Assembly: GCA_001880285.1 (NCBI GenBank)
Contig: CP016269.1
Location: 806,001-870,000, forward strand
Direction: 5' to 3'
From: Flavobacteriaceae bacterium UJ101
GTDB taxonomy: Bacteria > Bacteroidota > Bacteroidia > Flavobacteriales > UJ101
DNA: 64,000 nt
In this document: in pieces, positions 1 to 64,000 of the stretch
How the letters are laid out: each line of letters begins with the position of its first letter
Numbering within the stretch: position 1 is the first letter of the stretch
Made by a program: the position numbers and the translations under genes
The notes under the pieces: model-generated
Seen by the model: the letters and a program-made list of their open reading frames with translations, nothing else
Database searches by the model: none
Told to the model about the DNA's origin: nothing

Positions 1-11
1 TTTTTATGTTT

Positions 12-24
12 GGGAGAAACTCCC
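12..24 (+). terminator. small terminator-like hairpin of an upstream gene
   Basis: GGGAG-AAA-CTCCC is followed directly by TTTT, so it would stop rightward transcription entering the window. A second small stem (CATGC/GCATG) follows at about 32-47. The five-pair stem is short, so confidence is modest. Confidence 0.4.
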
Positions 25-116
25 TTTTAATCATGCTATTTGGCATGTATTTGTTTTAGGAGGGAGTATTTGTCATTTTTTTGCAGTCTTTTGGTATGTA
101 ATTCCTTAAAAAATAA

Positions 117-151
117 AACTTCTTTTAACTAAATTTTAGCTAAAAGAAGTT
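117..151 (-). terminator. terminator of the ALDH7 gene
   Basis: An 11-bp stem (AACTTCTTTTA / TAAAAGAAGTT) continues inward, after one mismatch, into CTAAA/TTTAG. The left flank is A-rich, which is a T-tract on the minus strand just past the stop codon of the dehydrogenase gene at 177. Confidence 0.7.
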
Positions 152-176
152 CACCACTATATCTTAGTTTTATTTT

Positions 177-1706
177 TTACAAATCAAATTTTATTCCTTG
201 TGCTAATGGTAAATCAGCTGTATAATTAATTGTATTCGTTTGACGACGCATATATACTTTCCAAGCATCTGAACCCGATTCACGTCCACCACCTGTTTCC
301 TTTTCACCTCCAAAAGCACCCCCAATCTCAGCTCCTGAGGTTCCTATATTAACATTAGCAATTCCACAATCAGAACCTGCATGAGATAGGAAACGCTCTG
401 CTTCTCGTAAATTATTTGTCATAATAGCAGAAGATAATCCTTGAGCCACTCCATTTTGCAATTCAATAGCATTTTCAATTCCTCCTGAATATTTTAACAA
501 ATACAATACGGGTGCAAAAGTTTCATGTTGAACAATTTCAAAATGATTTTGAGCTTCTGCAATAGCGGGTTTCACATAACAACCACTTTCATAACCTTCT
601 CCTTCTAAAACACCTCCTTCAACAATGATATTCCCTCCTTCAGCTACTACCTTTTCCAATGCTGCCTCATACATTTTAACCGCATCTTTATCAATCAACG
701 GTCCTACATGATTACTTTCATCTAAAGGGTTACCTATTTTCAATTGTTTATAAGCATCAGCCACTGCATTTTTTACTTGATCATAAATAGAATCATGAAT
801 AATTAATCGACGAGTAGATGTACAACGTTGTCCTGCTGTTCCAACCGCTCCAAACACTGCTCCAATAACCGTCATCTTTATATCTGCATCTGGTGTTACA
901 ATAATCGCATTATTCCCTCCTAACTCTAGCAACGACTTTCCTAAACGCCCTGCTACTTCCTGAGCTACAATTTTACCCATACGTGTAGAACCTGTTGCAG
1001 AAACTAAAGGAATTCTACTGTCCTTCGTCATGAACTCTCCTACTTTATAATCTCCATTTATTAAACACGAAATTCCTTCAGGTAAATTGTTTTCTTTTAA
1101 TACTTCAGCTATTATATTTTGACAAGCCACTCCACACATAGGTGCTTTTTCAGATGGCTTCCATACACAAACATCACCACAAATCCATGCTAAGGCTGTA
1201 TTCCATGACCAAACAGCTACTGGAAAATTAAAAGCCGAAATAATTCCTACTACTCCTAATGGATGATATTGCTCGTACATACGATGTCCTGGACGTTCAG
1301 AATGCATTGTTAATCCATGCAATTGACGTGATAAGCCTACTGCAAAATCACAGATATCAATCATTTCTTGAACTTCTCCTAATCCTTCTTGATAAGACTT
1401 CCCCATTTCATACGAAACCAACTTTCCTAAAGGCTCTTTCAACTCACGTAATTTCTCTCCAAATTGACGTACAATTTCACCTCTCTGAGGTGCTGGCATT
1501 ACACGCCACGTTTTAAATGCTTCAGTTGCTGCATCCATCACTTTTTCGTAATCTTCTTTGGTTGTAGATTTTACTTTCCCAATTAACTTACCATCTACAG
1601 GTGAATACGATTCAATAATTTCACCATTTGAAAAATTAGCAGAACCTGTTGAAGTTCCTTCATTTATTTCTTTTAAACCTAGTTGGCTTAATGCCTCTTG
1701 TATCAT
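177..1706 (-). CDS. amaB: ALDH7-type aldehyde dehydrogenase (probable alpha-aminoadipic semialdehyde dehydrogenase)
   Basis: A 509-aa NAD-dependent aldehyde dehydrogenase covering the whole domain. Visible landmarks are Asn160 in AFNFP, the general base Glu261 in LLELGGNN and the nucleophile Cys295 in TAGQRCTSTRR. The overall sequence resembles the antiquitin (ALDH7A1) family, which oxidises alpha-aminoadipic semialdehyde to alpha-aminoadipate in lysine breakdown. The gene is divergent from a glutaryl-CoA dehydrogenase, a later enzyme of the same pathway, which supports the assignment. It starts at an ATG and ends just before a terminator hairpin. Substrate is inferred from family and neighbour; another semialdehyde is possible. 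Confidence 0.85.
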   Translation of the reverse strand: MIQEALSQLGLKEINEGTSTGSANFSNGEIIESYSPVDGKLIGKVKSTTKEDYEKVMDAATEAFKTWRVMPAPQRGEIVRQFGEKLRELKEPLGKLVSYEMGKSYQEGLGEVQEMIDICDFAVGLSRQLHGLTMHSERPGHRMYEQYHPLGVVGIISAFNFPVAVWSWNTALAWICGDVCVWKPSEKAPMCGVACQNIIAEVLKENNLPEGISCLINGDYKVGEFMTKDSRIPLVSATGSTRMGKIVAQEVAGRLGKSLLELGGNNAIIVTPDADIKMTVIGAVFGAVGTAGQRCTSTRRLIIHDSIYDQVKNAVADAYKQLKIGNPLDESNHVGPLIDKDAVKMYEAALEKVVAEGGNIIVEGGVLEGEGYESGCYVKPAIAEAQNHFEIVQHETFAPVLYLLKYSGGIENAIELQNGVAQGLSSAIMTNNLREAERFLSHAGSDCGIANVNIGTSGAEIGGAFGGEKETGGGRESGSDAWKVYMRRQTNTINYTADLPLAQGIKFDL

Positions 1707-1895
1707 ATTGTTAAATTATGTTTTTAATATTTAGAAAAAAGATGAAAGATTAAAAGAAAGCCCACTTTCTTTTACTTTCCGCGGGTTTAATTTACAAATT
1801 ATTTTTAAATATTCCTGAAAAACCTGCCTTATTAATTATGTTTTTAATAAAAAAAATCTGTATTTTTAGGGAAATAATATTTTAACTTATTTATT
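1707..1895. promoter_or_regulatory. divergent promoter region with a 16-bp direct repeat
   Basis: This 189-bp gap separates the two lysine-catabolism genes. AATTATGTTTTTAATA occurs at 1714-1729 and again at 1834-1849, one copy near each gene. No clean TAnnTTTG box is obvious; TATTTTTA at about 1861-1868 is nearest. The repeat could be a shared operator or chance in AT-rich DNA. Confidence 0.35.
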
Positions 1896-3059
1896 ATGTC
1901 TAAAACCGATTACTATTTAGTTAGTGAATTACTTTCAGAAGAACATCGATTAATTCAACAGTCCACACGTGAGTGGGTAGATAAAGAAATCATTCCCTAT
2001 ATAGATGAAGCCAACCAAAAACATCAACCTATCGATGGTTTATTTGAAAAGCTAGGTGAAATTGGAGCTTTAGGATGTTACATTCCTGAACAATACGGAG
2101 GATTAGGATTAGATCAAATTTCATATGGTATCATTATGCAGGAGTTAGAACGAGGAGATTCTGCTATTCGTTCTACTGCTTCGGTACAATCTTCATTAGT
2201 TATGTACCCTATTTACACTTTTGGTAGTGAGGAACAAAAAATGAAGTACTTACCTCAACTAGCATCGGGAAAAATGGTAGGTTGCTTTGGATTGACTGAG
2301 CCCAATCATGGTTCTAATCCTTCCGGAATGGAAACCCGCATTGTAGATAAAGGAGATTACTATCTCTTAAATGGTGCTAAAATGTGGATTACCAATTCCC
2401 CTATTGCTGATATTGCAGTAGTTTGGGCTAAAGATGAAGAAGGTAAAATTCGAGGTGTTATTGTAGAACGTGATATGGAAGGATTTTCAACTCCTGAAAC
2501 GCATAACAAATGGTCTTTACGTGCTTCTCAAACAGGAGAATTGGTTTTTGAGGATGTTAAAATACCAAAAGAAAATGTTTTACCTAAAGTAAATAGTCTT
2601 CGTGGACCTCTTTCATGTTTAAATTCTGCTCGTTATGGAATCAGTTGGGGCGTAATTGGAGCTGCTATTAATTGCTTAGAAGTAGCTTTAGAATATAGCC
2701 AACAACGAAATCAATTTGGTAAACCCATTGCTTCTTATCAATTACAACAAAAAAAATTGGCAGAGTTTTCGACTGAAATCACCAAAGCACAATTACTTTC
2801 TTGGCGTTTAGGAACTTTAAAAAATGAGGACAAAGCTACACCTGCTCAAATTTCTATGGCTAAACGAAACAACGTAGAAATGGCCTTGAAAATTGCACGT
2901 GAATCACGACAAATATTAGGTGCTATGGGAATTGTAGGCGATTACCCTATGATGCGACATATGATGAATTTAGAATCGGTGATTACCTATGAAGGAACTC
3001 ACGACATTCACCTATTAATTACAGGAATGGATTTAACGGGAATTTCTGCTTTTGAGTAA
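1896..3059 (+). CDS. gcdH: glutaryl-CoA dehydrogenase (acyl-CoA dehydrogenase family)
   Basis: A 387-aa flavoenzyme with the acyl-CoA dehydrogenase architecture. The segment FGLTEPNHGSNPSGMETR and the upstream SVQSSLVMYPIYTFGSEEQK block closely match glutaryl-CoA dehydrogenases rather than general acyl-CoA dehydrogenases. The catalytic base is Glu366 in ITYEGTHDIH. It would convert glutaryl-CoA to crotonyl-CoA with FAD. It is divergently transcribed from an ALDH7-type dehydrogenase, making a two-gene lysine/glutarate catabolic locus. The start is the ATG at 1896; no strong Shine-Dalgarno is visible, which is usual in this phylum. Confidence 0.88.
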   Translation: MSKTDYYLVSELLSEEHRLIQQSTREWVDKEIIPYIDEANQKHQPIDGLFEKLGEIGALGCYIPEQYGGLGLDQISYGIIMQELERGDSAIRSTASVQSSLVMYPIYTFGSEEQKMKYLPQLASGKMVGCFGLTEPNHGSNPSGMETRIVDKGDYYLLNGAKMWITNSPIADIAVVWAKDEEGKIRGVIVERDMEGFSTPETHNKWSLRASQTGELVFEDVKIPKENVLPKVNSLRGPLSCLNSARYGISWGVIGAAINCLEVALEYSQQRNQFGKPIASYQLQQKKLAEFSTEITKAQLLSWRLGTLKNEDKATPAQISMAKRNNVEMALKIARESRQILGAMGIVGDYPMMRHMMNLESVITYEGTHDIHLLITGMDLTGISAFE

Positions 3060-3123
3060 GATATAATTCCATTGTATACAAAATTTGTCTTGTTCAACTC
3101 ATTATAAAGTTAATATAAGTAAC

Positions 3124-3161
3124 TAGATATACGTACTTCATATATATAGTACGTATATCTA
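3124..3161. promoter_or_regulatory. 14-bp inverted repeat upstream of the AraC gene
   Basis: Left arm TAGATATACGTACT (3124-3137) and right arm AGTACGTATATCTA (3148-3161) are exact complements around a 10-nt loop. It lies 19 bp before the AraC start codon and 65 bp after gcdH. There is no T-tract after it, so an operator is more likely than a terminator, though a stabilising 3' hairpin for gcdH is possible. Confidence 0.45.
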
Positions 3162-3180
3162 TATATTGATAACCAATAGA

Positions 3181-3561
3181 ATGAATTTTTACAAGAAAGA
3201 GATATTACGAATTAAAGACGACTGTTATTCTAATCAATGGCAAATAGACACAGTCATTGGATTAAAAAATTATATCGATAATAACTTTCAAGAAAATTTA
3301 AATTTAGATCTCTTTTCCCGTATTCGATTTGTTTCAAAATATCACCTCTTAAGGCTGTTTAAAAAATACTATGGTCAAACTCCTAATCAATATTTGATTG
3401 ACAAAAGAATTGAAAAGGCCAAAGAATACATTAAAAATGGATTAACCATTTCAGAAACTTGTTATGAAGTAGGGTTTGAAAGCTTAAGTTCATTTAGTTC
3501 TTTATTCAAAAGAAAAACTGGATTTACTCCTCGTACATACCAAAAGAGCAATTTTCGATAA
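3181..3561 (+). CDS. short AraC-family transcriptional regulator
   Basis: A 126-aa protein from the ATG at 3181; an in-frame TTG lies 15 bp upstream and is less likely. It is essentially only the AraC double helix-turn-helix: residues near IDNNFQENLNLDLFSRIRFVSKYHLLRLFKKYYGQTPNQYL form the first HTH, and the C-terminal SETCYEVGFESLSSFSSLFKRKTGFTPRTYQ is the AraC signature. There is no sensor domain. It sits 60 bp upstream of a VOC-family gene, which it may control, and downstream of a long inverted repeat. Confidence 0.8.
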   Translation: MNFYKKEILRIKDDCYSNQWQIDTVIGLKNYIDNNFQENLNLDLFSRIRFVSKYHLLRLFKKYYGQTPNQYLIDKRIEKAKEYIKNGLTISETCYEVGFESLSSFSSLFKRKTGFTPRTYQKSNFR

Positions 3562-3621
3562 ATTTATTTAATTTCAATTTTAAATCTTTGCATTATTAAA
3601 TCACATTAAAATTATAAACAG

Positions 3622-4017
3622 ATGAAAATTAAAATTGTAAGTATTCCAGTAGACAATCAAGATAAAGCACTTGAATTTTACACTAAAAAGTTAAACTTTG
3701 TAAAGAAAATTGACATTCCTGTTGGTGATGGAAATAGATGGCTAACTTTAGTTTCAGATGAAGAGCAAGATGGTCCTGAATTATTATTAGAGCCTTCACC
3801 AAAAAACTTTGAACCTGCAAAAACTTATCAAAAAGCTCTTTTTGATGCGGGTATCCCCTACACTCAGTTTAATGTTTCAGATGTTCAAAAAGAATATGAT
3901 AGATTAATAAGTTTAGATGTTACATTTACTGTCAAACCAACTGAAATGGGCACAGCAAAAATTGCAGTCTTTAATGATACTTGTGGTAACCATATACAAA
4001 TTGTAGAAATCTTATAA
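3622..4017 (+). CDS. VOC (glyoxalase/bleomycin-resistance/dioxygenase) superfamily protein
   Basis: A 131-aa protein with one vicinal-oxygen-chelate fold, built from paired beta-alpha-beta-beta-beta modules. Recognisable elements are the N-terminal VDNQDKALEFYTKKLNF and the C-terminal FNDTCGNHIQIVEIL, with candidate metal ligands near the end. This type is often called glyoxalase or extradiol-dioxygenase-like without a proven substrate. The preceding gene is a stand-alone AraC regulator, a common pairing. Substrate unknown. Confidence 0.75.
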   Translation: MKIKIVSIPVDNQDKALEFYTKKLNFVKKIDIPVGDGNRWLTLVSDEEQDGPELLLEPSPKNFEPAKTYQKALFDAGIPYTQFNVSDVQKEYDRLISLDVTFTVKPTEMGTAKIAVFNDTCGNHIQIVEIL

Positions 4018-4298
4018 TCATTATTACTTAAGAAAAGACATCTCACAATGATTCTTGACATCCTATTATTTAATAGTCATACAAATTTCAAAAAAACAGG
4101 AGGATTAAATTATATAAGTTAGTAGTCGTTACAAATAAAAATGATCAAATAGTAAGACATTTTAATATTTTTTATATAACTCTATCTAATTTTACTAAAA
4201 TGTATACATCTTCTGCCAAAATGTTTAAGTATAAAACATCCATTATAAGCGAATTTTGTACCATAATAACTTTATATACAAATTAAAAAGTTTGAATT
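4018..4298. other. non-coding gap before the SDR gene
   Basis: This 281-bp AT-rich stretch has no credible ORF. I see no strong hairpin or TAnnTTTG promoter box in it. It presumably holds the promoter for the SDR/membrane-protein pair. Confidence 0.3.
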
Positions 4299-5249
4299 AT
4301 GACTAATGAAAAGAATTTTGGCAAACAAGGATGGACTCCCGAAAGATTAGAAAATTTAAGTGGTAAAACCTATATCATAACAGGTGCAAACGCAGGTGCC
4401 GGTTTTGAAGCCACTAAGATATTATTAAGCAAAGGTGCCGAGGTTATCATGCTTAACCGAAATGAAAAAAAATCAAGTATAGCCATCGATAATCTTAAGG
4501 AGCAATTTGGGATAAATGCTAAAGTTTTGTTCATTAAAATGGATTTAGCACAACTTTCTTCTATACGTAATGCTGTTATAGAAGTTAATAAAAATGTACC
4601 CAAAATTGATGCATTAATATGTAATGCTGCTGTAGCACAAGTAGGTAAACAAGAATTTACAGTTGATGGTTTTGAAAGTCAATTGGGTATTAACCATTAT
4701 GGACATTTCTTATTGGCCAATCTACTATTTGATAAATTAAATCAATCAAAAGGAAGAATTGTTGTTGTGGCAAGTGAAGGATATAAAATGGGCTTGAGAA
4801 CAATTCAATTTGAAGACATGAACTTTGACAAGAATTATCACCCCAATAATACATATTCTCACAGCAAGTTAGCTCAAATGATGTTTGCTTATGAATTACA
4901 ACATAAAATTAAAAATGCTAATAAGGATGTTAAAGTATACGTATGTCACCCTGGTGCATCAAAAACATCTCTCATCAGAAAAGATGCTCCTTTCTTAACA
5001 AGATTTATTTGGTCTATTCTCTCAAGTACCCCAATGGTTCAATCAGCTGAAAAGGGAGCATACCCTGAACTAATGTGTGCCACAGAGGACAATCTAAAAC
5101 AACAGGCTTACTATGGACCAACAGGAAGAAGTAATTGGGTTGGACCTGTTGGTGAATGTAAATTAGAGTCATTTGCTTTAGATAGGACCATTGCAGGTAG
5201 ACTATGGGATTTATCAGAAAAAGAAACCCATTGTAAATGGAATATTTAA
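4299..5249 (+). CDS. short-chain dehydrogenase/reductase
   Basis: A 316-aa NAD(P)-dependent oxidoreductase. The Rossmann motif TGANAGAG is at residues 28-35, the NAA motif (ICNAA) near 107-111, catalytic Ser159 in VVVASE, and Tyr186/Lys190 in YSHSK. The length and the long C-terminal part resemble retinol-dehydrogenase/protochlorophyllide-reductase-like SDRs. Substrate is not predictable. The next gene, a membrane protein, starts 12 bp downstream and is probably cotranscribed. Confidence 0.8.
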   Translation: MTNEKNFGKQGWTPERLENLSGKTYIITGANAGAGFEATKILLSKGAEVIMLNRNEKKSSIAIDNLKEQFGINAKVLFIKMDLAQLSSIRNAVIEVNKNVPKIDALICNAAVAQVGKQEFTVDGFESQLGINHYGHFLLANLLFDKLNQSKGRIVVVASEGYKMGLRTIQFEDMNFDKNYHPNNTYSHSKLAQMMFAYELQHKIKNANKDVKVYVCHPGASKTSLIRKDAPFLTRFIWSILSSTPMVQSAEKGAYPELMCATEDNLKQQAYYGPTGRSNWVGPVGECKLESFALDRTIAGRLWDLSEKETHCKWNI

Positions 5250-5261
5250 AATTTTAAAGAC

Positions 5262-5774
5262 ATGGAAATATTAAAAACAGCAACAGATTGGGCGAAAGCC
5301 GAAGTTTTTTCATCTACATTTTTTATCCTATTCGGAATTATGTTTGCATTGGCAAGTATAGGGTTTTGGCAATTAGGAAAAACCAGTATGGCTAAAGCCT
5401 ATATATTCCCTACATTAGTAGCAGGGATTTTACTGTTGGCTATTGGGCTTGGAATATTTTTCACCAACAAATCAAGAGTTACAAGTTTCAGTGTAGATTA
5501 CAATAATGACGCTATAGCTTTTGTTGACTCAGAAATTGTTCGGACCGAAAAATCTTTAAATGAATATAGAATTATTGTTTTCAAAGTAATTCCACTAATT
5601 ATAACCATATCTGCTTTATTAATTATTTTCATCAATAATCCAACTTGGCGTGCAATAGGTATTACAACCATTGCAATGATGACTGTTATCTTATTAGTAG
5701 ATAGTAATGCTAATGCTAGAATTGAAACCTATAACAAACAACTAATATTGGTACAAAAACAAAATATAAATTAA
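5262..5774 (+). CDS. hypothetical four-helix membrane protein
   Basis: A 170-aa protein I do not recognise. Hydrophobic segments lie at about residues 18-38, 46-68, 104-124 and 128-146, giving four predicted transmembrane helices with a loop of about 35 residues between the second and third. No catalytic motif or cysteine is apparent. It follows the SDR gene by 12 bp, suggesting a two-gene operon. Real coding is likely from position, ATG start and composition. Confidence 0.6.
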   Translation: MEILKTATDWAKAEVFSSTFFILFGIMFALASIGFWQLGKTSMAKAYIFPTLVAGILLLAIGLGIFFTNKSRVTSFSVDYNNDAIAFVDSEIVRTEKSLNEYRIIVFKVIPLIITISALLIIFINNPTWRAIGITTIAMMTVILLVDSNANARIETYNKQLILVQKQNIN

Positions 5775-5818
5775 AACAAATAAATATTTTGGTTTATACT
5801 AATTAAGTATGATTTTAT

Positions 5819-5869
5819 TTAAAACTTTCTCCTTTTCAAGCAAATTAACTTGCCTTGGAGGGTTTTAAA
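5819..5869. terminator. convergent terminator-like hairpin
   Basis: Imperfect stem: AAAAC..CTCC pairs with GGAG..GTTTT, with an inner CAAG/CTTG stem. It lies between converging genes (membrane protein from the left, lipoprotein from the right) and has A- and T-rich flanks, so it may act both ways. Confidence 0.45.
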
Positions 5870-5871
5870 TT

Positions 5872-8460
5872 TTATCTTAATTTATAATACAAGATACTAT
5901 TATCTATAGAAGATTGTGTAATCAAATAGTACGATCCTTTTTCTTTATAAATTTGTGCTTTGCTCTCTCCAAAAACCGGGAATCCATTCAATATCTTTTC
6001 ATTCTCGTCTATCACAAGTAGCTGTTTCAAAGTATTATCAATTACTATTAAAAATTGATGATTGGTGTCTTCATAAAAATCTACGGTATAATCATTCACC
6101 TCATCTAAATCATGTTCAATAGTATTCTTCCCTTTAAAAATAACCTCATCGTTAAGTAAATGAAGTACCCCATTTTTAAAATTTCGCGTCATTATATCTT
6201 TTGAAGCATTTGCTGACTGTGAAATTTTCCCTTTAAAATCAATTTTTACAGTTTTATCGTCATCAGTTTGAAAAACAATCTGATCTTTTATAAAATTAAA
6301 ATCTCCTTTCATAGAGAATTTTTCAGCAACATTCGCTCTTGAGGTTCCTACTCGTGTTAAAATAATCACACTTCCATCAGTAGCCGTCGTAACAATATGA
6401 TCCTTTCCACCTATACGAATATGTTTTGGCATTCGATTCACACTTTTCCCCATTCCATATTTAAAACCTGTCACTACTTTTCCCGATTGATTATACATTG
6501 TCATAGTAGCACCTTGCGGTATTAAAATTCGGTAATTTCGTGCTTTATCATAATCAAACAATCCACAACCAGCTGTAGCAGGTTTACTTAATTTTATAGG
6601 GAATGGTTTTACTTCTTTACCATTTCGATCTAAAACATGTAATTTCGACTTTGTATTAAAAACCAATTGTAGTCTTCCATTTTTGAAGATATCCATTTGA
6701 TGGATTTTTCCTAAAATAGGTTCTTCCAATTTCTTTTCCCAGAGTTTTTTTCCTGAATTGGATACTAAATACAGCGTATTAGTATCATCTTGAATAGCTA
6801 ATTCTTTTTCTTTAGTTTTATGATTTCGTACTAAATCAATTTGCTTCAGCTTTCCTGAAAAAGATTGATTCCATAATTGTGCTACTGATTTTGAGCTATT
6901 TGAATCACTATCATTTTTATTTACAGTAATAAGACATTGCGTAAACCCTATATGCTCATCAAAATTAATCTGAAATCCCATATGATCAATTTTAGACAAT
7001 GCCTTTTTATTCTTTGAATAATCTGCAGCTTTTTCTTTATCTAAAAATGATTTTATCAAACCAATACCCTCAGAACCATTTCCCATAGCAAAAACATGTC
7101 CTTTAGAATTAAAGGATTTTATAAAATCCGCATTTGAATTATTTTTCACAAAGTAGTTTTGAAGCAATACATCATTGACATAACTCTTTAAACTATTTTC
7201 AGAATTTGCAAAAACCACATAGTTATCAATTAATGTATAAACAGGTTTTTTTAACTCTTCTACATAGTTCCCAAAAACATCTTGCAAAATAGTTTCATAT
7301 TGAATTTGATTAATTTTAAAACCTCTATAATCTGTTACTGTATTCGAAATCTTGTCTAACACTTCTTTTGCAACTATATCGTCTATTGATTCAACAATAA
7401 AAAGCTCGTTGAATACTTTTGTATCTTCCTCAGATAAATACGCAATAACAACTTCCTTTCCTATCCACTTTGTAAATTCTTTAATAGGATTGTATTCTTT
7501 ATACGTTTCTAAATTTTTCTGTTTTTTAAATAAAATTTGTGAGGTATTCAAGTAACGTTCATAATTTTGAGAAAAGGTTGTATAATCATCAATCGAAATA
7601 TAAACCAACGCAGCAACGGTATTAGGTAATTGGTTCAGAATCTCTTTATTATTTGCTTTTAAATCTTTAAAAATAGAACCATAAGATGCTTTTACAAAAT
7701 TAGCAATAGTGACTCCTTCTAACTCTATATTATTAGATGAAAAATCAATTTCAATAGCAGACCAATCTGCTAAAAATTTCATCCACTTTGTATTAGCATT
7801 CTTAAAATAATTTTTAGCTAACTGATTAAAATCGGTGTATTGAATAAAAATGTTCGCATCTTTATTAGAATCTGTTGCTTCATATATTTTTTTAAAATCT
7901 TCATTAGATAAAATAGAAGAATCTGCATTCAATTGTCTTATCCCTTCTTCTACTAACAATTTTTCTTCACTCAATAAAAAAATATTATTATGAATGGCAA
8001 AATACAATCGATCTTTACCTTTTTCTAATGCATATAAGTTTACTTTATCGTAAACCATTGAACTTACTTTATAGTTCGATTTTAAACGGTCAGCATATTC
8101 TTTTTCCTCTTCAGCATCTACATATTTTAATAATAAATAATCAAAACTATGCCCTCCTGAAAGTGTAGAGGTTATAATAAAATTTTCATTGTAATCTTTT
8201 TGTGGAACAATTTCTAATATTTGGTCAAAGAAAGCACGTGTACTTTTATTCCAATGAAGATCCTTTGTCGTTTTCCATACCTCTGATTCGTATAACCTTG
8301 TTTTAAATTGATCTAATGATTGTGTTTCAATAATAATAGTTGACCCAATTGGAACAGCATTAATTAAAGTAAAATCTTTTGTAACATTATCATTTTGTTT
8401 GTCATTCTTACATGAAAATAAAAACATTACAACTAAAGAAAGGATGATCTTTTTTAACAT
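5872..8460 (-). CDS. large lipoprotein with a beta-propeller-like C-terminal half
   Basis: An 862-aa protein beginning with a lipoprotein signal (LVVMFLFSCKND; lipid-modified Cys about residue 17). The N-terminal half, to about residue 540, alternates helical and strand segments. The C-terminal part has repeated blocks such as LYLVSNSGKKLWEKKLEEP, KLHVLDRNGKEVKPFP and MTMYNQSGKVVTGFK, typical of PQQ/WD-like propeller blades. I do not recognise a named family. It is probably anchored in the outer or inner membrane. Transcribed alone on the minus strand, with OmpA upstream and a terminator between them. Confidence 0.75.
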   Translation of the reverse strand: MLKKIILSLVVMFLFSCKNDKQNDNVTKDFTLINAVPIGSTIIIETQSLDQFKTRLYESEVWKTTKDLHWNKSTRAFFDQILEIVPQKDYNENFIITSTLSGGHSFDYLLLKYVDAEEEKEYADRLKSNYKVSSMVYDKVNLYALEKGKDRLYFAIHNNIFLLSEEKLLVEEGIRQLNADSSILSNEDFKKIYEATDSNKDANIFIQYTDFNQLAKNYFKNANTKWMKFLADWSAIEIDFSSNNIELEGVTIANFVKASYGSIFKDLKANNKEILNQLPNTVAALVYISIDDYTTFSQNYERYLNTSQILFKKQKNLETYKEYNPIKEFTKWIGKEVVIAYLSEEDTKVFNELFIVESIDDIVAKEVLDKISNTVTDYRGFKINQIQYETILQDVFGNYVEELKKPVYTLIDNYVVFANSENSLKSYVNDVLLQNYFVKNNSNADFIKSFNSKGHVFAMGNGSEGIGLIKSFLDKEKAADYSKNKKALSKIDHMGFQINFDEHIGFTQCLITVNKNDSDSNSSKSVAQLWNQSFSGKLKQIDLVRNHKTKEKELAIQDDTNTLYLVSNSGKKLWEKKLEEPILGKIHQMDIFKNGRLQLVFNTKSKLHVLDRNGKEVKPFPIKLSKPATAGCGLFDYDKARNYRILIPQGATMTMYNQSGKVVTGFKYGMGKSVNRMPKHIRIGGKDHIVTTATDGSVIILTRVGTSRANVAEKFSMKGDFNFIKDQIVFQTDDDKTVKIDFKGKISQSANASKDIMTRNFKNGVLHLLNDEVIFKGKNTIEHDLDEVNDYTVDFYEDTNHQFLIVIDNTLKQLLVIDENEKILNGFPVFGESKAQIYKEKGSYYLITQSSIDNSILYYKLR

Positions 8461-8584
8461 TGAAAATAAAATTTGAAACTAAAATACGATTATTAGAAAA
8501 AACTATACTTAATTCTCTTTAAAAATTAATTTTTAACCTATAGATTTATTTACATAACCCTTTTTTAAAGAATTTATTGTATAA

Positions 8585-8613
8585 AAAAAGCCGATCATAA
8601 TGATCGGCTTTTT
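8585..8613 (-). terminator. terminator of the OmpA gene
   Basis: Near-perfect palindrome with arms AAAAAGCCGATCAT and ATGATCGGCTTTTT around one base (effective loop about 5 nt). It lies 22 bp past the OmpA stop codon and has A/T tracts on both sides, so it is an efficient intrinsic terminator. Confidence 0.85.
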
Positions 8614-8634
8614 ATTATTTAATGTATTTTTTTC

Positions 8635-10080
8635 TTATTTGAAAGAAATAACTACACGTCTGTTTTGTGCTCTACCTTCAGCTGTTTCGTTAGTTGCAAC
8701 TGGGTTTTCTTCACCAAATCCTCTAGCAGATAATCTAGATCCACTAACTCCATTTCCGATTAAACCAGCTACTACTGATTTAGCTCTTCTTAGAGATAAT
8801 TTTTGGTTGTAAGCAGCAGAACCTTTACTATCTGTATATCCATCAACGTAGAAATCTTTTCCTTTTAATTGATTGTTCATGATAGCAGCAGCTCTTTGAA
8901 CTTTACCTACTGATTCAGAAGTTAATTGATCTGAATTGTACTCAAATGTTAAGTTTCTTAATTCAGCGTTAACTTTCTCAGTTGTATGAGGACATCCTTG
9001 ATTAGAAGCTGGACCAGCAACTGTTGGACACTTATCATCAGCGTCAACTACACCATCTCCATCTTGATCTCTAATTGGACAACCATTGTTATCAGCTGGA
9101 CCTGCTTCAGAAGGACAAGCATCATCTTTATCTAAGATACCGTCATTATCTGAATCTTTCCAAGGACAACCATTGTTTTCAGCTGGACCTGCAACGTCAA
9201 CACAGTTATCAACGTTATCAAATACACCGTCACCATCTGTATCAGGACAACCTTTGTTTTCGATTGGACCTGCTAACTCAGGACAAGCATCTTCTGAATC
9301 GATGATTTTATCACCATCTGTATCAGGACAACCATCAAATTCTTTTAAACCTGGTACCTCAGGACAAGCATCTTTATTATCAGATATTCCATCTCCATCT
9401 GTATCTTTTCCACCGAAACGGAATACTAATCCAGCTGAGTGTTGGAAGAAATCTCCATAATCTCTAGATACTGTAGGTAACATGTTGTAGTTTGATTCTA
9501 CATTTAAACCGAAGTTTTCAGCGAACCAAATGTTAAATCCAACTCCTGCAGATAAACCTAAGAAATCTTCTTCGTTTAAACCAGACCCATATTGTCCTGC
9601 TTCACTACCAGAACCTTGAGCAGCAGTATAAACATCAGAGTAATCATACTTTGTATAGTTAACTCCAGCTCTTAAATAAGGATCAAACCAAGATTCCTCA
9701 CTTAATAAATAATCATTAGCAAATTTATACTTAACTCCTAAACCTGCGTTAATGAAAAACTCATCTTCTGCCATTGTTACTTTATCTACTCCTGTATTAA
9801 GTAAATCTCTATTGTAGTCTACTTCTCCAACAGATGCTGATAAATCAACAGCAAATGACTTGTTTATTGAACGACCAATAGTTAACTTTGATAGAGGTGG
9901 AACAAAAGACCAATCATCCTCCATATCAAAATAACCATCAAATGTACCTCTTACTGAAGAATGATCTACAGCATGAGCCCCAACTCCAATTAACCACTTG
10001 TTATTGGAATTCTGCGCGAATACTGAACTTGCAGTTAATGCAAATGCAGCAGCGAATAATGTTAATTTAAATCTCTTCAT
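8635..10080 (-). CDS. OmpA-family outer-membrane protein with thrombospondin type-3 repeats
   Basis: A 481-aa protein from the ATG at 10080; a TTG 9 bp further out is an unlikely start. It has a signal peptide ending ASSVFAQ, an N-terminal beta-barrel-like domain of about 200 residues, then five calcium-binding TSP3 repeats ([15 protein letters not shown] type). The C-terminus is an OmpA peptidoglycan-binding domain ([43 protein letters not shown]). It is expected to link the outer membrane to peptidoglycan and is probably abundant. A TACATTTG -7 box (minus strand, 10119-10126) lies about 40 bp upstream. Confidence 0.92.
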
Positions 10081-10118
10081 AGCTTGCAATTTAAGCGTGT
10101 TTGTGATAATTTATGAAA

Positions 10119-10126
10119 CAAATGTA
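10119..10126 (-). promoter_or_regulatory. -7 promoter box of the OmpA gene
   Basis: TACATTTG on the minus strand fits the Bacteroidota -7 consensus TAnnTTTG and lies 38 bp upstream of the ATG. No matching TTG -33 element is evident because the smpB gene end lies there. Confidence 0.5.
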
Positions 10127-10136
10127 TAATAATTTT

Positions 10137-10589
10137 TTATTTTATCCTTAAATTTCTTTGTAAATCTCTGTTAATATCCTTGGTTTTGATGGTTTCTCTC
10201 TTATCGTAGAGCTTTTTCCCTTTCGCCAAAGCTATATTTATTTTTGCTAATCCTCTATCATTAATAAAGATCTCTAAAGGAACCACAGTCATTCCTTTGT
10301 CCTGCAATTTTCGTTCCAGTTTTTTTATTTCTTTTTTTTGTAATAATAATTTTCTATCACGTTTGGGTTTATGATTGTAATACGATCCATACTGATACTC
10401 GTCAATATGCATATTAACACACCATACCTCTCCTTCTTTAATTTCACAAAAACTTTCGGCAATACTTGCTTTACCTGCTCGTATTGATTTAATTTCCGTA
10501 CCACCTAGTTGTATTCCTGCGGTATAACGATCTAATAATTCATAATTAAATCGTGCTTTTCTATTTTTAATTGTAACTTTTTGTTGCAT
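10137..10589 (-). CDS. smpB: SsrA-binding protein SmpB
   Basis: A 150-aa protein that binds tmRNA and delivers it to stalled ribosomes in trans-translation. The SmpB fold is recognisable from [39 protein letters not shown], the [30 protein letters not shown] block, and the basic C-terminal tail [10 protein letters not shown] needed in the decoding centre. Full length. It follows the BT_3928 gene by 7 bp on the same strand and is probably cotranscribed with DUF1599 and BT_3928. Confidence 0.95.
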
Positions 10590-10596
10590 GTAATCT

Positions 10597-11682
10597 TTAA
10601 TTAAAAGATTTCAACTCCTCTAATTTAGGCAATTCTTTCCAATGCCACTTTGCTTTTACGATGCCTTTATCTACTAAAATAACACCTGGACTTGAACGAA
10701 TAATGGTTTTTAAGGCTGTTCCATCTAAACTATAAGTATCGTCAAATCCTTTCATACTTTCTGAAGAAAGAATGTAATAAGCTTTCTTTTCTTCTTTTAA
10801 ATTCTTTATAAAAGCATTGACTTCTATTTGCTCATCTAGTGTAAAAGGATCATAATTAATAATAAGAAAAACATTTTCCTGATTTAAAATCTCATTGGTA
10901 AATTCATCATCTCGTATTACAAAATCATGAATTCGAGCTGGAATTCCTTCATCAACCACTTCTTCTGTTGTCAAATCCGATTGCATTTCCCATTCTTTAT
11001 TCTTCCACCACTCATCATTAATATAGGCTTCAGAATCTATTATTTTAGTTTCCCCTGTGGTTTTATTTTTTAATGTATAATTAATTTGAACCACAGGTTC
11101 TTTTATATCTTTTATATTCTCTTTCAAATCTTCTCCTACTGCATAAGGTCTAAAATCAATAATAGGTAAGCGTTCTATTCCCCAATATGCAATAGCAATG
11201 CTTCCTATAGTTCCTATTAATGCAATAATATGATTTACTCTTTTAGAAAATAAAGGCCCTATATATTTTTGTCCTATTAATAAAATGATAATTGCAATTA
11301 GCAATACAACATCTTTAGAAAATGTTTCCCATGGTTTTAATTTTAATGCATCACCGAAACATCCACAATCTTTTACTTTATCAAAATAGGCTGAGTAGAA
11401 TGTTAGAAACGTAAAAAACACAATAAGTCCAAACAATGACCATAATGTGAATTTTTTAAATACTCCCAATAATAAAAATATACCCAAAACCACTTCAGCT
11501 ACTACAAAAATAAAAGCCAAGGGTAATACATATTCTTGTAAAAATGGAAGATTTAACACATCTTCAGCGAAATAATCATACAATTTATATGATGTCCCTT
11601 TTGGATCAACTAGTTTTACAAATCCCGAAAGGATAAATAAAACTCCTACAAAAACACGTACTATTTGAACTATATATTTCAT
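10597..11682 (-). CDS. BT_3928 family DoxX/MauE-like membrane protein
   Basis: A 361-aa protein. The first 170 residues hold four to five transmembrane helices of the DoxX/MauE type, with the conserved pair in [23 protein letters not shown]. The C-terminal half (from about 190) is a soluble, thioredoxin-fold-like domain ending [19 protein letters not shown]. The family is characteristic of Bacteroidota and may take part in thiol electron transfer; the function is unproven. Its start overlaps the DUF1599 stop by 4 bp (ATGA), so the two are translationally coupled. Confidence 0.85.
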
Positions 11683-12230
11683 AATTCTCCTTTTTGTTCT
11701 TTTAATAAAATTAAAGCAAAAACTGCATAATTCAACATATCAAAATAATTGGCATCTAAACCTTCTGAAACAAGTGTTTTCCCTTGATTATCTTCAATTT
11801 GTTTAATACGAAGAATTTTTTGCAAAATCATATCTGTAATACTACTCACACGCATATCACGCCATGCTTCACCATAGTCATGATTTTTATTTTGCATTAG
11901 TTTTTTAGCTTCTGAAACATATTTTTTATAATAATTTACGGCTTCTTCAGCATTCAAATCAGGTTGATCAGCAACCCCCAATTCCAATTGAGTTAAGGCC
12001 ATTGCAGAATAATTAATAATAGCTACAAATTCACCATCAATTGCTTCTTGAACTTTCATTTCTTTCTTTTCTTGAATACTTCGTATCCGATTAGCCTTAA
12101 TAAATATCTGATCGGTTAAAGAAGGTAAACGCAAAATACGCCATGCAGCACCGTAATCTTGCATCTTTTTCTCAAAAAGATTTTGACATTTTTCAATTAT
12201 TTTATCAAACTGTTGGTCTGTTTTAGACAT
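11679..12230 (-). CDS. DUF1599 protein (tandem domain)
   Basis: A 183-aa protein made of two copies of the same unit: YGAAWRILRLPSLTDQIFIKANRIRSIQE at about 25-60 and YGEAWRDMRVSSITDMILQKILRIKQIED at about 120-150. The family is a Bacteroidota protein distantly like all-alpha nucleotide pyrophosphohydrolases; activity is unproven. It is the first gene of the leftward unit DUF1599-BT_3928-smpB and is divergent from folP with a 56-bp gap. Confidence 0.88.
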   Translation of the reverse strand: MSKTDQQFDKIIEKCQNLFEKKMQDYGAAWRILRLPSLTDQIFIKANRIRSIQEKKEMKVQEAIDGEFVAIINYSAMALTQLELGVADQPDLNAEEAVNYYKKYVSEAKKLMQNKNHDYGEAWRDMRVSSITDMILQKILRIKQIEDNQGKTLVSEGLDANYFDMLNYAVFALILLKEQKGEL

Positions 12231-12286
12231 ATTTTTTTAATATTACAAGATCAAAATTAAAGTAATTCCTTCGATAATCAAAAATT

Positions 12287-13111
12287 ATGACCATAAACTG
12301 TAAAGGAAAATTAATTGATCTTGGCACTCCCAGAATCATGGGAATTCTAAACACAACTCCAGATTCTTTCTTTGATGGAGGAAAATATACAAATGAAACC
12401 ATTCTTTTAAAGCATGTTGAGAACATGTTACAAGAAGGAGCTACTTTTATTGATATAGGTGGTTATTCATCACGACCTGGTGCTGATCATATCACTCAAG
12501 AAGAAGAAATAAAACGGGTCATTCCTATCATTGAATTATTACGATACCATTTTCCTGAAATAATCATTTCAATTGATACTTTTCGTTCAGAAGTAGCCAA
12601 AAAAGCGATCAATTCTGGAGCTTCTCTTATCAATGATATTTCAGGAGGAACATTAGATACAAAAATGTTTGAAACAGTAGCTCAACTACAAGTACCTTAT
12701 ATTTTAATGCACATAAAAGGCACACCTCAAAACATGCAAAAAAATCCTTCTTATGAAGATATTGTAGTAGAAATTAACCAATATTTTGCTCAAAAAGTAT
12801 CTCAATTAAGACAATTGGGTGTACATGATATTATTTTAGATGCTGGTTTTGGATTTGGAAAAACAATCGATCATAATTACGAAATTCTAAGAAATCATCA
12901 TGCAATAGGTTTTGATTCACTTCCAACTTTAGTTGGTATTTCACGAAAATCTATGATTTACAAACCATTAAACAGCACCCCACAAGAGTCTTTAAATGGC
13001 ACTACTATTTTAAATACAATAGCATTACAAAAAAGTGCTTCTATTTTACGAGTTCATGATGTAAAAGAGGCAAAGGAATGTATTCAATTGGTCAAGGGTT
13101 TTGATTTGTAA
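12287..13111 (+). CDS. folP: dihydropteroate synthase
   Basis: A 274-aa TIM-barrel enzyme that joins para-aminobenzoate to dihydropterin pyrophosphate in folate synthesis. Signature segments are GILNTTPDSFFDGGKY near residue 20, FIDIGGYSSRPGA, SIDTFRSEVAKKAI, INDISGG, LMHIKGTPQNMQ, DAGFGFGKTIDHNYEIL and VGISRKSMI. Full length and complete. It stands alone here, followed by about 210 bp without a gene. Confidence 0.95.
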   Translation: MTINCKGKLIDLGTPRIMGILNTTPDSFFDGGKYTNETILLKHVENMLQEGATFIDIGGYSSRPGADHITQEEEIKRVIPIIELLRYHFPEIIISIDTFRSEVAKKAINSGASLINDISGGTLDTKMFETVAQLQVPYILMHIKGTPQNMQKNPSYEDIVVEINQYFAQKVSQLRQLGVHDIILDAGFGFGKTIDHNYEILRNHHAIGFDSLPTLVGISRKSMIYKPLNSTPQESLNGTTILNTIALQKSASILRVHDVKEAKECIQLVKGFDL

Positions 13112-13323
13112 GGTAAGAGTGAAAAGCGAATAAAAAAAGACCGAAAGAATAAAGAGAAAAGAATGAATCATTTTTTCACAAATAGATAAGACTTTTTTAT
13201 TCTCTTTTGTAGTTTATGATAAATTGGTTATTAGTATTTTATTGAACACACTAAAAAAACCACAATCATTAATCGATATTCATTATTCTTTTTTCTTTTT
13301 TCATAAATCAAAGCTAACACTGT
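13112..13323. other. non-coding gap between converging genes
   Basis: About 210 bp, AT-rich, with purine-rich and then T-rich runs (GAATAAAAAAAG and TTCTTTTTTC segments) that could pair loosely as a bidirectional terminator. No ORF or RNA gene is evident. Confidence 0.3.
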
Positions 13324-14058
13324 TTAATCTTCTACCGTATAAATCAACTTCATGGTAATTGAAGCTGTTTTTTCTTTAGAACTGGTATTATAGGTCCCTC
13401 CCCAAGAATAGTCTTCATCCGAGTTTTGTCCTGTAATTTGAAAGATTCCCATTTTTGCTGATTTTAATTCTCCTAACTCACCACCTGAGAATTCCGAGAT
13501 TTTTTCAGCTCTAATTCGTGCATCTTCTGTAGCTTTTGAAATCATTTCAACTTTTAAATCTGCTAACTTTGTATAATAATAGCGTGGTGGCTTAGAATAA
13601 AATTGTATCCCTTTATTTAAAAGCTCTGTTATTTCTCTAGAAATCTGTTCTATTTTCTCCACTTCTTTTGACTGAATTTGTACAGACTGACTCAAATTAT
13701 AACCATCAAAAACTTCTCCCATAAATTCTCCGTTTGGAGAATAATTACGCTTTCTATTTTCAGTAGTTTTTACAGCGCTAAAAATCAAATCTTCTTTTTT
13801 CAATCCTTTCGATGTCAAATAGTTCAATACACCTTCTTTATCAGCTTCTAATTTGGCATAAGCATCTTTTAAATTAAAATTATTTGATTCAAATCTTCCT
13901 TCCCAAACAATAAGATCTGAACTAAAATTCTTCTCGCCTAAACCTGTTGTAGAAATTGTTCCTTCTTTTTTAGCTCTATTTTTATAGGCATTCCCTATAA
14001 TAACTGCTGAAATAATAAGTGCCAAAGCCATTACCACTATACTAAAATTCTTTTTCAT
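13324..14058 (-). CDS. SIMPL (DUF541) domain protein
   Basis: A 244-aa protein starting at the ATG at 14058; a TTG 33 bp upstream would add an unlikely hydrophilic lead before the membrane signal. The N-terminal MKKNFSIVVMALALIISAVIIG is a signal anchor. The remainder fits the SIMPL/YggE-like family: repeated Glu/Lys-rich helices, ATEDARIRAEKISEFSGGELGELKSAKMG and a final SITMKLIYTVED strand. Members are periplasmic or secreted, of ill-defined role (oxidative stress in some). Monocistronic, divergent from the channel gene. Confidence 0.82.
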   Translation of the reverse strand: MKKNFSIVVMALALIISAVIIGNAYKNRAKKEGTISTTGLGEKNFSSDLIVWEGRFESNNFNLKDAYAKLEADKEGVLNYLTSKGLKKEDLIFSAVKTTENRKRNYSPNGEFMGEVFDGYNLSQSVQIQSKEVEKIEQISREITELLNKGIQFYSKPPRYYYTKLADLKVEMISKATEDARIRAEKISEFSGGELGELKSAKMGIFQITGQNSDEDYSWGGTYNTSSKEKTASITMKLIYTVED

Positions 14059-14130
14059 ATCTTTTTTATTCTTTTTAAACAAAACTCCCAATCCTTTTAC
14101 AAATTAATCATTTTTTGAATTACTTTTCCT

Positions 14131-14138
14131 TATTTTTG
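14131..14138 (+). promoter_or_regulatory. -7 promoter box of the Kir channel gene
   Basis: TATTTTTG matches TAnnTTTG and ends 8 bp before the ATG at 14147, predicting a very short leader. A TTG is at 14115-14117 but the spacing (13) is too short to be convincing. Confidence 0.4.
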
Positions 14139-14146
14139 TCATAGTT

Positions 14147-15085
14147 ATGAAAAAACCTTTTCAATTCAAAAAAATAAAAGATCCAGGGTTTGGATCTTTC
14201 GATTCAAAAAAAATTGCACGTATTCTTAATAAGGATGGTTCCTTTAATGTAAAACACATTAATCGTAAAACCAGTTTTCGTGATTTATATCACCATTTAA
14301 TCAACATTAATTGGGTTACTTTTTTTTGTTATATTTTCATAGGCTACCTAATTATCAATCTACTTTTTGCCTTAATTTATCATTCGATTGGAATTGAATC
14401 AATTGGAATTGAATCAAAAACAGAGCTCCATAACTATATTCAATGTTTTTATTTTAGTACCCAAACCTTTACAACCGTTGGTTATGGGACACTTTCTCCT
14501 AAAGGAGATATAACTAGTTTGGTAGCTTCTATTGAAGCCTTTATTGGTTTACTGGCTTTTGCTTTTGCAACAGGGCTTTTTTATGGTCGCTTTTCAAAAC
14601 CCAAACCTTCTATTCTTTTTTCAGATAAGATTATTTTACGCCCTCATGAAGACGGGAGAGCTCTTATGTTTCGAATTACAAACGAACACACCAATGCTCT
14701 AATTGATGTAAAAACGCATATTATCATGATTATTCGAAACAAAAATGAAGATGGCAGTTATGGTGTTACACCTTATCAAATGAAATTAGAACGTGATAAT
14801 ATTAATTTTTTATCCTTAACATGGACTATCGTAATGAAAATTGACAAGGATAATCCTCTTTTTGAAAAAACAGATGAGGAAATCAAAGCTTTGGATGGTG
14901 AAATTTTGGTCCGTATGAATTATTTTGATGATACTTTTTCCCAAGAATTATACCAACAAACTTCTTATATCTTAAAAGATGTTGTGCTAAATGAAAAATT
15001 TGTTAAATCATATGGTGCTAATCGTGAAGGACAGAATGTTTTAGACTATAGCAAACTGAATTTAACAGAAAAAATTGACGCATAA
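14147..15085 (+). CDS. inward-rectifier (Kir-type) potassium channel
   Basis: A 312-aa two-helix channel. TM1 is at about residues 58-80, the pore helix and selectivity filter TVGYG lie in FTTVGYGTLSP, and TM2 is at about 125-146. The C-terminal half (RFSKPKPSILFSDKIILRPHEDGRALMFRITNE onward) is the immunoglobulin-like Kir cytoplasmic domain of KirBac proteins. It should conduct K+ across the inner membrane. Between TM1 and the pore, IGIES is present twice because a 15-bp unit (14387-14401, 14402-14416) is exactly duplicated. Confidence 0.9.
   Translation: MKKPFQFKKIKDPGFGSFDSKKIARILNKDGSFNVKHINRKTSFRDLYHHLININWVTFFCYIFIGYLIINLLFALIYHSIGIESIGIESKTELHNYIQCFYFSTQTFTTVGYGTLSPKGDITSLVASIEAFIGLLAFAFATGLFYGRFSKPKPSILFSDKIILRPHEDGRALMFRITNEHTNALIDVKTHIIMIIRNKNEDGSYGVTPYQMKLERDNINFLSLTWTIVMKIDKDNPLFEKTDEEIKALDGEILVRMNYFDDTFSQELYQQTSYILKDVVLNEKFVKSYGANREGQNVLDYSKLNLTEKIDA
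14387..14416 (+). repeat. 15-bp tandem duplication inside the Kir channel gene
   Basis: ATTGGAATTGAATCA occurs twice in direct tandem with no mismatch. It adds five residues (second IGIES) to the extracytoplasmic turret before the pore and keeps the frame. Confidence 0.85.
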
Positions 15086-15105
15086 CAATTAAAAACGTAA
15101 ATTTG
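15075..15105 (+). promoter_or_regulatory. promoter of the bamD operon
   Basis: TTG at 15075-15077 and TAAATTTG at 15098-15105 are separated by 20 bp, fitting the flavobacterial -33/-7 promoter. It lies just upstream of the bamD ATG (15110), giving a short leader. Confidence 0.6.
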
Positions 15106-15109
15106 CAAA

Positions 15110-15910
15110 ATGGCAAAAAAATATTTAACCATACTTGCACTTTCATTAATCACTTTATCAAGCTGTAACAAAGAGTTTGAAAAAGCGATGAAGAGTACTG
15201 ATAAAGATCTCATTATCAAGACTGCAGAAGATTTTCATGAAAAAGGAAAATACCGTCAAGCAAGTGAATTGTTACGCCGTGCAACACCTATGGTATTAGG
15301 AACTCCTGATGCTAAAAAGGTATTGTATATGGCTGCTCAAAATTCATTTGAAGATGAAAATTATTTATTATCTGCTACTCGATTTAAAAATTATGCAGAA
15401 GGAAATCGACGAGATTCTTTAGCTGAAAACGCTTTGTTTATGGCTGCTAAGTCTTATTATTTAAATTCTCCTGCTTATAATTTAGATCAATCGGATACGA
15501 ATGAAGCAATCTCTGTTATTCAGGATTATGTAAACCGATATCCAAATTCTGAGAATGTAAGTGATGCCAATTCTTATATTATCGAATTACGTCAAAAATT
15601 AGAAAAGAAGGCATACGAAAATGCCAAATCATATTATAAAACAGGGTTTTATAAATCTGCTGATGTATCTTTTCAAACTTTTATTGAAGATTATCCCGAT
15701 TCTAAATATCGAGAAGATGCCTATGCCTATTTATTAAGATCTCGTCATGAGGTAGCTTTAAATAGTATACCAGAAAAAAAACGTGCACGATTAATAGAGG
15801 CTAACACAGCTTACAAACGCTTAACAAAATTATATCCTGAATCAGAATATTTAAAAGAAGCGACCAAATTAAACGAAGAAATTTTAGAAGAATTAGAACA
15901 ATATAAATAA
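15110..15910 (+). CDS. bamD: outer-membrane assembly lipoprotein BamD
   Basis: A 266-aa lipoprotein (signal ALSLITLSSCNKEF, lipid Cys about 19) with tetratricopeptide-like repeats: FHEKGKYRQASELLRRATPM, YLLSATRFKNYAEGNRRDSLAENALFMAAKSYY, YYKTGFYKSADVSFQTFIEDYPDSKYREDAYAYLLRS. BamD with BamA folds outer-membrane proteins. It heads a five-gene operon with rpoZ, coaBC, a DUF4835 gene and recN, with gaps of 4 to 18 bp and one overlap; this order is usual in flavobacteria. Confidence 0.92.
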   Translation: MAKKYLTILALSLITLSSCNKEFEKAMKSTDKDLIIKTAEDFHEKGKYRQASELLRRATPMVLGTPDAKKVLYMAAQNSFEDENYLLSATRFKNYAEGNRRDSLAENALFMAAKSYYLNSPAYNLDQSDTNEAISVIQDYVNRYPNSENVSDANSYIIELRQKLEKKAYENAKSYYKTGFYKSADVSFQTFIEDYPDSKYREDAYAYLLRSRHEVALNSIPEKKRARLIEANTAYKRLTKLYPESEYLKEATKLNEEILEELEQYK

Positions 15911-15914
15911 TATT

Positions 15915-16235
15915 ATGAGTTATAAAGAATCAAAAGCACCTAACAATACAGTTACTGCAAATCGATTAGAGATTGAAGAAAAAACAGGAAATCTTTATGA
16001 GTCTATTGCGATCATGGCAAAACGTGCTCAGCAAATTAATAGCGAAATGAAATCAGAACTTTTACAAAAGTTAAATGAATTCGCGGCTCATAATGAAAAT
16101 CTAGATGAAATTTTTGAAAATAGAGAGCAAATCGAAGTTTCAAAATTTTATGAAAAATTACCTAAACCTACTCAAATTGCTTTGCAAGAGTGGCTAGATG
16201 ATGAAATTTACTATAGAAGTCCAAACGAAGAATAA
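15915..16235 (+). CDS. rpoZ: RNA polymerase omega-like subunit
   Basis: A 106-aa Rpb6/omega-type protein. The core AN(R)LEIEEKTGNLYESIAIMAKRAQQINSEMKSELLQKLNEF matches the Bacteroidota omega family; it helps assemble beta-prime. It begins 4 bp after bamD. Note that this lineage's omega lacks the classical proteobacterial N-terminus, so identification rests on the helix pattern and the conserved position between bamD and coaBC. Confidence 0.85.
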   Translation: MSYKESKAPNNTVTANRLEIEEKTGNLYESIAIMAKRAQQINSEMKSELLQKLNEFAAHNENLDEIFENREQIEVSKFYEKLPKPTQIALQEWLDDEIYYRSPNEE

Positions 16236-16242
16236 ATATTCT

Positions 16243-17433
16243 ATGTCTTTGAAAGGAAAAAAAATACTGTTAGGAGTAACAGGAGGAATAGCAGCTTATA
16301 AAGCTGCTTTTTTGGTTCGTTTACTAGTAAAAGAACAAGCAGAAGTTCGTGTTATTATGACAGAATCTGCTAAAGAGTTTATCACTCCCCTTACATTAGC
16401 TACCCTTTCAAAAAATCCAGTAGAATCTGTTCTTGTTTCAAATGACACATGGAATAATCATGTAGAATTAGGTATGTGGGCTGATGTATTTATAATAGCA
16501 CCTTTGACAGCCAACACTTTAGGAAAAATGGCACATGGTATTTGTGATAATTTATTATTAGCTACTTATTTATCAGCTAAATGTCCTGTTATATTTGCTC
16601 CAGCCATGGATTTAGATATGTATTTACATCCTACTACATCAAATAATATTGAAAAATTAAAAGAATTTGGTGCTCTTTGTATTGAACCTGAAGAAGGTGA
16701 ATTGGCCAGTGGATTAGTAGGAAAAGGTCGTATGGCTGAACCTGAGCATATTTTAGAAACCCTACAACAATTCTTCAATCCTGAGTTACCTTTAAAAAAT
16801 AAGAAGATCTTAATTTCTGCGGGGCCTACTCATGAAAAAATAGATCCTGTTCGATTTTTGGGAAATCATTCTACGGGGAAGATGGGATATGCTTTGGCTG
16901 AACAAGCTGCTCAATTGGGAGCACAAGTTACCCTTGTTTCAGGCCCCTCAAATGAAACCTTATCCATTACTCGAAATATTGAAAAAATAGATATCACTTC
17001 TGCAAAAGAAATGTTTGAGACAATTGATACTCTTTATACACAACAAGATATTGTCATTATGGCTGCAGCTGTTGCTGATTATCGTCCAAAAAATATTTCA
17101 GATAAGAAAATAAAAAAGCAAGAAGGCACGTTCTCTATAGAATTAGAGCGTACAACTGATATCTTAAAAACATTAGGAGAAAAAAAAGAGCATCAACTAT
17201 TAGTAGGTTTTGCTTTGGAAACAAATGATGAGGAACAAAATGCGCTATCAAAATTAAAACGAAAAAATTTAGACTTTATCGTTTTAAACAGTTTAAACGA
17301 CAAAGGAGCTGGTTTTAAAGGAAATACGAACAAAATCACTATCTTTGATCGTTCAGAGAAAAAAACAATATTTAATTTAAAATCCAAACAAGAAGTAGCA
17401 TTGGATATTTTAAATACCATTATAAAACAATGA
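16243..17433 (+). CDS. coaBC: bifunctional phosphopantothenoylcysteine decarboxylase / synthetase
   Basis: A 396-aa fusion for two steps of coenzyme A synthesis. The flavin-dependent CoaC half has GVTGGIAAYKA and the catalytic His73 in WNNHVELGMW. The CoaB half begins at about 187 with ILISAGPTHEKIDPVRFLGNHSTGKMG and binds CTP. The CoaC motifs differ from E. coli: PAMDLDMY instead of PxMNxxMW, and ASGLVG where E. coli has the catalytic Cys in ACG. I chose the ATG at 16243, 7 bp after rpoZ; an upstream ATG at 16198 would overlap rpoZ by 38 bp. Confidence 0.93.
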   Translation: MSLKGKKILLGVTGGIAAYKAAFLVRLLVKEQAEVRVIMTESAKEFITPLTLATLSKNPVESVLVSNDTWNNHVELGMWADVFIIAPLTANTLGKMAHGICDNLLLATYLSAKCPVIFAPAMDLDMYLHPTTSNNIEKLKEFGALCIEPEEGELASGLVGKGRMAEPEHILETLQQFFNPELPLKNKKILISAGPTHEKIDPVRFLGNHSTGKMGYALAEQAAQLGAQVTLVSGPSNETLSITRNIEKIDITSAKEMFETIDTLYTQQDIVIMAAAVADYRPKNISDKKIKKQEGTFSIELERTTDILKTLGEKKEHQLLVGFALETNDEEQNALSKLKRKNLDFIVLNSLNDKGAGFKGNTNKITIFDRSEKKTIFNLKSKQEVALDILNTIIKQ

Positions 17434-18329
17434 AAAAATTAATTTACATAAGTTCTCTATTCTTTTTTGGAAGTTTATTTCTTTTCTCACAAGAATTTAA
17501 CGCCAATGTAAAAGTCGATTATTCTCAAGTTCAATCGAATAACAATCAAGTATTCAAAACACTTGAAAAAGAATTAAAAAAATACATTAATACTACTAAA
17601 TGGACGAAAAAAAAATTCACCGTACAAGAACGTATTGAATGTAATTTCAGCATTATTATTAATGAGGAAAAAGGAACGAATACATACGGAGCAACTTTAC
17701 AGATTCAATCACGACGCCCTATTTATAATTCTGCTTACTATTCTCCTATTATTAATATTCAAGACACTGATTTTGATTTTAAGTATACTCAATTTCAACC
17801 TTTACTATTTAATGAAAGACGTTTTACCAGTAATTTGGTTGACGTTATAACGTATTATGTTTATGTTATTTTAGGTTATGATGCCGATACTTTTGAGCAA
17901 TATGGGGGAACAGAATATTTTGAAAAAGCCAATCAAATTGTTAAAAATGCCCAACAACAAGGTTATGAAGGTTGGAATAGTAATGATTTAGGAAAAAACC
18001 GTTTTCGTTTAATCGATAATATATTTGACACAAAATACAAGCCTATTCGTAAAATCATGTATACCTATCATCGATTAGGACTCGATAAAATGTATCAAGA
18101 TCAACGTGAAGCTAAAAATATTATTGCTAACAATATTCTGTTATTAAAACAATATAAAGGTAATAGTGCTTTTTCTTATACATTAGATATCTTTTTGAAT
18201 ACAAAAGATAGCGAAATTCCTAAAATATTAAGTGGAGGAGATCCAATTAATAAAAATATGGCAGAAGTTAGACAGGTTTTAAACGATTTAATGCCTGCAC
18301 AATCTGAAAAGTGGAATCAAATTAAATAA
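17430..18329 (+). CDS. DUF4835 family protein (PorD-like)
   Basis: A 299-aa protein with a signal peptide (FFFGSLFLFSQ, cleavage about residue 21) and conserved segments such as ATLQIQSRRPIYNSAYYSPIINIQDTDFDF, DVITYYVYVILGYDADTFEQYGGTEYFEKANQIV and GWNSNDLGKNRFRLIDN. The family is restricted to Bacteroidota and is sometimes annotated PorD, linked to type IX secretion; I cannot confirm the function from sequence. It overlaps the coaBC stop by 4 bp (ATGA) and precedes recN, its usual place. Confidence 0.82.
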   Translation: MKKLIYISSLFFFGSLFLFSQEFNANVKVDYSQVQSNNNQVFKTLEKELKKYINTTKWTKKKFTVQERIECNFSIIINEEKGTNTYGATLQIQSRRPIYNSAYYSPIINIQDTDFDFKYTQFQPLLFNERRFTSNLVDVITYYVYVILGYDADTFEQYGGTEYFEKANQIVKNAQQQGYEGWNSNDLGKNRFRLIDNIFDTKYKPIRKIMYTYHRLGLDKMYQDQREAKNIIANNILLLKQYKGNSAFSYTLDIFLNTKDSEIPKILSGGDPINKNMAEVRQVLNDLMPAQSEKWNQIK

Positions 18330-18347
18330 TATTTTCCCTACCGATCA

Positions 18348-20006
18348 ATGTTAACAAAGTTAGATGTTAAAAATTACGCTTTAATTCAGGATTTACAATT
18401 AAATCTAAATTCTGGTTTCTTAACTATTACTGGGGAAACGGGTGCAGGAAAATCCATTCTTTTAGGTGCTTTGGGTATGATTATAGGAAATCGTGCTGAT
18501 TTAAAGGCTGTTTTGAATAAAGACAAAAAATGTTCTGTAGAAGCTACTTTTGATATTCAAAACTATACACTACACACTTTCTTCGAAGAGTTTGATTTAG
18601 ATTATGAAAATGAAACACTTATCAGAAGAGAAATTTCAGCATCAGGAAAATCAAGAGCTTTTATTAACGACACTCCTGTCTCTTTAACTATTTTACAACA
18701 ATTAGGAAAACGTTTAATCGATATTCATTCACAACATGACACTAGTGATATTATCCAAAAATCTTTTCAATTGGATTTATTGGATCATATTGCTAATCAA
18801 ATGGATTCACGAAAACAATATGAAAAGAAATTTTCAACCTATACACAACTCAATCAAGAACTTTCTTCTTTAAAAGATACATTACAAGAATTAAAAAATA
18901 CGCAAGATTATAATACTTATTTATTGGAAGAGCTTCAAAAGGCACAATTTCAAGAAGGGGAACAACTGTTGTTAGAGGAAGAACTGGAATTATTATCTAA
19001 TGCTGAAGATATTAAATTAAATCTTTCAAAAGCACTACAAATTCATTCAAATGAACCAATAGGTTTGCAAACTACATTAGGTGAATTGAAAAATACGTTA
19101 CAACAAATTGCTTCTTTTGATTCTAAATTTGAAACGTTAATGAAACGTGTTGAAAGTATTTCAATTGAAACAGAAGATATTATAGTTGAAATAGAAAATC
19201 TAAATGAAACGATCGAATACAATCCTACTCGAATCGATGAAATTAACGATCGACTTCAATTACTTTATACTTTACAAAAAAAACATCAAGTTGATACGAT
19301 TACTGATTTACTAAGTATTATGGATCAATTGGCTTCAAAAGCTTCTGACTACACTTCAATTGAAGAAAAAATTGAAAAAAAAGAGCTACAAAAAAAGAAG
19401 CTTTTAAATGAATTAGAAAAGCATGCTGAAACGTTACATCAAGGAAGAGTACAACATGCTAGCCAACTTTGTAAAGCTATTGAAACTATTTTAACGCAAG
19501 TCGAAATGCCTAATGCTCAACTAAAAATGGATATTTTAGCATTAGAAGAAATCACCTCAACTGGAAAAGATGATGTTGAATTACTTTTTAGTGCCAATAA
19601 AGGAAGTTCTTTTAATTCCATTAAAAAAGTAGCTTCAGGAGGAGAACGTTCTCGTTTAATGCTAGCTATAAAAAAAGTAATGGCTGAAAAACAACAACTA
19701 CCTACTTTAATTTTAGATGAAATTGATACAGGTGTCTCTGGGAAAGTAGCGAGTCAAATGGGAGTCGTTATGCAAGAAATGGCACAAAACATCCAAATGA
19801 TTTCGGTAACACATCTTCCACAAATTGCAGCAAAAGGAAATCAACATTTTAAAGTTTTTAAATTAAGTGATCATCAAACGACTCACACACAAGTAAAAGA
19901 GCTAACATCTAACGAACGTGTACAAGAAATTGCTCAAATGATTAGTGGTGATACTATTTCAAGAGCTGCTGAAGCGCAAGCCAACGAACTACTTGGGATT
20001 ATTTAA
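18348..20006 (+). CDS. recN: DNA repair protein RecN
   Basis: A 552-aa SMC-like ATPase for double-strand break repair. Walker A is GETGAGKS (about 31-38), followed by the FINDTPVSL and DIHSQHD segments. A coiled coil spans about 155-400, and the C-terminal lobe has the ABC signature SGGERSR and Walker B LILDEIDTGVSG, then SVTHLPQIAAKGNQHF. Last gene of the bamD operon. No clear intrinsic terminator follows within the next 100 bp. Confidence 0.94.
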   Translation: MLTKLDVKNYALIQDLQLNLNSGFLTITGETGAGKSILLGALGMIIGNRADLKAVLNKDKKCSVEATFDIQNYTLHTFFEEFDLDYENETLIRREISASGKSRAFINDTPVSLTILQQLGKRLIDIHSQHDTSDIIQKSFQLDLLDHIANQMDSRKQYEKKFSTYTQLNQELSSLKDTLQELKNTQDYNTYLLEELQKAQFQEGEQLLLEEELELLSNAEDIKLNLSKALQIHSNEPIGLQTTLGELKNTLQQIASFDSKFETLMKRVESISIETEDIIVEIENLNETIEYNPTRIDEINDRLQLLYTLQKKHQVDTITDLLSIMDQLASKASDYTSIEEKIEKKELQKKKLLNELEKHAETLHQGRVQHASQLCKAIETILTQVEMPNAQLKMDILALEEITSTGKDDVELLFSANKGSSFNSIKKVASGGERSRLMLAIKKVMAEKQQLPTLILDEIDTGVSGKVASQMGVVMQEMAQNIQMISVTHLPQIAAKGNQHFKVFKLSDHQTTHTQVKELTSNERVQEIAQMISGDTISRAAEAQANELLGII

Positions 20007-20367
20007 CCAAAAGTACAACTTTTCATAAGTGTTTCTATAACTTGGTTTGCTGAAATTTTTTATATATTAAGCTTAAACAAAGTGTTAATAATCCGTAATT
20101 GAAATTTTATTAGTATTTCAAAAACATTCCAGTTTACATATAGTAAATTATAGCTTTTTTTAGAACGGCTTCGGCTATGATTAGTGCAGGAATAGGAAAG
20201 TGGAGGATTTCCGATTAAGCACTAAGACAAAGTATTTTGTTTGCTTTTTAATTTTTTCTTGTTTAAAAGTCAAATCAAAATGATTTGACGACCTTATAAA
20301 AATACACTAAACTTTGGATTAAATACTAAAACCCGTATTAATTATAGCCATTGTTGTGCTGCGTTTT
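20007..20367. other. spacer 1: long imperfect hairpin region beside a small-gene cassette
   Basis: No gene is seen. A 15-bp outer stem joins 20173-20187 (GGCTATGATTAGTGC) to 20335-20349 (GTATTAATTATAGCC). It continues past a 3x3 internal loop with C69-A65 of 20169-20165 pairing to 20353-20357. All five non-Watson-Crick pairs are G on the left with T on the right, so the plus strand folds better than the minus strand. A perfect inner hairpin, GTCAAATCA-AAA-TGATTTGAC, lies at 20269-20289. It could be an attC-like site, a structured RNA or a bidirectional terminator region. Confidence 0.5.
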
Positions 20368-20874
20368 TTATTTCTTTTTCTTAAAAGTTCTTTGTCTTCC
20401 TTCTCGTTCAAGAATTATCAACTTGTCTTCCGTGAGCTCTATTACTTCATCCGTAATCACTTCATAGTATTCGCCATTTTCATCCTTACTTGCATGTCCT
20501 TTGTCAATTAGATATTGAGCTGCTGTACCGTACGGTTTTGAATAATAAAGCATCTGAATAATCGCTTTTTTATTTTTGTCATAGTACCATTTTCCTGTGT
20601 CGGTATTCTTAGGAGTAAATTGCTTGGAATAAGTCCCATCAGATTTATAGGTTAACAGAGGCCCTTTTGGAATTTCGTAACTCTTTTTATTCACGCCTGG
20701 AACTGGAACATTGTGCCAAATCGTGTCTATTTTATTTTCTTGAGCATCTCTTAACTCAACAAATTCCCAAGCTCCAATAAGTTCAGTTTTTAATTCTTTT
20801 TTCTTGTCCGACTGTCCAAAAGCAAGGCTTGAAATGAAAATGGTCAAAATGAATAGTAGTCTAATTCTTGTCAT
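20368..20874 (-). CDS. secreted lipocalin-like small protein
   Basis: A 168-aa protein with a signal peptide (LFILTIFISSLAFGQ). The mature part has LIGAWEFVELRD, LLTYKSDGTYSKQF, TGKWYYDKNKKAIIQML and ELTEDKLIILERE, the pattern of lipocalin-like domains found in many small Bacteroidota proteins. Ligand unknown. It is flanked by a related inverted pair, GTTGTGCTGCG on the left (20353-20363) and GCAGTACAAC on the right (about 20894-20903), which suggests it is an accessory gene inserted as a unit. Confidence 0.65.
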   Translation of the reverse strand: MTRIRLLFILTIFISSLAFGQSDKKKELKTELIGAWEFVELRDAQENKIDTIWHNVPVPGVNKKSYEIPKGPLLTYKSDGTYSKQFTPKNTDTGKWYYDKNKKAIIQMLYYSKPYGTAAQYLIDKGHASKDENGEYYEVITDEVIELTEDKLIILEREGRQRTFKKKK

Positions 20875-20884
20875 ATGGTTTAGT

Positions 20885-20970
20885 CTTTTTTATGCAGTAC
20901 AACGTTTTATGTATGGTGCCGTAGCATCCCGAAGGGGGCTATGTACTATACACATTGTTACCCAACGTTT
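20885..20970. repeat. spacer 2: imperfect hairpin between two accessory genes
   Basis: Between the two minus-strand genes the plus strand folds as TGTATGGT (20910-20917) with ACTATACA (20945-20952), GTAGC (20921-20925) with GCTAT (20938-20942), and CCC with GGG around GAA. Both wobble pairs again have G on the left. CAACG lies at both edges. The right edge CATTGTTACCCAACGTTTTTATTT resembles the right edge of spacer 1 (CATTGTT-N6-CGTTTTTTATTT). Confidence 0.5.
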
Positions 20971-21686
20971 TTATTTTTCATTATTATTTCAACTGCTTTT
21001 ACGGCTTCTTTTTGATACTTCGATTTGTTATTCAAAATTTCATTCAGTTCACTTTCGGATTTGGATTGAAATTTCATAACGAATTTCTCAGTCCGATTTT
21101 TTTCTTGAACTTGTTTTAATCCCAAAGCTTCTTTGGAATCAGACTTGTTAATGTACTGAAACATTCTAAACCTATACTTTGTGTTGTCTACAAATGGTTT
21201 GTCATGTAAAAAGTCCACAAGCAGATTAGATATATAATATCTATCTCCATTTTTAAATTCCAAATCCCAATATGCAAGGTCAGAGTTTATCATTTTCCAA
21301 CGCATTGCATTGTCAATCCGATTTTTGTAATAAATCCCTAAATGATAAATTGAAGATTTTACTTCCGTTATTTTATATTGTTTTGATATTCCGTTTTTGA
21401 CAATTCCAATACTATTATTTTTTGTATCAATATTAATTTTGGTATATCTGTTTTCTCTGTAGTAGTTAAGATAAATAATGATATTCGGCAAATTAAATAT
21501 TAAGAAAATTACAGACATTATTTTAACGAATAAGAAGTCCAAAACAAATGGTTCTCCCTTTCTGATATAATAATAAATAGGTGTTATTATTATCGTTCCA
21601 ATAACAAAGTAGATGTTCTCCCTCAAGAGGGTTTTCATCAGTTTGTTTGTATATTCAAAGTTTTTTTTCAAATGTTGGGTAACTAT
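20954..21686. repeat. 17-bp imperfect inverted repeat bracketing the hypothetical membrane gene
   Basis: Left copy 20954-20970 and right copy 21670-21686 match as inverted repeats at 15 of 17 positions, with the exact core GTTACCCAAC (20957-20966) and GTTGGGTAAC (21674-21683). They sit precisely at the two ends of the gene. GTTGGGT fits the integron core-site consensus GTTRRRY. Confidence 0.6.
20958..21671 (-). CDS. hypothetical membrane protein, cassette-like
   Basis: A 237-aa protein I do not recognise. Two transmembrane segments (about residues 20-38 and 48-70) are followed by a soluble domain whose strand pattern (KINIDTKNNSIGIVKNGISKQYKITEVKSSIYHLGIYYKNR) resembles PH-like membrane domains. 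The C-terminus is charged and helical. The annotated start is a TTG; the ATG at 21638 gives 226 aa and may be the real one. Its stop codon lies inside one arm of an inverted repeat that also abuts the TTG. Confidence 0.55.
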   Translation of the reverse strand: MKKNFEYTNKLMKTLLRENIYFVIGTIIITPIYYYIRKGEPFVLDFLFVKIMSVIFLIFNLPNIIIYLNYYRENRYTKINIDTKNNSIGIVKNGISKQYKITEVKSSIYHLGIYYKNRIDNAMRWKMINSDLAYWDLEFKNGDRYYISNLLVDFLHDKPFVDNTKYRFRMFQYINKSDSKEALGLKQVQEKNRTEKFVMKFQSKSESELNEILNNKSKYQKEAVKAVEIIMKNKNVG

Positions 21687-21728
21687 TGTATAAACACAAT
21701 TGCGTTTATTTCAGTTTCAAATATAATG

Positions 21729-22201
21729 TTAATTATCTATTGAATCAAATGGCCTTTCTATTTTAATCAACACACTGTTACATACGTGAGTATATATCTT
21801 AGATTGGTCCCGTTTTCTAACAAATGTATAGCAAATGAATGTCTTAAGGAATGCACTGTTGCGGGACTATTTATTTTGACTTTTATCTTAGCATTTTTAA
21901 AAATAGATCTGATACTTGATGAGCTATATTGATTTCCCTTAGGACTTTCAAATAACCATTTTTTAGGTTTATAAAGTCTATAGTAATTTCTTAATTGGAA
22001 TAATACTTTTAGTGATAAAATAGTTAATCGATCTTTGTTTCCCTTTGATTGTTTTATCCATATTCTCATATTATCTGAATCAATATCTTTTATTTGTAAA
22101 TTAATGCACTCAGATATTCTTAATCCACTACTATAAATAACCATGATAATTGATTTATGTTTCGGATTATTTATGTAGTTCCCCCAATTGTTAGAAAAGA
22201 A
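21729..22201 (-). pseudogene. truncated, frameshifted tyrosine recombinase
   Basis: The intact ORF (21767-22144) matches the catalytic domain of XerC/D-type recombinases: GLRISECINLQIKDID (Arg), SKGNKDRL (Lys) and HSLRHSFAIHLLENGTNLRYI (H-x-x-R). The reading frame extends upstream to 22201 (NNWGNYINNPKHKSII) and then stops, so the N-terminal DNA-binding half is missing. After NLRYI the frame should contain the LGH box; instead IYTHVCNSVLIKIERPFDSIDN, with the catalytic Tyr, continues in another frame to a stop at 21729. A deletion of roughly 40-50 bp between ATATA repeats explains this. Inactive as it stands. Confidence 0.8.
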
Positions 22202-22387
22202 TTAATAGATCAATTAGGGTTTGCATCTTCTTTTTTTACACATATTTATATGAATAATAATCGAACTTACTATTTTTGTTATGATTATGGATTTTGTACA
22301 TTTCTTGAAAAGAATACTAATAAATTATTTATAGTTTATAATAAAGATTATAGAAAGATCATAAAATATAATTCTTTAAAGCATTAA
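22157..22387 (+). CDS. possible fragment of an unknown gene
   Basis: A 76-codon ORF with plausible composition (NNNRTYYFCYDYGFCTFLEKNTNKLFIVYNKDYRKI) but no recognisable family. It overlaps the decayed recombinase on the other strand, so its first third may be an accident and the remainder a remnant of inserted DNA. No clear promoter or ribosome binding site. Confidence 0.2.
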   Translation: MFRIIYVVPPIVRKELIDQLGFASSFFTHIYMNNNRTYYFCYDYGFCTFLEKNTNKLFIVYNKDYRKIIKYNSLKH

Positions 22388-22581
22388 CAGTCAATAATAA
22401 ATAAAATACTCAAGTAAATAATAAAACAGTTCAATTAGAGTATACTTAAATCAAACTATATTTTTACTAGTTCAATCATTATATTTTTTAACTTAAAATG
22501 GACTATAATTATCAAACCATTCAAACTGGACTGTTATAAGAAGCTATCGATATTTAAGAACTTCAACTAAAGATCAAACAT
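22388..22581. other. non-coding AT-rich gap in the accessory region
   Basis: No ORF, RNA gene or strong inverted repeat is seen between the recombinase remnant and the HU terminator. It is likely leftover DNA from past insertions. Confidence 0.3.
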
Positions 22582-22643
22582 AAAAGCCCAAGGGCTTTTA
22601 TTCAAAAGCTCAAGGCGTTTTGAGTCAATCGCCTTGAGCTTTT
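22582..22643 (-). terminator. paired terminator hairpins after the HU-like gene
   Basis: A stem AAAAGCTCAAGGCG (22604-22617) / CGCCTTGAGCTTTT (22630-22643) with a 12-nt loop lies 18 bp past the HU-like stop. A second stem, AAAAGCCC/GGGCTTTT (22582-22599), follows it. Both have A and T tails, so they can act in both directions. Confidence 0.8.
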
Positions 22644-22661
22644 TTCTTCTTGCATTTTATC

Positions 22662-23048
22662 TTAGCTTATTTTCGTATACTTTAATGTTTTAAGCATATT
22701 TTGAGTGGATGCCCCAGGTCTAAAATTAATTTTTGCTTTTTTAATTAAAGCAGGATGAAATTTCTCCTTGGTTTCAGCTCCTTCGCTTGAAAGCGAAAGT
22801 CGAAAACTTCCAAAATCTCCAAAGCGCACAATCTTCCCTTCTGATAAATGCCGGTTCAATAATTTGGTTAAATCATTTAATACGGCTAATACATCCGTAT
22901 CACTCACGGTGGTAGATCCTTCTGCTATTTCAGTAGCTAATTTCTTAAACGTTAATTCTCCTGAACTTTTCGCTTGCGCATAAAATTTTTTAGGAGCTTC
23001 TCGATCTCGTGGATTTGATCGTTCAACTACAGTGTAAGTTGCTGCCAT
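22662..23048 (-). CDS. HU-family DNA-binding protein
   Basis: A 128-aa member of the Bacteroidota HU-like family with an N-terminal extension. The HU/IHF fold is seen in LTFKKLATEIAEGSTTVSDTDVLAVLNDLTKLLNRHLSEGKIVRFGDFGSFRLSLSSEG, then ALIKKAKINFRPGASTQNML. It binds DNA non-specifically and bends it. Genomes of this group carry many copies, often beside mobile DNA. Its upstream region shares a 31-bp sequence with that of the next histidine-kinase gene. Confidence 0.85.
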   Translation of the reverse strand: MAATYTVVERSNPRDREAPKKFYAQAKSSGELTFKKLATEIAEGSTTVSDTDVLAVLNDLTKLLNRHLSEGKIVRFGDFGSFRLSLSSEGAETKEKFHPALIKKAKINFRPGASTQNMLKTLKYTKIS

Positions 23049-23098
23049 TTTTAAATTGTTTTTAAGGTTAATAATTAAGGTTATTTGTACTTTTTAAT

Positions 23099-23129
23099 AA
23101 ATATACTAAAAAAAGTCTTATAATAAAAA
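23099..23129. repeat. 31-bp direct repeat, copy 1
   Basis: AAATATA-C-TAAAAAAAGTCTTATAATAAAAA matches 24612-24642 at 30 of 31 positions (C/A at the eighth base). The copies flank the histidine-kinase gene and lie about 50 bp (HU) and 20 bp (kinase) upstream of two leftward genes. Confidence 0.7.
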
Positions 23130-23194
23130 TGGAAGGCTGTAACATTTTGACTCTGTTTGTCACCTGAATTTGTTTTGGGAATAAGTTCTCGATA

Positions 23195-23216
23195 TGCTCC
23201 GAAAGCTTTCGGAGCA
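23195..23216 (-). terminator. terminator-like palindrome after the histidine-kinase gene
   Basis: Perfect 22-bp palindrome with arms TGCTCCGAAAG and CTTTCGGAGCA, 100 bp past the kinase stop. The same TCGGAGCACTTT edge recurs at 40704-40713, so it may be a dispersed terminator-like repeat of this genome. Confidence 0.55.
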
Positions 23217-23315
23217 CTTTATAAATCATTTCTATTCAAAATGTATAACGAGAACTTGTCAATCCCAACCTGATTGACATAAAAACTGAAATCATATCAT
23301 ATTGCCACTTATTAA

Positions 23316-24590
23316 TTAAGTATCCAAGTCCAATTCTTTATGTTTTTTAACGGGCAAAGATATTGTAAAGGTAGAACCAACATTAATCTCACTTTCAACC
23401 TTAATATTACCATGATGTTTTTCTACAATCCTATTTACAATTGACATACCCAGTCCAGTCCCATTATATTTTCTTGATGAATGAAGTCTTTTGAATGGTT
23501 TAAAAATAATTTTAATATCACTTTCCTTCATACCAATTCCATTGTCTTTTACTATTATAATGTTGTATTCAGAGTTCTTAATTTGACTAATCTCAATAGT
23601 CGGTTGATGGTTTTGATCAATAGGTTGAAATTTTATTGAATTAGATATCAGGTTTTGAAATAAATGATAAAGTGAATTTTTATCTCCATAAACTAATCCT
23701 AAATTATTTTTAATAAATTGAATGTTCTGTTTTTTTATATCGAAATGAAAATTTGATATTAAACTATTAATTTGATCTTCAAAATTGAATTCACTAAAAG
23801 TTAATTCACTATTACTAATTTTTGAATGATATAAAAGATTATTTATTAAGTTATTCATATCAGCTACTCCTTGAATAATATAATCTAAATTCTCTTTATC
23901 TTCTTTTTTAGTAGTATCTAAATTTTGTTGTAACAGTTCCGAAAATCCATCTATTGCTCTCAATGGGGCTTTCAAATCGTGGCCCATCATGTTATTGAAT
24001 AATATAAGCTCTTTATTTTGATCTTTTAATTTTTCAAGTAATTTTCCTTTTTCAATATTTGAAGTTCGTAAAGCAGAATGTAACCGTTCCAGTAGATCAT
24101 TTAAAAAGAAACAACAGATAAAAGCCGGAACAGTTAAACTTGTATATTGTATAATGTTACTCCAATCATCTAAATTATTCCCTATATATACTAGTACGGA
24201 TAGTATCATATAATAGATTCTTATAGACCTATGATTAAGTGTAAAGATTGCTACAATAGGAACAATAGATAAATATAATATTCCCGTGACTTTTAATTCA
24301 TGATAAAAAGATAAACCCGCAAGAAAAATAGAATAATGAAGTATTAGAAAAAATGCAAAATTGTGTAACCTCTTAAAACAGATTACAAATGAAATTCCAA
24401 CAAGAAACAACAGTCCAAAATTTACCGATGCTAAATAAAATTCCCCCCTCAATAATCGGACAAATAGTAAGATCATTATGGAGATAAATACAGCGGCATG
24501 AATTAAGTTGATAATTTGCTTTCGAGTTTTGATTAGGGTATCATCTTTCGTTTCTAATCCAATATTTTTTATTCTATTATAAAGCGTCAT
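23316..24590 (-). CDS. membrane sensor histidine kinase (orphan)
   Basis: A 424-aa kinase with about six membrane helices in residues 28-165 and no obvious periplasmic domain. A short coiled segment precedes the dimerisation domain with phospho-acceptor His204 in NNMMGHDLKAPLRAIDGF. The ATPase domain shows the N box (YHLFQNLISNSIKF), G1 (VKDNGIGM), F (IFKPFKRLH) and G2 (GTGLGMSIVNRIVEKHHG) motifs. No response regulator is adjacent. It is flanked by the 31-bp direct repeat and lies in the accessory region, hinting at acquisition. Confidence 0.88.
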   Translation of the reverse strand: MTLYNRIKNIGLETKDDTLIKTRKQIINLIHAAVFISIMILLFVRLLRGEFYLASVNFGLLFLVGISFVICFKRLHNFAFFLILHYSIFLAGLSFYHELKVTGILYLSIVPIVAIFTLNHRSIRIYYMILSVLVYIGNNLDDWSNIIQYTSLTVPAFICCFFLNDLLERLHSALRTSNIEKGKLLEKLKDQNKELILFNNMMGHDLKAPLRAIDGFSELLQQNLDTTKKEDKENLDYIIQGVADMNNLINNLLYHSKISNSELTFSEFNFEDQINSLISNFHFDIKKQNIQFIKNNLGLVYGDKNSLYHLFQNLISNSIKFQPIDQNHQPTIEISQIKNSEYNIIIVKDNGIGMKESDIKIIFKPFKRLHSSRKYNGTGLGMSIVNRIVEKHHGNIKVESEINVGSTFTISLPVKKHKELDLDT

Positions 24591-24611
24591 TTTTTACTTG
24601 TATTTCTTATT

Positions 24612-24642
24612 AAATATAATAAAAAAAGTCTTATAATAAAAA
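24612..24642. repeat. 31-bp direct repeat, copy 2
   Basis: Second copy of the repeat at 23099-23129, differing at one base. It lies 22 bp upstream of the kinase start. With copy 1 it delimits a 1.5-kb segment containing only the kinase gene and its terminator. Confidence 0.7.
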
Positions 24643-24786
24643 CGAAAAAGGTATTACTATCCTTTATTAATCAGAACTTTAGACATTAAAATACGTTTAA
24701 TATAACAATTCCTAATAATAGCAAAAAACCCAGTACCTTTTTATATAAGATACTGAGCTTTATATACTATATTATAATTAAAAAAT

Positions 24787-27219
24787 CTAACTTCTCAATT
24801 CAGCTCCTAACTGTTTTTCAAAAGTACTGATTAACTTCGTCATTACTTTATCAATTTGTTTATCATTTAATGTTTTGTTATCATCACGTAATTCAAAACT
24901 TAATGCATATGATTTTTTCCCTTCTGGCAAATTTTTTCCTTCATATACATCAAATAGATTTACGTTTTTCAACAAGCCACGTTCTGTTTGAAAAGCTGTG
25001 TTATATAAATCACTAAATTGAACGGTATCATCTACTAAAAGTGCTAAATCTTTTCGTGAACTTGGAAATTTAGGAATATCATGAAATTGTGTACGTTGTG
25101 TTTCAGTTAAAGCTAATACATTATCCCAATTAAAGTTCACATAAACCACAGATTGATCAATATCAAATTGTTTCAACAATGCTTTTTTCACTAAACCTAT
25201 TTCTACAACAGGCTTTTTAAATACTTTTATTTGTACTCCTTCTGAGAAAACATCATTTTTTACAGGACTATAATTCAGCTTTTTCAGTTTTAATTTTGCT
25301 AAAACATTTTCCACTACACCTTTGGCATAATAAAAATCAGAAGTAGCCTCATTATAAATCCAGTTTTCAGGTAAACGTTTTCCTGTCATCAATAAAGATA
25401 AACATCGAAACTCTTGTAACCCTGATTCAAATTTATGATAGGTTTTTCCAAATTCGAATAATTTCAAATCTGTATTTTTACGATTAATATTATAAGCTAC
25501 AGCTTCTAAACCACCCCATAATAACGATTGACGCATTGCACCTAAGTCTTGGCTTAAAGGATTTAAAATATTAACTGTATAATCATTATTAATTGTTGAA
25601 GATAAATCGTTATACGATGCTTTCCCTAATGAATTGGCCATCATTTCATTAAATCCAATAGAAGCCAAATGGTTCGCAATTTTTTCTTGAACCTGGTTTG
25701 GATCAAATTTTTCAGAGAATACAATAGAGGTATTCAACTTCGTTGGAATGGCAATTTCATTGTATCCATAAATACGTAATATTTCTTCTACTATATCCGC
25801 TTCACGTTGTACATCTACTCTATAAGCAGGTACGTTTAAAACTACACCTCCCTCAATCTCAGATTTTACCGTAATATCTAATGATTTTAAAATACGTAAA
25901 ATGGTTTCATGTGGAATTTTTTCTCCCAATAATTTATCTACTGTTTTAAATTTTAAGCTTACTTCAAAATCAGGAATAGGATTAGGATATAAATCAATAA
26001 TTTCTGATGAAATTTGCCCTCCAGCTAGCTCTTTGATTAAATTGGCTGTTTTCTTTAAAGCTACCAACGTCATATTAGGATCTACACCTCTTTCAAAACG
26101 GAAAGATGAATCGGTATTAATGGCATGTCTCTTTGCTGTTTTACGAACGGAAACAGGGTTAAAGTAAGCCGCCTCTAAGAAAATATTCGTTGTGACATCA
26201 CTTACACCTGATTCTAATCCTCCAAAAGTTCCTGCAATACACATAGGATCACTTTCATTACAAATCATTAGATCATCTTCATGTAAAGTTCTTTCTACCT
26301 CATCTAGGGTGGTAAATTTTTCACCTCCTAATCCTTTTCGAACTACAATTTTATTACCTTTCACCTGATCTAAATCAAAAGCATGCAAAGGCTGACCTAA
26401 ATCGTGTAGAATATAATTGGTCGCATCTACTACATTATTTATAGGTGATAACCCTATCGTTTTTAAACGGTTTTGTAACCATTCTGGAGATTCTTTTACT
26501 TCTAACCCTTCAATTGTAACACCTGTATAACGTGGGCAAAGTTCAAAGTCTTCTACAACTACTTCTACAATATTATTCTGGTTATCAATTGTTAAAGATT
26601 CTTTTGTAGGATCTTTTATATCTAAGTCTTGTTGAAATTGCTGTAATAAGGCGGCTTTTAAGTCTCTGGCTACACCAAAATGCCCCATAGCATCTGCTCG
26701 ATTGGGTGTTAGCCCTATTTCGATCATATAATCATTTTCTACAGCGAAAACTTCACTAGCAGGAGTACCAGGCTTTAAACTTTCGTCTAAAATCATAATT
26801 CCATCATGACTCTTCCCTAAACCAAGCTCATCTTCAGCACAAATCATCCCAAAAGATTCTTCTCCACGAATCTTTCCTTTCTTTATTTTAAATTCTTCTC
26901 CTTTATCATCATATAAAATGGTTCCAATAGTTGCTACAGGCACTTTTTGACCAACGGCAACATTAGGTGCTCCACAAACAATTTGAACGGGTTCTCCTTC
27001 TCCTAAATCTACAGTAGTAACTTTTAATTTATCAGCATTGGTATGTTGTTCACAAGTTAAAACATGTCCTACTACAATTCCTTTTAATCCTCCTTTAATC
27101 GATTCAAAAGGTTCAATTCCTTCTACTTCAAGACCTGTACTGGTTAAAATTTCTGCAGCTTTTTCTACTTCTAAATTAACGGGGATAAATTGCTTAATCC
27201 AATTATATGATACTTTCAT
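24787..27219 (-). CDS. pheT: phenylalanyl-tRNA synthetase beta subunit
   Basis: An 810-aa subunit, full length for the bacterial type. Domains in order: the N-terminal tRNA-binding OB fold (about 40-150, GLKGIVVGHVLTCEQHTNADKLKVTTVDLG), the B3/4 editing domain (about 210-400, with HDLGQPLHAFDLD), B5 (about 410-480), the catalytic-like core, and the C-terminal ferredoxin-like anticodon-binding domain (FPSSRKDLALLVDD). It charges tRNA-Phe together with PheS, which is not in the window. Confidence 0.95.
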   Translation of the reverse strand: MKVSYNWIKQFIPVNLEVEKAAEILTSTGLEVEGIEPFESIKGGLKGIVVGHVLTCEQHTNADKLKVTTVDLGEGEPVQIVCGAPNVAVGQKVPVATIGTILYDDKGEEFKIKKGKIRGEESFGMICAEDELGLGKSHDGIMILDESLKPGTPASEVFAVENDYMIEIGLTPNRADAMGHFGVARDLKAALLQQFQQDLDIKDPTKESLTIDNQNNIVEVVVEDFELCPRYTGVTIEGLEVKESPEWLQNRLKTIGLSPINNVVDATNYILHDLGQPLHAFDLDQVKGNKIVVRKGLGGEKFTTLDEVERTLHEDDLMICNESDPMCIAGTFGGLESGVSDVTTNIFLEAAYFNPVSVRKTAKRHAINTDSSFRFERGVDPNMTLVALKKTANLIKELAGGQISSEIIDLYPNPIPDFEVSLKFKTVDKLLGEKIPHETILRILKSLDITVKSEIEGGVVLNVPAYRVDVQREADIVEEILRIYGYNEIAIPTKLNTSIVFSEKFDPNQVQEKIANHLASIGFNEMMANSLGKASYNDLSSTINNDYTVNILNPLSQDLGAMRQSLLWGGLEAVAYNINRKNTDLKLFEFGKTYHKFESGLQEFRCLSLLMTGKRLPENWIYNEATSDFYYAKGVVENVLAKLKLKKLNYSPVKNDVFSEGVQIKVFKKPVVEIGLVKKALLKQFDIDQSVVYVNFNWDNVLALTETQRTQFHDIPKFPSSRKDLALLVDDTVQFSDLYNTAFQTERGLLKNVNLFDVYEGKNLPEGKKSYALSFELRDDNKTLNDKQIDKVMTKLISTFEKQLGAELRS

Positions 27220-27327
27220 TACTTTATTTAAGAATTTAAAAATAGGAATGATTTTTCTCTAAATCTTTTCCTAAATGATTGACAAATTTAATTGTTTTCT
27301 TGGAAGATGGAAAACATTTAAAAATAA

Positions 27328-27352
27328 AAACCCCGAAATACATTCGGGGTTT
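27328..27352 (-). terminator. terminator of dnaN
   Basis: Arms AAACCCCGAA and TTCGGGGTTT around a 5-nt loop, 18 bp past the dnaN stop codon. The A-rich left flank is the T-tract on the minus strand. Confidence 0.85.
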
Positions 27353-27370
27353 CTTTATATTGTTGTTTTT

Positions 27371-28495
27371 CTATGCATTCAACATAACAGGCATTACCAA
27401 CATAAGAACTTCTTCTCCTTCTTCAACACCATCTGTTGGTTTTATAATTCCAGCACGGTTAGGTTCTGACATTTCTAAGGTAATATCTTCTGAATTTAAA
27501 TTGGATAACATCTCACTTAAAAATTTCGAATTGAATCCAATCATTAAATCTCCTCCATTATAATCACATGTTAAGCGTTCGTCTGCCTTATTTGAAAAAT
27601 CAATATCTTCAGCTGAAAGTTGCAATTGATTTCCTGCTAACTTTAACTTAATTTGATACGTAGTTTTATTAGAAAAAATAGAAACTCTTTTTATAGAACT
27701 TAAAAATGCACTTCTATTAATCGTTAAAGTATTAGGATTCTCCTTTGGAATAACTGCTTCATAATTAGGATATTTCCCATCAATTAATCTACAAACTAAG
27801 GTTGTTCCTTCAAAAATAAACTTAGCATTTACTTCATTATACTCTATTGTGATCTCTGTATCTTTATTTCCTAAAATATTCTTAATCAGATTTAATGGCT
27901 TTTTAGGCATAATAAATTCAGCTGTCTCATCTGCCTTAATATCATCACGAGTATATTTTACTAATTTGTGGGCATCTGTCGCTACAAAAATACATTTATC
28001 GGTACCTAATTGGAAAAAGACTCCTGTCATCACGGGACGTAATTCATCATTTCCTGTTGCGAATAATGTTTTCCCTATTGCTTCAGCTAAAACATTACCT
28101 TGTAATTTAACTGTGCTAGGGGATTCTAATTCAGGTGCCATTGGAAATTCATCTCCTCTTTCTAATCCGAAAGAATAATTTCCTTGTTCAGAAACAATTT
28201 CAAAAAGATTTTCTTCTTCTTTTGTACGAATCGTTAAAGGTTGTTCTGGAAAAGTTTTAATCGTATCAGTTAATAATTTTGCTGGTACACAAATCTTTCC
28301 ATTTGACTCAGAGTTCACTGTAATTTTTGAGCTTACGGTTGTTTCTAAATCAGAAGCCGTAATAGTTAATTCTGAATCTTGTAAATCAAATAAAAAATTA
28401 TCTAATATAGGTAAGGTGTTGTTACTATTAATAACACCGCTTAATAACTGTAATTGTTTTAATAATTCGGAACTAGAGACAATAAACTTCATCAT
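27371..28495 (-). CDS. dnaN: DNA polymerase III beta subunit (sliding clamp)
   Basis: A 374-aa clamp protein with the three-domain beta fold: MKFIVSSSELLKQLQLLSGVINSNNTLPILDNFLFDL at the start, FATGNDELRPVMTGVFFQL in domain 2 and the C-terminal EEVLMLVMPVMLN. The dimeric ring tethers polymerase to DNA. ATGATG permits a start at 28495 or 28492. It is monocistronic here, with its own promoter and terminator, and is not next to dnaA. Confidence 0.95.
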   Translation of the reverse strand: MMKFIVSSSELLKQLQLLSGVINSNNTLPILDNFLFDLQDSELTITASDLETTVSSKITVNSESNGKICVPAKLLTDTIKTFPEQPLTIRTKEEENLFEIVSEQGNYSFGLERGDEFPMAPELESPSTVKLQGNVLAEAIGKTLFATGNDELRPVMTGVFFQLGTDKCIFVATDAHKLVKYTRDDIKADETAEFIMPKKPLNLIKNILGNKDTEITIEYNEVNAKFIFEGTTLVCRLIDGKYPNYEAVIPKENPNTLTINRSAFLSSIKRVSIFSNKTTYQIKLKLAGNQLQLSAEDIDFSNKADERLTCDYNGGDLMIGFNSKFLSEMLSNLNSEDITLEMSEPNRAGIIKPTDGVEEGEEVLMLVMPVMLNA

Positions 28496-28517
28496 ACAAT
28501 ATATTTTCGATATCTAG

Positions 28518-28525
28518 CAAAGATA
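28518..28525 (-). promoter_or_regulatory. -7 promoter box of dnaN
   Basis: TATCTTTG on the minus strand fits TAnnTTTG and lies 22 bp upstream of the start codon. No good TTG -33 element is seen. Confidence 0.45.
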
Positions 28526-28592
28526 CTTTTTTTGATAGAATTATGTAAAAGATTCTCTTTTTTTTATTAACAGTTGTTAAAAATAATGTTCA

Positions 28593-29996
28593 TTAAAAGA
28601 TTTTCCCTGGATTTAATATATGATTGGGATCAAATAGAGTCTTTATTTGCTTCATATATTCTATTTCTTCTTGACTTCTTGTAAAATGAAGATACTTCTT
28701 TTTTATTAAACCGACACCGTGTTCAGCACTAATACTTCCATTAAATTTTTCGATTAGTTGATATATCTTCATACTTGCTTGATCACATTGTTTTCTAAAA
28801 TCTTCTATTAAAAGTGTTTCAGGTTTTGGGAGGTTAATATGTAAATTTCCATCTCCGATATGACCAAACCAAAGTACTTCTAAATTTGGATATTCTTTTT
28901 TAAGTAAAGCGTCTAATTCTTTTATGAATTGTGGAACTTTATGAATTCTTACCGAAATATCATTTTTATAAGGGTTAAAACGATTTATAGCAGCTGGTAT
29001 ATTTTCTCTATGCTTCCATATTCTTATTCGATCTTCGTCACTCAATGCTACAATACCATCCTGAATTAGATTAAGATCAAAAACTTTATTAATAATATAA
29101 TGCTCCATTTCCTCTTTCAAGTGAATGGATGTATTTCTCAATTTTTCAAATTCTATAATCACATAAAACGGAGCTCTATTCTCCATAGCAAACTCAACTC
29201 CTCCTTCATTTAAAGCATATTGAAGTGCTTCATCAGTAAAAAATTCAAAAGCCAACAAATCAACTTCTGATTTAAACCATTTAAAAAGCTCTAAAACAGT
29301 TTGTAGCTTATCAAAACTAAATAAAAAAGTACAAGGCTGTTGTGGTTTTTGTGTCAACTGAATGGTTGCTTCAGTGATAACCCCTAGAGTTCCTTCACTT
29401 CCAATAAATAAATTTTTCAAATCATAACCCGTATTGTTTTTAATCAAACCTTTATTCAAATTTAGCACCTCACCCTTTCCTGTCACAACTTTTAAACCTG
29501 TAATCCAATCACGAATCATTCCATAATGAATTACGTGAATTCCTCCTGCATTGGTTGCAATATTCCCTCCTATCTGACTTGATCCTACAGCTGCAAAATC
29601 AATTGGAAAATATAGATCTCTTTCTTTTGCTTTTTCTTGTAGAACTTGTGTTATCATTCCAGCTTCAACTTCAAGAGTCTGTTCTTCTTCATTGAATTGA
29701 ATTTCTCGGTTTAATTTTTCTAAAGAAAGAATTACCTCATTATTTAATGCTGTTGCACCACCAGAAAGTCCTGTTCTACCACCTGAGGGAACGATGAAGA
29801 TCTTTTCTTGATTTGCTAATTGAACGATTTCAACTACTTCTTGTGTTGTCTTTGGATAAACAATTAGAGAAGAATTTGCTTCAAAATAAGAAGATGAATC
29901 ATTTCCATATTCTTTTAATCTATGTTTATCAAAATCAATTTGAATATGGGCTAATTTTTCTTGGAAGAATTGAACGATATCAGTTTTTGCTTTCAA
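28593..29996 (-). CDS. FAD-linked oxidase, D-lactate/D-2-hydroxyacid dehydrogenase type
   Basis: A 467-aa GlcD-like flavoprotein. The FAD-binding type-4 domain has VPSGGRTGLSGGAT and SSQIGGNIATNAGG; GSEGTLGVITEATI follows; the C-terminal oxidase domain has WFGHIGDGNLHIN and the final SAEHGVGLIKKKYL. It would oxidise a D-2-hydroxyacid such as D-lactate or D-2-hydroxyglutarate. The only plausible start is TTG at 29996: the frame closes 12 bp upstream and there is no internal ATG before the FAD domain. A TATTTTTG box lies just upstream. Confidence 0.88.
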   Translation of the reverse strand: MKAKTDIVQFFQEKLAHIQIDFDKHRLKEYGNDSSSYFEANSSLIVYPKTTQEVVEIVQLANQEKIFIVPSGGRTGLSGGATALNNEVILSLEKLNREIQFNEEEQTLEVEAGMITQVLQEKAKERDLYFPIDFAAVGSSQIGGNIATNAGGIHVIHYGMIRDWITGLKVVTGKGEVLNLNKGLIKNNTGYDLKNLFIGSEGTLGVITEATIQLTQKPQQPCTFLFSFDKLQTVLELFKWFKSEVDLLAFEFFTDEALQYALNEGGVEFAMENRAPFYVIIEFEKLRNTSIHLKEEMEHYIINKVFDLNLIQDGIVALSDEDRIRIWKHRENIPAAINRFNPYKNDISVRIHKVPQFIKELDALLKKEYPNLEVLWFGHIGDGNLHINLPKPETLLIEDFRKQCDQASMKIYQLIEKFNGSISAEHGVGLIKKKYLHFTRSQEEIEYMKQIKTLFDPNHILNPGKIF

Positions 29997-30014
29997 TTTA
30001 TAGTGTATTTACCA

Positions 30015-30022
30015 CAAAAATA
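30015..30022 (-). promoter_or_regulatory. -7 promoter box of the FAD-linked oxidase gene
   Basis: TATTTTTG on the minus strand, 18 bp upstream of the TTG start. It supports that start and predicts a leader of only about 12 nt. Confidence 0.5.
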
Positions 30023-30042
30023 GGCTATTTATTTTTTGTATT

Positions 30043-31893
30043 TTAAAATACTTTATTCAACTTTTTCAACAATTCTTCTTTCATAATAGGTTTTGAGATA
30101 AAATCAGTGGCACCTACTTTCATACTTTCTTCTAAATCACTATCAAAACTATTTGCTGTTTGAACAATGATAGGAACTATAGTATTAAATGTTCTAATTT
30201 CTTTGATGGCTTCCCATCCATTTAATTTTGGCATTCGAACATCCATTAAAATTAATTCTATATCATGACCTTCTCTCATCTTTTCAATAGCATCAATACC
30301 ATTGGTTACTCGAATGATTTCATGATTTCCATCTGTTAAGTATAATTTTAACAGTAAAAAGTTCACATCACTATCTTCTGCAATCAAAATTTTCTTAGGA
30401 GATAATTTCACATTCTTTTTTTCCTTCGCATCTTTTTTAGAAAGTCCTTCAACTTCAACTAGAGGTATCGTAAAATAAAAAGTACTTCCTATATTAATTT
30501 CAGATTCCACCCAAATTTCACCTCCTAAAGCATGTATTATGGCCTGAGAAATTTCTAAACCAAGTCCTGTTCCTTTTTCATTTTCATCAATGGTCTGGTC
30601 CGATTGTAAAAATCGTTTAAAAATTGTCTCTTTTTGTTTATCAGGAATTCCTACTCCAGTATCTTTTACATAAAAAAGAATTTCTTTTTCTTTTTGATTT
30701 ACTTCATACCCTATTTCTATAAACCCTTCAAAAGTAAATTTTATAGCATTATTTACTAAGTTGGTCAATACTTGCCTCAGTTTTGTCTCATCTGAAGAAA
30801 TAATCAAATCATATTCTTCATCTTTTTTCAAAACCAATTCTACATCATTTTTCTCAAGATTACTTTTATACTCTAAGAACATTTCATATATCTCATTCAT
30901 TAATTCATTAATATAGAATGGTGACTGAGTTATAGTTAATTGATTCGCTTCAATTTTAGATATTTCTAAAACATCATTTATTAAGTTTAATAAATGTTCT
31001 CCTGAATTTTTTACGATTCTAATATACTTTTGATAGATCGTATCGTTTTCATAAAATGTAGTCAATTGGTTTGCAAAACCTATTATAGCGTTCAAAGGTG
31101 TTCTTATTTCGTGGCTCATATTTGCTAAAAAAACTGACTTGAACTCATCGCTTTCTTCTGCTTTTTTCTTAGCACTTTTTAAATCTCTCTCGTATTGTCT
31201 TTGCTCCTGAATTTTATTTTGAATCAAAACCAAAAAGAAAATTAAAAAAGCAATTAAGCTAATGATTAAAATAATCAATACATAAGTTAAAAGGCCCACC
31301 TCTTTTTTAATCTTTTTGATATCCGCAACAGTTCTTTTATCTACATGATCATTAAATTGATGTATTGGAGACATGATGGCTTTTTTAGCAACATGGTATT
31401 GGTCATCAAAAAGTATTTTTTTTGCCCATTCAGGGTCTGGCTCTTTTTTTACAGTAAAATTCCCTAAACTATCTCTAAATATCCCTTTTACTGCATTAAA
31501 TGCAGCAATCTCAGTATTTACTAAATTGTTAGAATTTGCTTCTGATAGATTGAACAGCTTCATTTCTTTATCAGAAAAACCTATCTTCACCATACTATCT
31601 TTTAGAGAAATTGTTTTTCCATCAGGTCTTGGAATTTCACCATTACGAATGGCCAATACCTTCCAAAACTTTTTCTCCCATATAGGATCTCCTGTTATTA
31701 CATATGTTCTACAATAACGTGTTAAGTCATCTGAACTAATTCTAAGTTCTTCTGATAACTTAAAAGATTCATATTGTTTAATTTCATTTTGATTAAGTTC
31801 TACTTGCTTCTTATTTAAAAGAACAATAATCACCAATAAAAATAGTGTTATTGCTAAACTTAATGTAAAAAGAAACTTATATGCTTTAACCAT
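30043..31893 (-). CDS. hybrid sensor histidine kinase with receiver domain
   Basis: A 616-aa protein. TM1 at about 7-25 and TM2 at about 198-222 enclose a helical extracytoplasmic sensor. Then come the HisKA domain (His in FLANMSHEIRTPLNAIIGF), the ATPase domain (VNNAIKFTFEG, VKDTGVGIP, GTGLGLEISQAIIHALGGEIWVES) and a C-terminal receiver (KILIAEDSDVNFLLLKLYL, phospho-Asp in ELILMDVRMPKLNG, Lys in FISKPI). There is no HTH output domain, so the partner is elsewhere. A TAACTTTG box lies at 31949-31956. Confidence 0.92.
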   Translation of the reverse strand: MVKAYKFLFTLSLAITLFLLVIIVLLNKKQVELNQNEIKQYESFKLSEELRISSDDLTRYCRTYVITGDPIWEKKFWKVLAIRNGEIPRPDGKTISLKDSMVKIGFSDKEMKLFNLSEANSNNLVNTEIAAFNAVKGIFRDSLGNFTVKKEPDPEWAKKILFDDQYHVAKKAIMSPIHQFNDHVDKRTVADIKKIKKEVGLLTYVLIILIISLIAFLIFFLVLIQNKIQEQRQYERDLKSAKKKAEESDEFKSVFLANMSHEIRTPLNAIIGFANQLTTFYENDTIYQKYIRIVKNSGEHLLNLINDVLEISKIEANQLTITQSPFYINELMNEIYEMFLEYKSNLEKNDVELVLKKDEEYDLIISSDETKLRQVLTNLVNNAIKFTFEGFIEIGYEVNQKEKEILFYVKDTGVGIPDKQKETIFKRFLQSDQTIDENEKGTGLGLEISQAIIHALGGEIWVESEINIGSTFYFTIPLVEVEGLSKKDAKEKKNVKLSPKKILIAEDSDVNFLLLKLYLTDGNHEIIRVTNGIDAIEKMREGHDIELILMDVRMPKLNGWEAIKEIRTFNTIVPIIVQTANSFDSDLEESMKVGATDFISKPIMKEELLKKLNKVF

Positions 31894-31948
31894 AACCTTA
31901 AAGATTAAACAAAAAAAATATTTTTTATTATGTTTTCTTTTTTTGACG

Positions 31949-31956
31949 CAAAGTTA
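31949..31956 (-). promoter_or_regulatory. -7 promoter box of the hybrid kinase gene
   Basis: TAACTTTG on the minus strand matches TAnnTTTG and lies 56 bp upstream of the ATG. Confidence 0.4.
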
Positions 31957-31988
31957 TAGATAAATTTCATTTTTTCATAGATGAAAAT

Positions 31989-34334
31989 CTATTTACAATA
32001 CTTATTGTGTCTTATTTTAAAAACAATGATGCATAAAATCCATATAATTAATAATGGAATTATAAAATTAAACCATTTCCAAAAAGATTTAGAATTTTGT
32101 ATTTTTTCAGGGTCTAAGTACTGAATATCTAATGTTTTATTTTTAAGTAAGAAAACTTGGTCATTATCTAAAAGGAACTCGATAGAATTAATTAAAAAAT
32201 CTTCATTCCCATATAAAAAACCACTTCGATCCCCTCCAATAATTGCAGTTTCTTTTGTATTGGTATTTTTTGCTATATCACCGTCTGCCACAACAATCAT
32301 TTTATTTTCAGGAGATTCATCTTTATATTTAAAATCAAATGAATGAACACGATTTTTAAATGCTGAAATAAACTTACCTTCTAACAAAACTGCCATAATT
32401 TGATTCTTTTTATCAAATTCTGATAAATTAGGTTCCACATCTACAGATCCTAAATTCACTTCCGATAATGTTCCTTGAACAGAGGTTGATTCTGATGTAG
32501 CTAATAATACTTCTTTTTTTATACCCGAAACATTCAAGGTATCGATCGTACTTACAAATTCAAATCGAACAGGTGCAATATTTTCAACAATAGGATGTCT
32601 TGAAGGAGAAAAATTACTTATGGGATTATAATACCAATCAAAATCTGTAAAAACAGGTTTCCCATTGTATTCATCGGTTATCAAACTTAAAGGTGCATTT
32701 TGTGAAAAATCTCGAATTAAATTAGGATTTACTCGAACCCCATACTTAAAAAGTAATTTTGTTAAACCTAAATCTTTTCCAATAACAGTTGATTTTCCAG
32801 TTTGATATAAACTATCCATTTCGGTATTAACTCCGTCAATTAACCATAATGTTTTCCCTCCATTCATGATAAATTGATCAATAGCTTCTCTATCTGTATC
32901 AGAAAATGAAATTTGAGGATCTACAATTAATAAAGCATCAAAATCATTTAACCTTTTTGCTTCTTCAGAGGTCAAAACATCTTTTGATTTAGGAATAAAA
33001 GGTTTAACATCATATTTATTATTTAATATTTTATAAAAAAGTTGATGTGTTTTTGGGTCAAACTCTTTATGATGAACAAAAACACCTATTTTTTGTTTAG
33101 TATCTTTCATAATTTCTGAAAGAGCCTTTGTAAAATTAAATTCTAAATTTTCAATATTACTTTCAATAGGTAAGTTTATATTTTTTATAAGAGGAAAAAC
33201 CAACTGCTTCCCTTTATAAATTGCTTTAGCATATGGGTAAACATAAAATTCTTGTGTTCCTTTGTCTGTCTTCACTCTTTTTACAATAGGAGTGATTTTT
33301 TGATCATTTAATCTTTGATTAATTTTTTCATCACTAAATGGATCAATAAATTCAAATTCAATTTTAGAATTAAGATTTTGTAGTTCTTGTAATTGTCTTT
33401 TAATTTCGTTTTTAAATACTCTTAAATCAGATGGGAAATCACCTTCCAGATATACTTCAAATTTTATTGGCTCTTGAATTTTTGCAACTGTTTTTTTTGT
33501 AATTTCAGTTAAGGTATAACGCTGATCTTGCGTCATATCAAATCTCCCAAAATTAAAAAACACCCCCCCTACAATTAAAAGTGGAAAAATGATCATCCCA
33601 TACTTTTTCTTAGATCCTTTTAACGAGAAATATGTATTTCCTAAAAAAAATAGTATGATCAATATGAAATATACAACACTCTTTAGACTAATAATACCTT
33701 TTGTAAATGTTGTATAATGGTTATAAAACCCTAATTGATCTACTATATAATCATTCGATCCAAAAAGATTATAAGAAGCCAAGCTAGCAAAACCAAAATA
33801 GATAAAAAAACAGCTAAAAATTCCTATTAAAAATGCAGTAACATTATTTTTGACTAATGAAGAAATGAAAATCCCAATAGCACTAAAACTAGCTGATAAC
33901 AACAATAATCCTACATAACTTGAAAAAATAACTCCTAGATCTAAGGATTGATCTAAATAAGTTAATTGTTGAATACTATAACTAAAAATCAACGTTAAAA
34001 TTACTGCAAAAAAAGCGACAGTTAAAACAGCTCCATATTTTGCTATCACTATTCTACCTTTAGTTAAAGGTTGTGTAAATAACAATTCAATTGTTCCAGA
34101 TTGTTTTTCTTCTGCAAAAGAACGCATTGTAAGAGCTGGAATCATAAAAATCAAAGCCCATGGTGCTAGTGTGAAGAAATTATCTAAAGATGCTATTTCA
34201 CCATCTAAAATATTAAAATCACTTTCAAAGAAAAATAAGTACAATGTACAGAAAACAATAAAAATACTGATTACTATATAACCTGATGTATTTCCAAAAA
34301 ACTGTTTTAATTCTTTCTTATATAATGAAAACAT
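31989..34334 (-). CDS. gldFG: fused GldF-GldG gliding-motility ABC transporter protein
   Basis: A 781-aa protein. Residues 1-240 are an ABC-2 permease like GldF: MFSLYKKELKQFFGNTSGYIVISIFIVFC, RSFAEEKQSGTIELLFTQPLTKGRIVIAKY and six membrane helices. From about 245 the sequence is GldG-like: a membrane anchor, FGRFDMTQDQRYTLTEITKKTV, the soluble GldG domain and a C-terminal helix (about 755-775). In Flavobacterium johnsoniae gldF and gldG are separate adjacent genes needed for gliding with the ATPase GldA, which is not in the window. Here one reading frame joins them, with no stop or internal start evident at the joint. Confidence 0.88.
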   Translation of the reverse strand: MFSLYKKELKQFFGNTSGYIVISIFIVFCTLYLFFFESDFNILDGEIASLDNFFTLAPWALIFMIPALTMRSFAEEKQSGTIELLFTQPLTKGRIVIAKYGAVLTVAFFAVILTLIFSYSIQQLTYLDQSLDLGVIFSSYVGLLLLSASFSAIGIFISSLVKNNVTAFLIGIFSCFFIYFGFASLASYNLFGSNDYIVDQLGFYNHYTTFTKGIISLKSVVYFILIILFFLGNTYFSLKGSKKKYGMIIFPLLIVGGVFFNFGRFDMTQDQRYTLTEITKKTVAKIQEPIKFEVYLEGDFPSDLRVFKNEIKRQLQELQNLNSKIEFEFIDPFSDEKINQRLNDQKITPIVKRVKTDKGTQEFYVYPYAKAIYKGKQLVFPLIKNINLPIESNIENLEFNFTKALSEIMKDTKQKIGVFVHHKEFDPKTHQLFYKILNNKYDVKPFIPKSKDVLTSEEAKRLNDFDALLIVDPQISFSDTDREAIDQFIMNGGKTLWLIDGVNTEMDSLYQTGKSTVIGKDLGLTKLLFKYGVRVNPNLIRDFSQNAPLSLITDEYNGKPVFTDFDWYYNPISNFSPSRHPIVENIAPVRFEFVSTIDTLNVSGIKKEVLLATSESTSVQGTLSEVNLGSVDVEPNLSEFDKKNQIMAVLLEGKFISAFKNRVHSFDFKYKDESPENKMIVVADGDIAKNTNTKETAIIGGDRSGFLYGNEDFLINSIEFLLDNDQVFLLKNKTLDIQYLDPEKIQNSKSFWKWFNFIIPLLIIWILCIIVFKIRHNKYCK

Positions 34335-34423
34335 GATTCTTTTTAATTATTAAATTATAATTATTAAGTCATAAGTATGTTGAAATTGATTCACTTAATT
34401 TAATACTTATGACTGTACAAAAT

Positions 34424-34984
34424 CTATCCTCTGATTTTTTTAACTAAACGAACAATTAACATAATTAGTATAGCAAAAAACAATAAACCTCCTAATGCCC
34501 AATACCAATTATCAACAAACTGATACTTTAAAATTACGGCAAAAACTACTGCAAATAAAATCACAGTGGCCACTTCGTTCCATAAACGTAGTTGTAATGA
34601 AGTATAGTTAAAAATGTTTTGTTTTAATTGTTTAATAATCTTCCAACAAAAGAATTGATACACAAATAGAACAATTAAAAAGGCTAATTTAATATGCATC
34701 CATGTAGCCGTTTTGAACATACTTTCCCAATTGGTTAGTAACATAATCAATCCTGTAATCAACATCAATATAAAAGCTGGAACCGTAATAATATTCCATA
34801 GCAATCCTTCCATTTTGATAAATTGTTGTTGCAAAATTGATTTTTTAGGTTCTTCTTCTAATTGTGTATCAGTATGATAAATAAACAATCGAACGACATA
34901 AAATATTCCAGCAAAATAACTTACCATAAAAATAATATGTATGGCTTTTATAATGTTGTAAAATTCTCCTCCGTATGAAATCAT
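34424..34984 (-). CDS. HemJ/CopD-like membrane protein (probable protoporphyrinogen IX oxidase)
   Basis: A 186-aa protein with four to five helices. Segments IIKAIHIIFMVSYFAGIFYVVRLFIYH, MLITGLIML, WMHIKLAFLIVLFVYQFFCW and RLWNEVATVILFAVVFAVI match the HemJ pattern (His in the first helix, H-x-K in the third), an oxygen-independent enzyme of haem synthesis. Some annotations call it CopD. Its start is 1 bp from the next gene's stop, so it is cotranscribed with the adenosyltransferase gene upstream. Confidence 0.75.
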   Translation of the reverse strand: MISYGGEFYNIIKAIHIIFMVSYFAGIFYVVRLFIYHTDTQLEEEPKKSILQQQFIKMEGLLWNIITVPAFILMLITGLIMLLTNWESMFKTATWMHIKLAFLIVLFVYQFFCWKIIKQLKQNIFNYTSLQLRLWNEVATVILFAVVFAVILKYQFVDNWYWALGGLLFFAILIMLIVRLVKKIRG

Positions 34985-34985
34985 A

Positions 34986-35810
34986 TTATAAAAAATTTAT
35001 AGTAATACTGTCACGATAATTTAATCCTAATAAAGTACTTGCTCCTCCGACTGTCTGTAAATTACTTTTATATATGGCTATTTCTAAAAAATCAGAAGAA
35101 TTAAACAATGCCATTCCTGTTCCATGATGAATAGTGTTCCCATGATCGTTTCCTTCTATATCAGAATAGCGCTCATATATTCTAGTAAACTTATAGCTTC
35201 TAGGTAACAAAATTTCAAATTTTCTTCCTTTTCCAATTTCTTGAAAACGTTCTTTTTTTAAATTGACCACAACGTTTCCAACATTATCAATATAAATTAC
35301 ATTTGCTATAATCGTGTTATCTTTGACAATAGGTTGTAAACCTGATAATTCATTATGCTTTTCAATCTTCCTACCTAATACTCCTATTTGTCCTCCTCTT
35401 GCAATATGACACGCTGTTTTCACAAAAACATCTTTTGTAGGAAAAATTCCAACTTCTTTAAAGCGGTCAAAATTAATTTCAATAATCATTTCAGGTTTTG
35501 TTTCATGAGCAATAAGAGACAATACACCGTTATCACTACAAACAAAATAATGATTATTTACTTTAGCAATAATGTGTTTCTTTTGAGGATTTTCTTCTGT
35601 ATCTACTCCAATAATATGAACCGTTCCTTCAGGAAAATGTTTATAAGAATTAATTAAGATATAAGCTGTTTGCGATATATTAAATGGACTAATCTGATGG
35701 GTTATATCAACAACCTTAGCATCGGGAAGCTCTGTATAAATAGCTCCCTTTACCACAGCCACAAAATGGTCTTTCAGTCCAAAGTCTGTTGTTAAGGTAA
35801 TAATAGCCAT
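34986..35810 (-). CDS. SAM hydrolase / hydroxide adenosyltransferase (DUF62)
   Basis: A 274-aa protein of the S-adenosylmethionine hydroxide adenosyltransferase family, which cleaves SAM to adenosine and methionine. N-terminal ITLTTDFGLKDHFVAVVKGAIY, VHIIGVDTEENPQKKHII, FVCSDNGVLSLI, IFPTKDVFVKTACHIARGG and the C-terminal beta domain with IYIDNVGNVVVNL are characteristic. Physiological role is unclear. It is divergent from phoH and shares a transcript with the HemJ-like gene. Confidence 0.9.
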   Translation of the reverse strand: MAIITLTTDFGLKDHFVAVVKGAIYTELPDAKVVDITHQISPFNISQTAYILINSYKHFPEGTVHIIGVDTEENPQKKHIIAKVNNHYFVCSDNGVLSLIAHETKPEMIIEINFDRFKEVGIFPTKDVFVKTACHIARGGQIGVLGRKIEKHNELSGLQPIVKDNTIIANVIYIDNVGNVVVNLKKERFQEIGKGRKFEILLPRSYKFTRIYERYSDIEGNDHGNTIHHGTGMALFNSSDFLEIAIYKSNLQTVGGASTLLGLNYRDSITINFL

Positions 35811-35885
35811 AAAGATTAGCTGATAATTGAATAATGCTTACTTTTGTTATATCTTAGTACAAATGTAATCTAAAATTTGAATATA

Positions 35886-36836
35886 TTGAATGAATTAATC
35901 ATAGAACTTAATGATGTTAGTTTAAGTGAATTTTACGGGGAGCACAATCGAAACTTTAAATTATTAAAAACCTATTTTCCAAAAATAAAAATTGTAGGAA
36001 GAGATAGTGTTATACAAGCCTTTGGTCCTGAAGAGATTTTATCTGTTTTTGAAGAAAAAGTAAAACATTTAATTGATCATTTAGGTCATTATAATAAACT
36101 CTCGGAAAGAGATATTGAAGACATTGTAATGACTGAAAATGTAAAAAAACATCAACATATCGATGGAGTCCTTGTTCATGGTGTTTCAGGAAGAATTATT
36201 AAACCCCAAACGGATACACAACGAGAATTTGTTGCTAAAATGAGTAAAAATGATATGGTTTTTGCTTTAGGACCTGCTGGTACAGGAAAAACCTATACAG
36301 CAGTAGCATTGGCCGTTCAAGCCTTAAAGAATAAGGAGGTGAAACGTATCATCATTACACGCCCAGCAGTAGAAGCTGGTGAAAATTTAGGTTTTTTACC
36401 AGGTGATCTGAAGGATAAATTAGACCCTTATTTACAACCTTTGTATGATGCGCTTCGTGATATGATTCCTTATGAAAAATTAGTTGGATATATGGAGAAA
36501 GGAGTTATTGAAATTGCTCCTCTAGCATTCATGAGAGGAAGGACTTTAGACAATGCTTTTGTTATTTTGGATGAAGCTCAAAACACCACTCTAGCTCAAA
36601 TGAAAATGTTTTTAACACGTATGGGTCGTTACGCTCACTTTGTAATTACAGGTGACCCTGAACAAATTGACCTCCCTTCCAAACAACGTTCAGGCCTTGT
36701 AAATGCTATGCATGTTTTAAAAGATGTGAAAGGAATTGGTTTTGTTCAATTTGACGAAAAAGATGTCATACGTCACAAATTGGTAAAACGAATTATTGAA
36801 GCGTATCGAGCAGATAAAGATATTTCTCTAAAATAA
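35886..36836 (+). CDS. phoH: PhoH family ATPase
   Basis: A 316-aa cytoplasmic P-loop protein. Walker A is GPAGTGKTYTAVALAV, then RPAVEAGENLGFLPGDLKDKLDPYLQPLYDAL, FMRGRTLDNAFVILDEAQNTT (Walker B) and VITGDPEQIDLP. Related proteins are RNA-binding ATPases linked to stress. No ATG is available in frame; I chose the TTG at 35886 because it gives MNELIIEL, the usual N-terminus in this group, over the TTG at 35877. A TACTTTTG box (35839-35846) lies upstream. Confidence 0.92.
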   Translation: MNELIIELNDVSLSEFYGEHNRNFKLLKTYFPKIKIVGRDSVIQAFGPEEILSVFEEKVKHLIDHLGHYNKLSERDIEDIVMTENVKKHQHIDGVLVHGVSGRIIKPQTDTQREFVAKMSKNDMVFALGPAGTGKTYTAVALAVQALKNKEVKRIIITRPAVEAGENLGFLPGDLKDKLDPYLQPLYDALRDMIPYEKLVGYMEKGVIEIAPLAFMRGRTLDNAFVILDEAQNTTLAQMKMFLTRMGRYAHFVITGDPEQIDLPSKQRSGLVNAMHVLKDVKGIGFVQFDEKDVIRHKLVKRIIEAYRADKDISLK

Positions 36837-36870
36837 CGAACAGCTCTAAATCATCATTTAGAACTGTTCG
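36837..36870. terminator. bidirectional terminator-like hairpin
   Basis: CGAACAG-C-TCTAAAT pairs with ATTTAGA-A-CTGTTCG around a 4-nt loop (14 pairs, one mismatch) between the converging phoH and HmuY genes. It lacks a strong T-tract. Confidence 0.6.
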
Positions 36871-36910
36871 TACACAATCAAAGTTAAATTTGAGAACAAG
36901 CATTTACTTT

Positions 36911-37531
36911 TTATTCAAAACTTCCTGTATTGGAATAGGTATAATTGAATGTATAAGTTGAACTTTGATCTGTAAATGGATCAGGGTTTGTAGGCGAATC
37001 TTTATAATAACTCAAAATTTCCATTTTCGCATAATTCCCATCATGTGTTTTAAAAACTAATATTTTACCTGGAATAGGAGAAATAATATGAGTGGTACGA
37101 TCATAATTATACCATCCATTTCCACTCCCTGTAGTGATTGCATAAGTACCATTATCATCTTGTAAAAAAGAGGTATCTGTACCTACCTGAGTCACTTCAT
37201 TATATAAAGCACTTTCAATATAAACTCCCCCATCGCCTGTTCTTGCAGGTCCTCCTTCAGCAGCTGTTCCTCCATTTACAATAATTTGAGTGGATCTAAA
37301 TCCTACATCCCAAGTGTTATCTGTAACAATTTGACCTGTTTCAAAATTGAACTTCACAAAATCTCCTGAGATTTCCCCTGGAGTTGTACTTGAATTTGGA
37401 GCATGCAAATTTTCATATGTTTCAGCTTTAATAACGGTTGGTGTTCCATTATTATCGTCATCTGAAGAACAAGAGGCAAATAATCCTATTGTTAAAGCAG
37501 CTAGTGTTAATTTTAGTGTTTTCATAATCAT
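36911..37531 (-). CDS. hmuY: HmuY-family haem-binding lipoprotein
   Basis: A 206-aa lipoprotein (204 if the second ATG is used) with lipobox LFASCSS. The HmuY fold is suggested by TPGEISGDFVKFNFETGQIVTDNTWDVGFRSTQIIVNGG and the C-terminal KTHDGNYAKMEILSYYKDSP...YTFNYTYS strands. Such proteins capture haem or carry iron sources to a TonB receptor at the outer membrane. It follows the receptor gene by 10 bp and is cotranscribed with it. Confidence 0.85.
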   Translation of the reverse strand: MIMKTLKLTLAALTIGLFASCSSDDDNNGTPTVIKAETYENLHAPNSSTTPGEISGDFVKFNFETGQIVTDNTWDVGFRSTQIIVNGGTAAEGGPARTGDGGVYIESALYNEVTQVGTDTSFLQDDNGTYAITTGSGNGWYNYDRTTHIISPIPGKILVFKTHDGNYAKMEILSYYKDSPTNPDPFTDQSSTYTFNYTYSNTGSFE

Positions 37532-37541
37532 TTTACTTATT

Positions 37542-39623
37542 TTATAATTTAAATTTCAAACTTGTCCAAAAAATTCTACCGTATAAATTAGGAAGGTTTA
37601 CATCTTGATGGTCTGTTACGTTTTCAATACCTCCTTGTAATTGTATTTTCGCATCGAAAAGATCTTTTCCTATAGTTAAATTAACTAAGGAATAACCATC
37701 TACTGTCACATTTTTATCGTATACATCCCAAAAACCATTTCCATTTTGGTCTCCTATACCATATTTACTTCGATACATCCATCGAATATTGGCAAACAAA
37801 CCTAGACTTTCACTATTGTAATCCAATTTCACATTAAATGTATGTTTAGATCGGTTAATCAATCCTAGATAATCACTTGATGTAGCTCTTCGTACTTCAC
37901 CTGTGTCCGTATCTCTAATAAATTCTTCTCCATTATCTATCCGTTCCTCTACATCCTTATCACGTGCCATTAAAAATTGATAGCCTCCTTTTATTTTAAA
38001 AGATCTATTAATTTTATATGAAGTATTGAATTCAAGCCCTTGTGTATAAGAACGGTTAACATTGTAATAAGAAAAAATATTTTGATTATTTGTTTTGGTA
38101 GCAATGACTTGGGTATTAATCAAGTCTTCAATATCATTTCTAAAAAAATTCAAACTAGATTGTATTCTATTATTTCGGTACTGAAATTCTACATTATATC
38201 CCACAGAACTTTCTGATTTTAACTCATCTTCATTTAAATAATCATCATAAGCAGGTTCAATTGTATTGATTTCTCCTAAATCTTGTAAACGTTGTATACC
38301 CGCAACTACTTCATTATATCCTAAAACCGTATATCCTACTGTCGAATTGGTAAAATTTAAATATAATTGTCTAAAATCAGGAGCTTTAAACCCTTTTCCT
38401 ACCGACCCCTTAATAGCAAAATGTTTATTAAAGTTATATCGAAGACCCAATTTAGGACTCCACTGAGAAGCATAATTTTCATTATGATCAAAACGAAATC
38501 CTACAACACTATACAATTTATCAAACCATTTTTTTTCATATTGCCCATAAAAATATTGAGCATCCATACTCACTGAATTTTCATAACGAGTTGCCTCTAT
38601 TTTTTCATCACGAATTCCTCCTCCTAATGTTATTTTGTTTGATGGATTGAATGTATACAAGGCTCTAATCTCAGGCTGAATAAAACGTTGTTTTAAATAG
38701 GTTCGATCAAATACTTCTTGTTGTGTTTCATTAAAATAATCCTCATTGGTATCATATGATGTATAAAATAGATCTACAGATAATTTCAACTTATTGATTT
38801 CTCCATAATTAAATTTAATTCCAACATTCTTTTCTTTTACTTGGCCTTCATAATCTAAAATATCACCATCACTATCTGTTTTATTCTCACTATCTTGTTG
38901 ATAGAACTTGCCAATTAGAGTTAAATTTGTTTTATCAGTAAAATCATACCCAGCTTTTAATTGATAAGTTTGATCATGGTGTTTTGAAACCGTTTGCCCA
39001 ACAACATCTGGAGCAAAATCGTATCCATCTGTTGTAAAAAAATTGGCATCTCCTAAAACATAAAATTTATCTTTTCGAAAAGATGAATTTAAAAAAATGT
39101 CATGTGTGTTATTGGTTTCTAATCGATAAAACAATGTGTTTTTTAAACCATATTTAGGTTTTTTTGTTATAATATTAACTACACCACCCATTGCTTCGGA
39201 ACCATATAAAGCAGATGCAGGGCCTTTCAAAACTTCAATTCGTTCAATTTCATTTACTGTAATTCTCGATAAATCAAAAACACCTGCTGTTCTACCTATA
39301 AGTGGTTGACCATCTAATAAAATTAAGATATAATCTGATTCAATTCCTTGGATTTGAATTCCTGTTCCATGATCTTCTGTAAGAATGAGTCCTGTTTGTT
39401 CACGTAATATATCATCTAACCTCCTTAATCCACTTTCTTCAATATCTTTTTGCGTAATGGTTTGAACAACTGAAGTATTTTCTTTTTCTCTAATAACATT
39501 CTTTGATGAAGTATAGATTACCTCGTCTATAGTATAGTCTTCTTTGCTTTCCACATTTTCTTGTGACCAACTTATAGAAAACATCATAATTAACACTATA
39601 CCTAGCTTATTTTTCATCTTCAT
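37542..39623 (-). CDS. TonB-dependent outer-membrane receptor (haem/haemoglobin type)
   Basis: A 693-aa receptor with signal peptide (LGIVLIMMFSISWSQ). The N-terminal plug has VQTITQKDIEESGLRRLDDILREQTGLIL and GPASALYGSEAMGGVVNIITKKPK; a 22-strand barrel follows, ending in an aromatic residue pattern (FWTSLKFKL). The pairing with HmuY and the Fur-like palindromes upstream indicate haem or iron uptake. No CarboxypepD-like N-terminal extension is present, so it is not a SusC-type transporter. Starts ATGAAGATG; either ATG is possible. Confidence 0.88.
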   Translation of the reverse strand: MKMKNKLGIVLIMMFSISWSQENVESKEDYTIDEVIYTSSKNVIREKENTSVVQTITQKDIEESGLRRLDDILREQTGLILTEDHGTGIQIQGIESDYILILLDGQPLIGRTAGVFDLSRITVNEIERIEVLKGPASALYGSEAMGGVVNIITKKPKYGLKNTLFYRLETNNTHDIFLNSSFRKDKFYVLGDANFFTTDGYDFAPDVVGQTVSKHHDQTYQLKAGYDFTDKTNLTLIGKFYQQDSENKTDSDGDILDYEGQVKEKNVGIKFNYGEINKLKLSVDLFYTSYDTNEDYFNETQQEVFDRTYLKQRFIQPEIRALYTFNPSNKITLGGGIRDEKIEATRYENSVSMDAQYFYGQYEKKWFDKLYSVVGFRFDHNENYASQWSPKLGLRYNFNKHFAIKGSVGKGFKAPDFRQLYLNFTNSTVGYTVLGYNEVVAGIQRLQDLGEINTIEPAYDDYLNEDELKSESSVGYNVEFQYRNNRIQSSLNFFRNDIEDLINTQVIATKTNNQNIFSYYNVNRSYTQGLEFNTSYKINRSFKIKGGYQFLMARDKDVEERIDNGEEFIRDTDTGEVRRATSSDYLGLINRSKHTFNVKLDYNSESLGLFANIRWMYRSKYGIGDQNGNGFWDVYDKNVTVDGYSLVNLTIGKDLFDAKIQLQGGIENVTDHQDVNLPNLYGRIFWTSLKFKL

Positions 39624-39650
39624 CTATTTTATTAGTGCAAATATCGTATT

Positions 39651-39715
39651 ATTTGTAATTATTCCAAATAAAAATAGTAAATTATTTGGAATCAATCTAA
39701 ATTGTTTTATTTTTG
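39651..39715. promoter_or_regulatory. divergent promoter with two Fur-box-like palindromes
   Basis: ATTTGTAATTATTCCAAAT (39651-39669) is a 19-bp palindrome with one mismatched pair. ATTTGGAATCAATCTAAAT (39684-39702) is a second with two. A simple 11-bp inverted repeat (ATTCCAAATAA / TTATTTGGAAT) also spans both. The rightward promoter TTG (39686-39688)-N19-TATTTTTG (39708-39715) overlaps the second palindrome, so binding there would block it. The 9-1-9 symmetry is like Fur boxes. Confidence 0.6.
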
Positions 39716-39739
39716 ACATCAGAAAATAATTACACTACA

Positions 39740-40648
39740 ATGAATAGAAATTTAATACTACTTACGGGATTGGCTTTATCACAACTTATGATGAGCCAAA
39801 CGAAAAAACAACAAGATCAAGAAGCCATAAAAGCAATGGCAGGTTGTTATAATGTAACATTTAATTATGCGGAAACTTTCTCTCCTGACAAAGAATATCA
39901 ATTTAAGGATAACAAGAGAACAGGAGGATTGGAATGGGTTGAAGTAGTAGAAGACAACGATGATAAAATTATGCTTCAGCATTTATTAATTGTGGGTAAA
40001 CCTGATGCTCCCCATATTGTAAAGCATTGGCGACAAGATTGGCTTTATGAGAACACCAATCTATTAGACTATGATGCAGACAATTCCTGGAAATCCATTC
40101 ATTTAAATCCCAATGATGTAAAAGGGCAATGGACTCAAAAAGTTTATCAAGTAGATGATAGCCCTCGTTATGAAGGTTCTGCCACTTGGATTCACTATGA
40201 TGGGCGACACTATTGGGAAAATACAACTTATGCTCCACTACCAAGACGAGAGCACACTACACGTAATGATTATAATATCATGAAACGTCGCAACCGTCAA
40301 GAACTAATGGATTTTGGATGGGTACACGAACAAGATAATGATAAAATTCTACGTCAAAACGGTGAAGAAAAAACCATAGCACAAGAAAAAGGGTGGAATA
40401 CTTATGAAAAAGTAGAAGATGCTCAATGTAAAGCTGCACAAGACTATTGGAAAAAAAATGCTGCATTCTGGGCAACAGTACGTGATGTTTGGGCTGAAAC
40501 TTTAGAAAAAAAACCTAATATAAAACTACAAAAGAAAATAGATAACAAACCTTTATACGCTGAAATTTTTGGGTTAATGAAAAAAGATTTAGATGAGAAA
40601 CAGCTTCGTAAAGCGTTAAAAAAGTCTATTAAACAATATATGCATTAG
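39740..40648 (+). CDS. DUF6607 family secreted protein
   Basis: A 302-aa protein from the ATG at 39740; a TTG 27 bp upstream overlaps the -7 box and is rejected. It has a signal peptide (LLTGLALSQLMMSQ). Conserved blocks include AMAGCYNVTFNYAETFSPDKEYQFK, HIVKHWRQDWLYEN, QWTQKVYQVDDSPRYEGSATWIHYDGRHYWEN and APLPRREHTTRNDYNIMKRRNRQE. The family's function is unknown. Divergence from the HmuY-receptor operon with shared Fur-like sites suggests a role in haem or iron acquisition. Confidence 0.8.
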   Translation: MNRNLILLTGLALSQLMMSQTKKQQDQEAIKAMAGCYNVTFNYAETFSPDKEYQFKDNKRTGGLEWVEVVEDNDDKIMLQHLLIVGKPDAPHIVKHWRQDWLYENTNLLDYDADNSWKSIHLNPNDVKGQWTQKVYQVDDSPRYEGSATWIHYDGRHYWENTTYAPLPRREHTTRNDYNIMKRRNRQELMDFGWVHEQDNDKILRQNGEEKTIAQEKGWNTYEKVEDAQCKAAQDYWKKNAAFWATVRDVWAETLEKKPNIKLQKKIDNKPLYAEIFGLMKKDLDEKQLRKALKKSIKQYMH

Positions 40649-40682
40649 TATTTGTATTCAGTCGTTCTTTATTTGTCTTTTT

Positions 40683-40715
40683 AAGTGTTTCGGACCTTAG
40701 TTCGGAGCACTTTTT
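40683..40715. terminator. convergent terminator
   Basis: AAGTGTTTCGGA (40683-40694) pairs with TTCGGAGCACTT (40701-40712) with three wobble pairs and a 6-nt loop, followed by T residues. It lies between the converging DUF6607 and MFS genes. Its right arm resembles the palindrome at 23195-23216. Confidence 0.65.
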
Positions 40716-40718
40716 AAT

Positions 40719-42239
40719 TTAATGTCCACCACCACTTGGCACATGGGAATTAGAAGAACTTTTAGGTTCTTTAACAAAAAGCCAAAATAGAAAAGAAACA
40801 AATAAAGAAATACCACACATCAAATATAACATCGAATAATCATTTGATTCTTTGACCAAAGCTGCAATACCAACTGTCATCATTTGTGGTAATACCACTG
40901 AATAATTAAACAACCCCATATAAAGCCCCATTTTAGACTGATTTACTCGTTCACTCATAATAGCAAATACAATGGATATAACAGCTGACCACCCTATTCC
41001 TGCTATACAAATTCCTGTATAAAAAGTTAATTCGGTATTCCCAAACTTCCAAATAAAAAGATACGCTATCGCCATAATCAAAATAGAAGTGAAATAAGTT
41101 CTAACCCTACCTATTTTTTTACTAATGGGTTCTAAAACTAAAACTGGGAAAAATGCCCCCACTGCATTAAATAACAAAAAGGCTAATGATAAAATATTAC
41201 CTGCTGTGTCATCTATAGAAGGAGTTTTACCTGTAAAAAACGTAGTAAATGAATTTGCAAACGCATCATTATCAATCAAATTGGGTACTATAATTTCTTT
41301 AGCAAAAAAGAAACTCATAACAAACATACTCTGTATACCCAACCATGAAAACGAATGCGCTACCATTATTTTATGAAATTCGTTTTCATTGGTCTGTTTT
41401 TTCATTCCTTTAAATACAATAATAATTCCTAGGATAATCGTAATAGCTACACTTAAATACATCATATTAACTTGATAGGCTTCCCATTTACCATGAAGAA
41501 TTAGTTTATCAAGGATTAAATAAAATGCAAATAACAAAAATCCTGACAAAGGATAAATAATCTTAAAAATTTGTATAACTGATGTTTTTTCGGCTTTATC
41601 CTCCTCTGATAAGTCATCAGCACTCATATTTCGATCCTCTTTAATAAAAAAGCATGGAACTACTGAAAACAACAATACTAAAACAACTGCGATATAAATT
41701 AAGGTAATGTTTCCTAAAACAATGGATATAAAATAAGCTAATAACCCAAATATTCCAGAAATTAATTGCATAATTGTAAAGCCTGAAGTACGTTTTTTCC
41801 CTTCAGGAGTTAAATCTGCAATAATAGAACGTGCAGGATTAAATGTAATATTAATTGATAAATCTAATAGTAAAGCCACAACTGTAGCAACCACAATTAC
41901 TCCTTCAAAACCAAGTGATGAACTAATTATACCAATCTGAGGTAATGTTAAGAACATTAAAGCACCTAAAATTCCACCTATCATGATAAATCCTTTTCTT
42001 CTACCTCCTAAGAACCAAGCATTATCACTTATTGCCCCTACAATGGGTTGCCCAACAATACCTGCCATAGGTCCTGCTAACCAAACAACCGCTACATCAT
42101 GAATATCTAATCCAAACCGAGTACTTAAAAGCCAACTTAAAGCAGCTATTTGAGTAGAAAGCGCAAAACCTACAGCTGTTGCGGGCAAACTTAATAATGC
42201 TAAAAATGATTTGGATAATTTTTTTTGTATACCTAACAT
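40719..42239 (-). CDS. SLC45-like MFS transporter
   Basis: A 506-aa major-facilitator protein with twelve predicted helices. LSWLLSTRFGLDIHDVAVVWLAGPMAGIVGQPIVGAISDNAWFLGGRRKGFIMIGG contains the GPxxGxxxQPxxGxxSD and GRRK motifs typical of the SLC45/sucrose transporter branch. The substrate is probably a sugar or glycoside. The C-terminus ends in a histidine (VPSGGGH). It is divergent from a BCCT transporter. No glycosidase is next to it, so the substrate cannot be narrowed. Confidence 0.82.
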   Translation of the reverse strand: MLGIQKKLSKSFLALLSLPATAVGFALSTQIAALSWLLSTRFGLDIHDVAVVWLAGPMAGIVGQPIVGAISDNAWFLGGRRKGFIMIGGILGALMFLTLPQIGIISSSLGFEGVIVVATVVALLLDLSINITFNPARSIIADLTPEGKKRTSGFTIMQLISGIFGLLAYFISIVLGNITLIYIAVVLVLLFSVVPCFFIKEDRNMSADDLSEEDKAEKTSVIQIFKIIYPLSGFLLFAFYLILDKLILHGKWEAYQVNMMYLSVAITIILGIIIVFKGMKKQTNENEFHKIMVAHSFSWLGIQSMFVMSFFFAKEIIVPNLIDNDAFANSFTTFFTGKTPSIDDTAGNILSLAFLLFNAVGAFFPVLVLEPISKKIGRVRTYFTSILIMAIAYLFIWKFGNTELTFYTGICIAGIGWSAVISIVFAIMSERVNQSKMGLYMGLFNYSVVLPQMMTVGIAALVKESNDYSMLYLMCGISLFVSFLFWLFVKEPKSSSNSHVPSGGGH

Positions 42240-42241
42240 TG

Positions 42242-42300
42242 TGTATCGGTTTTATGAGTAAATAAGAACTCAAATATAGTGTATTTCCTACACCGATACA
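42242..42300. promoter_or_regulatory. inverted repeat in the MFS/BCCT divergent region
   Basis: TGTATCGGT (42242-42250) and ACCGATACA (42292-42300) are perfect 9-bp inverted copies 41 bp apart, starting 2 bp upstream of the MFS start codon. A small GTGTA-N5-TACAC stem lies between them. This may be an operator pair or a leader structure. Confidence 0.35.
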
Positions 42301-42383
42301 ATATTTTATTTATATAAATAGTTTATTTTATACACTACATCTCATTAAATATTTTATATTGCAACAAATATTAGTACAGTCTC

Positions 42384-43856
42384 ATGAATTTGATTCAAAA
42401 AAACCTCTTATTACTATCTTCTACCCTCATTCTAAGTCTTTTCTCATTATGGATTTTTAGTAATACTGGATATGCTATGCAAACCATTGAGGAAATTTCT
42501 TTATTTGTACGAGAATACTTTGGAACTTTTTATTTAGTACTAGGTTTAGGCTGTGTTTTATTTATGATCCTATTAGCCTTTTCACCTTTTGGAAAAACAC
42601 GTTTGGGATCTTCTCAACCTGAACATTCCTTATGGTCATGGATTGCCATGTTATATAGTGCAGGTATGGGAGCTGGAATTCTTCTAAGAGCAGTTCAAGA
42701 ACCTGTTTACATGCAACAAAACCCTCCTTTTGAAAGTACTCTTTCTCACGAAACACTTGCCTTAGAATACACTTTTTATCAATGGGGATTTACTCCTTGG
42801 GCCATGTACGGCATTTTCGCACTAATTATAGGATATTATTTATATAATCGAAATCAAAGTGTCTTGATGAGTTCTGTTATCAAAAGTTCTTTTGATAAAC
42901 CTTTTTTGAATAATAGCATTGATATCTTAACTATTTTAACTACTGTTTTTGGTGTAGTTGCTGCTATTGCTTTGGGAACAACTCAAATTAATGGGGGAGT
43001 TAATCATTTATTCAATTCTAAATTAGGTATAAACTTTATCTTTCTTATCATTGTTTTGATCTCTATCATTTCATTAACTTCAGCGTTATTAGGCGTTAAT
43101 AAAGGTATTAAACTCATCTCTAAATTAAATATTTTAATAACCTTATTTTTATTAGCTTTTGTTTTCTTCCAAAGTGATGTATTAACGATCATTCAACAAT
43201 TTGGACTTTCTCTTTATCATTATATAATCGATTTTATCCCAATGAGTCTAGCTATTGAACCATACAACCCTGGTAAAGAATTCTTAACAGGATGGACTTA
43301 CTATTACTGGGCTTTTTGGTTAGCATGGGCTCCCTTTACTGGAATTTTCATTGCCCGAATATCAAAAGGGAGAACAGTTCGTCAGTTCATATTAGGCATT
43401 TTATTAATTCCTTCTTTAGGTACTTTTTTATGGTTTACTACTTTTGGAGTATCTGCATTTACGTTAATTGAAAACTGGGGTCGTTATCATAATGAATTTG
43501 GAAATGTTTTTACCTCTATTTTTATCTTTTTCAAAGCCTATCCTATTCAAGGCTTTATCAATACCATTACCGTAATATTATTAATTACTTTTTTAATAAC
43601 TTCTATCGATTCAGCTATTTTTGTTCTAAGTATGTTTACAGACCGAGGTAATCAAACCCCTAGTAAAAAACATCGTATCATTTGGGGAATAATCATCCCT
43701 ATAGTAGCATGTTCATTAGTTTTACTAGGAAATATTTTCCCTGAAATCAACGTTTTAGATGCTATGTCAAAACTCTTGATCATTACTTCACTACCTTTTG
43801 CTATTTTAACTGTCGTAATGGTTGCTTTATTTGTCCAAAAGATTTTGAAATCGTAA
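42384..43856 (+). CDS. BCCT-family (betaine/choline/carnitine) transporter
   Basis: A 490-aa transporter with twelve predicted helices. The family signature appears in MLYSAGMGAGILLRAVQEP and YYYWAFWLAWAPFTGIFIARISKGRTVRQFI. BCCT members move quaternary ammonium solutes with Na+ or H+ for osmoprotection or catabolism. LLRAVQEP replaces the more usual WGVAEP, so this is a divergent member and its substrate is uncertain. truA-like follows 12 bp downstream, probably on the same transcript. Confidence 0.87.
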   Translation: MNLIQKNLLLLSSTLILSLFSLWIFSNTGYAMQTIEEISLFVREYFGTFYLVLGLGCVLFMILLAFSPFGKTRLGSSQPEHSLWSWIAMLYSAGMGAGILLRAVQEPVYMQQNPPFESTLSHETLALEYTFYQWGFTPWAMYGIFALIIGYYLYNRNQSVLMSSVIKSSFDKPFLNNSIDILTILTTVFGVVAAIALGTTQINGGVNHLFNSKLGINFIFLIIVLISIISLTSALLGVNKGIKLISKLNILITLFLLAFVFFQSDVLTIIQQFGLSLYHYIIDFIPMSLAIEPYNPGKEFLTGWTYYYWAFWLAWAPFTGIFIARISKGRTVRQFILGILLIPSLGTFLWFTTFGVSAFTLIENWGRYHNEFGNVFTSIFIFFKAYPIQGFINTITVILLITFLITSIDSAIFVLSMFTDRGNQTPSKKHRIIWGIIIPIVACSLVLLGNIFPEINVLDAMSKLLIITSLPFAILTVVMVALFVQKILKS

Positions 43857-43868
43857 TTTCACGATGGA

Positions 43869-44657
43869 ATGAATTATGCTTTTTGTTATATCATCGAGTT
43901 GCAATATTTAGGTTTTCGCTATCATGGTTGGTTTCATCAACCTGATGTTAAAACCGTACAATTCATGGTAGATAAAACACTTACTTTTATTTTAAAGCAA
44001 CAAAAATTTAAGACATTGGGTGCTAGTAGAACAGATGCTAAAGTTTCTGCAAACCATATGGTTTTTGAACTTTTTTTAAAAGATGAATTACCAAACTTAG
44101 ATGATTTCTTAAACGTTTTCAATCAAAATCTTCCCAATGATATTCGAGCTACTAAAATAAATCAAACAACTGCTAACTTCAATATTCTACAAACACCAAA
44201 AAAGAAAGAATACATTTACTTATTCGCTTTTGGAGAAAAACCTCATCCATTTTCTGCACCTTTAATTACTACTTTTCTTGAAGATTTAGATCTTGAATTA
44301 ATGAAAAAAGGAGCTCTACTTTTTCAAGGAAAACATAATTTTAAAAAATATTGTACTAAACCTTCTCAACATACACAGTTTGAACGTGAAATTCTTCTTA
44401 GTACAATTCAAGATAACGATTTATACCAAGCTAACTTTTTTCCAAAGCAAACCTTTGCATTTCATGTTCATTCAAAAGGATTTTTACGCTACCAAGTTCG
44501 ATTAATGATGGGACAACTAGTTCGTTTAGGACGCCATGAAATCACATTAAATGAATTAAAAGAATCCTTATCTTATAATGATCAAGACCACAGTAAACTT
44601 CCTTATATTGCACCTGCATCAGGTCTTATTTTAAACAAAACTGAAATTGATTTTTAA
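43869..44657 (+). CDS. divergent TruA-like tRNA pseudouridine synthase
   Basis: A 262-aa protein of the TruA fold: IIELQYLGFRYHGWFHQPDVKTVQFMVDKTLTFIL, the catalytic loop GASRTDAKVSANHM (Asp in RTD), and FHVHSKGFLRYQVRLMMGQLVRLG near the end. TruA modifies U38-40 of tRNA anticodon arms. The usual loop is GRTDAGVHA; here it is SRTDAKVSA and the rest is divergent, so this may be a second paralogue with a different target, with standard TruA elsewhere. Confidence 0.78.
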   Translation: MNYAFCYIIELQYLGFRYHGWFHQPDVKTVQFMVDKTLTFILKQQKFKTLGASRTDAKVSANHMVFELFLKDELPNLDDFLNVFNQNLPNDIRATKINQTTANFNILQTPKKKEYIYLFAFGEKPHPFSAPLITTFLEDLDLELMKKGALLFQGKHNFKKYCTKPSQHTQFEREILLSTIQDNDLYQANFFPKQTFAFHVHSKGFLRYQVRLMMGQLVRLGRHEITLNELKESLSYNDQDHSKLPYIAPASGLILNKTEIDF

Positions 44658-44720
44658 ATTTAAATTGTATTTAAAACTTAACTTTTCTTCTTAAATTGCA
44701 AAGCACAAAACATTTTATAG

Positions 44721-46334
44721 ATGAAAAGAATAATCTCTTTAATACTTTTAATAGTAATTGGAAATAGTGTTTCCGCACAAGTTAAACGACCCAAATTAGT
44801 TGTAGGAATCATTGTAGATCAAATGCGTTATGAATATCTAGATCGTTATTATGATGACTTTAGTAATGATGGCTTTAAGCGTTTATTAAATGAGGGGTAC
44901 AACTTTAGAAATACTCACTTTAATTATATGCCAACCTTCACTGCTCCAGGACATTCCTCTGTTTATACAGGTACAACCCCAGCTGTTCATGGAATTGTTG
45001 GAAATAGTTGGTATAACAAGTCATTAAAAAAGAAAATGTATTGTACTGATGACGCTTCTGTTTCAGGATTAGGTTACTCAGGAAAAGAAGGTAAAATGTC
45101 TCCTCGTAACTTAAAAGCCACCACAGTAACAGATGAATTAAAATTAGCAACTAATCAGAAAGGAAAAGTTATAGGTGTTAGTATAAAAGATCGTGGGGCT
45201 ATTTTGCCTGCAGGTCATTTTGCTGACGCTGCTTATTGGATGAGTGGTTCTGGAAACTTTTTAACTTCAACTTACTATATGAAGTCTTTTCCAAAATGGG
45301 CTACTCAATTTAACCAATCAGGAAAAGTTCAAGAATATATTAATAAAGGATGGGATTTACTTAAAGATCCTTCAGCCTATAATGAAAGTATAGCCGATAA
45401 TAATCCTTATGAATTTATTTTCAAACCTAAAACTACTCCTACCTTTCCTTATAACTTAAAGGAAGTTGTAGCAGAAGGAGGTATTGCTAAAATTCAATCA
45501 ACACCTTATGGAAATGATTTAGTATTGGATTTTGCTTTAGAAGCTATGAAAAATGAGAAATTAGGAAAAGATAATATTACGGACTTTTTGGCTATCAGTT
45601 TTTCTTCTACAGATAAAGTAGGACACTATTTTGGACCTCGTTCTATGGAGATTCAAGATACTTATTTACGATTGGACTTAAATATTGCAACTTTATTAAA
45701 ACAATTGGATAAAACCGTTGGTAAGGGAGAATATGTTCTTTTCTTAACAGCAGATCATGCAGGAGCTGAAAATCCAAATCATTTACATAGTATGAAGTAT
45801 GATGTAAAAAACTTAAATTCTAAAGAATTTACTACAAAGCTCAAAACCTATCTAAATAATTCATATGGATATGATTTATTAGAAAACTACTCTAATCAAA
45901 ATATATTCTTAAATGAAGATTTAATTCGTGAGAAAAAATTAGATTATAGTGCTATTGTAGATGATATAAAACATTTTGTTCAAAAAGAAAAATTTGTAAA
46001 GCGTGCGTATACAAGAAAAGAAATTTTAGCTTCATCTCCTACTGATTATCATTTACAAATGATAGAACGAGGATATGATCCTAAACAAAATGGAGATTTA
46101 GTCATTTTATTAGATCCGGCTTTCATGGAATACTATCCTACAGGAACAACGCACGGAACTACCTATTCATATGATACTCATGTTCCTAATATATGGTACG
46201 GTTGGGGAATTAAAAAAGGACATACATCAGCGAGAAAAGAAATAACAGAGATCGCTCCTACCTTATCTCAATTAATTCATATTTCAATTCCCAACGGAAG
46301 TCATGGAACTGTTTTACAAGAAATTTTAGATTAG
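44721..46334 (+). CDS. pafA: PafA-type alkaline phosphatase
   Basis: A 537-aa secreted phosphatase (signal peptide ending VSAQ). By comparison with Elizabethkingia PafA: metal ligand Asp33 (VDQM), nucleophile Thr74 in PTFTAPGHSS, Asn95 (VGNSW), Lys156 and Arg158 in SIKDRGA, Asp/His in SSTDKVGHYFGP, Asp-His in TADHAGAEN, and the final His in THGTTYSYDTHVP. All active-site positions of a Zn2-dependent phosphomonoesterase appear intact. Expected in the periplasm, releasing phosphate from organic esters. Confidence 0.9.
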   Translation: MKRIISLILLIVIGNSVSAQVKRPKLVVGIIVDQMRYEYLDRYYDDFSNDGFKRLLNEGYNFRNTHFNYMPTFTAPGHSSVYTGTTPAVHGIVGNSWYNKSLKKKMYCTDDASVSGLGYSGKEGKMSPRNLKATTVTDELKLATNQKGKVIGVSIKDRGAILPAGHFADAAYWMSGSGNFLTSTYYMKSFPKWATQFNQSGKVQEYINKGWDLLKDPSAYNESIADNNPYEFIFKPKTTPTFPYNLKEVVAEGGIAKIQSTPYGNDLVLDFALEAMKNEKLGKDNITDFLAISFSSTDKVGHYFGPRSMEIQDTYLRLDLNIATLLKQLDKTVGKGEYVLFLTADHAGAENPNHLHSMKYDVKNLNSKEFTTKLKTYLNNSYGYDLLENYSNQNIFLNEDLIREKKLDYSAIVDDIKHFVQKEKFVKRAYTRKEILASSPTDYHLQMIERGYDPKQNGDLVILLDPAFMEYYPTGTTHGTTYSYDTHVPNIWYGWGIKKGHTSARKEITEIAPTLSQLIHISIPNGSHGTVLQEILD

Positions 46335-46677
46335 ATAATCCCCCATTTTTTCTTAAATAAAACTTTATCCAGAAAAGCTATCTCGTTATCCATTAGAGCT
46401 TAACACTGTTAAATTTTGATAGATAAATGTTAAAACAATATTTTATTACATTTAAAATTATATATTTGAAGCTCTATTATATGAATTTCTTATATTAAGG
46501 ATATTTTATTAAAGAGGGGTGAACACTTTGTTAGAATAAAACTAAAAACAGTGTTCTTTTAGTAAAAGAAAGGTGTCTTATAAAAGACACCTTTTTTATT
46601 GATATAAAAAAAGGGTAAATTAATAATTTACCCTCAACCAAAACCATTTAAAAAAATGAGAAAACTAATAAATAGTC
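46335..46677. other. non-coding stretch with three hairpins
   Basis: No gene is seen in 343 bp. Hairpins are GAACACT/AGTGTTC (46521-46556), AAAGGTGTCTT/AAGACACCTTT with a T-tail (46569-46597, a good rightward terminator) and GGGTAAATT-AAT-AATTTACCC (46613-46633). After the last comes CAACCAAAACC and a 10-codon ORF with ATG at 46656 (MRKLINSLI), possibly the stub of a lost gene. Confidence 0.4.
46569..46597 (+). terminator. intrinsic terminator
   Basis: Perfect 11-bp stem AAAGGTGTCTT / AAGACACCTTT with a 4-nt loop, running into TTTTTT. It could end the PafA transcript 230 bp downstream of the stop or a short RNA made in between. Confidence 0.7.
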
Positions 46678-46899
46678 TTATTTAATACTAATCGGAGTTG
46701 TATTAACCACCGTTATTTTTTGAACTTTATCATCAATCACTTGATCAAAGTTTTTTTCTATACTTTGTTTATTCATTTCAAAATTTAGAATACGTTTATC
46801 ATATGAACCTTCAATAATACCTCCTTGGCTCATCATCGATTTCCCCAAAGAAACCATAACATCATTCAATGTTATGTATATAAACTTCCTAATTTTCAT
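46678..46899 (-). CDS. small hypothetical protein
   Basis: A 73-aa ORF with an ATG start and ordinary composition: MKIRKFIYITLNDVMVSLGKSMMSQGG, then SYDKRILNFEMNKQSIEKNFDQVIDDKVQKITVVN. There is no signal peptide, membrane segment or known motif. It has about 170 bp of empty DNA upstream and hairpins downstream. I do not recognise it; it is more likely real than chance because no larger gene explains the strand. Confidence 0.4.
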   Translation of the reverse strand: MKIRKFIYITLNDVMVSLGKSMMSQGGIIEGSYDKRILNFEMNKQSIEKNFDQVIDDKVQKITVVNTTPISIK

Positions 46900-47070
46900 A
46901 CCCTTTCATTTGTTTTGTAGTACAAAGATGAAAGGTTTCCACAAATATACAAAATACTTAGTGTTAAAAAAACACTTTTATTCACAAAAAACAAACAAAA
47001 CATTAATAATCAATATTTTAAAATTAAAAATAAATCTATAACAAAAAACTATTCAGTTAATAGATTAAGG
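46900..47070. other. AT-rich non-coding gap
   Basis: About 170 bp, very AT-rich, separating the small hypothetical gene from mazG. I see no hairpin or ORF in it. Confidence 0.3.
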
Positions 47071-47838
47071 TTATTCTTTTACTTTTCCCCAATAACTATC
47101 TAGTTTTTCAATGGAAAGATCACTTATTTCTAATTTTTGGTCTTTAATTAATTTTTCCATTTTCTGAAAACGATAAATAAATTTTTTGTTTGTTTTTTCT
47201 AAGGCTAATTCAGGATTTATATCAACAAAACGGGCATAATTAATAATCGAAAATAAAACATCCCCAAACTCCAGCTCTTGTTCTTCAAATGATTTAGCCT
47301 CTTGAAATTCTTGTAATTCCTCTTGAATTTTATCCCAAACTTGTTCCTTGCTTTCAAATTCAAAACCAACACCTTTAACTTTTTCTTGAATTCGTAAAGC
47401 TTTAATCATAGAAGGAAGAGATTTAGGGACACCTCCTAAAACAGATCTATCACCTTTTCCTTCTTTAAGTTTTAATTTTTCCCAATTTTTTTTTACCTCT
47501 TCTTCATCTACTACCTCAACATCTCCGTAAATATGAGGATGACGGTAAATCAATTTTTCACATATCCCATCTAGCACGTCTACCATATCAAAAGCTTTCT
47601 TTTCAGAACCAATTTTAGAATAAAATACCAAATGTAACATAAGATCACCTAATTCATTTTTAACTTCTTCTAAATTAGAATCGATAATAGCATCCGAAAG
47701 TTCATATACTTCTTCAATTGTTAGATGACGTAATGATTCTATAGTTTGCTTCTTATCCCAAGGACATTTTTCTCTTAAATCATCCATTATATCTAATAAA
47801 CGATTAAATGCTTTTAATTCTTTCTCTCTAGACTTCAT
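47071..47838 (-). CDS. mazG: nucleoside triphosphate pyrophosphohydrolase MazG
   Basis: A 255-aa two-domain MazG that hydrolyses NTPs and dNTPs to monophosphates. Domain 1 has LREKCPWDKKQTIESLRHLTIEEVYELSDAI and ELGDLMLHLVFYSKI (EExxE and ExxD metal ligands). Domain 2 has KIQEELQEFQEAKSFEEQELEFGDVLFSIINYARFV. I start it at the ATG at 47838; the upstream ATG at 47892 lies inside the preceding gene's terminator and adds a non-conserved stretch. Confidence 0.92.
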   Translation of the reverse strand: MKSREKELKAFNRLLDIMDDLREKCPWDKKQTIESLRHLTIEEVYELSDAIIDSNLEEVKNELGDLMLHLVFYSKIGSEKKAFDMVDVLDGICEKLIYRHPHIYGDVEVVDEEEVKKNWEKLKLKEGKGDRSVLGGVPKSLPSMIKALRIQEKVKGVGFEFESKEQVWDKIQEELQEFQEAKSFEEQELEFGDVLFSIINYARFVDINPELALEKTNKKFIYRFQKMEKLIKDQKLEISDLSIEKLDSYWGKVKE

Positions 47839-47873
47839 GTTTTTATGTATGATTTGGCTATAAAATTCTTTTA

Positions 47874-47900
47874 TAAAAAAATCCCGAATCATCTCGGGAT
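47874..47900 (-). terminator. terminator of the DUF5606 gene
   Basis: ATCCCGA (47881-47887) and TCGGGAT (47894-47900) with a T-tract on the minus strand, 5 bp past the DUF5606 stop. It also covers the rejected upstream ATG of mazG. Confidence 0.75.
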
Positions 47901-47905
47901 TTAAA

Positions 47906-48334
47906 TTATTTTGTTTCTGTTACTTTTTCTTCTTCAACTTCTTCTGGGCGATCTAAATCAACCAACCCTGCCTTTTGCAATACATTATACCATTGAAATA
48001 GTTTTTTCAAATCAGAGTCGTATACTCGATCTTTATCATAATCAGGTAGTACTTCCGCAAAATACTCATGTAACTTTGAACCTGATTCTTTATGTGAAAT
48101 TGTAGGCCCTAAATTTTCTTTTTCAGCAATTTTATAAAATACTTCAGCCAAAGGAATTTCAGTATCTACTGTGTACATCGCAACGTTTGCTAATAAACTT
48201 ACATTATTTGATGATGATACAGAGGTTTTCTTTCCTGTTTCTACAGATTCTACGATAAATCCCGTTCTTGATTGTTTTATTAAATTAAACAATCCTGGCT
48301 TTCCTGAAATCGAAATAATTTTTGTTAAATCCAT
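47906..48334 (-). CDS. DUF5606 protein
   Basis: A 142-aa Bacteroidota protein: MDLTKIISISGKPGLFNLIKQSRTGFIVESVETGKKTSVSSSNNVSLLANVAMYT at the N-terminus, a helical middle and an acidic tail (EEVEEEKVTETK). The N-terminal part looks like a small beta barrel, possibly nucleic-acid binding; function unknown. It lies 5 bp after def and belongs to the leftward unit ruvX-def-DUF5606, ended by a terminator. Confidence 0.87.
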   Translation of the reverse strand: MDLTKIISISGKPGLFNLIKQSRTGFIVESVETGKKTSVSSSNNVSLLANVAMYTVDTEIPLAEVFYKIAEKENLGPTISHKESGSKLHEYFAEVLPDYDKDRVYDSDLKKLFQWYNVLQKAGLVDLDRPEEVEEEKVTETK

Positions 48335-48339
48335 ATATT

Positions 48340-48921
48340 TTATTGTTTTCCTTTTACCAAAGGGAATTTCATTCGATAATCTACTTTTACTTTTCCCTTA
48401 GAAATGTTGGTTAATTTTTTATTGATTAATTTCTTTTTAAATGTTGATAAATAGTCTGTGAATAATTTCCCTTCTATATGATCATATTCATGTTGAATAA
48501 CTCGTGCTATAATTCCATTATATTTTTCACGTTTCAATTCAAAATTTTCATCATAATACTCAATTTCAATATCCGCATGACGTTTAATATCTTCTCGTAC
48601 ACCTGGTATACTTAAACAACCTTCATTAAACTTCCATTCTTCACCTGTTTCAGAAATCATTTTAGCATTAATAAATACTTTTGAAAAATTAGCCACTTCT
48701 TCATTTCCAAACTCTTCATCATCACCAAAAGGTGTTGTATCTACTAAAAAAATTCGAATAGCTTTTCCTATTTGGGGTGCTGCCAAACCTACACCTTGCG
48801 AATCATGCATGGTTTCCAGCATATCACTTAACAATTGCTCTAAACCTGCATAATCTTGGGTAATGTCTTTACACTTTACCTTCAAAACAGGATCTCCGTA
48901 TGCGATTATCGGTAAAATCAT
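48340..48921 (-). CDS. def: peptide deformylase
   Basis: A 193-aa iron/zinc enzyme removing the N-formyl group from new proteins. All three motifs are present: GVGLAAPQIG, EGCLSIPG (metal Cys) and QHEYDHIEG (metal His pair with catalytic Glu). I use the ATG at 48921, with GAAGAA just upstream; a GTG at 48987 would overlap ruvX and adds 22 non-conserved residues. Confidence 0.95.
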   Translation of the reverse strand: MILPIIAYGDPVLKVKCKDITQDYAGLEQLLSDMLETMHDSQGVGLAAPQIGKAIRIFLVDTTPFGDDEEFGNEEVANFSKVFINAKMISETGEEWKFNEGCLSIPGVREDIKRHADIEIEYYDENFELKREKYNGIIARVIQHEYDHIEGKLFTDYLSTFKKKLINKKLTNISKGKVKVDYRMKFPLVKGKQ

Positions 48922-48937
48922 TTCTTCAAACTTTATA

Positions 48938-49357
48938 TTATATAAATCGTCTTCTTTCCATATAGGATTGTAAAATAATAGTTGCACTTATTTCATCAAT
49001 CAATGCTTTATTTTGACGTTTCTTCTTATTTAAACCACTATCAATCATTGTCTTAACAGCCAACTTAGATGTAAAACGTTCATCTTGTCTTTCTAAGTGT
49101 ATCAGTGGAAAAGAATTTTTAAAGCGGTTTATAAACTGTTGAATATGCTCTTCAACTAATGAATCATCATTATTCATCCGTTTAGGTAATCCAACAACTA
49201 CAGTTTCCACCTCTTCTTCTTTAAAATATTTATCTAAAAATGAAAATATATCTTGTGTTTCAACTGTAGTTAAACCTGAGGCAATGATTTGTAACTCATC
49301 CGTAACAGCAATTCCTGTTCGTTTCATTCCAAAATCTATTCCCATAATTCTTTTCAT
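48938..49357 (-). CDS. ruvX: YqgF/RuvX family Holliday-junction resolvase-like nuclease
   Basis: A 139-aa RNase H-fold protein: IMGIDFGMKRTGIAVTD (first catalytic Asp), VETVVVGLPKRMNN, ERQDERFTSKLA and the C-terminal KALIDEISATIILQSYME (last Asp). The family processes the 5' end of pre-16S rRNA in E. coli. First gene of the ruvX-def-DUF5606 unit; a TATCTTTG -7 box lies immediately upstream (49366-49373). Confidence 0.92.
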   Translation of the reverse strand: MKRIMGIDFGMKRTGIAVTDELQIIASGLTTVETQDIFSFLDKYFKEEEVETVVVGLPKRMNNDDSLVEEHIQQFINRFKNSFPLIHLERQDERFTSKLAVKTMIDSGLNKKKRQNKALIDEISATIILQSYMERRRFI

Positions 49358-49365
49358 AATGTTTG

Positions 49366-49373
49366 CAAAGATA
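49366..49373 (-). promoter_or_regulatory. -7 promoter box of ruvX
   Basis: TATCTTTG on the minus strand, 9 bp from the ruvX ATG. Transcription would start almost at the start codon, giving a nearly leaderless message. Confidence 0.5.
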
Positions 49374-49412
49374 ATCTTTCTTAAGAAAGGTGTACATTAA
49401 AATTTATCTAAA

Positions 49413-50288
49413 TTATATTTTTGAATTTTTCTTACAACAATTTTTAAATTTCTCACCACTTCCACACGGACATAAATCGTTTCTTCTTATTTTCTTCCTA
49501 GAAGAAAATGCACGTTTTATTCGTTTAAGGTAATGATTTTCTAGGTCTTGGTTAAAAGCTGTTTGTAATATTTTATATATTTTGGGATGATTCTTTTTTA
49601 ATTCATTTGGATTTTCAAAGAAATATTCAGTCACAACAGCAAAAAACTCTTTTGTATTGGTAGCACCATAATCACGAATAGTTGATTTTCCTTTTTGTAT
49701 CCTCTCTATTTCAGAATGCATTCGTTTCTCCCACTCTTCTATGAGTTCTTCATCCATGAAAAGTGAAGGAATCCCATCAATCGATCCATCTGCTAAATCA
49801 AGTATATGAGCAAATTCATGTATTCCTACATGACTTCGATCATTAAGATTTTTAAAACCTTGATGTAAAGCTCTTTTGGAAAGAAATAAAGTCGTTTTTG
49901 TTCCTAACCGTACTTCTCCTAATGTAAAACTTGAACCTAAATCACGTACTGCTTTATCGGTAAGAAAAACTTGAGATAATTCAACATAATACGTATTTAA
50001 TGATCCAAACACAGGAATAATTGCACTTGATGCAACTAAAAGACGATCTTCCTCTGTTACTTCTACTTTTAAACCTATAATTTCTATGTAGTGAAAAAAA
50101 CGTTGAATCTCTATTTCAAACATTTTTTTTTGATCTACATTTAATATTGTATAAAAGAAAACCTTTTCCAAAAGAATAGCACGCCATTCTTTTGGAAAAG
50201 GTTTTGATTTAAAATGGTTAGTTTCCTTTTTTAGAATAAATACAATAATAGCTATTACACTAATTCCAACAATAAGAAAAGGTACCAT
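49413..50288 (-). CDS. MtfA-like zinc peptidase with C-terminal SEC-C motif
   Basis: A 291-aa protein with an N-terminal membrane anchor (FLIVGISVIAIIVFIL). The MtfA/glucose-regulated peptidase domain has HEFAH in SHVGIHEFAHILDLADGSIDG and the downstream Glu in NTKEFFAVVTEYFFENP. The C-terminal RRNDLCPCGSGEKFKNCC is a SEC-C zinc motif (C-x-C-x8-C-C), as on SecA and some ribosome-associated proteins. The combination suggests a membrane-tethered peptidase with a protein-binding tail. Lies 9 bp after the DUF3127 gene. Confidence 0.88.
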   Translation of the reverse strand: MVPFLIVGISVIAIIVFILKKETNHFKSKPFPKEWRAILLEKVFFYTILNVDQKKMFEIEIQRFFHYIEIIGLKVEVTEEDRLLVASSAIIPVFGSLNTYYVELSQVFLTDKAVRDLGSSFTLGEVRLGTKTTLFLSKRALHQGFKNLNDRSHVGIHEFAHILDLADGSIDGIPSLFMDEELIEEWEKRMHSEIERIQKGKSTIRDYGATNTKEFFAVVTEYFFENPNELKKNHPKIYKILQTAFNQDLENHYLKRIKRAFSSRKKIRRNDLCPCGSGEKFKNCCKKNSKI

Positions 50289-50297
50289 TCTTATATT

Positions 50298-50669
50298 TTA
50301 AAACGGTAAATCGTCAAAATCTTCTCCTTTTGAATCTGAACTCATATCAACTGGAGGTACAGAAGGCATATCTGCAGGAGCCGAAGCTGATTGTCCATCC
50401 ATTTTTTCTAAACGCCAACCTACAATTGAATTGAAATAACGTGTCACTCCTTCAGGATTTGTCCACTCACGTCCACGCAGATTAATTGATACTTTTACAG
50501 CTGCACCTTCTATGATGTCATTCAACAAATCTACCTTATCTTGAAGAAACTCAATACTGATGTGTTGTGGATATTGTTCCTCTGTTGTAACAATTAATTC
50601 TCTTTTTCTAAATCCACTATCAAATGTTTGCGTTTCAAATACTTTTTTTACTTTTCCTGATACTTCCAT
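50298..50669 (-). CDS. DUF3127 protein with SSB-like C-terminal tip
   Basis: A 123-aa protein. Residues 1-88 look like a small OB-fold (KVKKVFETQTFDSGFRKRELIVTTEEQYPQHISIEFLQDK, VKVSINLRGREWTNPEGVTRYFNSIVGWRLEKM). The rest is a flexible linker ending GEDFDDLPF, very like the DDxPF tip of single-stranded DNA-binding protein that recruits repair enzymes. Family function is not established. A TAAATTTG box lies at 50691-50698. Confidence 0.85.
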   Translation of the reverse strand: MEVSGKVKKVFETQTFDSGFRKRELIVTTEEQYPQHISIEFLQDKVDLLNDIIEGAAVKVSINLRGREWTNPEGVTRYFNSIVGWRLEKMDGQSASAPADMPSVPPVDMSSDSKGEDFDDLPF

Positions 50670-50690
50670 TTCTTGCTTTTATTATCTCTG

Positions 50691-50698
50691 CAAATTTA
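50691..50698 (-). promoter_or_regulatory. -7 promoter box of the DUF3127-peptidase pair
   Basis: TAAATTTG on the minus strand matches TAnnTTTG, 22 bp upstream of the ATG. Confidence 0.45.
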
Positions 50699-50744
50699 TA
50701 AATAAAAATCTGGAAAATTTATTTTCTATATAAAAATTGTTAAC

Positions 50745-50752
50745 TATATTTG
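50745..50752 (+). promoter_or_regulatory. -7 promoter box of tRNA-Leu
   Basis: TATATTTG matches TAnnTTTG and lies 17 bp upstream of the mature tRNA 5' end. No clear TTG -33 element. Confidence 0.55.
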
Positions 50753-50768
50753 CCCTCGCACAACACAA

Positions 50769-50850
50769 GCGGGTGTGGTGGAATTGGTAGACACGCTAGA
50801 CTTAGGATCTAGTGCTTCACGGCGTGGGGGTTCGAGTCCCTTCACCCGCA
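50769..50850 (+). tRNA. tRNA-Leu (anticodon UAG)
   Basis: GCGGGTG (50769-50775) pairs with CACCCGC (50843-50849), with discriminator A. The D-loop contains GGAATTGGTAGACAC, the anticodon loop CTTAGGA gives UAG, a long variable arm (typical of class II Leu/Ser tRNAs) precedes GGGGGTTCGAGTCCC. CCA is not encoded. Confidence 0.95.
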
Positions 50851-50874
50851 CTTTTTTAAGTTAAATATTTTTAT

Positions 50875-50905
50875 AAAAAGCTTCTCAAAATTGAGAAGCT
50901 TTTTT
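50875..50905 (+). terminator. terminator of tRNA-Leu
   Basis: AAAAAGCTTCTCAA and TTGAGAAGCTTTTT form a 14-bp stem with a tiny loop 25 bp after the tRNA, followed by T residues. Confidence 0.85.
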
Positions 50906-50910
50906 GTTTA

Positions 50911-50954
50911 AGCACAACGGCTTTAGCTGTATAGTAAATATTCATGGCTTTAAG
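50911..50954. repeat. partial copy of the spacer-1 edge beside tRNA-Leu
   Basis: AGCACAACGGCTTTAGCTGT and following bases resemble the left edge of spacer 1 (20162-20187: AGAACGGCTTCGGCTATGATTAG) in the same orientation. It sits between the tRNA terminator and the MBL stop codon, a typical place for integrated DNA. It looks like a remnant. Confidence 0.35.
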
Positions 50955-51908
50955 CTAATTTCCATGCCAAATTGAATATGCCATTCTATCTACATTATCA
51001 GGTAGATTCTCATACCCTCTCCAATGTTTAAATTCTGGAAGCTCTATACTATCTCTTAACACTTCTACACTTTTTCCATCTTGTAACCCTTTCCAAACAG
51101 CATCGAATAATGCTTGATGAAAACGATAGTCTTCATCAAATGCTTCAGGCGAAGAATGAGGTGAATGCGCACTTACGACTATATCAAATTTCAATCCTTT
51201 TTCTTTTACAGCTTTAAAAGTGTTTAATTGCCCCAACATATTACGTGCGTACTGACGATGATAATCTAACATTGTTCCAGGTAAATGCCAATCAGCACCT
51301 AATAATACACCACCATTTTGAGGTAAATGAACTACACTCATACAGAAACTTTCGTTTGGTCCTAAATAATGTAAATCAATATATTTCCCACCTAATTCGA
51401 TTCTATGATAATCACCTTCATACATAAAATCTGGCTTCACAACTCTATTTTCTAAATCTCTACTCAATAAATCCTCACAAAGTTGATGAGTAATAAACTC
51501 AGCTCCTTCTTCTTTAAATATTTGTCCACCTCTGGCATGATCAAAATGATCATGAGTATACACTACTTTCACCACAGGTTTATCAGTAATTTTTCTAATT
51601 TCTGCACGCATATCTGCAGCACGTTTTTCGTTTACAGGATCTACCACAAGAACACCTTCATCGGTAATGACAACTAAACTATTTGTGAAAAATTGAAAAT
51701 ATTGATAAACTCCATCTTTAAGCTTTGTCATCATAGGTTTTGATGGATCAAAACCAAGTTCATCTTTTTCATGGTCTTCTTTTTGATCAATCTCTTTTTT
51801 TTCAACTGTAACTATCTCTTTGTTGGAGTAGTCACTTTTGTTCTTTTTACATGATAATATTACTATAACTAATATTATCACCATAGTTAATATTGATAAT
51901 TTTTTCAT
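50955..51908 (-). CDS. metallo-beta-lactamase-fold lipoprotein
   Basis: A 317-aa protein from the ATG at 51908; the longer frame to 51959 would overlap the cupin gene. Lipobox IVILSCKK, then a charged linker and an MBL domain with THDHFDHARGG, later FCMSVVHLPQNGGVLLGADWHLPG and VSAHSPHSS. It resembles secreted MBL hydrolases next to lyase or quercetinase-like cupins; substrate unknown. It follows the cupin gene by 19 bp. Confidence 0.8.
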   Translation of the reverse strand: MKKLSILTMVIILVIVILSCKKNKSDYSNKEIVTVEKKEIDQKEDHEKDELGFDPSKPMMTKLKDGVYQYFQFFTNSLVVITDEGVLVVDPVNEKRAADMRAEIRKITDKPVVKVVYTHDHFDHARGGQIFKEEGAEFITHQLCEDLLSRDLENRVVKPDFMYEGDYHRIELGGKYIDLHYLGPNESFCMSVVHLPQNGGVLLGADWHLPGTMLDYHRQYARNMLGQLNTFKAVKEKGLKFDIVVSAHSPHSSPEAFDEDYRFHQALFDAVWKGLQDGKSVEVLRDSIELPEFKHWRGYENLPDNVDRMAYSIWHGN

Positions 51909-51927
51909 TCCACTAGATTTTATTTTT

Positions 51928-52389
51928 TTAGATATACACCACACCATATTTTTCTTCAATTAATTTTAAATCTTTTTTACCTGAATGACTTTGTTTTGAA
52001 GTTTCTTCAAAATAGTCTTTAGCCCAGTCGCCAGGGAAAATGTAGCTTATTAATTTTGCAGTCATACTGCCTTCATTTTTCATATAGTGAGAAATTCCTC
52101 GTGGACAATGTACCGAATCACCAGCGTTCAAATCAAACCATGTGTCACCAATCTTTGCTTTCAGGTTACCTTCGATTATATGAAATGTTTGGTCTTCCCA
52201 TTTGTGATAATGATCAGGTATAAAACCACCTGATTGAATTACTCCATCACTAATAACATACTCAGAATTTGTTTGCTCTTTACCTACAATAATTCCTGTA
52301 TATTCCTTTTCAGCCATCCAAAATTTTTTACTTTCTGAATAACGTTTGATTACAACTTTTTTGTTAGTATACTCTTCTTTCTCCCCCAT
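51928..52389 (-). CDS. cupin-domain protein
   Basis: A 153-aa single-domain cupin. Motif 1 is PDHYHKWEDQTFHIIEG (two His and one Glu metal ligands) and motif 2 is DSVHCPRGISHYM (fourth His). It could be a small dioxygenase, isomerase or metal-dependent binding protein. Cotranscribed with the MBL lipoprotein gene and divergent from an AraC regulator that probably controls the pair. Confidence 0.82.
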   Translation of the reverse strand: MGEKEEYTNKKVVIKRYSESKKFWMAEKEYTGIIVGKEQTNSEYVISDGVIQSGGFIPDHYHKWEDQTFHIIEGNLKAKIGDTWFDLNAGDSVHCPRGISHYMKNEGSMTAKLISYIFPGDWAKDYFEETSKQSHSGKKDLKLIEEKYGVVYI

Positions 52390-52506
52390 GATTGTTGAAA
52401 TAATTTTAACATTTAGATTAAATTAAGTATAAAATTAACATGTCGGCCTAAGGTAATTACAATCGTTTTTAGGGTAAAAGTGATACTTTTTCACTATTTT
52501 GGTTTT

Positions 52507-53412
52507 ATGAATGTATATAATGATATCAATAGTTATTATCCAAATAGTTTAAAATCTCCAAAAATAATTTATGAAGATTTCAAAATTATGAGGTTGGAAA
52601 ACTTAATAAACTCTCTTACTATAGAAGATATTGAAAAATATGAGAAACCACATAGAAGATCTTTCTTTGAAGTTTCTATTGGGAAAAAAGAATCAAACAC
52701 ACCACAAGTAACTATAGGATTAAATAAGTTTATTGGAATAGACAATAACTTAATGTTTACTTCAATGGGACAGGTATTTTCAATTGATTTTCATAATAGA
52801 AAAAAAGCAGAAAGTGGTGATGGTTATGTCATTGCTTTTAAACCATCTTTTATGATTAAAGAACGAGGTGATTTTGAGATAATGAACAGATTTCGATTTT
52901 TTAACTCCTATACATTTCCTCATTATACATTAACTTCTGAACAAATCAATACAACGAATTATCTAACACAAGTAATGTATAAGGAATATATGAATAGCGA
53001 AAAATATGCTCGTGAAATGATTATGGGGTATTTAGATGTACTTTTACATATCTTTAATCGTATTTTAAGTTTGAATACAAATGAGACTGTTTTAACATCA
53101 CATGATAGAATAGCTACTCTTTTTGAACAAGAGATATTTAAAGATGGAGTAAAACTAGCATCCATAGCAAATTATGCTTCAAGACTACATATTAGCCCTA
53201 ATTATCTATCTGAATCTGTAAAAAGGTCAACAGGTAAAAATGCTAAACAAATTTTACTAAATCATAAAATGATTATGGCAAAAAGTTTACTACAACAACG
53301 TAAAAAAAGTATCTCAGAAATAGCTTTTGAAATGGGATTTTCTGAACCTACTAATTTCACCAAATTTTTTAAACAAATGACTGGATTAACACCTAATCAA
53401 TTTAGAATATAA
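52507..53412 (+). CDS. AraC-family transcriptional regulator
   Basis: A 301-aa regulator from the ATG at 52507 (a GTG 27 bp upstream is possible). The first 190 residues are a cupin-like sensing domain (SFFEVSIGKKE, GYVIAFKPSFM). The C-terminal 100 are the double HTH: KLASIANYASRLHISPNYLSESVKRSTGKNAKQILLNHKMIMAKSLLQ and SISEIAFEMGFSEPTNFTKFFKQMTGLTPNQFR. It is divergent from the cupin-MBL pair with a 117-bp gap and is the likely regulator of it. Confidence 0.88.
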   Translation: MNVYNDINSYYPNSLKSPKIIYEDFKIMRLENLINSLTIEDIEKYEKPHRRSFFEVSIGKKESNTPQVTIGLNKFIGIDNNLMFTSMGQVFSIDFHNRKKAESGDGYVIAFKPSFMIKERGDFEIMNRFRFFNSYTFPHYTLTSEQINTTNYLTQVMYKEYMNSEKYAREMIMGYLDVLLHIFNRILSLNTNETVLTSHDRIATLFEQEIFKDGVKLASIANYASRLHISPNYLSESVKRSTGKNAKQILLNHKMIMAKSLLQQRKKSISEIAFEMGFSEPTNFTKFFKQMTGLTPNQFRI

Positions 53413-53534
53413 AAATAATTCCATATTCTTTGAGTAATATAACAATTTCACAACTCATTTAAAAACACTGATTTTCAACTATTTAAACCACATAGATTTT
53501 AATCATTAAAAAATAATCCATAAAAAGATTTGTT

Positions 53535-53559
53535 TAGTTAGGATTCCTAACTATATTTG
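53535..53559 (+). promoter_or_regulatory. palindromic operator abutting the -7 box of the CxxC island
   Basis: TAGTTAGGATTCCTAACTA (53535-53553) is a perfect 19-bp palindrome around one T. Its last two bases are the start of TATATTTG (53552-53559), the -7 box. A protein bound here would cover the -33 region. The same arrangement stands in front of the GAPDH gene at 57638-57662. Confidence 0.75.
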
Positions 53560-53601
53560 TATTGGCAATAATGCCTAAATAACTTAAAAATATAATTAAT
53601 T

Positions 53602-53835
53602 ATGAGTAAATCCATTTTTTATCATGCAGGATGCCCTGTATGTGTTAGTGCAGAACATGACATCGTTGATCTAGTAGGAAGAGACCATGTTGAAATTGTA
53701 AATATTGGAGTTGTCCGTGATCGTATTAATGAAGCAGAAAAAGCTGGGATCAAATCCGTACCAGCATTAGTAACCCCAACAGGAAATGTATTACATATTA
53801 ACTTTGGAGCTTCTATGGAAGAGGTAAAAGGATAG
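53602..53835 (+). CDS. small thioredoxin-like protein (CPVC)
   Basis: A 77-aa protein with a truncated thioredoxin/glutaredoxin fold: SIFYHAGCPVCVSAEHDIVDLV puts the redox pair at Cys11 and Cys14 after strand 1, and IKSVPALVTPTGNVLHINFG supplies the cis-Pro loop (VPAL). It should exchange dithiols in the cytoplasm. First gene after the 19-bp palindrome promoter. No signal peptide. Confidence 0.85.
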   Translation: MSKSIFYHAGCPVCVSAEHDIVDLVGRDHVEIVNIGVVRDRINEAEKAGIKSVPALVTPTGNVLHINFGASMEEVKG

Positions 53836-53853
53836 ATATTTTTTTAATTCATA

Positions 53854-53872
53854 TAGTTAGGATTACTAATCT
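53854..53872 (+). promoter_or_regulatory. second copy of the island palindrome
   Basis: TAGTTAGGATTACTAATCT keeps the left half and core of the operator but the right half is degenerate. It lies 22 bp upstream of the secreted-protein gene; no TATATTTG box follows directly. It may be an internal, weaker site. Confidence 0.6.
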
Positions 53873-53893
53873 TTAAACAAAAAACGTAAACAA

Positions 53894-54622
53894 ATGAAAG
53901 CATACATAGTAACATTAGCCATAACTTTTGGTTTTTTGACAAAATCATATGCTCAAAAAGAAACATCATATAATAATAATGATTTTCAAATAATAAAAGT
54001 AAAAGTTTCACATCTACCTGATTTGAGTGTAAGTGTTTGGGAAATTAAGGTTAAAGGAGAGGCTGGAAAAACTACGCCAATACCTAATGGAGCATTAGAT
54101 GGAGCTCCTGTTTTAGGATATGTATTCCCAACATCATTAAAACCAACAGATGTAGGTTTTAGTGATACTAAAGGTATCCTTGCCATGGCATTAACTTCTC
54201 ACCCTGATTTTGATGATACACCTTTATGGGATGAAGACATGAACGGAGATCCTAAAAATATTGGAGATGGTGTTTTTTGGCATCCACATTGGGTAGTCTT
54301 ACACGAAGACAAACGTGTACCAGGTGGATTAGCAGTAAAACAATTCAAAAAAATAGATAATGTAATACTACCTACTACAAACCCTGGTATGCCAATGTAT
54401 ATGGATTCTCCTGGTTTCTCTGTAACAACAAAAGGTAAAAGTATTAAAGTAGTAATTCCTGATTACAGAATTAATAATCAAACTTCTTTTAACTATGATG
54501 GTGTTGCCGCATATATGATTGTTAACACCAGCAAAGAAAATAAACCTATGCTTGGTGTTTATGATGTATATAGTATAGCAAGTGGTGATTTATCACTTCC
54601 ATATATAGTCAAAAAAAAGTAA
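53894..54622 (+). CDS. unrecognised secreted protein of the CxxC island
   Basis: A 242-aa protein with a signal peptide (VTLAITFGFLTKSYAQ, cleavage about 20). The mature part is strand-rich: IIKVKVSHLPDLSVSVWEIKVKGEAGK, GAPVLGYVFPTSLKPTDVGF, GILAMALTSHPDFDDTPLWDEDMNGD, then DGVFWHPHWVVLHEDKRVPGGLAVKQF. The HPHW and nearby His/Asp residues could bind metal. It has no cysteine. I cannot assign a family. It is preceded by the second palindrome copy and followed by a strong hairpin. Confidence 0.65.
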   Translation: MKAYIVTLAITFGFLTKSYAQKETSYNNNDFQIIKVKVSHLPDLSVSVWEIKVKGEAGKTTPIPNGALDGAPVLGYVFPTSLKPTDVGFSDTKGILAMALTSHPDFDDTPLWDEDMNGDPKNIGDGVFWHPHWVVLHEDKRVPGGLAVKQFKKIDNVILPTTNPGMPMYMDSPGFSVTTKGKSIKVVIPDYRINNQTSFNYDGVAAYMIVNTSKENKPMLGVYDVYSIASGDLSLPYIVKKK

Positions 54623-54634
54623 TAATTTAAAAAG

Positions 54635-54669
54635 ACTAACACTTAATCATTTATTGATTAAGTGTTAGT
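54635..54669 (+). terminator. strong hairpin after the secreted-protein gene
   Basis: Perfect 15-bp stem ACTAACACTTAATCA / TGATTAAGTGTTAGT with a 5-nt loop, 12 bp past the stop. No strong T-tract follows, so it may attenuate or protect the upstream message rather than fully stop transcription before DUF2024. Confidence 0.65.
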
Positions 54670-54708
54670 AACATAAATAAAAAAATTAAATTTTAAAAAC
54701 ACCTTATT

Positions 54709-54969
54709 ATGAAAGTTTCAGTTTACGATACTTATGTACCAAAAGACAACCATACAACCATGCATTTTGATATCTTAGTTGAAGAAGGTACTTCGGAAAA
54801 AGACGTATACAACTATGGAAAAAAATATTTATCGGAAAGAGGAATTCCTAATTTTCAATTAACAACTAAAGAATGTAATTTTTGTCACATGGAAACAGCT
54901 CCTGATACGGTTGAAAAAGAAATTAAAAAATCAGGATACTTTATTATTGAGATGGAGAATTGCAACTAA
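54709..54969 (+). CDS. DUF2024 protein with CxxC motif
   Basis: An 86-aa protein of the DUF2024 family: MKVSVYDTYVPKDNHTTMHFDILVEEGTSEKDVYNYGKKYL, then LTTKECNFCHME with Cys56 and Cys59 followed by His60, and a C-terminal strand FIIEMENCN. The CxxCH could bind zinc or take part in thiol chemistry. Function of the family is unknown. It lies between two thioredoxin-fold genes. Confidence 0.85.
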   Translation: MKVSVYDTYVPKDNHTTMHFDILVEEGTSEKDVYNYGKKYLSERGIPNFQLTTKECNFCHMETAPDTVEKEIKKSGYFIIEMENCN

Positions 54970-55016
54970 TCATAGCCACTAAAATATAAATCAAAATGTA
55001 AGAATATTCAAACCAT

Positions 55017-55634
55017 ATGAAAAAATTAGAATTACATTTTAATCAAGAACTACAGGGAAGATTTGAATTAGGTAAACTCAATCTTCTCTTAGTTTTTCAA
55101 GTTAATTGCCCTGGATGTTTCTCTTATGCACTTCCTCTTTTCAATCAATTATATAAACAATTTAATAAAGATGTTTCATTTTTAGCATTATCAACAGCTT
55201 TTGAAGATTTTGATAAGAATACAAATGAAAACACAAAAAAAATGATTGAAAATGGAGTTCTAATTGGAGAAACAAAAAAATTCATGAATAATCAAGGATT
55301 TGTTAAACTACCGTATTCATTAGATTTCCCAATAGCAATGGATAAATTCAGGTTCAATGACTCTAAAGATTTAGATTATGCAGTACATGCTATTTGCAAT
55401 ATAAATCCAAATTATGTACTTTGGTCACAATTTGAAAAGGAGGCACTCCAAAACAAAGTACGAAATTATTTAGAATCATTGGATAAGATAGCTTTAACAT
55501 TCACTCTTAATCAATTAAGAGGTACTCCTAGCTTTGTTTTATTCAACGCTAAATATGAAATACTAAATAATTGGTTTGGACATGTACCCTACGAACAAAT
55601 AGCTGAAAGACTTAAATTAGATAATGTATTTTAA
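55017..55634 (+). CDS. thioredoxin-fold protein (CPGC)
   Basis: A 205-aa TlpA/AhpC-like protein without a signal peptide. Strand LNLLLVFQVNCPGCFSYALPLFNQLY places the pair at Cys31 and Cys34; an insertion of about 100 residues follows, and LRGTPSFVLFNAKYEILNNWFG supplies the cis-Pro. The cytoplasmic location and long insertion distinguish it from cytochrome-maturation TlpA. Third CxxC protein of the island. Confidence 0.8.
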   Translation: MKKLELHFNQELQGRFELGKLNLLLVFQVNCPGCFSYALPLFNQLYKQFNKDVSFLALSTAFEDFDKNTNENTKKMIENGVLIGETKKFMNNQGFVKLPYSLDFPIAMDKFRFNDSKDLDYAVHAICNINPNYVLWSQFEKEALQNKVRNYLESLDKIALTFTLNQLRGTPSFVLFNAKYEILNNWFGHVPYEQIAERLKLDNVF

Positions 55635-55661
55635 AATAGCCTTTCATAATATAAATTGTAC

Positions 55662-56555
55662 ATGAAACCCATATTTTTTATAGAAAGAGAATCGAAGAAA
55701 GTTAAAAAAGAAACACCTCCAGGAGAATGGTTCTTACAATTTTTATACTATTCTCCTTTAGGAAAACTTCCTCTATATTTAATCGTTAAAAGAAAGTTTT
55801 TAACGATAATTTATGGACACTTCATGAAATCTAAATTATCAAAACGTATTATTCTAAAATTCATAGAAAATTATAATATTAATACTGAAGAACTTGAGAA
55901 AAATACACATGAGTTCAATTCGTTTAATGACTTTTTTTGTAGAAAATTAAAATCTCATTCAAGAGAAATACAACAAGGCTTAGTTTCACCAGCCGATGGA
56001 AAAGTTTTAGCCTATCCTACTATTGAAGAGCTTCATAATTTCTATATCAAAGGGCTTCCATTTAATCTAAGTAATTTTTTAAAAAATGAACAGCTTGCTG
56101 AAAAATTTAAAGAGTCAATATTTATAATTATTCGGTTAGCAACTGATGATTATCATCGTTTTCATTTTCCTTATACTGGAATCCCATCTAAATCTACCAA
56201 TATTAAAGGATATTATTATTCTGTATCTCGTTATGCCGTAATCCCTAATTTGACAAAAATATTTTGTGAGAACAAAAGAAAATACACTATTCTTTCTACA
56301 AAAGGGCTTGATGATATTTTGATTTGTCCTATTGGTGCTACCATGGTTGGGAGTATTTCTGATACATATATTCCAAATTCACCTATTAAAAAAGGGGATG
56401 AAATGGGATATTTTAGCTTTGGAGGCTCCACTATCGTATTATTAGTGAACAAAAAGAAATTAATGATAGCTGATGACATTTTAACCAATACCCAACAAGG
56501 ATTAGAGACCTCTATAAAAATGGGAGAACAAATTGGAAATCTTATCACCAAATAA
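55662..56555 (+). CDS. phosphatidylserine decarboxylase family protein
   Basis: A 297-aa protein from the ATG at 55662 (a TTG 6 bp upstream is less likely). It has LVSPADGKVLAYP (proteolytic/catalytic Asp region), RLATDDYHRFHFPYTG (catalytic His block) and the self-cleavage site FSFGGSTIVLLV, where the Ser becomes the pyruvoyl group. It would make phosphatidylethanolamine or act on a related serine lipid. Odd company: last gene of a unit otherwise made of thiol-redox proteins, 11 bp from the converging GAPDH stop. Confidence 0.85.
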   Translation: MKPIFFIERESKKVKKETPPGEWFLQFLYYSPLGKLPLYLIVKRKFLTIIYGHFMKSKLSKRIILKFIENYNINTEELEKNTHEFNSFNDFFCRKLKSHSREIQQGLVSPADGKVLAYPTIEELHNFYIKGLPFNLSNFLKNEQLAEKFKESIFIIIRLATDDYHRFHFPYTGIPSKSTNIKGYYYSVSRYAVIPNLTKIFCENKRKYTILSTKGLDDILICPIGATMVGSISDTYIPNSPIKKGDEMGYFSFGGSTIVLLVNKKKLMIADDILTNTQQGLETSIKMGEQIGNLITK

Positions 56556-56566
56556 ACTTCCTTCCA

Positions 56567-57556
56567 TTAAAGACTTATAATCTCTCTTATCATTTGATTG
56601 GTAAACCCCCACTCATTATCATACCAAGTTAATACTTTTATAAGATTACCATCTACAACTTTAGTCAATGATAAATCTGCTATAGCGCCGTATGGACTTT
56701 TAATAATATCTGTTGATACTAAAGGTTCATAAGAAGCTTTTAGAACTTTCACATAACGATTCGTTTGAGCTTCCTCTTCTATAATATTATTTATTTCACC
56801 AACAGAAGTGTTTCGACTAGTAACCATAGTAATATCTGAAATTGACCCTACTGTTATGGGAACTCTGATAGCCATACCATCAAATTTCCCTTCATATTCT
56901 GGCATAGCTTTTATGGTTGCCTTTGCTGCTCCAGTAGTAGTTGGAATAAGGTTATTCATTCCTGATCGCCCCATTCTAAAGTTATTTCTAGAGGGAGCAT
57001 CTACTATAGAATTAGAACTTGTCCCAGAATGAACTGTTGTCATAATTGCTTTTTCAATTCCAATTCGTCTTCCTATTATCTCTATTACTGGACTTATATT
57101 ATTGGTTGTACAACTCGCACACGAAAAAATATTGGTTTTACCATCTTCAGAATTTACACCGTGTACAACTGTAGGAACCTCAGGACTTTTTGAAGGTCCA
57201 GAAAGAACAACCGTTTTGGCTCCTGCTTTTATATGTTTTACTGAATCCTCATAATGAGTAAAAATTCCAGTGCTTTCAATTACAATATCTATCTCTAATT
57301 CTTCCCAAGGTAAATTCTCAGGATTTTTTTCATTTATAAATCGAATACGTTTACCATCTATAATTAAATATTCTTTTTCTACTTTTACTTCATTTTCAAA
57401 AACACCATGGATACTATCGTATTTTAAAAGATATACTATATTTTCAATTGTAGCAATATCATTAACCGCTATCAATTCAAGTTCAGGTGTATTCACTATT
57501 ATTTTTAAAGCTGCACGCCCTATTCGTCCCATTCCATTTATTGCAATTCGCTTCAT
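56567..57556 (-). CDS. divergent glyceraldehyde-3-phosphate dehydrogenase with CASC active site
   Basis: A 329-aa GAPDH. NAD site INGMGRIGRAALK and Asp33 (VNDI, NAD rather than NADP preference), catalytic Cys149 and His176 (TTVH), Arg231 (MAIRVPI) and the C-terminal SWYDNE-type motif (TWYDNEWGFTNQM) are present. The active-site stretch is SCASCTTNN rather than SNASCTTNC, placing Cys146 three residues before Cys149. The segment after His176 (HSGTSSNSIVDAPS) also departs from the usual HAYTxxQ. A stress-inducible paralogue seems more likely than the glycolytic enzyme. Confidence 0.85.
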   Translation of the reverse strand: MKRIAINGMGRIGRAALKIIVNTPELELIAVNDIATIENIVYLLKYDSIHGVFENEVKVEKEYLIIDGKRIRFINEKNPENLPWEELEIDIVIESTGIFTHYEDSVKHIKAGAKTVVLSGPSKSPEVPTVVHGVNSEDGKTNIFSCASCTTNNISPVIEIIGRRIGIEKAIMTTVHSGTSSNSIVDAPSRNNFRMGRSGMNNLIPTTTGAAKATIKAMPEYEGKFDGMAIRVPITVGSISDITMVTSRNTSVGEINNIIEEEAQTNRYVKVLKASYEPLVSTDIIKSPYGAIADLSLTKVVDGNLIKVLTWYDNEWGFTNQMIREIISL

Positions 57557-57637
57557 ACTATTTCTTTTTAAATTATTAGACTTTATTATCTTATAAAGGT
57601 TGTCGTTTCCACAACTAAAACCATCTTAATTACAATA

Positions 57638-57662
57638 CAAATATAGTTAGGATTACTAACAT
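57638..57662 (-). promoter_or_regulatory. palindromic operator and -7 box of the GAPDH gene
   Basis: On the minus strand GTTAGTAATCCTAAC is followed at once by TATATTTG (57645 down to 57638), then TATTG. The same arrangement, GTTAGGATTCCTAAC-TATATTTGTATTG, precedes the thioredoxin-like gene at 53.5 kb. Conservation of operator plus promoter geometry implies control by one regulator. Confidence 0.75.
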
Positions 57663-57843
57663 TAAAAAATAGAATGACTTTTTATTTACTTATAAAAAAT
57701 AGTGTGCATTCGTATTCAAACTAAATAAGATAAAGTGATCTAGTTCTAAACATAACCATACCACATTTTCCCTTTTCAAAACAATCATTTTAATAGATAG
57801 TTTTACATTATTCTATAAATTCACCTTTCAACGTTTCAGATAA

Positions 57844-58080
57844 TATGTTTGATCTATTAAAACATGAAAAAAATCGAAAAAACATGATATTTATCATATT
57901 TTTGAAGTATTTTTACATCAACAAAATAAACACATACATAGAATTATCAAAAATGAATTAATGTATTGTTTAATATAATGATAGTTTAAGAATTACATTG
58001 CATAAGCAAGGGGGAAATGGTAATTTAGTAAAATCCATTGTATAGGTGAGAACTTCATTTTATACAGTGGATTTTCAGTT
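57844..58080 (+). ncRNA. candidate small RNA
   Basis: A TATGTTTG box at 57844-57851 and a terminator-like 15-bp hairpin at 58030-58075 with a T-rich tail would bound a transcript of about 220 nt with no ORF. There is no sequence family I recognise. This is a weak, position-based suggestion. Confidence 0.25.
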
Positions 58081-58181
58081 TTATTCATCTTTTTAAGATA
58101 ACAAAAACCTTTTATTAAATCACCCTTTACAATTAAATAATGAGATTTGAATTACTAAAAGGACCAAAATAAAAATATTTC

Positions 58182-59216
58182 TTACTTTGAATCTCCTAAA
58201 ATCTTATAACTGTCAAAGATAAATTCCAATTCGGTTAGTAAATCGCGTCTATAAAAAACGGAAGGTGTGTTAGTATTACCACTTGAAGAAACAAAAGTAA
58301 ACCCATCAAACATAAACAATTTATCTTGCTTCTTATCAATAATAACATAGTTTACAAAAGCTCCTCCTTTAATATCATTTCGCATACTCCACATTCCAAC
58401 AGTTTTATACACTTTTTCATCTGGAGTATCTTTAATAACTTCAGAATGTAAATAATCATCTAATAAACGGTGAGTTTCCATAAAACTACCTTCTGCACTA
58501 CTTTTTACGTATTTTCTTCCTGTTAAATCACGTAAGCCAATGATATCTTCTAGCTCAATAGAATCAAGTCCATAAGGTTTTGTAATCACCGTTAAATTTG
58601 CACTACGGTTTCGTGTTTTATCACTAACATCATATTGGTAATGAACAAAATCTTTTTCTCTTTTCACTTTGATATATGATAATGGTACCCTAAAAAATAT
58701 CCCCATTTTATCAAGCTCTGGATAAGAATCATGATACTTTCCAGCATTATCAGCTAGCCACATTTTTTCATCATTTTGATGAAACTGTTTAAAAATTTTA
58801 GGTTTATTATCAATTAACGTCTTTTCTATAGATTGTAAACTCTCTCCTGAAACCGTTACAACAGTCTGGCCTTTAGCTAAGACATCTTCTTCAAATTGAA
58901 TATTCTCATCTCCTTTTGCCAAAACAATATAATTAGGGAATTTTTTATAACTCTTAGCAGTTGCTAGACTTGGAAATTGTCGTACACTAAATTCTGGTTC
59001 TGCAAAGAACATTCCTTTTCGAGGCTGAATTAATGAGTCTAATACAAAAGTTTTAAAACCAGCATCCCATGTTTTTTCAGAAGCAATAACAATAATTTGA
59101 TTTAAAGGTGCTCGCACTTTTAATAAAGGTCCTTTTTTTTCACCTTTTGAATCGCCACATCCAATTATCAAAATACTAAATAGAATACTTACAAAATATT
59201 TTAGGATATATTTCAT
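58182..59216 (-). CDS. DUF4837 lipoprotein
   Basis: A 344-aa lipoprotein (lipobox FSILIIGCGDS). Conserved stretches include APLNQIIVIASEKTWDAGF, KMGIFFRVPLSYIKVKRE, YGLDSIELEDIIGLRDLTGRKYVKSSAEGSFMETH and GMWSMRNDIKGGAFVNYVI, matching the Bacteroidota DUF4837 family of unknown function. It is last in the envelope operon, 12 bp after mltD, a conserved neighbour in flavobacteria. Confidence 0.88.
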   Translation of the reverse strand: MKYILKYFVSILFSILIIGCGDSKGEKKGPLLKVRAPLNQIIVIASEKTWDAGFKTFVLDSLIQPRKGMFFAEPEFSVRQFPSLATAKSYKKFPNYIVLAKGDENIQFEEDVLAKGQTVVTVSGESLQSIEKTLIDNKPKIFKQFHQNDEKMWLADNAGKYHDSYPELDKMGIFFRVPLSYIKVKREKDFVHYQYDVSDKTRNRSANLTVITKPYGLDSIELEDIIGLRDLTGRKYVKSSAEGSFMETHRLLDDYLHSEVIKDTPDEKVYKTVGMWSMRNDIKGGAFVNYVIIDKKQDKLFMFDGFTFVSSSGNTNTPSVFYRRDLLTELEFIFDSYKILGDSK

Positions 59217-59228
59217 GATACAATGGTT

Positions 59229-61334
59229 TTATTTTTTTATCAATAATTTTTGTCCTACTTTCAAATTAGTAGATTTCAATCCATTTAAAGCTTTAATGTT
59301 ATCTGCTGAAATTCCTGGAAATTTCTTAGCAATGGTATACAAACTCTCACCACTTTTTACTGTATGATAAATAGGTCCCTTCTTATTTTTAGAACTTGAT
59401 TTTTTTGATGATGTGCTGGATGATTTCCCTCCATACACTATTAATTTTTGACCTACTTTTAAATTATTTGAACGTAAATTATTCCACTTTTTCAAATCGG
59501 AAACAGACACCTTATAACGATTGGCAATAGTACCTAACACCTCTCCTTTTTTAACTGTATGAGTTGTTTTCTTCCCTTTAGATGAAGTTGTAGATTTTGA
59601 TTTACCTTTTTTACCTGGATAAATCACTAAAGCTTGACCAATTTTTAATGTACTGGATTTCAATTTATTCCAATTCTTAATATCGGATACATTTACATTA
59701 TACTTACTTGCCAAAAGTCCTAATGATTCCCCTTTTCGAACTTTATGTGTAATTTTATCTTTTACAACTTTATTACTATAAATCGTTAATTTTTGTCCTG
59801 CATATAAGTTTGAGGATTTTAACTTATTCCATGATTTAATATTTGATTGAGAAACACCATATTTAGTTGCAATTTTTGCTAAAATATCCCCCTTTTTAAC
59901 CGTATAATATTGTTTTTTTCCTTTAGGTTTAGTAGATGTTGCTTTCTTTTTAACCGTTGGTGTCGTCGCTTTAGAAGAAGTACTATTCTCTACTACTTTA
60001 GGAGTTTCCTTATATTTTTTTATTTTGGTACGAAGTGTTAATTCTTGACCTGGAGAAACTGTAGCTCCTGATAAATCATTCCAAGCAATAATATCAGATA
60101 TCCCTACACCATATTGATTTGCAATCATCGCCATCGTTTCATTTTCCTTTACTTGATGAGTTCGCTCTACTTCAACCAATGTAAAAGTACCAGCTTCTTC
60201 TTTCTTTGGGGAAGATTTTTCAATTGGTTGCTCTTTAGCTCTTTCTGCTTGAGCCGTCATTGAATAAATATAATTTTCTTGACCTACAAATTTACTTATA
60301 TCACTTTGAGGCAACCTTAAAGCATATTGCTTACCCGATTTTCTCGGAATGTAATCATTCTTATATTGAGGGTTTAAAAATTCAATTTTTTCATATGGAA
60401 CACCGGTAAATTTTGAAACATTTGAAAATGACAACTTATTTTTCACTAAAACCGTATCTGTTTCATAAAACGACACATCTAGACGACTGGGTTTTAAATT
60501 ATGCTCTTTAGCATATTCAAAGAGATACGTCATCGCAATAAAAGAAGGAATATACCCTTGTGTTTCACGAGGTAAGTATCTTCTTATATTCCAATAATTC
60601 TTATACCCTCCTGATCTTTTAATCGCTTTATTTACGTTCCCTGCTCCTGAATTATAAGCTGCTAAAACTAAATCCCAATCTCCATATATTTTATAATGAC
60701 GTTCTAAGTATTGACAGGCAGCTTCAGTAGATTTCAAAGGATCCATTCGCTCATCTACATAAGAATTGATTTCTAAATCATACATTTTTCCTGTAGAATG
60801 AATAAATTGCCATAATCCAATAGCTCCTTTATGGGAACCTGCTCTTGGATTCAACGTAGATTCTACAATAGCTAAATATTTAATTTCTAAAGGAATATTA
60901 TATTTTGCTAACTTATCTTCAAATAAAGGAAAATAGTATTCTGCCAATCCCATCACTTTTCCCATCCAAGGACCCATTTTCAGATACTTTTGAACATACG
61001 CTTGTACAACTTCATTATATTCAATGTCTAATGGCGTTTCATTATTAAGCTTTTCTAATCGATTCTTTAATAATACAGGATCAATTGTTTTAATAACATC
61101 AGCATTATTACTTGCATAATCGTTATATAACAAGGTTTGATTCAAGCGTTCTGACCATTGAGAGTTTACTCCTTCCAAATATTGTCTATCAGCATTAGAT
61201 AAATAAATACGATTTGCTTCTTTTTTTTCTACAGAAAGGGGTGTTATTCTATTTTCTCCGGTACTAGCACTAGGAACTTGCGCAATAGCGATAGCGGAGT
61301 ATACAATACATAAATATAGAATCGTGTTTCTCAT
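59229..61334 (-). CDS. mltD: MltD-like membrane-bound lytic transglycosylase with five LysM domains
   Basis: A 701-aa protein from the ATG at 61334. Signal peptide (LYLCIVYSAIAIAQ), then an SLT domain with catalytic Glu in YLAIVESTLNPRAGSHKGAIGLWQF and DLVLAAYNSGAGNVNKAI. After about residue 390 come five LysM modules (for example YYTVKKGDILAKIATKYGV, HKVRKGESLGLLASKYNV, HTVKSGESLYTIAKKF) joined by Ser/Lys-rich linkers. It cleaves peptidoglycan glycan strands. Five LysM is on the high side for this family. A TTG 30 bp upstream is rejected. Confidence 0.92.
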   Translation of the reverse strand: MRNTILYLCIVYSAIAIAQVPSASTGENRITPLSVEKKEANRIYLSNADRQYLEGVNSQWSERLNQTLLYNDYASNNADVIKTIDPVLLKNRLEKLNNETPLDIEYNEVVQAYVQKYLKMGPWMGKVMGLAEYYFPLFEDKLAKYNIPLEIKYLAIVESTLNPRAGSHKGAIGLWQFIHSTGKMYDLEINSYVDERMDPLKSTEAACQYLERHYKIYGDWDLVLAAYNSGAGNVNKAIKRSGGYKNYWNIRRYLPRETQGYIPSFIAMTYLFEYAKEHNLKPSRLDVSFYETDTVLVKNKLSFSNVSKFTGVPYEKIEFLNPQYKNDYIPRKSGKQYALRLPQSDISKFVGQENYIYSMTAQAERAKEQPIEKSSPKKEEAGTFTLVEVERTHQVKENETMAMIANQYGVGISDIIAWNDLSGATVSPGQELTLRTKIKKYKETPKVVENSTSSKATTPTVKKKATSTKPKGKKQYYTVKKGDILAKIATKYGVSQSNIKSWNKLKSSNLYAGQKLTIYSNKVVKDKITHKVRKGESLGLLASKYNVNVSDIKNWNKLKSSTLKIGQALVIYPGKKGKSKSTTSSKGKKTTHTVKKGEVLGTIANRYKVSVSDLKKWNNLRSNNLKVGQKLIVYGGKSSSTSSKKSSSKNKKGPIYHTVKSGESLYTIAKKFPGISADNIKALNGLKSTNLKVGQKLLIKK

Positions 61335-61344
61335 ATAAGGTAAT

Positions 61345-61389
61345 ACTATGGAATGACAAAGCATTCCATAGTTATTTTTGGAATGCTTA
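61345..61389 (-). promoter_or_regulatory. mutually exclusive hairpins between tatA and mltD
   Basis: ACTATGGAATG (61345-61355) pairs perfectly with CATTCCATAGT (61362-61372). The latter can instead pair through AAAGCATTCC with GGAATGCTT (61381-61389). On the minus strand one or the other forms 10 bp before the mltD ATG, which could tune mltD translation relative to tatA. Confidence 0.45.
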
Positions 61390-61409
61390 TATTCATCATA
61401 ATTTAGTTA

Positions 61410-61607
61410 TTATTTTGTTTCTTTTTCCTCTACTTTTTCTTGCTCTTCAGCCTCTTCTTTCGTTGCATTTTTAAATTCCTTAATTCCAGAACCTAGTCCT
61501 TTCATTAACTCAGGAATTTTTCTACCTCCAAATAATAATAATACGATAATGGCTATGATTAAAATCTCTTGACCTCCAAACCAGCCTAATATAGTTAATG
61601 TTTCCAT
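61410..61607 (-). CDS. tatA: twin-arginine translocase subunit TatA
   Basis: A 65-aa TatA/E protein: one N-terminal transmembrane helix ([22 protein letters not shown]), the FG-G-KIPEL hinge, an amphipathic helix ([14 protein letters not shown]) and an acidic/basic tail. It forms the Tat export pore with TatC, not in the window. It lies within a murein-enzyme operon; a TACCTTTG box (61633-61640) suggests its own promoter too. Confidence 0.92.
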
Positions 61608-61632
61608 TTTTACATTGTGTTTTTCTACCTAA

Positions 61633-61640
61633 CAAAGGTA
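61633..61640 (-). promoter_or_regulatory. -7 promoter box of tatA
   Basis: TACCTTTG on the minus strand, 26 bp upstream of the tatA ATG, between envC and tatA. It implies an internal promoter for tatA-mltD-DUF4837. Confidence 0.45.
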
Positions 61641-61651
61641 TGGATTTTTGT

Positions 61652-62959
61652 CTAATTGTTAATCCAATAAGCAGGATTTTGTTTTGTTGAATTTTTCCAT
61701 ATTTGAAAATTCAATGTTGTTTTACCTGTTTTTGAATCTGTATATACTTTTCCTAATGATTGTTTTGTCTTTACTGTCTGTCCTTTGCTAACGTAGATTT
61801 CCCCTAAATTATTATAAACTGAGAAATAATTCCCATGTTGAACTAAAACAGCTTTATTCCCACCTGGAATAGAAATAATAGCCGAAACTTTCCCTTTAAA
61901 AACAGCTCTTGCTGAAGCTCCATTATTCGTTCCAATATCTATTCCATTATTGTTTACATAAACATTCAACCCAGGATATTTTTGTCTACCATATCCTTGT
62001 GTAATACGTCCGTTAGCGACAGGCCAAGGTAATTTTCCTTTATTGGCTACAAAACTAGAAGCTAATGCCTTTGCTTCTTTAGTTAGAGGCATACTAGTCA
62101 CCTTAGCAGGAGTTTTGGGTTTAGGAGGTACTTTTTTCCCTTCTTTTTTTGCTTTTTCTCTTGCTAATCTCGCTTCTCTCTCTGCCTTTTCACGGGCTAA
62201 ACGGGCTTCTCGTTCTGCTTTTTCACGTGCAATTCGAATTTCTTCTTTTATAATTGCTTCTATTTGAACTTGAACTTTTCGAGCTCTCTCTTCTTTTTTC
62301 TTAATCTGAGCTACAATTTCCTTTTTCTTAGATTCTAACTTTACAAGTAATTGTTGTTGTTCTTTCTTTTCTAAGGCTACTTTTGTTTTTTCTCTTTTTT
62401 GCTCTTCTAAGAGTTTTTCTTTTTCTTTTTTATCTTTTTCTAAGACTACAATATTCTCTTGAACGATCGTTTCCTTTTCTTTGATTTCTCTTACTTGTTC
62501 TTTTCGATAATTACCATAAGTTTTTATGTATTGGTAACGACGGTACATTTGTGAAAAATCATCTGCTGACAATATAAAAAGCAACGAATTAGTTTCATTT
62601 TTTCTTTGGTAAGAATTAACTAGAACCTGTTTATATTGCTTTTTTAATTGTGCTACTTCATCTTGTAATTGTTGAACTTCTTTTTGTTTTTCTTGAATTT
62701 CAGACTGTAAGATACTTTTCTCTTGTGCTATGTTTTGAATGATTTTTTCACGTGCTTTAATTTTACGTTCTAAATCTTGAACATAATCCAACAAAGTAGT
62801 AGCCTCTTTTTTATTTTGACTTAATTTAGTATTTAAACTTTTTATTTCCGATCGTAACTTTTTATTTTCAGCCTGTAATTTTGTTTTCTTACTTTGTGCA
62901 AGTAAAAAACTTGATAAAAAAACAGCTACAAATAAACTAAGTCGAAAAAAATATCGCAT
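61652..62959 (-). CDS. envC: EnvC-like murein hydrolase activator
   Basis: A 435-aa protein with signal peptide (FVAVFLSSFLLAQ), a long coiled coil (about 25-265, with LAREKAEREAR repeats) and a C-terminal LytM/M23 domain (about 320-435). The LytM metal ligands are missing: NNNGIDI replaces HxGxD, YNNL replaces YxHL and LNFQIW replaces the HxH region. So it should activate amidases at division rather than cut. Starts at the ATG overlapping the DUF4292 stop by one base (TGATG). Confidence 0.9.
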   Translation of the reverse strand: MRYFFRLSLFVAVFLSSFLLAQSKKTKLQAENKKLRSEIKSLNTKLSQNKKEATTLLDYVQDLERKIKAREKIIQNIAQEKSILQSEIQEKQKEVQQLQDEVAQLKKQYKQVLVNSYQRKNETNSLLFILSADDFSQMYRRYQYIKTYGNYRKEQVREIKEKETIVQENIVVLEKDKKEKEKLLEEQKREKTKVALEKKEQQQLLVKLESKKKEIVAQIKKKEERARKVQVQIEAIIKEEIRIAREKAEREARLAREKAEREARLAREKAKKEGKKVPPKPKTPAKVTSMPLTKEAKALASSFVANKGKLPWPVANGRITQGYGRQKYPGLNVYVNNNGIDIGTNNGASARAVFKGKVSAIISIPGGNKAVLVQHGNYFSVYNNLGEIYVSKGQTVKTKQSLGKVYTDSKTGKTTLNFQIWKNSTKQNPAYWINN

Positions 62960-63762
62960 CAAAAATTAATTTTCTTATAATTAGTCGGTAATTTAAACGG
63001 TGTTTGTATTGCTGTATTGGTTTTAATGGATTTATGTTCCATATTGACCTCTATATTTTTTTTATCAAACACTTTCACTTGCATTTTTTTAGGAAAATAC
63101 TGTCCTCCCACTAATGTGAAATCAGAATATAAAACTTCTACTTTTGTGCCTGTATCAGGTTTAGTAAACGATTGCTTTGTTACTACAAAATTTTGGTTTA
63201 ACTCAATCGTTCTGGCTACATCCGTTTTTGATTTATCTTTAATCAATTTATCATTATCCTTGTATGTAAAAACATAACCAGCCGTATTCTTCTTAAAATC
63301 ATAATCTTGAGTATTCAGTTTAAAAAGAGGTCTTCCTGTTAATAATGATTCAATTTGCTCATATTCTAAATCTTTTAATTGAATTTTATCTTCAATAAAA
63401 GAATAATCAGAGTCAAAATATACTTTTTTAGGAAATTTAGCATATCCTTTCGCTCCGTCTGGTGTAATTAAAGCTCTTCCTAATGGGACAATCATGGAAG
63501 CATTTGCCCAAATCAATTCATTATTACGAATATTTGTTTGTATGCTTACCTTAGGTTGGCTACTCCCATTTTTTATATATTGCAACCGACTATTAAAAGA
63601 AATAGTAGAGTCTTGAATATAGGTTTTCTGAACCTGGTCCAAAACTGCTGTAAAATTGGCTACGTCTTTTGAAGGATTTTCTTTATCCACTATTTTTTTA
63701 TGAGTTCCACAACTCACAAATAAAGCAATAGTAAAAACTGTATAAACTATTTTTTTAATCAT
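62959..63762 (-). CDS. DUF4292 lipoprotein
   Basis: A 267-aa lipoprotein (lipobox IALFVSCGTHK). The LolA/LolB-like fold of the DUF4292 family is visible: SFNSRLQYIKNGSSQPKVSIQTNIRNNELIWANASMIVPLGRALITPDGAKGYAKFPKKVYFDSDYSFI and VLYSDFTLVGGQYFPKKMQVKVFDKKNIEVNMEHKSIKTN. It may carry lipids or lipoproteins in the envelope; unproven. Overlaps the upstream nucleotidyltransferase by 8 bp and envC by 1 bp, so the three are tightly coupled. Confidence 0.88.
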   Translation of the reverse strand: MIKKIVYTVFTIALFVSCGTHKKIVDKENPSKDVANFTAVLDQVQKTYIQDSTISFNSRLQYIKNGSSQPKVSIQTNIRNNELIWANASMIVPLGRALITPDGAKGYAKFPKKVYFDSDYSFIEDKIQLKDLEYEQIESLLTGRPLFKLNTQDYDFKKNTAGYVFTYKDNDKLIKDKSKTDVARTIELNQNFVVTKQSFTKPDTGTKVEVLYSDFTLVGGQYFPKKMQVKVFDKKNIEVNMEHKSIKTNTAIQTPFKLPTNYKKINF

Positions 63763-64000
63763 TTTCTTTAAAATCTAATACCGAATAATCTCCCAAACTT
63801 ACATTACGAGCAACACCTACATAAGTTGCATTATTCCCAATCATGGCTTTATTTAAATTGGCATTGGTAATAACTGTATCTTTTTGAATTAAAGATTCGG
63901 TAATGTTACAATCTTCTATACGCGTTCTTTTTCCTACAGAAACATACGGTCCAATTTTTGAATTTTTAATTACAGCTCCTTCTCCAATATAGCAAGGAGG
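63755..64000 (-). CDS. sugar-phosphate nucleotidyltransferase, C-terminal end (partial)
   Basis: The last 81 codons of a gene that enters from beyond the right edge; there is no start in the window. The translated piece reads PPCYIGEGAVIKNSKIGPYV, VGKRTRIEDCNITESLI, VITNANLNKAMIGNNATYVG, the hexapeptide rungs of a left-handed beta helix as in the C-terminus of glucose-1-phosphate thymidylyl/GlmU-type nucleotidyltransferases. Its stop overlaps the DUF4292 start by 8 bp. Such a gene heads this operon in other flavobacteria. Confidence 0.8.
   Translation of the reverse strand, partial: PPCYIGEGAVIKNSKIGPYVSVGKRTRIEDCNITESLIQKDTVITNANLNKAMIGNNATYVGVARNVSLGDYSVLDFKEND

Follow-up and report, generated by a model that had tools for sequence, protein, structure and literature searches.

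A six-gene island in Flavobacteriaceae bacterium UJ101 is apparently one branch of a widespread stress regulon linked to a four-cysteine MarR-type regulator

The window analysed here is a stretch of 64,000 nucleotides from Flavobacteriaceae bacterium UJ101, the genome of which we call G000. It contains an island of six genes in two converging units, five on the plus strand (53602-56555) and one, encoding a GAPDH, on the minus strand (56567-57556), with a gap of 11 nt between the units. The earlier note had described this arrangement, and the place and orientation of all six genes were confirmed, as was the palindrome that the two outer promoters share, GTTAGGATTNCTAAC. A further copy, absent from that note, precedes the gene of a secreted protein (SecP). 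In the following list, the module is the set of genes that recurs around the mini-thioredoxin (mini-Trx) in other genomes, and PSD is phosphatidylserine decarboxylase.

53537-53551, plus strand: operator 1, GTTAGGATTCCTAAC, with 10/10 arm matches, before the mini-Trx gene
53552-53559, plus strand: TATATTTG, matching the Bacteroidota -7 box and directly abutting operator 1
53602-53835, plus strand: mini-Trx, 77 aa, with HAGCPVC; core module member
53856-53870, plus strand: operator 2, GTTAGGATTACTAAT, with 9/10 arm matches, before the SecP gene and without a clear -7 box after it
53894-54622, plus strand: SecP, secreted, 242 aa; adjoins the MarR gene in Bacteroidota, Deinococcota and Alphaproteobacteria, a conserved neighbour
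54635-54669, no strand assigned: strong hairpin between SecP and DUF2024 with a 15-bp stem (about -20 kcal/mol), a possible attenuator or terminator
54709-54969, plus strand: DUF2024 (PF09630), with CNFC; core module member
55017-55634, plus strand: cytoplasmic TlpA/redoxin-like protein, with CPGC; in the module in five Aquimarina genomes and one Nostoc plasmid cluster
55656-56555, plus strand: PSD, second copy, PRK00723-like, starting 21 nt after the TlpA-like gene; lineage-specific addition
56567-57556, minus strand: GAPDH belonging to a minor clade with SCASCTTNN; G000 has three GAPDH-family genes in all; lineage-specific addition
57638-57645, minus strand: TATATTTG, the GAPDH promoter's -7 box, immediately adjoining operator 3
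57646-57660, minus strand: operator 3, GTTAGTAATCCTAAC, with 10/10 arm matches, before the GAPDH gene

Three of the four proteins previously counted as carrying a CxxC motif keep that description, namely the mini-Trx (CPVC), DUF2024 (CNFC) and the TlpA-like protein (CPGC), whereas the CASC of GAPDH is not an independent redox motif, because it is part of the catalytic signature SCASCTTN, common to GAPDH orthologues. DUF2024 is a clear member of its family (E 2e-19 against the solved structure 2HFQ). The mini-Trx scores below the NCBIfam cut-offs for the MTH895/ArsE and MJ0307 thioredoxin families (16.4 and 19.5 bits versus 62 and 92.75), and the GAPDH below that of the ArsJ-associated model NF033735 (301 versus 450 bits), with no transporter gene in the island. 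For the SecP model (mean pLDDT 76), Foldseek gave no match at E <= 0.001; VIA-align placed it closest to immunoglobulin-type β-sandwiches (best Z 6.2) and aligned 139 residues with the ethylbenzene dehydrogenase γ subunit (Z 5.8), all values in the uninformative range.

The consensus of the Bacteroidota -7 box is TAnnTTTG. Allowing up to two mismatches to the palindrome, the window holds five strand-matches at three places against 0.48 expected, and none of 100 shuffles reached five. Genome-wide, TTAGGATTNCTAA occurs four times, a count that is unremarkable by itself because the reversed control pattern occurs three times; what is remarkable is where they lie, since three of the four fall in the island and the remaining one immediately precedes a second DUF2024 gene. 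Outside the module, a genome-wide operator scan of eight genomes for extra regulon genes yielded sites of which those examined (L045, L047, L060, L065 and L066) are taken as chance occurrences, since they lie within ORFs or not before a gene, together with one at a contig end (L050).

The only other exact operator in G000 is found 1.7 Mb from the island, within an operon that encodes another mini-Trx, another DUF2024 and a MarR-type regulator (G000:C1:2574359-2574979), along with GATase and YggS. The island is thus not self-contained, contrary to the earlier note, since this further operon and, with it, the likely regulator sit elsewhere in the genome; the regulator, absent from that note, is central to the system. 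The regulator has a winged-helix domain (PF01047, 34.3 bits versus a cut-off of 24.6); its Pfam hits are to MarR families, with none to Rrf2 families, and the model of a close relative matches MepR, MexR and similar structures in Foldseek. Its C-terminal tail, modelled at low confidence (pLDDT about 56-70), bears four cysteines in the pattern C-x2-C-(about 11)-C-(about 15)-C that are invariant in 40 regulators. The palindrome abuts the -7 box, and the regulator is therefore most likely a repressor; it is this four-cysteine MarR protein that very probably represses the island genes through the shared palindrome.

We surveyed the loci around mini-Trx in 80 named genomes. MarR is present in 71/80, DUF2024 in 54/80 and SecP in 26/80, and the palindrome lies upstream of mini-Trx in 69/80 loci, compared with 2/776 control upstream regions; its spacing is almost constant, and TATATTTG comes after it. 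Across the module loci the presence of MarR tracks that of the operator (p = 5e-6, tabulated from the two surveys). Co-occurrence of the island's families under the palindrome in other Bacteroidota, to which the earlier note had looked, thus holds for mini-Trx, SecP and DUF2024, more weakly for the TlpA-like protein, and fails for PSD and GAPDH, neither of which appears in any of the 80 loci. Relatives of the PSD were found in 8 of 395 genomes and of the GAPDH in 6 of 395 (G000 included in both counts), and outside G000 these lack the operator; the two genes were rejected as conserved module members and are extra copies recruited in the lineage of G000. In Cytobacillus a PSD does have mini-Trx, MOSC and YggS in its vicinity; as it is only 30% identical to the island PSD, we keep this as a hint. 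The island probably belongs, as one of its branches, to a stress regulon that is widespread among bacteria and has apparently not been described.

What this regulon responds to is suggested by its neighbours. In a second set, made up of 28 genomes carrying the four-cysteine MarR, a truncated globin lies within 1.5 kb of the regulator gene in three loci, a protoglobin in five and a cytochrome P460 in four; all six protoglobins of these genomes adjoin MarR. The operator stands before the protoglobin gene in L192, L200 and L205 and before the P460 gene in L204 and L207, and in L195 a DUF2024 forms a fusion with a globin. Among Bacteroidota loci, RIC/ScdA, hemerythrin, globin, HTHP and Rrf2 genes are commoner near than far (23/853 versus 4/796, p = 2.7e-4). 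In other phyla or classes, the clusters include one with hmpA, protoglobin and HTHP, one with AurF, GATase, globin and MOSC, one with nirK, probable nor genes and MOSC, and one with a P460-family protein; the gene types in these and further clusters include YiiM-type MOSC, AurF N-oxygenase and iron-sulfur repair. In E. coli, YcbX and YiiM detoxify hydroxylamine (PMC3831636). Ammonia oxidation is a known trait of the Thaumarchaeota. DUF2024 is present in 29 of 30 of them (PMC6393860), the only paper in which our literature search found the family mentioned. Searches pairing MarR with either protoglobin or MOSC plus Fe-S returned nothing relevant, and those on the Pseudomonas aeruginosa cluster, which we take to be PA0939-PA0942, nothing useful.

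Several observations count against a nitrogen-oxide reading. A globin, hemerythrin, RIC, HTHP or Rrf2 gene lies close to the module in only 11/80 Bacteroidota loci, copper nitrite reductase (NirK) does not co-occur with the MarR (5/28 versus 59/367 genomes), and the proteins handling NO or hydroxylamine are linked to the regulator or operator in relatives, with none in G000's own two loci. Neighbours such as YggS, an AAA ATPase, MocR and pyridoxal kinase have no direct NO role, yet would fit a PLP-attacking toxicant. Where the earlier note had left thiol, reactive-sulfur, nitrosative and metal stress side by side, the neighbourhoods favour nitrosative stress, broadly understood to include hydroxylamine, and not the other three.

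On balance we think it likely that the island is a branch of a regulon run in trans by the four-cysteine MarR repressor, and that on derepression it serves to defend the cell against reactive nitrogen species (hydroxylamine, NO or both). The comparisons show operator placement, linkage of the regulator and conservation; the cycle that we infer, from repression through inducer and cofactor to the role of each enzyme, would run as follows. In the unstressed cell a MarR dimer would sit on GTTAGGAWTNCTAAC beside the -7 box and block transcription, and its own operon, with the second mini-Trx and DUF2024, would be autoregulated. The cysteine site, be it thiols, a bound metal or an Fe-S centre, would be changed by hydroxylamine, NO or both, and the repressor would come off the DNA. 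The products of the regulon would then remove the reactive species and repair the damage, with mini-Trx, DUF2024 and the TlpA-like protein as putative thiol reductants and SecP acting outside the cytoplasm, while the second GAPDH and second PSD might replace enzymes that are attacked at their active-site thiol or pyruvoyl group.

The same regulon and operator could instead answer to an oxidant or thiol-reactive electrophile (peroxide, quinone or hypochlorite), as for OhrR or MgrA-type regulators, with the globins, P460 and HTHP acting as peroxidases. The module consists mainly of CxxC proteins, oxidant-sensing MarR proteins appear among the matches of the HTH domain in sequence and fold, and catalase, thiol peroxidase (Tpx) and a peroxidase-related enzyme lie nearby in some clusters and would fit peroxide too. 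However, protoglobin, P460, RIC, hmpA, AurF and nirK/nor as neighbours, together with the fusion of globin and DUF2024, point more specifically to nitrogen oxides, and we regard an oxidant inducer as unlikely. It is more doubtful still that the function of the regulon lies in the cell's own N-hydroxylation and PLP-linked nitrogen metabolism, of the dnf (Dirammox) type, in which hydroxylamine would be a made intermediate and not an external toxin. A Nostoc cluster does combine AurF with GATase, an Agrobacterium cluster (MocR-Trx-GATase-SHMT-YggS-pyridoxal kinase) has four gene types in common with dnfT1RT2ABCD (PMC9136411), and the second operon of G000 holds GATase and YggS, but AurF is missing both from the proteins identified in either G000 locus and from the recurrent Bacteroidota neighbours. 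A metal or reactive-sulfur response, with the four-cysteine tail as a metal sensor, would draw on the invariance of those cysteines and on the weak, below-cut-off likeness of mini-Trx to MTH895/ArsE and of GAPDH to the ArsJ-associated model; it seems improbable, as the recurrent neighbours included no recognisable gene for transport of arsenic, copper or zinc, and sulfur genes occur in single plasmid clusters only. Control of a self-contained island by the AraC-type gene directly upstream (52480-53412), a reading to which the heading of the earlier note might lead, is scarcely credible, given that AraC-like ORFs, about 27-30% identical, occur in only 8/80 module loci, against 71/80 for the operator-tracking MarR.

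Tentatively, the four-cysteine MarR proteins could form a new class of nitrogen-oxide sensor, with an Fe-S or zinc-thiolate site on a MarR scaffold, ranging from Bacteroidota to Proteobacteria, Cyanobacteria and Deinococcota, whose core targets, mini-Trx and DUF2024 (with SecP), might constitute an undescribed pathway destroying hydroxylamine or nitrosated thiols. This gives the orphan families DUF2024, HAGCPVC mini-Trx and SecP, spread over many phyla, a candidate regulator and a functional hypothesis which, if true, would provide DUF2024 with its first function. Known regulators in this field belong mainly to the Rrf2, Crp/Fnr, NorR and MocR types; the prediction here is of a MarR-type sensor of hydroxylamine or NO, and its operator is defined sharply enough for a direct binding test. 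DnfR is MocR-like, according to the reference list of PMC9478400.

Compared with the redox- or ligand-responsive MarR repressors OhrR, MexR, MgrA and MepR, the system shares the winged-helix domain, a palindromic operator overlapping the promoter and predicted autoregulation, but the regulator adds the four-cysteine C-terminal tail, and it lies among nitrogen-oxide and thiol genes, not beside efflux pumps or ohr. With the NO regulon of NsrR (Rrf2 family) the system has in common that genes such as RIC/ScdA, truncated globin and hmpA lie nearby; here, however, the regulator is of MarR type, and in some loci an Rrf2 gene adjoins MarR as a separate gene. MocR, SHMT, pyridoxal kinase, GATase and an AurF-type N-oxygenase link some relatives of the module to dnfT1RT2ABCD of Alcaligenes, although no AurF-type DnfA was found among the proteins identified in the two G000 loci (AurF being present in the Nostoc relative), the regulator is MarR and not MocR, and dnf as described is without mini-Trx, DUF2024 and SecP. 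To what is known of the DUF2024 family (PF09630), the present analysis adds membership in a regulon and the fusion to a globin.

All six genes that the earlier note placed at this locus are present, in the order it gave. They lie in a window (C1:806001-870000) of a 3.07-Mb genome assembled as a single contig (G000), the sole member of its family among the genomes compared, where its relatives from the same order are Flavobacteriaceae-type genomes.

53537: palindrome GTTAGGATTNCTAAC preceding the mini-thioredoxin gene (operator 1)
+ strand: mini-thioredoxin (mini-Trx), first gene of unit 1; 77 aa, motif HAGCPVC
53856: palindrome with one mismatch, preceding SecP (operator 2)
53894-54622, + strand: SecP, a secreted protein of 242 aa, second gene of unit 1
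54635-54669: hairpin between SecP and DUF2024; 15-bp stem, about -20 kcal/mol
+ strand: DUF2024, cytoplasmic TlpA-like protein and phosphatidylserine decarboxylase (PSD), in that order, completing unit 1
minus strand: GAPDH, unit 2, its end separated from PSD by 11 nt
57646: palindrome preceding GAPDH (operator 3)

The intergenic gaps of unit 1 are, in order, 58, 86, 47 and 21 nt. The island had been described as self-contained, a view that does not hold, as the exact core TTAGGATTNCTAA occurs in only four copies in the whole genome and the fourth lies 1.7 Mb from the island, immediately 5' of a second DUF2024 gene, in an operon encoding mini-Trx, DUF2024, a MarR-type regulator, YggS and a class-I glutamine amidotransferase. 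The mini-Trx of this operon is 58% identical to that of the island and is preceded by a diverged palindrome, GTTAGCACTCCTTAC, followed by TATATTTG. The MarR domain of the regulator scores over the Pfam cut-off, and its C-terminal tail bears four conserved cysteines, the only invariant cysteines among 40 aligned regulators; the four could carry an Fe-S cluster or zinc or be free thiols, the tail being modelled with low confidence. The island and the MarR operon very likely belong to a single regulon.

Other genera of the order likewise group mini-Trx, SecP, DUF2024 and MarR; there the palindrome stands upstream of mini-Trx, of SecP or DUF2024, and in many cases of MarR too. A profile scan of named genomes for mini-Trx gave at least 571 confirmed matches, and among the 80 loci retained MarR is nearby in 71, DUF2024 in 54 (53 plus one closer in sequence to the second DUF2024 copy), SecP in 26, YggS in 20 and the TlpA-like protein in 5, all from Aquimarina; neither PSD nor GAPDH was found in any of the 80. 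The palindrome (9 or all 10 arm bases matching, within 150 nt 5' of mini-Trx) is present at 69/80 loci compared with 2/776 control upstream regions from the same loci, mostly starting 57-66 nt upstream of the ATG. With at least 8 of 10 arm bases before the first gene, it accompanies all 71 loci with MarR and 4 of the 9 without (Fisher p = 5e-6, table compiled by hand from the 80-locus results); in three of these four MarR could be encoded elsewhere, as for the island, and the fourth is a short contig.

Directly after the operator at mini-Trx loci stands a nearly invariant TATATTTG, which agrees with the Bacteroidota -7 box, TAnnTTTG. A protein on the operator would thus cover the promoter, and the natural reading of the sequence is that MarR would act as a repressor. 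Operator 2 lacks a distinct -7 box, and the hairpin between SecP and DUF2024 is a strong one, so unit 1 may comprise more than one transcript. The arm ends of this hairpin, CTAAC/GTTAG, resemble operator half-sites.

GAPDH and PSD are each an additional copy: the genome encodes three GAPDH-family proteins over the cut-off and has a second PSD gene. Five other sampled genomes have relatives of the island GAPDH (63-76% identity, SCASCTTNN in all), none with the operator, and the island PSD subtype is rare among sampled genomes and likewise unlinked. GAPDH has its own operator and PSD none, and PSD would, from this arrangement, depend on the promoter upstream. We infer that both are lineage-specific recruits, which perhaps stand in for enzymes whose thiol or pyruvoyl group is reactive. 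At two loci (L181, L183) the GAPDH relatives adjoin, without an operator, a pyridoxamine-5'-phosphate-oxidase-like gene assigned by eye. SecP has no match in Pfam or NCBIfam and no convincing one in a structural search; among the weak VIA-align hits of its model (mced6191dcd1e) is the gamma subunit of ethylbenzene dehydrogenase (2ivf_C; Z 5.8, the longest alignment). The protein has a conserved stretch, MPMYMDSPG. Haem binding is a candidate role that the modelled SecP could have.

The neighbours of MarR bear on the signal. This MarR is encoded in 28 of 395 sampled genomes of the phylum, and within 1.5 kb of it lie mini-Trx at 12 loci, DUF2024 at 11 (one as a fusion) and SecP at 7, together with truncated globins (3), protoglobins (5) and cytochromes P460 (4). 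All six protoglobin genes of these genomes are no more than about 2 kb from this MarR gene; the palindrome precedes protoglobin at three loci (L192, L200, L205) and P460 at two (L204, L207). The fusion (L195, 869-1498) is a single 210-aa protein joining DUF2024 to a bacterial globin, immediately 5' of the MarR gene. Across the 80 loci, RIC/ScdA, hemerythrin, truncated globin, HTHP and Rrf2 account for 23/853 ORFs near the mini-Trx/SecP/DUF2024/MarR module versus 4/796 far from it (p = 2.7e-4). Among 72,556 plasmids there are five DUF2024 genes, in five records, each with this MarR nearby. Plasmid clusters encode flavohaemoglobin with Rrf2, protoglobin, HTHP and MOSC (Hymenobacter); globin, MOSC, AurF N-oxygenase, an amidotransferase and a TlpA-like homologue (Nostoc); a P460-family protein (Thermus); truncated haemoglobin and MOSC (Pararhizobium); and nirK and probable nor genes with MOSC (Phaeobacter). 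Two MOSC proteins were examined for domains, and each has the YiiM 3-alpha domain.

E. coli YcbX and YiiM detoxify N-hydroxylated bases and hydroxylamine (PMC3831636), P460 proteins oxidize hydroxylamine, the related cytochromes c'-beta being putative NO binders (PMC12352625, PMC10318465, PMC11928373), and the AurF-type DnfA binds and oxidizes hydroxylamine (PMC9478400). DUF2024 is listed for 29 of 30 Thaumarchaeota (PMC6393860). Taken with these functions, the globin, protoglobin, P460, MOSC and AurF neighbours make reactive nitrogen species the probable signal, a reading weakened by NirK, which does not co-occur with MarR (5/28 genomes with MarR versus 59/367 others). Peroxide would also fit those clusters that contain catalase or thiol peroxidase. 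The system would serve in defense against reactive nitrogen species, hydroxylamine being somewhat favored over NO, as it explains MOSC, P460, AurF and the PLP-related neighbors (YggS, MocR, pyridoxal kinase and SHMT).

Tailed MarR relatives adjoin mini-Trx and/or SecP in Alphaproteobacteria, Gammaproteobacteria, Cyanobacteria and Deinococcota, the gammaproteobacterial intergenic regions carrying a different palindrome, GTATCGANTCGATAC.

L080, 6325-7832 (P. aeruginosa NZ_CP131792.1), and likewise L078 and L079: divergent genes, with MarR on one side and mini-Trx, DUF2024 and Rof, a Rho-binding antiterminator gene, on the other
L084, 5428-10754 (Agrobacterium fabrum): MocR divergent from mini-Trx, GATase, SHMT, YggS and pyridoxal kinase

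A GTATCGANTCGATAC-type palindrome occupies the MarR/mini-Trx intergenic region in L078-L080. The L080 cluster, presumably PA0939-PA0942, is probably chromosomal-type, since it lies downstream of purM/purN. A gene for a small AAA ATPase of about 240 aa occurs in 17/80 loci (for example L140, 11258-11983), often between MarR and YggS or adjoining them, and also in L005 (2223-2924); on a Spirosoma plasmid (L068, 7160-12609) the genes next after the DUF2024-SecP-MarR module form a thiamine biosynthesis cluster. At seven loci (L039-L042, L157, L161, L167), some of them from Chryseobacterium, mini-Trx follows a cupin gene and one resembling dihydrodipicolinate synthase, with neither operator nor MarR. 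MocR is near mini-Trx in L157, L160, L161, L167 and others. The A. fabrum cluster has four gene types in common with the Alcaligenes dnf (Dirammox) cluster.
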